A stretch of 33,066 nucleotides of DNA from Chthonomonadaceae bacterium (GTDB lineage: Bacteria > Armatimonadota > Chthonomonadetes > Chthonomonadales > Chthonomonadaceae), in contig JANXSG010000202.1 in assembly GCA_025352825.1 (NCBI GenBank), positions 1 to 33,066 of the forward strand, given 5' to 3'. Each line of letters opens with the position of its first letter. The stretch's first letter is position 1. The notes below the pieces were generated by a model. The model saw nothing but the letters and a program-made list of their open reading frames with translations. It was not told the origin of the DNA and did no database searches. A program made the position numbers and the translations under genes. This document shows positions 1-33,066 of the stretch, one piece after another.

Positions 1-306
1 CCAGAGATCTTCGAACGTCTTCTGTAATCGTCTAAGTGTCTGCTGCGCCAGTGCACGAGTACCTTTTGTGAGGATAACAGCTATATCGAATCCATTATCA
101 AAGCAGTAGGATATAATTCCAAGAAATGTCCTGGTCTTACCACTCTGGACTTTCCCAAGCAGCATGACAGGATGCCCTTAGGATACTAATAGTTTGCGCG
201 TAGTATTTTCGATACAGACTACCGACTCTGGTTCATAATCACCATCGACAACCGAACGTACAAATATTCCTCTTTCAAGCCTGAGTTGTTCGAGAGGTAC
301 TGGCAT
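1..306 (-). pseudogene. Helicase/ATPase-like gene of an R-M island, 5' part with in-frame stop, cut by window edge
   Basis: Reading leftwards from an ATG at 306-304, the first 42 codons are followed by TAA at 180-178. The same frame then continues open to the window edge. Just after the stop it encodes HPVMLLGKVQSGKT, a Walker A-like P-loop, then a hydrophobic strand and an ILTKGTRALAQQTL segment, as in DEAD/DEAH-type helicases that accompany restriction genes. A Shine-Dalgarno-like AAGGAA lies about 12 bases before the ATG. The gene sits 36 bases downstream of the Mrr-type endonuclease on the same strand, so the two probably form one unit. The good coding sense on both sides of the stop suggests a recent nonsense change (for example CAA to TAA) or a sequencing error. 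The exact helicase subfamily cannot be told from this fragment. Confidence 0.6.
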
Positions 307-341
307 AATAATGAAATTTTCCTTGTGGAAAGTCGGGAAGG

Positions 342-1349
342 CTATGAACTTGGTATTTCTTCATCGAGTACAAGTGTATAAATTCTTTGAAGTGGAAGCT
401 CGGCCCGCAAATCTTCTGGAAGCTTATCGTAGATATCGAACAAAGCGTTAATGATCTCTTTTCGACCCCATAACCTGACTCGAAAATAGAGTTCATTTCG
501 ACGAGCTTCAACCGCTTTCGTAAACCCATTCCACGAAACCAGAAGTCCATGATCGGCTTGCGCATCATGAACTGCTCCTATCAATGACTGTAGTGTTGGT
601 TGGTCAGTTACAAAATTACCTGATTTCACCTGTGCGACGAGGCGTGGATTATCGAGGCCAAGTATTCCCTGCCCAGCGACGGTATCGATGCCTTTATCTG
701 GACCTGCCGGTGCTACGTGAACGGAATACCCCTGCGCTGTGAGGATGGCAGCTATCAGTCGAGTGAAGTCATGACCCGTAAAAGCGCTGGCTAGGCGGCG
801 TTCAATCTGGTCGCGTGCAATTTGAGCCAGATCAACAGCGGCGTTTTCGAATTCTATTTCAGTGTTTGCAGTACCCGCACTTTTAGTTACGGTTTTTATC
901 CCTGTTTCAAAACCAGGATCTTTTCCTGACGAAATGATTTGTTCCGCTCTTCGCAATGCATCGTTTCGGCTGATTTCACAAACTGTCATGAACGCACCAA
1001 AACTAAAAAGTAGATCCTGGCGGAAGACATCTCGCTGAAGATCGGATTTGATCCATTTAATTTGTCGGCTAACACCACCATCGAATGTTGGGGAATAAGG
1101 GCTTATAACTTCGCCTATGGCAATCTGCGATCGAGTTTTCAATGGAACCACAACCAAATCACTCTTCTGCATAGTATTGCAGAACTGATTGAGTTGGGCA
1201 GCGAAATGTAGAAGTGTTTTTGGTTTCTCGTCTGGATACTCGGAATGCAAATTTTTAAGAATTGCGTCACGATCTTTTGCATCACGTAAATCACCAACGA
1301 TGAAACTTAGGATGAGTTCAGAGTTATCCAGTACATTGCGAATACGCGA
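342..1349 (-). pseudogene. Mrr-type restriction endonuclease, N-terminus lost
   Basis: The C-terminal half carries a restriction-endonuclease Mrr_cat fold: FTRLIAAILTAQGY, then GPDKGIDTVAG with the acidic catalytic residue, then RLVAQVKSG with the QxK strand. The protein ends with an RVRLWGRKEIINALFDIYD region typical of the family. The N-terminal half has the usual DLVVVPLKTRSQIAIGEV strand pair. The frame is open from an in-frame stop at 1352-1350. No ATG or GTG fits, and the only usable start is a TTG at 1250-1248 that would fall inside the conserved part (YPDEKPKTL). Roughly the first 20-35 residues seen in relatives are absent, and the sequence there runs into the methylase C-terminus. 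It probably once cut modified or unmodified DNA together with the neighbouring methylase. It is most likely inactive, although the catalytic part itself looks intact. Confidence 0.65.
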
Positions 1350-2507
1350 TCAATCTCGTCAGCAATCTGCTTGCTGTGCTTCGGGTAAAATTCATCATAG
1401 ATCACTTTTCCCGATTTTTTTAAGTTAATAGTCTTGCGCACCGCGTTTGATTTTATATCAATCATTATTTTATGAGCAAGAATAGTAAGCGCTGTTTTAT
1501 TCTTGGAAGTCATCTGTTCGTAACCAAGTGGAAAGTTTTCAACTTCGCGAGAGTTTAAATGTCGGCAATCAGATAAAATGATAAACCACCAGTAAAACAA
1601 CGAACTATTCATGATTGCAATCGTGACTAATGACGCTCCTTTTCCTTCTATTTTTGAGAGTTTTTATTTGTGTCGATGCCTGCTCACCTCCACGCTCATT
1701 CCAAAAATAGGGTATTGAATCCATAGCTCGAATCCAATAACGAGGTGCATTATGAAAATATAATGAATGTAAATCAGATTTCTTTAAGAGAGAAACTATA
1801 GGATGAAAATGTACTAATTTATTCCAAAGCGAGATTTCAAGTGAAGATTCAACTTTGGGCAATGAATTTGGAAATTTCAAGGAAGATATATCCGCGAAGT
1901 TGAGAAGAGAAAATAAAGATCCTCTCGCTTCCTCGTTCCATTTTATATACCGAGTTGAATGTGTTTTACTATCCGTATTATTTTCAAGAATATAGATCGC
2001 TAATCTTTGATCTACACCTACGAATAACTTTGCAGGGCGAATGTCATAGCTAGATATCCAAGAATTATGAGAGGAAGTCAATAGTTCTATAACTGAATTC
2101 ATACGATCTGTACAAAGGGCAGAATGCGGAATAATCATTCCAGTGCGCCCTTTTTTGCATAATATATTTTCATTATGCTCCATTACATAAGCATATAAAT
2201 TACCGCAGTTTATAGATTGAAAATCAAGAATTTGGTAATCTTTCCTGATTTTGCTATATTCAACATACGGAGGATTACCAATGATACAGTTAAAACCACC
2301 ATTCACCATTACATCATGAAATTCAACAAACCAATGGAATGGTTTGTGGGCTGATTTCCATATTAAAATATTTGTCTCCGACGTAATACCATACTTCAAC
2401 GCCAAGTAATGATCTAGTTGATCGCTAAGTCTACTTCGAGGTGTTTGGATAGTGTATTGCTTCTCATGGAATCGGAATCTTAGTAGGTAAGAAGTGATAA
2501 TGCATAC
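1307..2507 (-). pseudogene. Eco57I-like adenine-specific DNA methylase, truncated and frameshifted
   Basis: The upstream piece (open from about 2507 to 1605) contains GGFNCIIGNPPYVEYSK, the catalytic NPPY motif of N6-adenine methylases, preceded by PFHWFVEF as in Eco57I-type enzymes. The second piece (1612-1307) contains SSLFYWWFIILSDCRHLN and YDEFYPKHSKQIADEID, the usual C-terminal part of the same family. The two pieces are in different frames. Removing one A from the A5 run (minus strand, 1655-1651) joins them smoothly across LKIEGKGASLVTIAIMNSS. The several hundred residues usually found before the NPPY region, with the SAM-binding motif I, are missing because an in-frame stop lies at 2510-2508. 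The piece is visibly more AT-rich than the genes to its right. It would have protected host DNA from the Mrr-type partner. Confidence 0.7.
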
Positions 2508-2568
2508 TTATCACCTACACTTCGTTCAACTGATGGCTTGTTGAATTTGAAGGGAAGAAATTATTAGA

Positions 2569-2593
2569 CAGGATTTCAGGATTTACAGGATTT
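2569..2593. repeat. Three back-to-back copies of CAGGATTT
   Basis: The octamer CAGGATTT occurs at 2569-2576, 2577-2584 and 2586-2593, with one extra A before the third copy. Similar ACAGGATTT strings are familiar as noncoding dispersed repeats in many bacterial genomes. It lies in the 303-base gap between the methylase remnant and the dioxygenase gene, where no gene was found. Confidence 0.6.
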
Positions 2594-2709
2594 TATGATT
2601 GGAAGTTGGTGGATTAAGCCATTGTCCTTGATAAAACCGAATGATTTCAGCTTCACTAGATTATTCGAGCAGCCGCTTATCCCAGGCTGGATATATCCCT
2701 GTACTCTTG

Positions 2710-2756
2710 CTGAGATCGAGCAGACTTTAAGAGCTAAACACCTCTCTTGATCTCAG
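2710..2756. promoter_or_regulatory. Hairpin-forming inverted repeat upstream of the PhyH gene
   Basis: CTGAGATC (2710-2717) is repeated inverted as GATCTCAG (2749-2756). Including a G-T pair the stem extends to 11 base pairs around a 25-base loop. It lies about 55 bases before the dioxygenase start. No T run follows, so a simple terminator is not supported. It may be an operator or an mRNA leader structure. Confidence 0.25.
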
Positions 2757-2810
2757 TGGCAGTTTGAACCATGTCTCTATTTTTACACCACTAATACAGG
2801 GAGCACAGAA

Positions 2811-3629
2811 ATGAATGAGGAGAAAAGGTGGAACACATCGCATTGGAGCGAAAAGGAAACAGTACGTCGTGCAACTCCGGAACAGGTCAATTTTTTCCGG
2901 GAGCAGGGATATCTGAAGTTTGGGCGGATCTTCACTGAGGCGGAAATGAACGAACTAAACAGACATGTGGATGTCATGATCGCTGCTCTGCCTGAAGGCA
3001 AGCGCCCGGAATCGATGGATACACCACATTTTGAAGATCCCTGGCTGTTCAAATATCTCGCTGATGTACGAGTGCTTGATGTGATAGAGGACTTCATCGG
3101 ACCCGACATCGTTCTCTGGTCGAGCCACTTCATCGCCAAGCCCAAAGGTGACGGGTTTGCGGTACCCTGGCATACCGACGGCGCGTATTGGGGTAATCTA
3201 CTCAATCCGATGGAGGTCATCACACTCTGGCTGGCAGTGGACGAATCAACGGTGGAAAATGGATGTATGCATGTACTTCCGGGAACGCATAGAACGTTCA
3301 AGGATCATATAGATAACTACGTCCCAGTAGATAGTAATTCAAGCGTATTTAGTGATAGGATTCCCTCAGAACTGCTGCATGAGGAGACGGCAGTCGATCT
3401 TGAATTAGCGGTCGGTGAATGCCATTTTCACGATGTCTGGACGATTCATGGCTCGAACACGAACCATTCCGATAAAAGGCGGTGCGGATACACCATGCGT
3501 TACATGCCCGCACATGCTGTCATGCTGCGAAGGGAAGGCGGCAGAGAGCATCAACTCTACCTACTGCGAGCAAAGGATCGATCAGATGGTAAGAACGAAT
3601 ATACTCCAGTTCCAAGTCATGGTGAGTAA
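2811..3629 (+). CDS. Phytanoyl-CoA dioxygenase (PhyH) family protein
   Basis: This is a 272-residue Fe(II)/2-oxoglutarate-dependent oxygenase of the PhyH family. The facial triad is visible: H121 and D123 in PWHTDGAYW and the distal H213 in DVWTIHGSN. R224 (KRRCGYTMR) is a candidate 2-oxoglutarate carboxylate ligand. The N-terminal FFREQGYLKFGRIF helix-strand and the ENGCMHVLPGTH strand are also typical. The substrate cannot be read from sequence, because bacterial members hydroxylate very varied small molecules. The start is supported by AGGGAG at 2798-2803, seven bases before the ATG. There is no signal peptide, so it is cytoplasmic. It stands alone, with noncoding gaps on both sides, and has no obvious pathway partner in the window. 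Confidence 0.85.
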   Translation: MNEEKRWNTSHWSEKETVRRATPEQVNFFREQGYLKFGRIFTEAEMNELNRHVDVMIAALPEGKRPESMDTPHFEDPWLFKYLADVRVLDVIEDFIGPDIVLWSSHFIAKPKGDGFAVPWHTDGAYWGNLLNPMEVITLWLAVDESTVENGCMHVLPGTHRTFKDHIDNYVPVDSNSSVFSDRIPSELLHEETAVDLELAVGECHFHDVWTIHGSNTNHSDKRRCGYTMRYMPAHAVMLRREGGREHQLYLLRAKDRSDGKNEYTPVPSHGE

Positions 3630-3679
3630 GTTCATTAGGGCACTAACGTAAAGTGTGTGGGAATAAACAGTATTTTCTT

Positions 3680-3813
3680 TTTCTCGCGCAGAGCACGCAG
3701 TGTTCGCAGAGCGAAAATAGAAACAATGATTGCTTTCAACGAGATGGAAGCTCAGTGTAAATTTGGATTTATTTTTGAATTTCTCAGTGCCTCTGCGTAC
3801 TCTGCGCGAGAAA
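3680..3813. repeat. Inverted-repeat element with 21-bp arms (MITE-like or REP-like)
   Basis: The segment 3680-3700, beginning TTTCTCGCGCAGAG, matches the reverse complement of 3793-3813 at 20 of 21 positions. The arms enclose about 92 bases with no good coding frame. It fills most of the 365-base gap between the PhyH gene and the LolA-like gene; the rest of that gap shows nothing recognisable. Part of the arm (GAGTACGCAG) recurs at about 28204-28213, so the motif may be dispersed. It could be a small non-autonomous mobile element or an extragenic palindrome. Confidence 0.55.
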
Positions 3814-3994
3814 TTGTATCGGAAGTTTGTGGCTAAAAGTCCATACACTTTACTATAATGCCATTGTTAGAAGTCTGTGAGTACTTCAAACCCAAAGTCA
3901 GTTTTCCATGCTCATGGAGGATGGTTGCTGCGTCTTTTATACAGAACGAACATTTCTCTGTCCATTTATTTGCCTTGACCCCGAAAGGATAAGC

Positions 3995-4759
3995 ATGAAG
4001 AAATCCAATACACCCAGTGCTATGAAAACTATGATAGCGCTCTCCGTCGTATCGATATGGTCTACTGGCAGCCCAGCAAAAGCAGATATGACTGCATCTC
4101 AGATAGTGGATAGATGCAAGAGCACATACAGCTCACTCAAATCGTATAGTGGAACTACGAATGTTGTTTCCAAATCGACTATCGGTGGAGTAAATACTAC
4201 ATATAATACAACGGCAACGGTGCAGTTCGTTCGGCCTGGCAAAATCAAAGTCGAGATACCAAGAACGGATCCTGATAAGTACGCCTTCCTTTCGGATGGA
4301 ACAAAAACCTGGCAAACCATTAGTTCCAGCCCAGCAAAGTGGGTACTTGCTCAAAGCACTGAAGCGGCAATCTTTGCTTACACCGGAACTTCACGCAGGG
4401 CCGCGACCACCATCCCTGCTATCCTTACTGGTGCAGTGTGGGGCGATCCATTCATCGGGCTAAAGATGGGTAAAGTCACCCAGGAAATAGTAAATAGACA
4501 CGCAGTATATCGCATTGTATCAGAAATGCCGATACACCAGACCACGTTCTGGGTAGACCAAAAAATGTTTCTTCTAGTCAAAAGCCGTCAGATAAGCGAT
4601 ATTTCCAAAATGCTGGGACAGATACCAAAAGATAGCAAACCGTCAGTTAAAATGCCCACCTCTGGAATAACCGACATCACCGAAACTTTTACTGACATCC
4701 AGATAAACAAATCTGTAGCCTCATCTATTTTCAAGCGGCCTGCTGGAGCCCCGAAATAG
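3995..4759 (+). CDS. Exported LolA-like / DUF2092-type protein
   Basis: From the ATG at 3995 the product is 254 residues. This start is preferred over an upstream in-frame one at 3908 because GAAAGGA (about 3983-3989) sits just before it and because it gives a proper signal peptide: basic MKKSNTPSAMK, a hydrophobic stretch, then AKA near residue 30. The mature part has the pattern of LolA/LolB-fold proteins: an amphipathic helix with YSSLKSYSGTTNV, then VQFVRPGKIKVE and WQTISS strands, and a FWVDQKMFLLVKSRQ strand near the C-terminus. Such proteins bind acyl chains or lipoproteins in the periplasm, or have unknown roles. It lacks a lipobox cysteine. The family assignment is by fold pattern only, so the exact function is open. 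Confidence 0.6.
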   Translation: MKKSNTPSAMKTMIALSVVSIWSTGSPAKADMTASQIVDRCKSTYSSLKSYSGTTNVVSKSTIGGVNTTYNTTATVQFVRPGKIKVEIPRTDPDKYAFLSDGTKTWQTISSSPAKWVLAQSTEAAIFAYTGTSRRAATTIPAILTGAVWGDPFIGLKMGKVTQEIVNRHAVYRIVSEMPIHQTTFWVDQKMFLLVKSRQISDISKMLGQIPKDSKPSVKMPTSGITDITETFTDIQINKSVASSIFKRPAGAPK

Positions 4760-4831
4760 AGAAGTTCATACTTTATAAGAATTAATCGTCAACTTCGAGC
4801 CGTACATTTGGTATACTCGGGGATAGTGAAC

Positions 4832-4860
4832 TTGCAGCAAGCTTAAATATGACGTATAAT
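4832..4860 (+). promoter_or_regulatory. Sigma-70-type promoter of the Phd/PIN toxin-antitoxin pair
   Basis: TTGCAG (4832-4837) and TATAAT (4855-4860) are separated by 17 bases, the ideal spacing. Transcription would start near 4867 and give a leader of about 65 bases before the antitoxin ATG at 4932. A second, extended -10-like TTGGTATACT lies just upstream at 4808-4817. Confidence 0.6.
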
Positions 4861-4931
4861 ATGGAAAATATGAAACGATCGCAGTGTGTGTGATTTGACA
4901 TTCACAATGATGGATATCTAGGAATAGAAAC

Positions 4932-5159
4932 ATGCAACAATTAACTGTTGATCAAGCTAAAACAAAATTAATGGATCTCATTGATGCTGCAATTGCGGGT
5001 GAAGAGATCTTGATTTCAAAGGATGGTGGACAAACTGTTGAGTTGGTACCACGAATTATTCCGAAAAAAAAACGCCAGTTTGGAAGTGCAAAAGATTTGA
5101 TTTCCATGGAAGCAGATTTTGATACCCCTCTGGACGAGTTCAAAGAGTATATGGAATGA
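4932..5159 (+). CDS. Type II antitoxin, Phd/YefM (VapB-like) family
   Basis: This 75-residue protein starts MQQLTVDQAKTKLMDLIDAA, the N-terminal DNA-binding helix of Phd/YefM antitoxins. GEEILISKDGGQTVELVPR follows, the family's second beta-hairpin. The acidic tail (about residues 55-75, with MEADFDTPLDEFKEYME) is the expected toxin-binding, flexible part. Its stop overlaps the toxin start by four bases (ATGA at 5156-5159), so the two are translationally coupled. AGGAA lies just before the ATG. Such pairs normally repress their own promoter, which here is the one at 4832-4860. Confidence 0.88.
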   Translation: MQQLTVDQAKTKLMDLIDAAIAGEEILISKDGGQTVELVPRIIPKKKRQFGSAKDLISMEADFDTPLDEFKEYME

Positions 5160-5542
5160 GATATCTTCTAGATACACATACTCTAATTTGGTTTATTAGC
5201 GGCGATAATCAGTTGAGTACTCGATGTAGAAAATTGATCGAGGATAGTAATAACGAAATATATCTGAGTATAGCAAGCTTATGGGAGATGGCGATCAAGC
5301 ACAGTATTGGTAAACTCAATCTATCCCAGCCATTCAATAAGCTGTTTCCACTTCAATTAATCGAAAATGACATACTGTTGCTAGGGATCACTCTTGACCA
5401 TCTCTACGATGCTTGTGACCTTCCTCTTCATCACCGTGATCCATTTGACCGAATCATGGTTTCTCAAGCTCGAATTGAAGACCTACAATTAATTAGCGCT
5501 GACTCGATGCTTGATGGCTATGATATTCAGCGTGTGTGGTGA
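5156..5542 (+). CDS. PIN-domain toxin (VapC-like ribonuclease)
   Basis: This 128-residue PIN-domain protein has all the acidic residues expected of a metal-dependent RNase in place: D6 in YLLDTHTLIWF, E44 in SLWEMAIK, D95 and D98 in HHRDPFDRI, and D116 in ISADSMLD. The HHRDPFDR signature is typical of the subgroup paired with Phd-type antitoxins. Known members cut tRNA or rRNA and halt translation; the target here cannot be told. It overlaps its antitoxin by four bases. The sequence shows no damage, so the pair looks functional. Confidence 0.9.
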   Translation: MRYLLDTHTLIWFISGDNQLSTRCRKLIEDSNNEIYLSIASLWEMAIKHSIGKLNLSQPFNKLFPLQLIENDILLLGITLDHLYDACDLPLHHRDPFDRIMVSQARIEDLQLISADSMLDGYDIQRVW

Positions 5543-5565
5543 TAAATATATATGTAATGAGGTGA

Positions 5566-5997
5566 TTGGTAAATTTATTGAGTAATTCAGTATCAAATCG
5601 AAGATTACTGCTCCTACTTGCCCCCGTGCTTGGTGGACTGGTAGGAGCTATTCCATTGCCACCACTCATGAAGATGAAAATGGTTTCGTATATGGTCGGG
5701 TTTGCAGCCATATTGATGTTTTGCTTATTTCTGTATGATTTTAAAGTGCGAGCAGCTTTTCGCCCGCTATCCCTTTCGTATGGTTGATTTTTGGAGTTGG
5801 TTTTGCTTTGTTGAGCTATTCGGATCATGGCAAATACATGGCGAGTTCACAGAGATCATTTGCCAGTTACGATGGTATTCGGCTTACTTGGTACAACTGG
5901 GATTCTGTTGCTCATGGGATTAATAGGATTCGGGCAAGCCTGCCAAAAGAAAATGGAAATGTGGACACTGGAAAGAAATTTAAAATCTGAAGGGTAA
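5566..5997 (+). pseudogene. Small multi-pass membrane protein in three frames
   Basis: Three short coding pieces follow each other in different frames, each with a hydrophobic segment. 5566-5787 has RLLLLLAPVLGGLVGAIPL and MVGFAAILMFCLFLY. From about 5760 to 5845 another frame reads PAIPFVWLIFGVGFALLSYS. 5827-5997 gives MANTWRVHRDHLP, then a GLLGTTGILLLMGLIGF segment and a charged tail. Read together they make one plausible protein of about 145 residues with four membrane segments, broken by frameshifts near 5760 and 5830. Alternatively 5827-5997 (56 residues) is a separate small membrane protein. No family is recognised. The last piece ends eight bases before the AhpD-like start. Confidence 0.4.
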
Positions 5998-6004
5998 TAC
6001 ACTA

Positions 6005-6550
6005 TTGGCACATATCAATCTGCCTGAGGGCGTTCCTGGAATCAACGGGCCTCTAACGGCGTATCCTTACGTGCGACAGCCAATGTGTGATTTGGCAAAT
6101 GCCGTGATGACCGGGCCATCGTCGCTCACTAAAGGCGAGCGCGAACTGATTGCGGCGTTTGTATCGTCTCGCAACGAATGCCAATTCTGCACCAATAGCC
6201 ACTCAGCGGCGGCGAGGCATCTGCTTGGCTCCGAATGCGGTGTAGTAGCAGATGTGCTGAATGATTTATCAACGGCAGCGATCAGCGACAAGATGCGCAT
6301 ACTTCTAGATATCGCGGAGAAGGTTCGTCAGGACGGGCGACTTGTTACCACACCGGACATACAGCGTGCTCGAGATGCTGGAGCAGACGATCAGGCGATC
6401 CACGACACTGTGCTTATAACTGGGATGTTTTGCATGTTCAACAGATATGTGGACGGTTTGGCGACCTGGACACCCACAGATCCAGCCGTATACGAAGAGT
6501 CCGGTGCGCGAGTTGCTGCGAGCGGATATGGTACCAAGCGCTACGATTAG
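6005..6550 (+). CDS. AhpD-like / carboxymuconolactone decarboxylase family protein
   Basis: This 181-residue all-helical protein has the peroxidase-related motif of the AhpD/CMD family: E58-C59-x-x-C62 and H66 in NECQFCTNSHSAAA, next to the LTKGERELIAAFVS helix. In AhpD the CxxC and the histidine relay electrons to peroxiredoxin; many relatives are general alkylhydroperoxidase-like proteins of unknown partner. The start is a TTG at 6005, chosen because GAAGGG (5989-5994) is ideally spaced and relatives begin just before the INLPEG..GI segment. It is cytoplasmic. No peroxiredoxin gene is nearby. The C-terminus (WTPTDPAVYEESG) is typical of the uncharacterised peroxidase-related subgroup. Confidence 0.75.
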   Translation: MAHINLPEGVPGINGPLTAYPYVRQPMCDLANAVMTGPSSLTKGERELIAAFVSSRNECQFCTNSHSAAARHLLGSECGVVADVLNDLSTAAISDKMRILLDIAEKVRQDGRLVTTPDIQRARDAGADDQAIHDTVLITGMFCMFNRYVDGLATWTPTDPAVYEESGARVAASGYGTKRYD

Positions 6551-6568
6551 CCTACTTTCTTGAAATTT

Positions 6569-6576
6569 GGTATACT
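6569..6576 (+). promoter_or_regulatory. Extended -10-like element TTGGTATACT
   Basis: GGTATACT is preceded by TT, giving TGnTATACT, an extended -10 form. The same decamer occurs at 4808-4817. A TTGAAA at 6560-6565 and a TATAAT at 6580-6585 lie close by, but their spacing (14 bases) is short. It would serve the damaged reading frames that follow. Confidence 0.3.
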
Positions 6577-6729
6577 GTATATAATTGAAACAGTATAAAC
6601 TTCATTCACTCTCACATTCGTTATTTGGTGGAGAACATCTAAGGCAGAACAGGAAACAGCACAATATCGAGCAACTGCAGGCGAATTCTAGGCTTTTGGA
6701 GTGACCCTCAGCAAGCCCTCAATTCATTA

Positions 6730-6942
6730 ATGACTGCGTTAGGAGATGATACATTCGGCCCAATTGTAATATGGCCTTACAACAGGGGAGATTCTTATTT
6801 TAAATTTGCACAGCATGAAAGAATGCAAGATTTGAAAAGCCGTCGGAACACGCTCACCGCAGACGAGCAAGATGAATGGGAAGCATTAGTAGAACTTGCT
6901 TTTGTGCCGCAAACTCTCGTACCAGAGCTGCTTCGCCGGTAA
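6730..6942 (+). CDS. Small conserved-looking hypothetical protein before the HNH gene
   Basis: This 70-residue open frame contains GDDTFGPIVIWPYNRGDSY and an acidic-basic helical stretch (ERMQDLKSRRNTLTADEQDEWEAL). I do not recognise a named domain. It ends five bases before the TTG start of the broken HNH gene, so both are probably from one operon. Protein-like sequence continues upstream: NIEQLQANSRLLE in one frame stops at about 6702, and WSDPQQALNSL joins the 6730 frame. The true gene may therefore be longer and itself frameshifted near 6697. It should be read as uncertain and possibly degenerate. Confidence 0.35.
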   Translation: MTALGDDTFGPIVIWPYNRGDSYFKFAQHERMQDLKSRRNTLTADEQDEWEALVELAFVPQTLVPELLRR

Positions 6943-6946
6943 AATC

Positions 6947-7244
6947 TTGAATCCTCACTACACTGCAGTTGCTTCACGCGCTGAAAGTAGGTGCGAGTAT
7001 TGCCGCACCTGAACGCGTTTTCAATTTTGCCTTTGAGATTGAACATATCCAGCCCCTTTCTAAAGATGGAGACAGCTGCCTGGAAAATCTTGCACTGTCA
7101 TGTGAATCCTGCAACCTCTACAAATCCGATAAAACGCATGGGTGGCATGATTTTGAAGAGGAAATCTCGCACAATACTGGTATCGAACGCAGCGCGCCAA
7201 TTGGTTCGGCTTGTACAAGTCAAAATAGAGCCAGCAAACTATGA
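6947..7244 (+). pseudogene. HNH endonuclease, single frameshift
   Basis: From a TTG at 6947 the frame reads NPHYTAVASRAESRCEYCR, the classical N-terminus of a small HNH nuclease with its first zinc-knuckle pair (CxxC), and then hits TGA at 7010-7012. The next frame continues APERVFNFAFEIEHIQPLSKDGDSCLENLALSCESCN with the catalytic H of EIEHI and the second CxxC. A loss of two bases or a gain of one near 7004-7007 explains the break. The C-terminal part after SDKTHGW fades and does not match the usual LFNPR ending. Such proteins cut DNA and often occur in mobile or defence settings. This copy is non-functional as it stands. Confidence 0.7.
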
Positions 7245-7269
7245 AGTGATGTGTGCATTTCGGAACGAG

Positions 7270-7510
7270 ATGTCCTCTAGAAGATTGCTATTGATGAGCC
7301 TGATTTTACAAGCATTGACGCGCACCAGCCGGATTTTGATGGATATGCTTTGACCCGACAGATTAAGGATAACCCATCCACAGAATCTCTTCGAGTTATA
7401 TTATCATTCCATCAAACGCTGAATCCGAGATCGCAAAGGGAAAGTGCTCAGGCGCTGACCACTATTTAGCTCTATCCATGAACTCAATTAATCTCCTTCG
7501 GAAACTCTGA
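7270..7510 (+). pseudogene. Remnant of a response-regulator receiver (REC) domain
   Basis: One frame reads IDAHQPDFDGYALTRQIKDN followed by PSTESLRVILS. This resembles the region around the phosphoacceptor-side loop and helix 3/strand 4 of a receiver domain (usual form PDLILLDIMMPDMDGYE..RQIK). After a shift near 7410 another frame reads AESEIAKGKCSGADHYLALS and NSINLLRKL with a stop at 7508-7510, matching strand 5 and helix 5 (GADxYL..P). The central residues that include the phosphorylated aspartate are lost, and an in-frame TAG interrupts the 5' part near 7280. No start or output domain is visible. It is a decayed fragment, probably unexpressed. Confidence 0.5.
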
Positions 7511-7709
7511 TATATATGATGATTTTTATAAACGTACAATGTATTTCAAACATAAGTTGATCCAAGGCCGTGATCGAAGATAGCGGCACTATTTCCACTT
7601 CTAATATTTGAAGCGACAGATAACTGGTATAACTGGTATTCACACAGTGAAACGAATTCACACTTCACTGCAAATGTCGCTGTATCACTTTAACCTCAGG
7701 AGAGCAACT

Positions 7710-8348
7710 ATGTATTTTCGACGTATCATTTCATCCACCCTGGTACTTCTGGTATGCGGGCTTTTACCTCAGGCAAGCTACGCTACGGACTATGACGAAT
7801 CTGTATCGGGAGACTTCTCCAATTCAGGTCTCAGTACGACTTCAATTGTTTCTTTGACATCAGGCTCCAACCAGATATTTGGAACTACCGGACGAGGAAC
7901 CAATGCAGTGGATCGCGATTACTTCACGATCACCGTACCCGTCGGTTTGGAGATTGTTTCTCTGACGGAATTGCCGGGCACTATGGTGGGAAGATCCCTC
8001 TCTTTTATTGGACTGGAAGCCGGAACTCAGGTCACTCTTCCGTCCAATACTGCCACTGCTACGGGTCTGCTTGGCTGGACACATTATGGGACAGGTGACA
8101 TCAACACCGATATTTTGCCTCGCATGGGAATTCCTTCAAACGGTTCCTCAGGATTCACTCCGCCACTTGGCCCAGGTGACTACTCTTTCTGGATTCAGGA
8201 ATTGAGTACAGGCACATTCAATTATGGATTTGATATCGCGGTTCAAGCAACACCAGAACCTGGATCGATGGCTATATTATTTGGATTGGGTATCGGGGTC
8301 AGCACGCTTGCCATAACCAGGCTGCAACGAAAACGAATGTGTGCATGA
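7710..8348 (+). CDS. PEP-CTERM-type exported protein
   Basis: From ATG 7710 the product is 212 residues. AGGAGAG (about 7698-7704) decides this start over in-frame codons further upstream. Residues 1-25 form a signal peptide (MYFRRIISSTLVLLVCGLLP, then ASYA). The C-terminus has the tripartite sorting signal: PEPGS, a hydrophobic segment AILFGLGIGVSTLAI, and the basic tail RLQRKRMCA. Proteins of this kind are cut by exosortase and linked to the surface or extracellular matrix. The body is rich in Thr, Ser and Gly with beta-strand character (DRDYFTITVP, GDYSFWIQELSTG), resembling secreted pre-peptidase-like sandwich domains. No exosortase gene is in the window, so it must be encoded elsewhere. 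Confidence 0.8.
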   Translation: MYFRRIISSTLVLLVCGLLPQASYATDYDESVSGDFSNSGLSTTSIVSLTSGSNQIFGTTGRGTNAVDRDYFTITVPVGLEIVSLTELPGTMVGRSLSFIGLEAGTQVTLPSNTATATGLLGWTHYGTGDINTDILPRMGIPSNGSSGFTPPLGPGDYSFWIQELSTGTFNYGFDIAVQATPEPGSMAILFGLGIGVSTLAITRLQRKRMCA

Positions 8349-8497
8349 TAAATTCAATAAGATCAGAGTGCCCTCTTGTCTCGACATTAAGAGGTCGCTA
8401 AGTATCGCTCTCCCATATGCTCGCTCCTTATGAATCCAGCTCAGGTATAATCTAACTAAGGCAGATTTCTATGAACTGAATTTGAAGGAGCGAAGCG

Positions 8498-8602
8498 CTG
8501 GCAAAATGGCATATTCTATGCATAGGGACAAAATCGGATGATAACCAGACGCCAGACGAATTTATGCAAAGCCATAACGTTGTTCATATCAAACCCGTTT
8601 GA
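8498..8602 (+). CDS. Possible 34-residue microprotein with CTG start
   Basis: A frame from CTG (8498-8500) to TGA (8600-8602) reads AKWHILCIGTKSDDNQTPD, continuing with EFMQSHNVVHIKPV. It has balanced, protein-like composition. AAGGAG ends at 8490, seven bases before the CTG, which is ideal spacing. A GGTATAAT -10-like element lies about 50 bases upstream of the start. No ATG, GTG or TTG is available in this frame. It may be a real small protein, or the tail of a decayed gene; I do not recognise a family. Confidence 0.3.
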   Translation: MAKWHILCIGTKSDDNQTPDEFMQSHNVVHIKPV

Positions 8603-8782
8603 ATTGCCGATTATCATCTAGTATCGTCCTTTTAGAAGCACATCTGCACTGCAAGGACTACGGTTCGATATTCTGTTTTTGGCTCTCATTTTGTTGGGCG
8701 TTTGCTATCAGCGGCGGTTTCAGTTCCTTTCAATGGTATGAACTTATTTTCAGCGTTCCGAGTCGATTGTTTTGTTTATAAG

Positions 8783-8851
8783 CCCTCACCCCCCGTCCCC
8801 ATCTCTCTCTTGCGAGGAACGAGCAATATGGGTCAGCCTCCCGGGGTGAGG
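8783..8851. repeat. Dispersed palindromic repeat, copy 1
   Basis: It begins CCCTCACCCCCCGTCCCC and ends GGGGTGAGG, with TGCGAGGAACGAGCAATATG in the middle. The same middle appears in the same orientation near 29417-29435, and inverted near 32898-32918. The outer ends are complementary, so it can fold into a hairpin. It is noncoding. Confidence 0.7.
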
Positions 8852-9058
8852 TGAAACGATATTATTTTCATAGCCCCAGATAAACCATGCTGAATAGTTA
8901 CCCTCCTTAAACATATTTCGTTATTTCTCAGATCGAAAATGTTCGATAAGGATACTCAATTTATTCATCGCGTCAAACCATCAGTATTGAGCAGGTCTTT
9001 ACCTTAATTATACAGAATACCGATACAACAACCGTGTCACATTCCTAGGAGGTTTGCT

Positions 9059-10795
9059 ATGACTGCTATCGCTGTTGATCGCTGGCTCTGTGCGGGGCCT
9101 GTCTCGGAGGTGCAGAAGGAAGGCTCAAAAGTCGTTCATCTTGATGGGAATACCATCGCACTTTTTGCTCATGAAGGCCAGATTTACGCCGTAGACAATC
9201 GCTGCCCTCATCTCGGCTTTCCACTCCACCGAGGCACGGTTAAAGACTGCGTTCTGACCTGCCACTGGCATCAGGCACGATTCGACTTGAAGAGCGGCGG
9301 GACATTCGATCAGTGGGCCGATGATGTACGATCCTTCCCAACCGAAGTGCGCGGGCAGGAGGTCTGGGTCGACATGGCTCCTCGCAAAGATGCCGTCGTG
9401 CAGCAGCGGGAACGCCTCGAAGTCGGGCTGGAACGCAACATCTCGCTCGTGCTTGGAAAAGCAGTCGTCCTCTTGCTGGATCGCGGCGTAGACCCAGTAG
9501 AACCTTTCCGGACAGGCATGAATTTTGGAGTAACCTATCGACAGGCTGGCTGGGGACAGGGACTCACGATGCTCTCCTGCTTCATGAATATCCTCCCTCA
9601 CCTCAGTACAGCAGATCGTTCACGCGCCCTCTTTCATGGCCTATCCGCTGTTTCACGCGACTGCGCAGGGACGCCACCACGTTTTGGAATTCGCCCGCTT
9701 CCAGGCTCCGGCGCCGATTTGCCAACGCTGAAACGCTGGTTTCGGCAGTTCATCGAAGTGCGTGATTCGGAAGGGGGCGAACGCTGTGTTGTCTCCGCAA
9801 TCCGTACTGGAGCCAACGATGTACAGATGGCGGACATGCTCTTCTCTGCTGTCACCGATCATCGCTATATCAATGTCGGGCACCCGCTGGATTTTACGAA
9901 CAAAGCGCTGGAGGCGTTGGATCAGGCTGGGTGGGAGTATGCGGAACCCGTGCTCACAAGCCTGGTTTCGGGCTACGCGAATGCCGAGCGCATGGAGGAG
10001 TCGAACTCATGGCGCAATCCTATCGACCTCATCATGCATTTGGAAGTGGCGTTCTCAATGCTGCCGGAAGTCCTTCAAATCGGTGAAGCAAAACGCGGAA
10101 AATGGCGGGGAAGGGATACTCTTCTGAAGGCGCTCATTGGAGAAGAGCCATCTAAAATCGTCGAGGGGCTTCTCACTGCGCTTAGCGAAGGCGCTTCGCC
10201 TGGTGAACTCGCAGGGTCTGTGGCCTACACGGCGGCACTGCGAATCGCGCGCTTCCACACCAGTAATGAGTTCGGAGACTGGGATCGCGCGATGCATACT
10301 TTCACCTTCGCTAATGCAGTGCATCAGGGGCTTCGGCGTGTGTCTTCCGTGGAACTCCTGCGTGGTGTATTTGACGCAGCGATGAGCAGTTACCTAGACC
10401 GCTTCCTGAACGTACCGATTGCCCGTCTTCTACCATCCAGCCTCTCCGGAACGGAGGCGCTGGATGGGTTAACCACTCTTCTGGACAGGCAGCAGCAGGT
10501 TAATGAGGCAGGAGGGTTAGTCGCATCCTATCTCGAAAAGGGCGGTGATCCCGATCTGCTTCTCACCCATATCGGTCATATGCTGCTTCGGGAGGATCGT
10601 GATTTCCACAGCATCCAGATGATCGAGGCAGCGTTCCAGCAGTTCATTCTGCTTCGTGGTACACCGGAGGGGAATCAGGTTTTGGTTGCAGCCACTCGTT
10701 ATCTTGCCGCCCATGCACCTACTATGCGAACCCAGGGTCAGACATACCAGATCTCAGTACGCTTGTATCGAGGAGAGCGCCTGTTTGAAGAGTGA
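9059..10795 (+). CDS. Rieske [2Fe-2S] protein with large C-terminal helical domain
   Basis: This is a 578-residue cytoplasmic protein. Residues 1-105 form a Rieske ferredoxin-like domain: C49 and H51 in NRCPHLGFPL, C68 and H71 in LTCHWHQARFD, so all four cluster ligands are present. The remaining 470 or so residues are mostly alpha-helical and recall the C-terminal region of questin-oxidase-like (DUF4243) proteins, with several conserved-looking histidines (HLEVAFSMLPE, DRAMHTFTFANAVHQGLRR, LTHIGHMLL). No standard oxygenase mononuclear-iron motif (ExxHxxxH-type) is obvious. The domain may bind a second metal or substrate fed with electrons by the Rieske centre; that is inference. A perfect AGGAGG six bases before the ATG suggests strong translation. 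The gene is noticeably more GC-rich than its neighbours and has no partner in an operon. Confidence 0.8.
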   Translation: MTAIAVDRWLCAGPVSEVQKEGSKVVHLDGNTIALFAHEGQIYAVDNRCPHLGFPLHRGTVKDCVLTCHWHQARFDLKSGGTFDQWADDVRSFPTEVRGQEVWVDMAPRKDAVVQQRERLEVGLERNISLVLGKAVVLLLDRGVDPVEPFRTGMNFGVTYRQAGWGQGLTMLSCFMNILPHLSTADRSRALFHGLSAVSRDCAGTPPRFGIRPLPGSGADLPTLKRWFRQFIEVRDSEGGERCVVSAIRTGANDVQMADMLFSAVTDHRYINVGHPLDFTNKALEALDQAGWEYAEPVLTSLVSGYANAERMEESNSWRNPIDLIMHLEVAFSMLPEVLQIGEAKRGKWRGRDTLLKALIGEEPSKIVEGLLTALSEGASPGELAGSVAYTAALRIARFHTSNEFGDWDRAMHTFTFANAVHQGLRRVSSVELLRGVFDAAMSSYLDRFLNVPIARLLPSSLSGTEALDGLTTLLDRQQQVNEAGGLVASYLEKGGDPDLLLTHIGHMLLREDRDFHSIQMIEAAFQQFILLRGTPEGNQVLVAATRYLAAHAPTMRTQGQTYQISVRLYRGERLFEE

Positions 10796-10970
10796 TCCGG
10801 TACCCCAGATAAGTCCACCCTGAAATGTACGGGCATGTTTACTGTTTTTCTGAGCTAGGATTGGAGAGGTGGCTATGTCTGGCCTTGTTTGATTATTTCA
10901 CTGAATTCCATGTGAGACACACTTTGAATGGTGAAGTCACCTCCCAAGAGCTAGCGCGGGATACTGTCTA

Positions 10971-10979
10971 TGGTACAAT
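10971..10979 (+). promoter_or_regulatory. Extended -10 promoter TGGTACAAT of the DUF433/DUF5615 module
   Basis: TG-G-TACAAT matches the extended -10 consensus, with no good -35 at the expected place. It lies 18 bases before the start codon, so the transcript would be nearly leaderless apart from the AGGAGG at about 10986-10991. The same nonamer stands at 18185-18193. Confidence 0.4.
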
Positions 10980-10997
10980 CTATACTAGGAGGGTGTC

Positions 10998-11207
10998 ATG
11001 ATAGATCAATCTCATCTTATATCAAGCGATAAAGAGGTTTTAGGCGGAATTCCAGTTTTTATCGGAACGCGCGTACCCGCCAAAACTTTACTGGACTATC
11101 TTCGTAAAGGCCATTCTATCACCGAATTTCTGGATGACTTTCCAACGGTAACACGTCGGCAGGCCGAGGATCTACTAACCAGCTTTCAGACACTCTTGGT
11201 GGCATAA
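10998..11207 (+). CDS. DUF433 family antitoxin-like protein
   Basis: This 69-residue protein has the full DUF433 pattern: LGGIPVFIGTRVPAKTLLDYL, then FLDDFPTVTRRQAEDLL. DUF433 is a winged or helix-turn-helix-like domain almost always encoded directly before DUF5615 PIN-like proteins, and the pair is regarded as a probable toxin-antitoxin module. An AGGAGG is well placed before the ATG. The next gene starts two bases after its stop. It probably binds both its own promoter and the partner protein. Confidence 0.88.
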   Translation: MIDQSHLISSDKEVLGGIPVFIGTRVPAKTLLDYLRKGHSITEFLDDFPTVTRRQAEDLLTSFQTLLVA

Positions 11208-11209
11208 AC

Positions 11210-11539
11210 ATGAAAGTTTTGCTGGATGAGTGTTTACCAAGGAAGCTTATACTTTACCTGCCAGACCATAATGTCTCTACAGTTCCAGAAATGGGATGGG
11301 CAGGCATTAAAAATGGAGCTTTGCTGCTATTAATGGAACCTGTTTTCGATGCGTTTATCACGATAGACGGCAATATGCAATATCAGCAGAATCTCAGTTC
11401 TCATCGCATAGGTTTTGTTGTTCTGACAGCCCCAGATAATACAATTGAGACGCTGCAGACAATTGCACCTCAAATATTACATGCCGTCGACAGTCTAAAA
11501 CCTGGTCAGATAGTACAAATAAAGTACATCTTTGAATAG
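11210..11539 (+). CDS. DUF5615 PIN-like protein (probable toxin of DUF433 module)
   Basis: This 109-residue protein begins MKVLLDECLPRKL with the acidic D6-E7 pair, continues with VSTVPEMGWAGIKNGALL, and contains AFITIDGNMQYQQNLS, all diagnostic of DUF5615, a Mut7-C/PIN-related nuclease-like fold. Where most members have TADRN the sequence here has TIDGN. It keeps the aspartate but loses the usual arginine, so activity is likely but not certain. The gene follows DUF433 with a two-base gap and overlaps the next gene by eight bases, suggesting coupled translation of all three. Confidence 0.85.
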   Translation: MKVLLDECLPRKLILYLPDHNVSTVPEMGWAGIKNGALLLLMEPVFDAFITIDGNMQYQQNLSSHRIGFVVLTAPDNTIETLQTIAPQILHAVDSLKPGQIVQIKYIFE

Positions 11540-12032
11540 CCCCGAGAAACCTAATTTCAAATTAGAGTACGATTCGGAACGGTTCGCGAAGAAACTCTTT
11601 AAACGCTTTCCACTGTGGAAGCAGTTCACCAGTCACTATATGAAAGGCGAGCCTGATAATATCTCCTACTATCTTGAAGTACTGATCCCTCCAATTAATC
11701 CTAAAGTTTCTGATCCATTGAGCATTGTTACCTATCCCAGGCAAGTTATTATATCTTGGATCGGAGGCAGTCATCGACATTTTGATTCATGGCCGATACA
11801 GCCATATCCCTTCTATATGGAGAAAGCTATCGAATTTGTGGAAGCGATTGTGGCCGATAAGATTATATTTGGATACTACGAGCATGGTGGTGAACCAACT
11901 GGTGCAGGATTTTGCAGTCATGTTACAACAAACAATCCGCCCGTGAAGGTTGAGACTGCTCAAGTAGGCTCGGTTATCATTCGCTCGTGGCTTGGTGCTC
12001 ATGATCGTGAACTACATGACTTTCCGATTTAA
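11532..12032 (+). CDS. Hypothetical protein coupled to the DUF433/DUF5615 pair
   Basis: This 166-residue protein is read from a TTG at 11532, overlapping the DUF5615 gene by eight bases. No Shine-Dalgarno precedes it, so it may depend on coupling; the start is uncertain. There is no signal peptide or membrane segment. Visible features are a basic N-terminus (FAKKLFKRFPLWKQF), a VIISWIGGSHRHFDSWP strand, a YMEKAIEFVEAIVADKIIFG helix-strand, and a C-terminal GSVIIRSWLGAHDREL strand. This layout loosely recalls small immunity-type proteins with an HxHFD strand, but I do not recognise a named family. Its position makes a link to the toxin-antitoxin module possible. Confidence 0.6.
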   Translation: MNSPEKPNFKLEYDSERFAKKLFKRFPLWKQFTSHYMKGEPDNISYYLEVLIPPINPKVSDPLSIVTYPRQVIISWIGGSHRHFDSWPIQPYPFYMEKAIEFVEAIVADKIIFGYYEHGGEPTGAGFCSHVTTNNPPVKVETAQVGSVIIRSWLGAHDRELHDFPI

Positions 12033-12241
12033 ATATGAAATTGAAAAAAAGAAAAATCTCGAAGGTATCATCGCCATTGTGAGGTAATGTTTATTGAACT
12101 GCATTCACATCGCGAAGTCATATTTAGGTGATTACTAATATTCGCGAATCTGTTCAATTTCAGGTCATAACCTGTGAAGCCTGTCTTTAAAACGGTTAGT
12201 AGTGTAATTTGTATGCCAAATAATATAAGGAGAGTATGATT

Positions 12242-13021
12242 ATGGCGGATGCTGTGGCTTCCATTCAGTTGATCGTGTTTGGAGAAAGAAATGGTTCTGA
12301 TTTAGCAGGTGTGCTTAAGGAAGTCGCTGCTGCCGGTTTTCCTGCTATCGAGGCTGGAAACCTATACGCCTCGGTTGGCGCGGATGCTGCTCAACGCCTC
12401 CTCTCAGAGAATAATCTGCAGATATCCGGAGCCCACTTTGGATATGGGGACTATTCCGATAGCGAGAAATTAGCAGTGCATATCGCCTATGGCAAAGCTG
12501 CTGGTGTGAAGAACTTTATGTGTTCAGGGGTCGCAGACGGTAAAACGCTTGAGGGATATAAAGAGTCGGCAGAAGTGTTCAATGCCGTAGGCAAGCGGCT
12601 TGCGGAAGAAGGTATCACTTTCAACTACCACAACCACGATTGGGAATTTAAGGATATTGATGGCGGACGAGGAATGGACGTCCTTACATCCGAGACAGAT
12701 CCTGCGTTTGTGAAGTTCAATATCGATGTTTTCTGGCTCTACTACGCGGGCGTGAATCCAGTCAACTATATTCTGGCTCATAAAGATCGCATGGGATATT
12801 TCCATTTCAAAGACGGTATTCGAAGAGTAAACCTGGCAGGCGAGAATCGGCCCGATTTCAAAGAGCTTGGCCACGGAGAAGTAGATCTATCAGCCGCCTA
12901 CTCAGCAGCAAAACAGACCGGGGCGAAATGGATTGTCTACGAGCAGGACAGCACAACACATACTCCGCTGGAAGCAGCATCCATCAGCAGATCGTTTCTG
13001 AAAAACTCGCTGGGAGTATAA
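12242..13021 (+). CDS. Sugar phosphate isomerase/epimerase-like TIM-barrel protein
   Basis: This 259-residue protein belongs to the xylose isomerase-like (AP endonuclease family 2) barrel family. Typical strands and metal-ligand segments are seen in order: AAAGFPAIEAG, GAHFGYGD, FNYHNHDWEF (about residues 127-136), KFNIDVFWLYYAG, YFHFKDG, ELGHGEVD and a final WIVYEQD. A divalent metal is normally bound by the Glu, Asp and His residues in these segments. The ATG at 12242 is preferred over 12236, because AAGGAG at 12227-12232 is nine bases from the former and only three from the latter. It is cytoplasmic, with no signal peptide. Next to a sugar-related exported gene pair it may act in carbohydrate use; the substrate is unknown. 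Confidence 0.8.
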   Translation: MADAVASIQLIVFGERNGSDLAGVLKEVAAAGFPAIEAGNLYASVGADAAQRLLSENNLQISGAHFGYGDYSDSEKLAVHIAYGKAAGVKNFMCSGVADGKTLEGYKESAEVFNAVGKRLAEEGITFNYHNHDWEFKDIDGGRGMDVLTSETDPAFVKFNIDVFWLYYAGVNPVNYILAHKDRMGYFHFKDGIRRVNLAGENRPDFKELGHGEVDLSAAYSAAKQTGAKWIVYEQDSTTHTPLEAASISRSFLKNSLGV

Positions 13022-13144
13022 ACTGCTTCGTCACCTCAGCCAAAGAAGGGATTTAGTAAGTCATGATTGAAATATATCCTCTGTAACTTCAGCATGTCCC
13101 ACACAGTGTAATTTTTTACAGATATTTCCTTGCAAAGAGGTTTC

Positions 13145-16100
13145 ATGAGTAAGTTTTTTATCAGGACTTTCTTGAGTTTAGTTCTGGCAATTTGGATATT
13201 CGGTATGCCAGTGCCCGGAATTACAGCGAGATCGGCTTCAAAACAGGAGCAGATAGTTCGATTTAATCGGGATATTCGTCCGATTTTCTCGGAGAACTGC
13301 TTCACCTGCCACGGCCCAGATCACAACAAACGTATGGCCGGGCTTCGGCTCGATCTGGGTTCCGAAGCGATGGCAAGAGGGGTGTTAACTCCGGGTAAGC
13401 CGGAGAAAAGTATACTCATTGCGCGTATACTAGCCAAGGGCAGTGGGATCATGCCTCCCATCTTCACGCACAAACACCTTTCTGCCGCACAGAAAAACCT
13501 TCTTGTTCGATGGGTGAAACAGGGTGGTAAATTTGAGCCGCACTGGTCTCTTGTACCGCTTGCAGCCCATGTATCGCTCCCAAAAGTTAAGGATGCGGTA
13601 TGGTGCCGGAACGAGATAGATATGTTTGTTCGCGCTAAACTGGAACAAACACACATCCATCCTTCCGCGGAAGCTACGAAAGCTGACTGGATGCGGCGTG
13701 TAACGCTCGATCTTACCGGCCTTCCGCCCAAACTATCTGATGTCGATAAATTCCTGGTAGACCATTCCAACGAAGCCTACTCTCGTGTTGTGGATGCCGC
13801 TCTCTCAAGTCCAAGTTACGGTGAAAAGATGGCGCTCCCCTGGCTGGATGCAGCGCGATATGCCGACAGTTATGGCTATCAGAGTGATCAGCTGTGCCCC
13901 ACCTGGCCATATAGGGACTGGGTGGTGAAGGCCTTTAACAATAACCTCTCATACGATAAATTTATCACCTGGCAGCTGGCAGGTGACCTGCTTCCGAATG
14001 CTACTCGTGAACAGAAACTTGCCACCGCCTTCAATCGACTCCATAGAATGACGAACGAGGGCGGAAGCGTAGCGGAAGAGTGGCGGATGGAGGGAGTCGC
14101 AGACCGCGTAAAGACTTTCGGGACAGCATTTCTCGGGTTTACGTTGGAGTGTGCGCACTGCCACGACCATAAATACGACCCGATTACTCAAAAAGACTAC
14201 TACGCGCTCTCATCATTCTTCAACAACATCGATGAGTATGGGCTGTACGACAGAGCCGACATTGTTCCCTCGCCTACTCTCCTCTTGCCTACTCCACAGC
14301 AGGAAAAAGATGCTTTCGCAGCAAAAAATGCCTTAATTCAGAGTGAAACCGAAATTAAGCAAATTAGGCAAGGCAGAGAAGCGGCATTACAGAAATGGCT
14401 GTCTGAACCGCATCAGGCTTTGATGAGCGATCTTACAGGCCGATTCGATTTTGAAAATTTCGATGGGGCGACGCTTAAAAATCTTGTACCTGGCTCGAAG
14501 CAGAATGGCGAACGTCTAGATGAGGTGAAGCTGGTTCCTGGTCTAATCGGTAAGGCAGCGATGCTGGAGGGCGATAATAACGTTCACTTCCCCGATTTGG
14601 GAAGATTCGACCGCTCCGATGCGCATACTATATCGTTCTGGCTAAAAGACACTCTCCATCTGGATCTCCCTGCCGTTGTTTTTCAGGCATGTGAAGGAAC
14701 CGATGTTGGGCCTGTTGGCTACGACCTGCTCATTCAAAATGGAAAACTAGCGGCGAGAATCTTTCGACACTGGCCTGGCAATGCCATCGCAATCCGAACA
14801 CTCCAGCCGATTTCTAAGGACACCTGGACTCATGTGGCAGTATCCTATGATGGTTCTAGTCATGCTGCAGGTCTGAACATTACGGTAAATGGCAAGCGCG
14901 CGGATACAGAGGTCGTACGTGATAGATTGTACAAGAGTATCGGGCGGCATCCACTTATATTTGGCCAGAGATTCAGGGATAGGGGATTCAAGGGTGGACT
15001 TCTCGATGAACTCTCCATCTTCAATCGAAACCTGTCACCTATCGAACTGGCTCAGTTGTACGATGGCCACAGTCTTTCTGACGCGCTAGCCGATCCACAA
15101 AAGCACGAAGCACAACTGCGCGAATACTATCTTTCGGCGATAGATCCGGATACGCGTAAATCTTTTGCAATGCTCACCAAGAGTCGCGAAAAGCTCGTAT
15201 CCGGCGAAGATCTACAGTACGAAGTTGCCACCATGGAAGAGATGCCGCAAGTGCGGCCAACTTATCTTCTGGCTAGAGGGCGTTATGATTCGCCCACCTC
15301 TGCTGCAAATCTCGTCACACGAAGTACCCCATCGAACCTGTCGCCGTTTCCAGCCGGGCTGAGAAAAGATCGGCTGGGATTAGCTGAGTGGCTGACCGAA
15401 CCCAATCATCCCCTTACCTCACGAGTTGCTGTGAATAGAATCTGGTCGGTCTTTTTTGGGAAGGGACTGGTCGAGACTGCGGAAGACTTTGGCGTTCAAG
15501 GCAAAGCTCCCTCACATCCTGAGCTTCTCGACTGGCTTGCACGAGATTTCATCCGATCTGGCTGGGATGTAAAGAGAGTAGTCAAGAGGATTGTGCTCTC
15601 GAGTACTTATCGGCAGGCATCGGCTCTTCGGTCCGATCTTCGCGAAAAGGATCCGATGAATGTACTGCTGGCGCGTGGCCCTAGTGAACGTCTCAGTGCA
15701 GAAGCTATCCGCGATACTGCGCTTTTCGCCAGTGGTCTGCTGGATGAAAAACTTGGCGGCCCGCCGGTCAGCCCGTATCAGCCGGGCGATTTGTGGCGTG
15801 AAAGTAACTCCATGAGCCCTGCCTATCAGCAGAGCATTGGGGGTGATCTCTATCGGAAAAGCCTCTATACTGTTTGGAAACGAACTGCGCCTATGACTAA
15901 CATGTCTGCTTTTGATGCCGGAACCAGAGAGGTCTGTGTTGCACGAAGGCAGATAACGAACACGCCTCTGCAGGCGTTGGTTCTTTTGGACGACCCGCAG
16001 TTTGTAGAGGCTGCGAGAGTTGTGGGGGAACGCGTGCTTCGTGAGGGCGGCGCTACTCCTGCTGAAAAGGCACGATACACTTTCCGTCTGCTGGCTATTC

Positions 16101-16309
16101 GTGAACCAACCCCTGATGAGACAAAACTGCTGGCTGCGCTCTACGAAGATCAGCTTGCCTCGTTCTTAAAGGAGCCTGAAATGGCCTCCAAATTAATTAA
16201 AATTGGAGATTCGAAACCCACTTCGTCCCTCCCTGCCGCCGAGTTGGCCGCAGCGACCGTGTTGGCACAAACTGTCTTGAATCTCGACGCTACTATCTGG
16301 AAACGGTGA
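13145..16309 (+). CDS. PSCyt1-DUF1549-LamG-DUF1553 exported protein
   Basis: This is a very large (1054-residue) secreted protein of the type abundant in Planctomycetota, Verrucomicrobiota and Armatimonadota. Residues 1-30 form a signal peptide. A cytochrome-like PSCyt1 domain follows, with heme motif C52-x-x-C55-H56 ([11 protein letters not shown]). The DUF1549 domain includes [12 protein letters not shown] and a second CxxCH-like motif in [15 protein letters not shown] LamG/concanavalin-like insert lies at about residues 435-640 ([19 protein letters not shown]). DUF1553 closes the protein, with [20 protein letters not shown] and [14 protein letters not shown] 13145 has AAGAGG directly upstream. 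It is always paired with a DUF1501 gene, as here, four bases downstream. Its precise role is unproven; a redox or glycan-related surface function is usually proposed. Confidence 0.9.
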
Positions 16310-16313
16310 AACT

Positions 16314-17813
16314 ATGGAAGAATTTGATCCTCTATCAATCACACGAAGGCACTTTTTATCGAACGCCGCAATGGGAATGGGTTCAATAGGGCTGGCGCAG
16401 CTTCTGGGATCTCTGGCACCCGCAAGCGCCGGAACTCCAGGGGCTCAGGACCGCATAGGTGGGCTGCCGGGTGTGCCGCATTTTGCCCCGAAAGCGAAAC
16501 GGGTAATCTATCTGTTCGAAAGTGGGGGGCCGGCACAGCAGGATCTTTTCGACTATAAACCAATGCTCAACGAGAAGCATGGGGAATCTCTTCCCGACAG
16601 CGTACGCGGGACTCAGAGGCTAACCGGTATGAGCGCCTATCAGTCGAGTCTTCCTCTGGCGGGTTCGGCATTCAAATTTGCACAGCATGGTAAATCTGGT
16701 GCGTGGTTAAGTGAAGTTCTGCCATATACCGCAACCATTGCGGACGATATCTGTTTCGTGAAATCGATGTGGACAGAAGCGATCAATCACGATCCAGCGA
16801 TCACATTTTTCCAGACCGGGTCGCAGATCGCTGGCCGACCGTCCATCGGATCTTGGGTGAGTTATGGCCTGGGTTCGATGAATAAGAACTTGCCCGAGTT
16901 TGTGGTACTAGTGACTGCCGGAGCGGGAGATCAGCCTCTCTATTCACGGCTTTGGGGCAATGGATTCTTGGATTCTCGGTTCCAGGGTGTCAAATTTCGG
17001 TCGGGGAAAGACCCTGTTCTCTATCTGGCGAATCCCGAAGGCGTCTCACAGCATGGCCGTCGGGCGATGTTGGATACTCTGAATGCACTCAATCGCGAGC
17101 AGTATCAGAAAGAGCTCGATCCTGAGATCGAGTCACGTATAGCGCAGTACGAGATGGCGTATCGCATGCAGAGCAGCGTGCCGGAAGTAACGGATATGTC
17201 GAAAGAACCAGATAGCATTTTCAAACTGTATGGTGAAGATGCGCGTAAACCGGGAACATTTGCTGCCAACTGCCTATTAGCGCGGCGGTTAGCGGAACGT
17301 GGTGTTCGGTTTATCCAGCTCTATCATCAGGGCTGGGATCACCATGGCGATCTTCCCAATGCGATGCGTGGGCAGTGTAAAAACACGGATCAGGCTAGTA
17401 CCGCACTCATCCAAGATCTCAAACGGACAGGAATGTTGGATGACACTCTAGTGATCTGGGGAGGAGAGTTTGGACGCACGAGTTATTCTCAGGGGAAACT
17501 GACCAGGGATAACTATGGGAGGGATCACCATCCCAGATGTTTCACAGTCTGGATGGCCGGCGCGGGGGTGAAGGCTGGGACGACATACGGCCAAACCGAT
17601 GCTTACGGCTACAATATCGCAGACGCAAGCGGTAATCCGATCACCCCGATAAAAGAGGAGTTTACACCTGGGGCAGTGCATGTGCACGATCTGCAGGCCA
17701 CTATTCTGCACATATTAGGTATCGATCATACGCGATTGGTCTACCGATATCAAGGAAGAGATTTCCGACTCACAGATGTGCATGGCCATGTTGTAAATGA
17801 CCTTCTGGCATAA
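16314..17813 (+). CDS. DUF1501 family Tat-exported protein
   Basis: This 499-residue protein begins with a twin-arginine signal: R11-R12 in [16 protein letters not shown], followed by a hydrophobic stretch and ASA. The mature part is the sulfatase-like DUF1501 domain, with [18 protein letters not shown] near the start, FFQTGSQ, and the metal-binding-type [12 protein letters not shown] and [10 protein letters not shown] segments; the [20 protein letters not shown] block is the family hallmark. DUF1501 proteins share the alkaline-phosphatase-like fold, and their substrate is unknown. The ATG comes four bases after the stop of the PSCyt1 gene, so they are one operon. It should act in the periplasm as a folded, cofactor-loaded protein. 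Confidence 0.9.
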
Positions 17814-18329
17814 CCACATTCTCTGAATCTTCCCTCATCCACTTCCTGCAGCCTGAATACCTCACACCTCAGAGGGAAAAGGGTGCAGAACTTCATATTT
17901 CTTCTGTCCCTTCCCTGCTGGTACAACCTGCCTCATAAGAATTCCAATTTTTTAAACTCATGCGATGAAAAGAATTTCTTCGCTGGGTTGTGTTCTGATG
18001 TCTGTGCTTCGCACAAATCATCTCATTAACTCGCCCGAAGGACTGATTATCGCAGACTGCTAACGGAGAAATTCCATTCGCCTCGTTTAAAAAATTACTC
18101 CCGAGAATTATATATATATTTAATACAATATTTTAAAAATATGTTCAAACAAATATTTCCATTAAATAAAATTAATTAGATAAATGGTACAATATTGTTA
18201 ATATATATAGTTCTTGCTAGTGTGTTGTCCTGCACACGGTTTTGGCAGAAACTTTCACAATATATCAATCAGCTTGCATTACAGGCGGATTGTAATTAGC
18301 ACCATTTTTTTAGAATTTCAGAGTCTGTC
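17814..18329. other. 516-base gap with an AT-rich block
   Basis: There is no coding frame of note. From about 18103 to 18212 the sequence is almost pure A+T, with TATATATATATT, runs of A and T, and an extended -10-like TGGTACAAT at 18185-18193. The rest (17814-18100) is ordinary in composition and shows nothing recognisable. Confidence 0.6.
18185..18193 (+). promoter_or_regulatory. Extended -10 promoter TGGTACAAT before the sialidase-like gene
   Basis: TG-G-TACAAT, identical to 10971-10979, sits at the right end of the AT-rich block, about 137 bases before the coding start at 18330. There is no clear -35; the A+T-rich upstream sequence could act as an UP-type element. Confidence 0.35.
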
Positions 18330-19424
18330 ATGTATTTTCGAAGGTTTACTGTTCATCAATCTGGCGACGACAATCCTCTGTGCGCCGCTCCCACCGCTAT
18401 CGAATTAAAAGACGGTTCCCTGCTGACTGCCTGGTATGATCAAAATACTAACGCACAGGGAGAACTATCTATCAAATCGTCGGTGTTCGATCCATTTGAA
18501 GGACGTTGGATTTCGCAGTCGATGATACTTAAGACAGGGTTGCTGTCTGCAGGAAACCCTATACTATTCAGAATGAACAGAGAAACAATATGGCTGGTAT
18601 ATAACGCATTATTAGGTGAAGATTGGAGCACTTGCCAGGTTAGATGCGTGCAGTCTCGTGATGAAGGAAAAAGCTGGAATAACCCTAATATTCTTTGTCC
18701 CGAGTGGGGTTCCGTTATCGGATTGAAACCACTCGTTCGTCCGGATGGCTCCGTACTGCTGCCCCTCCACAAGGTGGCGGGGAGGGATGCAGGGGCAGCA
18801 TTTCTATTGAAAACAATTAATGGTGGATACGACTGGAGCGAACATAGTCTTACCCATCCTGGTGCTGCTCTGTTCCAGTCTTCACTCGCAGCCAAAAACG
18901 ACGGAAAAATTATGATGTTCTTAAGATCAAAAAAAAACGAATCCTGCTTTCTGTGGCAGTCGCACTCTAGTGATGAGGGTAACACGTGGTCGGATGTTGA
19001 ACGAACTCAGTTCCCAAATCCTCATTGCAGAGTCGATCTGGAACGACTATCGAGCGGGAATATTATCATGGCATATAATCACTCGCTTACCACGAAATCA
19101 CCTCTTACGATTGCACTTTCTGAAGACGATGGCGAAAAATGGCATGTACAGACTCCGATTGATCTGGTTGAAGGAGAGTTTTCAAATCCCACTTTGATCC
19201 AAACTCGCGACAATATTATTCATCTGCTCTATTCATCCCGTCTATCAAGAATAGTGCATATCTGTTTTGATGAGGAGTGGTTAAGGACTAACTCTTTGCG
19301 TGCTAAACGGATTGTTCATGCACCCCTACATTCTCGCCCCATCGCTGCATCATCTGTAAATGGCGCCTTTACGGATAGATACCGCGAAGTGATGTGGCGT
19401 CCGAAACTCGTCTTACTGCAATAA
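18330..19424 (+). CDS. Sialidase-like (BNR/Asp-box) beta-propeller glycosidase
   Basis: This 364-residue six-bladed propeller-type protein has Asp-box motifs (S/T-x-D-x-G-x-x-W): QSRDEGKSWNNP at about 108-119, TINGGYDWSEH, SSDEGNTWSDV and SEDDGEKWHVQ. These are the mark of exo-sialidases and related glycoside hydrolases. An N-terminal NPLCAAPTAIELKDGSLL strand and VIGLKPLVRPDGSVLLPL complete the pattern. It has no signal peptide, which is unusual for a sialidase and suggests cytosolic processing of imported sugars, or a different substrate. The ribosome-binding site is weak. Its 3' end overlaps the convergent glutamate dehydrogenase gene by 56 bases. The exact sugar specificity is unknown. 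Confidence 0.75.
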   Translation: MYFRRFTVHQSGDDNPLCAAPTAIELKDGSLLTAWYDQNTNAQGELSIKSSVFDPFEGRWISQSMILKTGLLSAGNPILFRMNRETIWLVYNALLGEDWSTCQVRCVQSRDEGKSWNNPNILCPEWGSVIGLKPLVRPDGSVLLPLHKVAGRDAGAAFLLKTINGGYDWSEHSLTHPGAALFQSSLAAKNDGKIMMFLRSKKNESCFLWQSHSSDEGNTWSDVERTQFPNPHCRVDLERLSSGNIIMAYNHSLTTKSPLTIALSEDDGEKWHVQTPIDLVEGEFSNPTLIQTRDNIIHLLYSSRLSRIVHICFDEEWLRTNSLRAKRIVHAPLHSRPIAASSVNGAFTDRYREVMWRPKLVLLQ

Positions 19425-20658
19425 GATATGCGGCAAGTCGCATATTCACGCCCTCGTGGAGCGCCGTTGCTCTTACCTCACGATAAGCGTTTGTCATGAT
19501 ATCTTCCATTTTGGAATTCACTTGCTGCTCGCTCCAGAAGAAAAACTGTAAATCCTGCACCCATTCAAAATATGAGACGACCACTCCACCGCCGTTCGCC
19601 AAAATATCTGGTATTAGAAATACATCATTTTCTCTCAATATTTGGTCTGCGCCGGGTGTGGTAGGCCCATTTGCTCCTTCAACAACAACTCTGGCTTTAA
19701 TAGTATGAGCGTTTGACTCTGTAATTTGATTCTCAATGGCTGCAGGCACAAGAACATCCACTTTTAACTCCAAGAGCTCTTTGGAACCGATGGGTTCTCC
19801 CGTTCGGCTATTGGTGAGGGATCCATCTCGATTTGCGCAGGCGATCAAAGAAGGAATGTCAAGCCCTTTGGGATCGTATATTCCATTGACTGCATCACTC
19901 ACTGCCACAACTTTAGCGCCCATTTCATGGAATATGCGAGCCGCGACACCTCCAACATTTCCAAATCCCTGTACCGCCACCGTGATATCTGTGATATCCA
20001 TTTTCCACTCTTTAAGAGCTTCCCGAGTGACAAACACAATTCCTCTGCCAGTGGCGTCACTCCTGCCTTCGGATCCGCCAATAGAGACCGGTTTACCAGT
20101 AACACATGCAGGAACTGTGCGCCCCTTACCCATGGAGTAGGTGTCCATCATCCAGGCCATTGTCTGCGCGTTCGTGCCCATATCAGGTGCAGGAATATCC
20201 ACCTCTGGCCCGATAAAGTTGATAATTTCCGATGTGAATCTCCTGGTAAGACGTTCTGTTTCACTAAGTGAGAGAGTTCGTGGGTCACAGGTAACGGCAC
20301 CCTTTGCGCCCCCAAATGGTACGTTGAGAAGCGCGCATTTCCAGGTCATAAGCATCGCAAGAGCTTTAACTTCGTCCTCATCTACATTCGGTGAAAATCG
20401 AATACCTCCCTTGCAAGGGCCGCGCGATCGATTATGCTGTACCCGATAGCCCGTGTAAACTCGAATGATTTCAGAATCCATCTTTACCGGGAAGTGCACT
20501 GTCATCTGGCTTTGAGGATATTTTAAAATTTCGTGGATGTTGGGATCAAGACCGAGATGTGATACTGCGACATCAAGCTGGGAAAGAGCATTATCAAAAG
20601 GGTTTAGATTTTCTACTACAGCATTGAGTTGAAGATTTGGTTCCATCGTAATACTCAT
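19369..20658 (-). CDS. gdhA: Glu/Leu/Phe/Val dehydrogenase (glutamate dehydrogenase)
   Basis: This 429-residue enzyme interconverts glutamate and 2-oxoglutarate plus ammonia with NAD(P). The N-terminal substrate domain has YRVQHNRSRGPCKGGIRF and the active-site VPFGGAKGAV (catalytic K119). The Rossmann domain has VAVQGFGNVGGVAA, and the C-terminus LVPAAIENQI and EGANGPTTP. The length fits the hexameric family. The start at 20658 is chosen because AGGAG (20669-20665) is six bases upstream; ATG 20661 is an alternative and the upstream open frame is not needed. It is divergent from obg. Together with ProB it suggests local grouping of glutamate metabolism, although they are not co-transcribed. 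Confidence 0.93.
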   Translation of the reverse strand: MSITMEPNLQLNAVVENLNPFDNALSQLDVAVSHLGLDPNIHEILKYPQSQMTVHFPVKMDSEIIRVYTGYRVQHNRSRGPCKGGIRFSPNVDEDEVKALAMLMTWKCALLNVPFGGAKGAVTCDPRTLSLSETERLTRRFTSEIINFIGPEVDIPAPDMGTNAQTMAWMMDTYSMGKGRTVPACVTGKPVSIGGSEGRSDATGRGIVFVTREALKEWKMDITDITVAVQGFGNVGGVAARIFHEMGAKVVAVSDAVNGIYDPKGLDIPSLIACANRDGSLTNSRTGEPIGSKELLELKVDVLVPAAIENQITESNAHTIKARVVVEGANGPTTPGADQILRENDVFLIPDILANGGGVVVSYFEWVQDLQFFFWSEQQVNSKMEDIMTNAYREVRATALHEGVNMRLAAYLIAVRRVSDATSLRGIYP

Positions 20659-20774
20659 CATACTCTCCTGAGATGGAGGCCAGATTCTTGTTCGGACTCT
20701 CATCATTTCTTGACTATTCAGTTAGATTCTGGTCTTCATTACTACTTACGCAGTGTTTGAACCGTTTGTTCGTT

Positions 20775-20789
20775 CGATATAATATATCG
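20775..20789. promoter_or_regulatory. Perfect 15-base palindrome between gdhA and obg
   Basis: CGATATA (20775-20781), a central A, then TATATCG (20783-20789). It lies about 115 bases upstream of gdhA and 197 upstream of obg, in their shared divergent control region. Its size fits a dimeric repressor or activator site. The rest of the gap (20659-20985) holds a possible degenerate CCCTCCCCC/GGGG repeat near 20812-20857 and a GGTACAAT -10-like element at 20876-20883 facing obg. Confidence 0.35.
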
Positions 20790-20985
20790 GCAGTATTAGT
20801 CCACAATGGTACCCTCCCCCCGGTTCTTCTCTCTCTGAGGCACGAGAGGAAACGGGGAGATGTGTCAAGCCTGACGGTACAATACAGCGTACAGTAACAT
20901 CATTGCTCTTGCATTATTGGAGCGAATCGGGCTACTATAGATTCCCTGAATAAGTGGAAGATCAGGATTTAGAAAGTGGTGAACT

Positions 20986-22344
20986 ATGTTTGTAGATGAA
21001 GTGGAGATAGAAGTAGAGGCGGGTGGAGGCGGAAATGGCATGGTGACATTCCGCAAAGAGAAATTCGTGCCTCGAGGCGGCCCGAATGGTGGCGACGGCG
21101 GTCATGGTGGAAGTGTCATCTTTGAGGTCGATCATAATATCACCACTCTTCTCGATTTTAGATATCGGCATAAGTATAAAGCGGATCGTGGCGGAGATGG
21201 CGCAAGTAAAGATATGTTTGGTAAGAACGGCGGAGATCTTTTAATAAAGGTACCGCCAGGAACTGTTGTGACAGACGCACTTACTGGCCATCAAATAGCA
21301 GATCTCAGTATATCGGGTAATAGAATTGTTATTGCGCACGGGGGCGTAGGTGGAAGAGGGAATGCCCACTTTGCTAACTCGGTGCATCAAGCGCCTAAAT
21401 TTGCCGAACATGGAGAGCCCGGAGAGCACAAAAAGCTTAAGCTTGAACTAAAGCTGCTTGCCGATGTCGGTCTGCTTGGCTTTCCAAATGTAGGGAAATC
21501 TACTCTCATTGCGGCTGTAAGTGCGGCCCGTCCGAAAATTGCAAACTATCCTTTTACAACTCTTGTGCCCAATCTCGGTGTGGTCTACGTCGAGCAAGAA
21601 CGCAGTTTTGTCATGGCAGATATTCCTGGAATCATCGAAGGAGCGAGTGAGGGAATAGGATTAGGACATCAATTTCTACGGCACGTGAGTCGTTCGAGGC
21701 TTCTTATTCACCTGCTGGATGTGAGCGGTATGAGTGGACGCGAACCTTTGAATGATTTTGAAGTGCTGAACCGTGAACTCGAACTCTATGATGAAAGATT
21801 GGCGAAACTTCCGCAGTTAATAGCGCTGAACAAAATTGACGCCGCTGCAGATATGGAAATGATTGACGCTCTGGAATCGGAGCTTATTTCACGAGGGCAT
21901 CGTGTATTCCGTATTTCGGCTGTGACTCATGCTGGTGTTAAACCGCTCATCTATGAATGTATGACCAGGCTGGAGGCGCTTCGTGCAGAAGAAGATGCTA
22001 TCGAAGCAAAGCGGGAACATGTCCATATTGTAGCGCCTGTGGTGGAAGATGGCCGAAAATGGCATGCACAGGCAGTTGACGAGAATACTTATGAAGTGGT
22101 GGGGCGGTTTATAGAGAAGATGGTCTCCATGACGGACATGGGAAACGAATATGCGCTTCGACGACTTCAGCGTACTATGGATAATATTGGTATCACAGAG
22201 AAGCTAGTTGCATTAGGTGCGAAAGAAGGTGATACTGTACGAATAGGAGCAGTTGAGTTTGAGTATGAAGATGAGGAGAAATGGATCGAGGAGAATGAAT
22301 CACGGAGAAAACAGTCGAAAGCGAAGCGCGGTGAGCAAGTATGA
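20986..22344 (+). CDS. obg: GTPase Obg/CgtA
   Basis: This is a 452-residue, ribosome-associated essential GTPase. The glycine-rich Obg fold occupies residues 1-157 (EAGGGGNGMVTFRKEKF, RGGPNGGDGGHGG). The G domain has G1 GFPNVGKS (165-172), G2-region YPFTTLVPNLG, G3 DIPG (212-215) and G4 NKID (about 286-289). A C-terminal OCT domain follows at about 345-430 (EVVGRFIEKMVSMTD, GAKEGDTVRIG), then a charged tail (KWIEENESRRKQSKAKRG). It acts in 50S ribosome assembly and stress response. The stop overlaps the proB start by four bases (ATGA), so the two are translationally coupled. Its own ribosome-binding site (AAAGTGGTG) is weak. Confidence 0.97.
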   Translation: MFVDEVEIEVEAGGGGNGMVTFRKEKFVPRGGPNGGDGGHGGSVIFEVDHNITTLLDFRYRHKYKADRGGDGASKDMFGKNGGDLLIKVPPGTVVTDALTGHQIADLSISGNRIVIAHGGVGGRGNAHFANSVHQAPKFAEHGEPGEHKKLKLELKLLADVGLLGFPNVGKSTLIAAVSAARPKIANYPFTTLVPNLGVVYVEQERSFVMADIPGIIEGASEGIGLGHQFLRHVSRSRLLIHLLDVSGMSGREPLNDFEVLNRELELYDERLAKLPQLIALNKIDAAADMEMIDALESELISRGHRVFRISAVTHAGVKPLIYECMTRLEALRAEEDAIEAKREHVHIVAPVVEDGRKWHAQAVDENTYEVVGRFIEKMVSMTDMGNEYALRRLQRTMDNIGITEKLVALGAKEGDTVRIGAVEFEYEDEEKWIEENESRRKQSKAKRGEQV

Positions 22345-23177
22345 CAGATCGGCCAAAGCGATTAGTGGTGAAGATTGGTACGAGTACGCTCACAGATAGC
22401 CTGGGGCGTATTGACCGAGCTTTTATTGCCGATATTGCAGCCAGTCTTTCCGCACAGCTTCAGTTCGGATGTGAGGTACTTCTTGTCACATCGGGAGCTA
22501 TCCGGGCAGGGAAAGAACGTCTGGAAGCAAGCCAGGTTCATTCTCGCCTGCCCGATGATTTCGCTCGATCAGATTTCCAGAACACGCTGCCATACAAGCA
22601 GGCGGCTGCAGCAGTTGGGCAGGGGCTGCTCATTCACACCTATACAGAGGCTTTTGCCTGGCGCGGAGTCGATTGCGCGCAGATTTTGCTCACTCGAGAC
22701 GATATTGCAGACCATGATCGTTTTCTCAATGCACGAAATACACTGCTTACGCTACTCTCTCTAGGTGTGATTCCGATCATTAACGAGAACGACACTGTTG
22801 CTGTGGATGAGATCAAATTTGGTGACAACGATATGCTGGCCGCACTGGTCGCCACACTTGTCGAGGCAGACCTGCTCCTGATCCTCTCCGATGTGGAAGG
22901 ATTGTATTCCATCCACCCGGAAGATAAACCAACCGGAAATACACTTGTCCCAATCTCGTGTGTACTGGAGATCAACGCTGAAATTGAAAATCTGGCAGGG
23001 TTATCAAAGTCGGGAGTTGGCACGGGGGGAATGCGGACCAAAGTAGAAGCTGCGAAAGTAGCTACGGAGGCAGGTATTCGAACTGTGATTGCCCGTGGCC
23101 GTAGAGAGCGTGTCATCGCCGATGTCATCGACGGACTTGAAATTGGGACTACGTTTCTCCCAAGCAAAAAGCACTAA
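22341..23177 (+). CDS. proB: Glutamate 5-kinase without PUA domain
   Basis: ProB catalyses the ATP-dependent phosphorylation of glutamate, the first step of proline synthesis. The amino-acid-kinase fold is complete: VVKIGTSTL, LVTSGAIRAGKERL, AAVGQGLL, ILLTRDDI, IPIINENDTVAVDEI with FGDNDMLAA, and the GVGTGGMRTKVEAA nucleotide loop. At 278 residues it ends right after the kinase domain, so the roughly 100-residue C-terminal PUA domain of E. coli ProB (367 residues) is absent, as in several other lineages. It is coupled to obg by a four-base overlap. No proA lies in the window. Confidence 0.95.
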   Translation: MTDRPKRLVVKIGTSTLTDSLGRIDRAFIADIAASLSAQLQFGCEVLLVTSGAIRAGKERLEASQVHSRLPDDFARSDFQNTLPYKQAAAAVGQGLLIHTYTEAFAWRGVDCAQILLTRDDIADHDRFLNARNTLLTLLSLGVIPIINENDTVAVDEIKFGDNDMLAALVATLVEADLLLILSDVEGLYSIHPEDKPTGNTLVPISCVLEINAEIENLAGLSKSGVGTGGMRTKVEAAKVATEAGIRTVIARGRRERVIADVIDGLEIGTTFLPSKKH

Positions 23178-23220
23178 TCATCTGAAACCGCTTGCTTTGC
23201 TAAGTCAATAATCGGCTTCA

Positions 23221-23430
23221 TCATGTCAATACTGCTGTCTTAAGAGTAGTCAGTATCGCACGGGTCTCTGCTTTAAGTTCCAAATTATCAGCTTTTAGTC
23301 GTTCGATTTCTATCTGTTCTGTGTCGATTTCGCTGCGCAGGCGCAATATGAAGGCAAGATATTCTTCATGCGTCTTTTTTTCTTCCGTGGTAATAGTCAG
23401 ATTCGGTTGAGATAAAATATTTTCTTCCAT
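23221..23430 (-). CDS. Small coiled-coil hypothetical protein
   Basis: This 69-residue protein has a heptad-rich helix (about residues 25-55, LRSEIDTEQIEIERLKADN and following), predicted to form a coiled coil. There is no membrane segment or signal. A good AGAGGAAG ribosome-binding site precedes the ATG. It lies 64 bases after the GT9 gene on the same strand, with an AT-rich promoter-like stretch (TACTATATTATG) between, so it may be transcribed with the LPS genes or alone. I do not recognise a family. Confidence 0.6.
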   Translation of the reverse strand: MEENILSQPNLTITTEEKKTHEEYLAFILRLRSEIDTEQIEIERLKADNLELKAETRAILTTLKTAVLT

Positions 23431-23494
23431 TGCTAATTCTTCCTCTTATATCATATCACAGACTTATCCTCCTCACATAATATAGTATGGTTGG

Positions 23495-24604
23495 TCAGAT
23501 TGTTGCTGACTGGCTAACACCTAATATACCATTTACTTTTTGGACTACATTATCCACTTTTATTTCCGATAGGCATTTTGGCTGAGCATATTCGCAGTGA
23601 TGCCAGCTGCACCTTTTCCCACACTGCGATCTACCACTAATCACATTCACCCGCTGGCTAAAGGGGCAGGCACGATCCGGATCTGTAGGGCCGATAAGGG
23701 ATACCACGGGGCGATTGAGCGCAGCCGACATATGAGCCGAACCTGTATCACCACAGATCTGAACGGAGCTCATCTGCAGAACTGCCCCTAGCTGTTTGAG
23801 ATTCGTTTTACCAGCAAGATTTGCAAATGGTGCATGAGTTCGCTGTTCCACAGCCGCCGCCGCTGCAAAATCCGCCGTGACTAATGCACTTGGCAGTTGA
23901 AAATCACTCCACAAGCTGTCGATTAGTGCAGCATATTTATCACATCCCCACTCCTTGAGAGGATGCCCAGCTGCGGGATTGATAACTACAAAAGCTTTCT
24001 CCGAATCGACACCACGTGATTTTAATAGGCTCGATGCATATTCTGATTCCGCATCAGAAATAACAAAAGGAAAAACTGCTTTCGAGACATCCGCTCCCAA
24101 AAACCTGGCAACATCCAGATACTGATCGACGACGTGCACACTTTCAGAGCGTTTTGGAATAGCCTTGACTACTAGTGGTGCTGCTTCCCGAAGCCAGTGA
24201 TAACCGATTTTGTATTTTGCACCAGACACATAGGCAATGATTGCGCTCTTCGTCAGTCCCTGAAGATCGATGACCAGATCAAATTTGCAAGACCTAATTT
24301 CATTCAATCGTCTTAGATAGTCAGACCTGTAACTTGAAGATTTTAGTGCTTTTACTTTTAGTTTGGGTAGAGTGATTATATTGGAGAGGAATGGATTTCC
24401 AGATAGCAGTGGCTCGAATATATCCTCACAAACCCAGCTCAGTTCGATATGAGGGAATGCATTGCCGATCGCAGCCGAAACGGGGAGTGCATGCAATATG
24501 TCCCCCATGGCGCTGAGTTTAACGATGAGGACGCGGTGTATTTGCGAGATATCAAAACCAGGCAAAAGAAGTGCCAAATCGATGCTTGATTCAGGCACTT
24601 TCAT
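23495..24604 (-). CDS. waaC: Glycosyltransferase family 9, heptosyltransferase I-like
   Basis: This 369-residue GT-B enzyme of family GT9 transfers the first heptose (or another sugar) from ADP-heptose to Kdo of the LPS inner core. After a 22-residue N-terminal extension it starts RVLIVKLSAMGDILHALPV, close to WaaC. It has FDLVIDLQGLTKSA, INPAAGHPLKEWG and GDTGSAHMSAALNRPVVSLIG followed by PTDPDRACPF, the nucleotide-sugar region. A cysteine-rich tail segment (SQCGKRCSWHHCEYAQPKC) resembles family members outside Proteobacteria. It overlaps the lpxL-like gene by 14 bases. The symbol is by best resemblance; another GT9 activity is possible. Confidence 0.8.
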   Translation of the reverse strand: MKVPESSIDLALLLPGFDISQIHRVLIVKLSAMGDILHALPVSAAIGNAFPHIELSWVCEDIFEPLLSGNPFLSNIITLPKLKVKALKSSSYRSDYLRRLNEIRSCKFDLVIDLQGLTKSAIIAYVSGAKYKIGYHWLREAAPLVVKAIPKRSESVHVVDQYLDVARFLGADVSKAVFPFVISDAESEYASSLLKSRGVDSEKAFVVINPAAGHPLKEWGCDKYAALIDSLWSDFQLPSALVTADFAAAAAVEQRTHAPFANLAGKTNLKQLGAVLQMSSVQICGDTGSAHMSAALNRPVVSLIGPTDPDRACPFSQRVNVISGRSQCGKRCSWHHCEYAQPKCLSEIKVDNVVQKVNGILGVSQSATI

Positions 24605-25607
24605 TCCGTTTCTGCTGGAGAGTTTCGTACTGGGCGGCAGTCAGGTTTAATCGAGATGCCTGTTCTTCACCATCGGGGAATACACCGGGAGATGCTTTCC
24701 ATCGATCGTGAAGCCACAGCCACTGCGTAGGGTTTTTACGTATCTGAGCTTCCAGTCGGGCATTTATCAGGGTCATCACTCGTTCAACATCCGCCTGGTG
24801 ATTCTCTGTTTTCTCTACGATGACAGGCGTTTCGAAAGTAAGGTGAAATCTTCCGTCCTCTCCTCGAATACACCAGCTAAAAAGCAGTGGCGCTTTAGTA
24901 CGGAGATGCAGAACGGCCGGGCCGTCGACGGTGCCGGTAGGCTGGCCAAAGAAAGGCACAAATACATCGGCTGCATTTTGATCTGGCAGCAGAGCGACGA
25001 TCTCGTTCCGTTTGAGTGCCTTCAGTATCCCCCGAGCCGAGTTTCCTCTATAGAGAACATTAGCTCCATTTCCAATTCGTGTCTCAGCCATTAATTTTGT
25101 GGTGGCAGGATCCCTGGCATCCCGAGCGACCACATTAAGCGTGTAGCCTCGTTGTGTGAGCCATCGCCCGATGAATTCCCAGTTGCCAAAATGACCCGTT
25201 ATCAACAGAGACCCATCGCCACTTTTGAGAGCTTCACGGATATTCTCCTCGCCGATGACTACGGAAACATTGTCAATTTCAGCATCTAATATTTGAGGCA
25301 TTTTTATGAACTCAATAGCCCATTGACCGAAGTGCCTAAAGACGGCCTTTGCCATTTTCTTCTGCTCTATTTCGTCTATCTGGTCGCCGTAAATGAGTTG
25401 GATATTCTTGTGTGCTACGCGCCGGTATCTGGATAGTCCTCTGTACAGAACGATACCTAAGGAGCCCCCAAATCGCCTTGCGGATGACATAGTGAGTGCA
25501 CGTATAGGCGGGAGTATTGCTGCAAGGCAAATTCTACCCACAAATCTTTCGATTCTTTTTTTGTAGGGAACCGCGGGTACAGATAAGGATTTAGTCTGGT
25601 CACTCAT
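24591..25607 (-). CDS. lpxL: Lipid A biosynthesis acyltransferase, LpxL/HtrB-like
   Basis: This 338-residue membrane-associated acyltransferase adds a secondary acyl chain to Kdo-lipid A. The HxxxxE active-site motif is H139-E144 in ITGHFGNWEF. The second conserved block is VLYRGNSARGILKALKRNEIVALLPDQNA, and PFFGQPTGTVDGPAVLHLRTKAPLL completes the family pattern. An N-terminal hydrophobic segment (CLAAILPPIRAL) anchors it. It overlaps lpxK by eight bases upstream and the GT9 gene by 14 bases downstream, in one operon. The acyl length preference cannot be read from sequence. Confidence 0.9.
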   Translation of the reverse strand: MSDQTKSLSVPAVPYKKRIERFVGRICLAAILPPIRALTMSSARRFGGSLGIVLYRGLSRYRRVAHKNIQLIYGDQIDEIEQKKMAKAVFRHFGQWAIEFIKMPQILDAEIDNVSVVIGEENIREALKSGDGSLLITGHFGNWEFIGRWLTQRGYTLNVVARDARDPATTKLMAETRIGNGANVLYRGNSARGILKALKRNEIVALLPDQNAADVFVPFFGQPTGTVDGPAVLHLRTKAPLLFSWCIRGEDGRFHLTFETPVIVEKTENHQADVERVMTLINARLEAQIRKNPTQWLWLHDRWKASPGVFPDGEEQASRLNLTAAQYETLQQKRNESA

Positions 25608-26688
25608 AATTGAATTCTATTTCAGAGAATACTTTTTGAATTAAGAAACTCAGGTTGTCAATCTCCATCTCGACATGGAGTGCATATATTGGAAGCCGAA
25701 AATCTGCTCTTTGTATTTTAACAGCATCTTTCGAAGTTGTCACCACAGCTTCTGCTCCAAGCTGATGTGCACGCTCACATATACTGGTCAAATCCTGGCT
25801 GGAAAGCGTAGTGTGATCTCTGAAACGCGATCTCTCAAGAATATGCACTCCTAAGAGTTGTACAGTATTTTCGAATCCTTCGGGATTGCCAAGTGCCGAG
25901 TATACCGCAATTTTTCTATCCTGCAGCCAGTTTGTGGGTATCGCTGTGCCATCCTCAAGGTTCTGCAAATAGACAGGAACTAGCTTCGAGAGATAAATTG
26001 GCCGATCTGGAGCCAATTCCTGCACCTGACTTTTGAGAGAAGTAATCCGTTCGTTATCACATCTACTGCTGTTGGTGAGTACGACGACTCCTGCTCTTTT
26101 AAGATGAGAGAGCGGTACGCGAAGCAGGCCTCTCGGTAATGTCCATCCATTATCAAATGGTGCAGCAGCGTTCAACAACACAATATCGAGATCCCGATGA
26201 AGCTGCCAGTACTGAAATCCGTCATCAAGTAAGACGATGTCTGGGTGGAATAGTTCAATGGCTTTAGTTCCTGTTAACCTTCTGTCCTTGCCGGCGATGA
26301 CAGGAATTCCCGGGAGGGATTGGGCAAGAAGAAATGCCTCGTCACCAGCCTCTTCGGCAGTGAGAAAAACTCTATCATGATCCGAAACCACAGCCGATCC
26401 AAACTCATTTTTTCCGCGATATCCACGGCTGAGTACAACAACATTTTTCCCCGCAGCCTGTAAAGCTTTACAGAGCATTATTGTGAAAGGAGTTTTCCCA
26501 GTTCCGCCTGTGGTGAGATTTCCGATCGATACTACTCTGCATTGCAAACGGGATTGTTTTCGAATTCCAATATGAAAAGGCATCAGATAGACTGCTAGAA
26601 CGCCACAATATAGAAACGCGAGAAGCGTCATCAGGAGACGAAGTACCCACGGCCAAAATCCCTTCTTGCCGTTCATAACTTCCAGCAT
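25600..26688 (-). CDS. lpxK: Tetraacyldisaccharide 4'-kinase
   Basis: LpxK phosphorylates the 4' position of the lipid A precursor with ATP at the inner membrane. The 362-residue length is close to the usual one. The N-terminus carries a membrane helix (WVLRLLMTLLAFLYCGVLAVY) followed by the P-loop GNLTTGGTGKT (56-66). VVVLSRGYRGK, then AGDEAFLLAQ, and LDDGFQYWQLHRDLDIVLL are family hallmarks. It starts eight bases after the waaA stop and overlaps the lpxL-like gene by eight bases. Confidence 0.95.
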   Translation of the reverse strand: MLEVMNGKKGFWPWVLRLLMTLLAFLYCGVLAVYLMPFHIGIRKQSRLQCRVVSIGNLTTGGTGKTPFTIMLCKALQAAGKNVVVLSRGYRGKNEFGSAVVSDHDRVFLTAEEAGDEAFLLAQSLPGIPVIAGKDRRLTGTKAIELFHPDIVLLDDGFQYWQLHRDLDIVLLNAAAPFDNGWTLPRGLLRVPLSHLKRAGVVVLTNSSRCDNERITSLKSQVQELAPDRPIYLSKLVPVYLQNLEDGTAIPTNWLQDRKIAVYSALGNPEGFENTVQLLGVHILERSRFRDHTTLSSQDLTSICERAHQLGAEAVVTTSKDAVKIQRADFRLPIYALHVEMEIDNLSFLIQKVFSEIEFNYE

Positions 26689-26696
26689 ATACAGTT

Positions 26697-28055
26697 CTAT
26701 AAAACCCTCGCATTATCCAGGAAATTGGCTGCACTAGTAGTATCCTGGTACAGTAGATTCACGATTTCGGATGCATATCTCATCGCAATCCCACGGTTGC
26801 TCTTTATCAGCGAGATGGCTGTCTCACTGATTGAAGATAATCGCGCAGAATCCGAAAGCAGCTCTTCGGTCTTGATTTCTAAATCTGATCCATTTTGGAT
26901 TTGAAATGCAATACCTGCCTGCGAAGCCAACGCAAATTCCGAACGGATTGTTGCTATCTGCGGACCTACAAAGACCGGTTTTCCATGTGCCAGAGGCTGC
27001 AATATATTCTGACCGCCTCCCTTAACCACAGGCGGAATGCTATTGCCAACAAAAGTGATGGCAGCGACCGCATAGACGTTGGCCAGTTCTCCAATCGTAT
27101 TCAAAATAAGCTGACGAGAACCCGGTGTGCTGATGTTTGGCTCTGTGCGCAGTGCAGGAAGAAACCCAGCAGCCTGCATTGATGACCTTAGTTCGTCAGC
27201 CCGTTTAATATCCCTCGGAGCAATAATCAGGCATAAATCAGGAAATCGCTTAAGCAGTTCAGTGTACGCGTAAATAATCTCGTTTTCTTCTTCACTGCTT
27301 CGGCTGCTGCCAGCAACGAAAATAGGGGCGTTTTCAGGCATCCTGAGAGATTTCCGAAGGGTTAGAATATCATCGGGTGTTAGTTCGGAAATCTCCTGAT
27401 CAAACTTGGAGTTGCCCAGCACCATCACCTTCTGTGGCTCAGAAATCTTGCCTAACTTCATAAATCGCATTTTGTCCGCTTCAGATTGAACCAGCAGCAG
27501 ATCCATATTATCGAGCATCCATCGATATAGCCAGGGCGCATACCCGCTGGCACGTTGAAAGCTTCTCTCAGATAGCCTTGCATTGACCATAGCGGTGACT
27601 GTGCGATGCTGCTTCAAATCGTGCAGAACGTTCGGCCATAACTCACTTTCCAGGCTGATATAACAACATGGATTGATTTTCCGTACAACTCTTTTCGTGA
27701 CCCAAGGAAGATCGACAGGGGCATAAAAAAGGCCATCGATGTATGGTTTCGCCTGCTGCAAACCTATTTCGTGCCCAGCAGGGGTTATCACTGAAAGTAT
27801 TATTGTCTGATCAGGAAGCAGCTTTCTTAGTTCACGAAGTATTGGAACGGCAGCTACCACCTCTCCTGCGGATACTGCATGAACCCAAATTGGCGAATTC
27901 CCTATTTTCGACAAAAAATGATCCGGGTAAACTCCCCAACGTTCTCTCCATCCCTCTTTTGATTTTCCTGTAAGGTATCTAATGATCACAACAAATACAA
28001 TCACTGGCGATAATACCAACAAACACAAGTTGTGTATCTGATAGGGGAATCGCAA
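26697..28055 (-). CDS. waaA: 3-deoxy-D-manno-octulosonic acid (Kdo) transferase
   Basis: WaaA (KdtA) adds Kdo to the lipid A precursor from CMP-Kdo. This 452-residue GT-B protein has an N-terminal membrane anchor (LLVLSPVIVFVVIIRYL), the acceptor-side WVHAVSAGEVVAAVPI with catalytic E65, LESELWPN, and the donor-side FVAGSSRSSEEE. GGGQNILQPLAHGKPVFVGP is the CMP-Kdo-binding segment. The start is a TTG at 28055, supported by AGGAA about nine bases upstream. It begins the tight block waaA-lpxK-lpxL-waaC, with a 339-base leader region before it that probably holds the promoter. Confidence 0.95.
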   Translation of the reverse strand: MRFPYQIHNLCLLVLSPVIVFVVIIRYLTGKSKEGWRERWGVYPDHFLSKIGNSPIWVHAVSAGEVVAAVPILRELRKLLPDQTIILSVITPAGHEIGLQQAKPYIDGLFYAPVDLPWVTKRVVRKINPCCYISLESELWPNVLHDLKQHRTVTAMVNARLSERSFQRASGYAPWLYRWMLDNMDLLLVQSEADKMRFMKLGKISEPQKVMVLGNSKFDQEISELTPDDILTLRKSLRMPENAPIFVAGSSRSSEEENEIIYAYTELLKRFPDLCLIIAPRDIKRADELRSSMQAAGFLPALRTEPNISTPGSRQLILNTIGELANVYAVAAITFVGNSIPPVVKGGGQNILQPLAHGKPVFVGPQIATIRSEFALASQAGIAFQIQNGSDLEIKTEELLSDSARLSSISETAISLIKSNRGIAMRYASEIVNLLYQDTTSAANFLDNARVL

Positions 28056-28077
28056 ATCTTAGATTCCTGAACCTTTC

Positions 28078-28093
28078 TGTGACATATATCACG
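28078..28093. promoter_or_regulatory. CRP/FNR-like site upstream of waaA
   Basis: TGTGA-CATATA-TCACG matches the CRP consensus TGTGA-N6-TCACA at nine of ten fixed positions. It lies 22 bases upstream of the TTG start of waaA, so it may block transcription or be part of the leader. Confidence 0.35.
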
Positions 28094-28106
28094 CAATAGA
28101 TGTGAG

Positions 28107-28135
28107 CGAATTCATAGATAATATATCAGAATTCG
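28107..28135. promoter_or_regulatory. Inverted repeat CGAATTC...GAATTCG in the waaA leader
   Basis: The arms CGAATTC (28107-28113) and GAATTCG (28129-28135) are separated by 15 bases that include GATA and TATC. A TATAAT on the minus strand (28188-28183) lies upstream of it. The rest of 28056-28394 has no gene. Confidence 0.3.
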
Positions 28136-28361
28136 TTTATACTATTATCATCACTCGAGACGGTGATCTAAGATAAATCCCGATTATAGGGAGAGATCAC
28201 ACAGAGTACGCAGCGCTATCGGCCCACACTCATCAGCCATGCTGAGCAAGAGATCAGTATATCAATGAAGATATGCTGGTTATCGGTCGATAAGCCTGGG
28301 ACATTCTGTACGCGGATGGCTGAGTATGCCTTGATATTCAGTCCGGAGCGCGAATTTCAGC

Positions 28362-28396
28362 GAGAGCCTCCTTTGCCGGAAACTCAGGAGGCTCTC
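28362..28396. terminator. Hairpin at the end of the DUF374 acyltransferase gene
   Basis: GAGAGCCTCC (28362-28371) pairs perfectly with GGAGGCTCTC (28387-28396), a 10-bp stem with a 15-base loop. It overlaps the stop codon of the minus-strand acyltransferase. No T run follows on the minus strand, so termination would be imperfect. On the plus strand ATTTTAT follows. Confidence 0.45.
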
Positions 28397-29138
28397 ATTT
28401 TATCGGCCATATATTCGGGTATTCGGTATGGCCTGCGAGTCTTTCTGCTTCACACTCAACTCGGTTAATTGCAAACTCGAGTTTTTCGGCATACTCTTTA
28501 CGTTTTTCATCATTCAAATCTACAGGAATTACTATTGCTTCCCCAACAACGATAAATGTGCGCGCAAATAGTTTAGGAACAAAATAGGAATCCCAACTGC
28601 TGAATAGTCGGCGCCGATCAGCAGATATTCCCATAGGTATTATGGGAACTCCAGACTTTTCTGCCATGAGAATCACCCCCAATTGTACCTTATGCGTAGG
28701 GCCGCGGGGGCCATCAGGCGTGAAGGCGAGTACGCCGCCTTCCTTCACCTTACGTGCCATCTGCAAAGCCCCTTTTACTCCACCTCTGCCAGTAGATCCA
28801 CGTACCGTCTGGAATCCAAATCTTTTGAATATATTATTTTGCAGCTCACCATCCCGGGAAAGTGAGATAAGAGCCCAAAATCCCCTGCCTCGAAATAGAT
28901 TTGCCGGAACAAAGGATCTGCCATGCCAGGTAACAAAAATGGAGCCAGAGCCCGAAAAGTTTAGGTTGGATTCGTTCACGATCTTTATTCTTAACGTAGA
29001 GTAAACAACTCTGGCCCATGCGTATAGAATACCCCCATATACTATGCTTCGCCGGGCTAATTTGGCTCTTTTTGCCTTGTCAGCTTCCAGCTCTGTCTCG
29101 TTCGAGGATGATGCAGCTTGCGGCGAGGAAACATTCAT
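28395..29138 (-). CDS. DUF374 lysophospholipid acyltransferase-like protein
   Basis: This protein has 247 residues from the ATG at 29138; an upstream TTG at 29165 is possible and neither has a clear ribosome-binding site. The DUF374 motifs are present: VTWHGRSFVPANLF (catalytic-type His near residue 72), SLSRDGELQN, VRGSTGRGGVKGALQMARKV and AFTPDGPRGPTHKVQLG. The family adds acyl chains to lipids and is often found in LPS loci, where some members act on Kdo-lipid A. One weakly hydrophobic N-terminal helix (YGGILYAWARVVY) could attach it to the membrane. It lies between the msbA-like gene and waaA, separated from both by repeats or leader sequence. Confidence 0.85.
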   Translation of the reverse strand: MNVSSPQAASSSNETELEADKAKRAKLARRSIVYGGILYAWARVVYSTLRIKIVNESNLNFSGSGSIFVTWHGRSFVPANLFRGRGFWALISLSRDGELQNNIFKRFGFQTVRGSTGRGGVKGALQMARKVKEGGVLAFTPDGPRGPTHKVQLGVILMAEKSGVPIIPMGISADRRRLFSSWDSYFVPKLFARTFIVVGEAIVIPVDLNDEKRKEYAEKLEFAINRVECEAERLAGHTEYPNIWPIK

Positions 29139-29202
29139 TGAAGTGTCCGATATCAAGTAGATCAAGATACAATGTGGATGTCTGATTTTGGCGAGTGTAG
29201 AT

Positions 29203-29225
29203 AGTTTAGCTTAAACTGCTAAACT
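29203..29225. promoter_or_regulatory. Palindrome AGTTTAGC...GCTAAACT
   Basis: Perfect eight-base arms at 29203-29210 and 29218-29225 surround TTAAACT, which itself nests as a second, overlapping inverted repeat. It is 65 bases upstream of the DUF374 gene start on the minus strand, so it could be an operator. It has no T run. Confidence 0.35.
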
Positions 29226-29276
29226 GGTAAAACCTGAATATAGTTTACCTCACTCCTTGATAAATGAGGGCAAATC

Positions 29277-29390
29277 CACCTCACCCCAACCCCTCTCCCG
29301 CCCGTTCGTTCCTCACTGGGAGAGGGACAAATGCACCTCACCCCAACTTCTCTCCCGCCCGTTCGTTCCTCACTGGGAGAGGGGCAAATG
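29277..29390. repeat. Two tandem 57-bp units of the dispersed repeat family
   Basis: Units at 29277-29333 and 29334-29390 differ at three of 57 positions. Each begins CACCTCACCCCAAC and contains CTCTCCCGCCCGTTCGTTCC and CACTGGGAGAGG, so each can fold into its own hairpin. They lie in the 388-base gap between the DUF374 gene and the msbA-like gene. Translated frames across them are artefacts. Confidence 0.9.
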
Positions 29391-29400
29391 CATAATTTCG

Positions 29401-29459
29401 CCTCCCCCTCTCCTTTGCGAGGAACGAGCAAGATGGTAGAGGGGGTCGGGGGGTGAGGT
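29401..29459. repeat. Dispersed palindromic repeat, copy in the other orientation
   Basis: It starts CCTCCCCCTCTCC, continues TTTGCGAGGAACGAGCAAGA and ends GGGGTCGGGGGGTGAGGT. Its middle is nearly identical to that of the copy at 8783-8851. With 29277-29390 it makes a cluster of three units. From 29460 to 29526 nothing else is seen. Confidence 0.75.
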
Positions 29460-29526
29460 AAAGAAACCCCCCGCCTTGTTTCAGGGAAAATGAGGGATGG
29501 GGTAGCTGACCAAGCGAGGGTCTATT

Positions 29527-31344
29527 CTATTCATATCCACGCAGTTGTGTCTCGTATAGGCGGGCATAGTACCCCCCAGCGGCTATCAGTTCCCTATGCG
29601 AGCCCATCTCAACAATTTTACCATCCTGCATGGCTAAAATGCGGTTTGCATTGATAATTGTAGAAAGCCTATGGGCGATTACTATAGTGGTTCTGCCTTT
29701 CATGAGTTCATCTAAAGCCTTTTGTACTAGCTCCTCTGAAGATGCGTCCAGAGAAGAAGTCGCTTCATCCAAGATAAGCAGTCCAGGGTTCATCAAGATA
29801 GCTCGAGCGATGGCAATGCGCTGCTTCTCACCGCCCGATAGGCGTATACCACGCTCTCCAATTACCGTATCGAATTTAAGCGGCATACCTTCAATAAAGG
29901 ATGCGTTTGCCGAATAAGCAGCCATTTGAATATCTTCTTCAGTTGTATTTCTGTTACCATAGGCGATATTATCTCGAAGTGTGCCTGCAAAAAGCCAGGT
30001 CTCCTGAGGTACGATTCCTATCTGTCGCCGAAGTGTTTCCAGCTTCAGGCTTTTCAATGGAATGCCATCAATAGTTATCTCACCGTGGGTTGGATCATAA
30101 AATCGTGGGATCAGATCAACGAGCGTGCTCTTCCCCGATCCGGTCGATCCTACAAGCGCCACTACTTCACCAGGGCGAACATCAAAAGTAATATTTTTCA
30201 GTACCGCCGGACCCTCTTCGCTATATTGGAATGAGACATTATTGAAATGAATTCTGCCTTCGAGATTTACAATTTCGATGGGATGAGAACACTCTTTTAC
30301 TTCCGCTTCGACATCCAGAACACCTTCAAAAATCCTTCCTGCTGCCGCCAGTGCCTGTGCTCGCATCGTGGCGATACCCCCCACATCTCCGGCAGATCGC
30401 GCCATCGCATTAAGAAGGTATATGAAAGCTACAAGATCACCCTGCACCATGCCGCCCGCAATATGGAATGTAGAAAGTGCTGGGAGGGAGGTAGAACCGG
30501 GATGCGCAGTCAACCACAGCAGCTGCATGTGTTTTTGGGCCTCAATGGTCCATGCGACATAGTTACCGCCAAGATACAACACAAGTGCGATTCCAAATGC
30601 TCCGATAAAATCGACGAGCGGCCTCATCTCAGCGCTTTTCTTGGCCGCTTTCAGTACAGTGGCAAGTGTACGATGATTCTCCGTTGAAAAGCGTGCTATT
30701 TCGTGCTCTTCCGTTGCAAACGATTTGATGATTCGGACACCTGCCACAGTCTCTTCTATAATCGTGGTGACATCCGAAAGTTTCTGCTGAACTGCGCCCG
30801 AAATCACGCGTATACGTTTCCCGATTCTTGATATTACAGTCGCCATAAAAGGGATAAATATGAGCGAGACGATGGCAAGTTTCGGGCTGTACCAGAATAG
30901 AGCTACCAGACTGACGAGGATAGTAATGGGAGCTGCAATGACATCGCGGAGGCTCATGGCTGCATTTTGGATTACTGGTACATCGTTGGTCAGTGTCGAC
31001 ATGATCGCGCCGGTACGTGTGCGATTAAAATATGATAATGAAAGCGAATGGAGATGAGCGTAAATCTCGTCCCTGAGGTTGGTAGCTATTCGGTTTGCAA
31101 CCAGTGACAGTAGATAGCTCTGCCCGAATGAGAATAGTCCTTTCACGAGGAATACAATCAGTAGTAGCCCGCATAAAAAGTTTAGATGGCCAGTGTGCCC
31201 ATTCGCCATAGCATCGAGAGCATGCTTCAACAGCCAGCTCATACTGATAGTGATGAGGGCAGTAATTCCGGCGCATACCAAACCAAATGCGAGCGTTGCG
31301 CGATGTGGTTTTATATATTGTAGAAGTCTTCGTTGCGTATCCAT
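29527..31344 (-). CDS. msbA: ABC exporter, MsbA-like lipid A flippase
   Basis: This 605-residue half-transporter has six membrane helices and one nucleotide-binding domain. The membrane part runs to about residue 340, with helices around 18-38, 55-75, 135-175, 245-265 and 300-315. The NBD contains Walker A GSTGSGKST (399-407), Q-loop VPQETWLF, signature LSGGEKQR (502-509), Walker B LLILDEATSSLD and the IAHRLSTI switch region. The loop between helices 5 and 6 is enlarged (about 268-295, QKHMQLLWLTAHPGSTSLP). Its position 27 bases after lpxB and the LPS neighbourhood support a lipid A flippase role; in isolation the family assignment would only be ABC exporter. Confidence 0.88.
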   Translation of the reverse strand: MDTQRRLLQYIKPHRATLAFGLVCAGITALITISMSWLLKHALDAMANGHTGHLNFLCGLLLIVFLVKGLFSFGQSYLLSLVANRIATNLRDEIYAHLHSLSLSYFNRTRTGAIMSTLTNDVPVIQNAAMSLRDVIAAPITILVSLVALFWYSPKLAIVSLIFIPFMATVISRIGKRIRVISGAVQQKLSDVTTIIEETVAGVRIIKSFATEEHEIARFSTENHRTLATVLKAAKKSAEMRPLVDFIGAFGIALVLYLGGNYVAWTIEAQKHMQLLWLTAHPGSTSLPALSTFHIAGGMVQGDLVAFIYLLNAMARSAGDVGGIATMRAQALAAAGRIFEGVLDVEAEVKECSHPIEIVNLEGRIHFNNVSFQYSEEGPAVLKNITFDVRPGEVVALVGSTGSGKSTLVDLIPRFYDPTHGEITIDGIPLKSLKLETLRRQIGIVPQETWLFAGTLRDNIAYGNRNTTEEDIQMAAYSANASFIEGMPLKFDTVIGERGIRLSGGEKQRIAIARAILMNPGLLILDEATSSLDASSEELVQKALDELMKGRTTIVIAHRLSTIINANRILAMQDGKIVEMGSHRELIAAGGYYARLYETQLRGYE

Positions 31345-31371
31345 GGTTCCGTTTATTTCGATACACCGACC

Positions 31372-32727
31372 CTATTTTGATCGGGCGAGCTCCATAACCA
31401 GCTTTGCTGTTTTGAAACTGGCTCCGGGTTCACCCAGAGAAGCACGTACTTCCTTCAAATCTGACCTTGCTTGTTGGCGGCATTCCGGGTCATTAAGCAG
31501 TTGCAGCCCGTGCTCCGCGATTGCCTCAGGAGGGGCATTCTGCAGAATTAATTCTGGAACTATCATTCTGCCAGCGAGTATATTTGGAAGTCCTATAAAT
31601 GGATATTTCTTGATACCTCGGAGCTTATACTCCAGCTCAAATAGACGTGATCCACGATACATAATCACCATGGGAGTGGTGAAAATGGCAGCTTCTAGAG
31701 TAGCTGTCCCTGAGCAAGTCAGAAGCACGTTTGAGTGTGCCATAAGTTCATACGAAATCCCTTTTGCTAATACTGTAGGAGGCAGTGCTTTCGATTTTGC
31801 TTTGTCGGAACGATCCTGTCGTTTAATCTCTGTGTCCAGCGCTTCCATGGGAAGCACCACACCGCCTACTGTAACCAGTCCGGTAGTTTTAGCCGAGGCA
31901 AGTGAGCTTGCTTTTCGAGCAACAGGCTTCCACACCTTGGTCTCAGCCTCCTGAGCGAACTCGTGCCAAATGTCGCTGAGTCGCTCTCGGAGCTCTTTGT
32001 GCCCGGAAAGGTATCCAGCCATCATCTCTTCCGATATCGAGGAAGCGACTCCGATGATAAACTGAGCATCGGGTACCTTCTGATAGATGAGTCTAGCCGC
32101 ATCCAACAGCGCGGGCATGTTGTGAATTACTTCATGTTTTCGGCTTCCTGGCAACAGTCCTATGATAGGATGTGTGGGATCCATTCCGAACTGGTCTGCA
32201 AATTCATTCCGAGACATTTCGGATTTAACACGCTCCAGAAGCGGATGCCCCACCATGACTGCATGTGCACCCAATCTGTTGAATCTGTCTGCCGACCATT
32301 GGAAAGGTGTAGCCACCACATCTGTGATCCTGGCTAGCTTAGCCCCATTATCACCCGAACGACGCCAGGCTCCGGGAGGGAAATAGTAGAGTACCTTGAT
32401 GCCAATCTGTTTGCAATAGCGTGCGACTCGTACGTTGAAAGCTCCGAAATCGATCAAGACTACGACATCTGGCCTTCTCTCGTGAAGTGCTTTCTTTACA
32501 AGCGGAGATATCTGAGTAAGCATTCGAGGAACTTTGCTCAGAGTTTCAATAATACCAATTGCTCCCCAACTGGCGCTATCTGCGAGGATCTCCACTCCAG
32601 CCTCGTGCATTGAACTGCTGCCTAGTCCCCAAAAAGTACAGTCTGGGTCAATTTTCCTCAGTTCACGAGCAAGTGCACCACCAATAAGATCACCAGATAG
32701 CTCACCAGAAAAAATGGCAATTTTCAC
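31372..32727 (-). CDS. lpxB: Lipid-A-disaccharide synthase with internal insertion
   Basis: LpxB joins UDP-diacylglucosamine and lipid X to form the lipid A disaccharide at the inner membrane. Typical motifs are IFSGELSGDLIGGALARELR, WGAIGIIETL, PDVVVLIDFGAFNVRVA, VMVGHPLLE, LLPGSRKHEV (191-200) and TCSGTATLEAAIFTTPMVIMY. At 451 residues it is about 70 longer than E. coli LpxB (382). Most of the extra length lies at about 235-320, between the GVASSISEEM strand and VLAKGISYELMAHS, and is charged and low in hydrophobic content. Start ATG 32727 has a weak GGTGA. It begins about 256 bases after the preceding gene's stop; that gap holds a repeat copy. Confidence 0.93.
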   Translation of the reverse strand: MKIAIFSGELSGDLIGGALARELRKIDPDCTFWGLGSSSMHEAGVEILADSASWGAIGIIETLSKVPRMLTQISPLVKKALHERRPDVVVLIDFGAFNVRVARYCKQIGIKVLYYFPPGAWRRSGDNGAKLARITDVVATPFQWSADRFNRLGAHAVMVGHPLLERVKSEMSRNEFADQFGMDPTHPIIGLLPGSRKHEVIHNMPALLDAARLIYQKVPDAQFIIGVASSISEEMMAGYLSGHKELRERLSDIWHEFAQEAETKVWKPVARKASSLASAKTTGLVTVGGVVLPMEALDTEIKRQDRSDKAKSKALPPTVLAKGISYELMAHSNVLLTCSGTATLEAAIFTTPMVIMYRGSRLFELEYKLRGIKKYPFIGLPNILAGRMIVPELILQNAPPEAIAEHGLQLLNDPECRQQARSDLKEVRASLGEPGASFKTAKLVMELARSK

Positions 32728-32875
32728 CGGCGGTACCAGATTTCTATTATGTTCGTGATTTTCTCATACGGATACATTCTTATTTTACTTTTAACCTCAC
32801 TCCACCGTCTCCCTCTCCCGAAGCTTTGGGGGGAAACTAAATCGGAAATCTCAGCCCATGCAGGGAGCGTTTTAA

Positions 32876-32934
32876 CCTCACCCCCTGCTCCCTCTCCCAT
32901 ATTGCTCGTTCCTCGCAAGGGAGAGGGGGTGAGG
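32876..32934. repeat. Dispersed palindromic repeat between lpxA-like end and lpxB
   Basis: CCTCACCC (32876-32883) and GGGTGAGG (32927-32934) form an outer stem. CCCTCTCCC (32890-32898) and GGGAGAGGG (32919-32927) form an inner one around ATATTGCTCGTTCCTCGCAA. It is the inverse orientation of the copies at 8783 and 29401. A more degenerate CCTCACTCC/CTCTCCC string lies at about 32793-32820. Confidence 0.8.
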
Positions 32935-32983
32935 TGGATACGTTTTAACCCCGGCGAAACAACGGAAATTGGGCGTAGCATGA

Positions 32984-33066
32984 TTACAGATTATCCTTTT
33001 GAGGTGAGTTACCACGCCCCCCGATACCTTCTCGAGTCGTTCGGACGAATTGGAGTAGTAGATCAA
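32984..33066 (-). CDS. lpxA: C-terminal end of a probable LpxA (UDP-GlcNAc acyltransferase), cut by window edge
   Basis: On the minus strand a frame enters from the right edge and ends with TAA at 32986-32984, giving 26 complete codons. The residues LLLQFVRTTREGIGGRG resemble the conserved helical tail of LpxA (pattern L.xFV..S.RGIxR), and lpxA commonly stands just before lpxB. The rest of the gene is outside the window. The call is by short resemblance plus gene order; a different gene is possible. Another open frame over the same bases (ending at 32878) runs through the repeat and is less likely. Confidence 0.5.
   Translation of the reverse strand, partial: DLLLQFVRTTREGIGGRGNSPQKDNL

Follow-up and report, generated by a model that had tools for sequence, protein, structure and literature searches.

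An open reading frame in the 33,066-nucleotide stretch of Chthonomonadaceae DNA analysed here (hereafter the window) encodes a protein in which an N-terminal Rieske domain is followed by a large domain whose predicted structure is all-helical and resembles the fold of solved questin-oxidase-type enzymes. We hold it to be slightly better than even that this fused protein is a mononuclear non-heme iron oxygenase built on the questin-oxidase fold and fed by its own N-terminal Rieske cluster. The family to which it belongs is widespread in bacteria and archaea and still unnamed.

Gene and Rieske domain of the fused protein

The positions of the gene and of the conserved elements of its product are compiled in Table 1. 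A first-pass annotation of this DNA had credited the gene with a very strong ribosome-binding site, and the 20 nt 5′ of the ORF do contain the only 7/7 match to AGGAGGT among the 24 main ORFs of the window; the other 23 reached 3-5/7, with their starts taken mechanically as first start codons, some of which may be wrong. The gene had also been described as more GC-rich than its neighbours. Its GC content (56.2%) and GC3 (58.0%) each top the 24 main ORFs; however, part of this excess is a property of the family, since the fused genes of relatives also exceed their own flanks (78/79 loci, mean +4.1 points, with non-coding DNA included in the flanks). A consensus scan of the plus strand from 8340 to 11260 yielded no promoter-like site, and a PHROGs search with the protein gave no match at E 0.001.

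Table 1. Features of the Rieske-fusion gene and its product, with positions in the window
Feature	Position	Strand	Basis
ORF, 578 aa, Rieske domain + questin-oxidase-fold domain	9059..10795	+	ORF call, relatives, model
Shine-Dalgarno AGGAGG, 6 nt 5′ of ATG	9047..9052	+	read directly
N-terminal Rieske [2Fe-2S] domain, residues 9-105	9083..9373	+	PF00355; fold 2qpz, Z 17.8
First cluster ligand pair, C49-P-H51	9203..9211	+	invariant; codons checked
Second cluster ligand pair, C68-H-W-H71	9260..9271	+	invariant; codons checked
Helical C-terminal domain, residues 106-578	9374..10792	+	model m951dd13a2f2f, pLDDT 92.2; fold of 8yxs/PaD/BTG13
H275-x2-D278-x3-K282, invariant; H275 proposed iron ligand, K282 possible	9881..9904	+	92/92 each
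E313-E314, invariant in the fused family	9995..10000	+	92/92; second set 67/67
H413-x2-T416 (HxxT/S), proposed iron ligand and partner Thr	10295..10306	+	alignment
H517-x2-Q520 (HxxQ) in place of HxxK	10607..10618	+	alignment
H552, near-invariant His of the fused family	10712..10714	+	91/91; 66/67 in second set

Pfam matched the full protein with Rieske models only, PF00355 being the best (residues 9-82, E 1.8e-17), and NCBIfam contributed Rieske-type models below their cut-offs together with a weak match to a carboxymuconolactone decarboxylase model. The best matches of this part among solved structures are Rieske ferredoxins, and both its sequence and its fold are ferredoxin-like. The CxH...CxxH motif of Rieske oxygenase alpha subunits is present as well. 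The four cluster ligands were found where the first-pass annotation had placed them and are invariant among the letters present in a 92-row alignment of the fused family (C49 88/88, H51 90/90, C68 90/90, H71 90/90). In the relative L087 a short stretch with C49 is missing and H51, C68 and H71 are kept, which reflects either an assembly error or a real loss.

That the usual iron site of ring hydroxylases is missing, as had been noted before, was borne out by the absence of the motif D-x2-H-x4,5-H from the protein and of any Pfam match to a ring-hydroxylase catalytic domain. Given this lack of the catalytic motif and an all-helical domain, the fused protein was not filed as a classical Rieske oxygenase, although it may work like one. 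The same Pfam search revealed neither a fused reductase domain nor a DNA-binding or signalling domain. In the light of the former result, the earlier description of a self-contained oxygenase goes too far, and an outside reductase would presumably be needed.

Fold and candidate iron site of the helical domain

Comparisons at the sequence level assigned the helical domain to no established family. For the residues after the Rieske domain Pfam yielded no family up to E 10, the questin-oxidase family PF14027 gave no Pfam match to the fused protein up to the same value, and NCBIfam contained no family above its cut-off for the ~470 C-terminal residues. AhpD/carboxymuconolactone decarboxylase was considered and rejected (TIGR04029, 16.3 bits versus a cut-off of 100.75; PF02627, no match). 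A profile comparison of the domain with PF14027 by hhalign was not significant (E 0.18-0.26 in local and 0.77 in global mode, probability <1%), and only one of five settings paired all motifs, with one further setting pairing H517/Q520 alone and three aligning short or unrelated stretches. Sequence searches of the PDB, whether the query was the fused family, PF14027 or a mixed set, did not align BTG13 or PaD at the level of residues. Optineurin chains, which appeared against residues 453-533 in the search with the fused family (E 0.0014 and 0.0028), were taken as chance helix similarity.

The predicted structures are confident, with a mean pLDDT of 91.3 and a pTM of 0.91 for the AlphaFold model of the full-length protein and a pTM of 0.92 for the C-domain modelled alone. 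This is in accordance with the earlier reading of about 470 helical residues after the Rieske domain, the model of that part being helical throughout. The fold search, which the first-pass annotation had proposed together with the structure prediction, matched enzyme folds, and a non-enzymatic solenoid did not appear. Using VIA-align, the full model was superimposed on the questin oxidase BTG13 (7y3x, residues 140-557, Z 16.9, 328 aligned, rmsd 4.1; 7y3w, residues 140-557, Z 16.4, 331 aligned, rmsd 4.3), on the non-heme iron dioxygenase 8yxs (residues 140-558, Z 15.5, 333 aligned, rmsd 4.7) and on the hydroquinone dioxygenase PaD (8z4q, residues 143-559, Z 14.1, 325 aligned, rmsd 4.5), at identities of 8-11% across these fold matches. 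The C-domain alone matched 8yxs (Z 15.3, 324 aligned, rmsd 4.5) and PaD 8z4q (Z 13.4, 330 aligned, rmsd 4.7), the only full-domain matches among the 50 listed; BTG13 was absent from these best 50, and the rows that followed were fragments of about 100 residues (Z 11.7-12.6) and then matches of Z <=6.1. Foldseek returned 8yxs as the single match below 0.001 for the C-domain alone (E 7.6e-4), and only Rieske matches among the best 50 listed for the full-length model. C-terminal fragments of AAA-ATPases (2r9g, 8g28) reached Z 12.4-13.0, near the values of PaD, over only ~100 residues and were set aside as a common helical arrangement. These scores have to be read with the reservation that middling Z values are common among helical folds and that values up to Z 14 can arise for helical models that lack clear relatives.

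Next to fused proteins, the profile of the C-domain matched stand-alone proteins, namely L146 (E 1.7e-5), L144 (E 3.0e-5) and L174-L176 (E 8.2e-7 to 1.1e-5). With L146 as query, the window protein was recovered at E 1.5e-6, along with the further relatives L183-L185. No Rieske domain was found in the stand-alone relatives, nor any Rieske protein near them in the five stretches searched in six frames, and L144 and L146 matched no Pfam family above cut-off. By eye, L144, L146 and L183-L185 have export-type N-termini; they keep HxxK.

Among the His, acidic, basic and amide residues of the C-domain, 26 are invariant in the 92-row set, and 20 of these are so in a second, partly overlapping set as well. 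H275, H413 and H517 are invariant in the 92, 91 and 91 letters present and in 67/67 rows of the second set; each of the three is also kept in seven of the eight stand-alone relatives. Position 416 is Thr in 85/91 and Ser in 6/91 rows, and Q520 is invariant (91/91 and 67/67). E313-E314 are not conserved in relatives outside the fused family, and the position of H552 is not His there. Of the histidine-bearing segment HTFTFANAVHQ (residues 413-423), to which attention had been drawn earlier, H413 is invariant, whereas H422 occurs in only 58/92 rows.

For a comparison with questin oxidases, six bacterial PF14027 members were available, one from Candidatus Binatota and five from the Rubrobacter phylum, in which 5/296 genomes match (one of them, L117, below cut-off). 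None of the 61 nearest genomes contained PF14027 above cut-off, and the window's own genome is without a match. The invariant His of the six members lie in NHxPM, TH, a following (G/A)H, HxxT and HxxK. When 20 fused, 8 stand-alone and these 6 sequences were aligned with MAFFT, all four modes placed H275, H413 and H517 on all-His PF14027 columns, while T416 was aligned with Thr and Q520 with Lys. HxxT and the upstream THG/GH His of PF14027 are thus matched by H413-x2-T416 and H275 in 4/4 MAFFT modes and 1/5 hhalign settings. By eye, the partner of H275 is ambiguous, since two PF14027 His lie seven residues apart; if H275 pairs with the first (THG), K282 would sit on the second. The column of H275 is His in 6/6 PF14027 members, and the NHxPM His seems to correspond to Leu172 (His in 28/92 rows), a pairing that comes from one hhalign setting only. 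The lysine of HxxK is kept in all six PF14027 members and replaced by Q520 in the fused family; among the stand-alone relatives, position 520 is Lys in 5/8 and Gln, Pro and Thr in one each of L174-L176. As far as the aligned sequences go, Gln at 520 is a mark of the fused family, though one stand-alone relative also has Gln.

A control counted how many of the four invariant His columns met all-His columns, the true set reaching three. This number was reached by none of 40 column-permuted copies; however, 4/20 rotated copies, in which motifs are kept, reached three or four, and the reversed copy reached one. When the stand-alone sequences were left out, three were again reached by the true set, and also by 1/20 permuted copies. 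Because this control is not clean and hhalign is not significant, the link to PF14027 rests on fold, motif order and stand-alone relatives together. On the predicted model, the questin-oxidase likeness of the domain is supported by fold and not by sequence: the likeness proposed in the first-pass annotation holds for the fold over most of the domain and for the conserved His, but not for a PF14027 sequence match or the HxxK lysine. Since model match and HxxK fail, the protein was not filed under PF14027; it may still work like its members.

The identity of 8-11%, the insignificant hhalign result and the Z values that unrelated helical models can attain would also suit a mere shared helical arrangement, in which the domain is a different, possibly metal-free one and the Rieske cluster serves another reaction. 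We consider this quite unlikely, as the matches cover most of the domain with no other full-domain match among the 50 listed, the His motifs agree in order, and there are stand-alone relatives with HxxT and HxxK.

Distribution, gene neighbourhood and origin

A search of GTDB genomes with residues 106-578 as query led to 225 candidate stretches, of which 207 were confirmed as relatives. The best 80 of these 207 were kept and belong to Chloroflexota (40), Cyanobacteriota (21), Planctomycetota (5), Actinomycetota (4), Thermomicrobiota (3), Acidobacteriota (2), Armatimonadota (2) and Candidatus Binatota (1), with two lacking a label. Of the 79 plasmid records that match, 24 cover at least 80% of the query. 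Metabacillus, Priestia, Sinorhizobium, Microvirga, Paraburkholderia and Halorussus are among the 20 plasmid records listed, of which 19 are annotated as plain Rieske protein and the remaining one is unannotated. Altogether, the fused gene occurs in ten bacterial phyla (eight among the kept loci, and Bacillota and Pseudomonadota on plasmids) and in haloarchaea. The profile of the C-domain matched 20/201 genomes of the window's phylum (its own included; G620 with the stand-alone type only), 32/201 in the phylum to which a Thermalbibacter genome belongs (this seed included; six only weakly, at E 2e-10 or worse) and 6/244 in the cyanobacterial phylum (seed included), where the distribution is patchy. 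One genome of the window's phylum (G040) carries a copy identical to that of L076 (Armatimonadetes).

In the second set, which leaves out L141, L143-L146 and L173-L176 as fragments or distant relatives and in which L126-L137 largely repeat L084-L093, 61/66 C-domain loci carry an in-frame CxH...CxxH. The five without the full motif are L087 and L130, which are the same gene with a short gap that removes C49, L153, whose frame starts inside the Rieske part, and L164 and L139, whose stretches begin inside the gene. Among the 91 relatives of the first set, the Rieske frame is wholly or partly missing in L047 (frame break) and in L060 and L067 (contig edge). Compared with the window protein, the relatives average an identity of 0.59 in the Rieske part (89 rows) and of 0.60 in the remainder (91 rows).

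Flanking genes were surveyed at 88 of the 91 loci, with 167 ORFs predicted at -1/+1 and 148 of them scanned. Among the best 25 of the 141 Pfam families found, the commonest was MFS_1 (9/148), flavin or pyridine-nucleotide domains occurred two to three times each, and no catabolic or biosynthetic partner gene was evident. An alpha/beta hydrolase lies in the flank in 4/9 annotated plasmid regions (one counted by name), and ribonucleotide reductase alpha and beta genes follow the haloarchaeal plasmid copies L186 and L188 (2/9 annotated regions); both are too weak to use. In the Candidatus Binatota locus L053, a PF14027 gene at 9410-10468 shares 4 nt with the end of the fused gene, and no other PF14027 gene was seen among the loci L001-L109. 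In the window itself, the Rieske gene is followed at 10998-11539 by a DUF433 ORF (PF04255, E 7e-15) and a DUF5615-like ORF (E 0.0016, below cut-off), a layout that we take to be that of a toxin-antitoxin pair. Another genome of the same phylum encodes a chlorite-dismutase domain (PF06778, E 4.3e-56) with a C-terminal Rieske domain (L095:1486-2592), located between ORFs that by eye resemble haem-synthesis genes.

The patchy distribution, exemplified by the few cyanobacterial genomes, the lack of a conserved partner among the best 25 families and the loss of the HxxK lysine could also be explained by a redox- or oxygen-sensing or storage protein that has lost catalysis and whose Rieske cluster reports the redox state. 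The 26 invariant polar residues, however, look like a catalytic site, and a DNA-binding or signalling domain is missing by Pfam, so that this reading appears decidedly improbable.

In a quick tree of 88 rows, which left out four truncated rows and whose loci had been chosen for likeness to the window, the window protein falls inside a 79-row set of mostly Chloroflexota and cyanobacteria (SH-aLRT 100), apart from the proteins of its own family (L085-L087, L089). Holding it together with the latter was rejected at p-AU 0.0001 for a group that was named after the tree had been seen. Several branches are long, the window's among them. Based on this position and on the highest GC and GC3 in the window, the fused gene was probably acquired horizontally.

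Proposed function and comparison with known systems

If the fused protein is an electron-fed oxygenase, electrons would pass from NAD(P)H to an unlinked ferredoxin reductase, from there to the Rieske [2Fe-2S] cluster, and on to an iron with H275, H413 and H517 as its ligands and Q520 or K282 close by; the iron would then activate O2 for attack on a substrate that is cyclic and probably aromatic or quinone-like. Metal, electron flow between the domains, O2 chemistry, reductase and substrate are all parts that we infer. In favour of the oxygenase reading are the similarity of the Rieske domain to ferredoxins of oxygenase systems, the fold match to solved non-heme iron oxygenases, which extends over 324-333 residues (Z 13.4-16.9), the invariance of H275, H413 and H517 and their fall on PF14027 His, the stand-alone relatives, and the fact that the Rieske and helical parts of relatives are equally alike to the window protein. 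Against it stand the missing significant sequence link to PF14027, the unclean His control, the lack of the Lys that is reportedly an iron ligand in BTG13 and of an evident partner gene among the best 25 families, and the frequency of middling Z values among helical folds. Because most hhalign settings miss the motif pairing, our confidence in this reading was lowered by a trace.

In BTG13, iron is reportedly held by four His and the carboxylated Lys377, with Thr299 nearby. The titles of the closest folds (questin oxidase, non-heme iron dioxygenase, hydroquinone dioxygenase) and the three shared His would fit an iron dioxygenase like BTG13 or PaD as well, which turns over without outside electrons and whose Rieske domain serves only to maintain the iron in the ferrous state or to convert a quinone substrate into its hydroquinone in situ. 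This appears unlikely considering that Gln replaces the Lys of HxxK in 91/91 fused proteins versus 1/8 stand-alone relatives, a distribution that points to a change of the metal site in step with the fusion.

Going one step further than the oxygenase reading, the family might represent a second, independently evolved class of Rieske oxygenases, in which the questin-oxidase fold replaces the Bet v 1-like catalytic domain. The fusion would have gone along with loss of the carboxylated Lys (Lys to Gln at 520) and turned a dioxygenase dependent on reduced substrates into an electron-fed enzyme, and K282 may have taken over the metal. We regard this as a tentative possibility that falls short of even. 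Questin-oxidase-type enzymes have been described chiefly in polyketide pathways of fungi, and the fungal iron enzymes that the helical domain resembles in shape are ring-opening ones. A prokaryotic branch with its own electron carrier would be a source of oxygenases still to be characterised and would amount to a natural experiment on the purpose of the carboxylated-lysine ligand. The fused protein could well be an oxygenase of a new kind that carries its own electron carrier.

A literature search returned no paper that combines Rieske with questin oxidase and none on BTG13 with carboxylated lysine, and the titles listed for BTG13 alone were unrelated. The synthesis of minimycin involves a DUF4243 domain in MinC (PMC8724604). 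With the family of this domain, now PF14027, and BTG13, the fused protein shares the fold (7y3w, 331 residues, Z 16.4) and three His motifs in the same order, HxxT included; it differs by the added Rieske domain, by HxxQ instead of HxxK and by the lack of a Pfam-level match. PaD (8z4q/8z4r) and 8yxs share the fold as well (Z 13.4-15.5, 324-333 residues), but are only 8-10% identical to the fused protein, and their chains match from residues 28-34 onwards (model residues 140-144), which leaves no room for a preceding Rieske domain. The stand-alone relatives L144 and L146, homologous to the C-domain, and L183-L185, homologous to L146, share the His motifs and differ in that no Rieske domain was found in them, in their export-type N-terminus (by eye) and in keeping HxxK.

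The alpha subunit of Rieske non-heme iron oxygenases likewise combines an N-terminal Rieske domain with a mononuclear iron domain in one chain, as is proposed here, whereas the catalytic part of the fused protein is all-helical and without the Asp/His/His motif. A further parallel is provided by T4moC, the ferredoxin of toluene-4-monooxygenase, to which the Rieske part has a weak sequence match (E 0.0027). T4moC is a Rieske ferredoxin that serves a helical non-heme iron enzyme; there, however, the two are separate proteins and the site is a diiron one, while the fused protein is a single chain without the ExxH motif.
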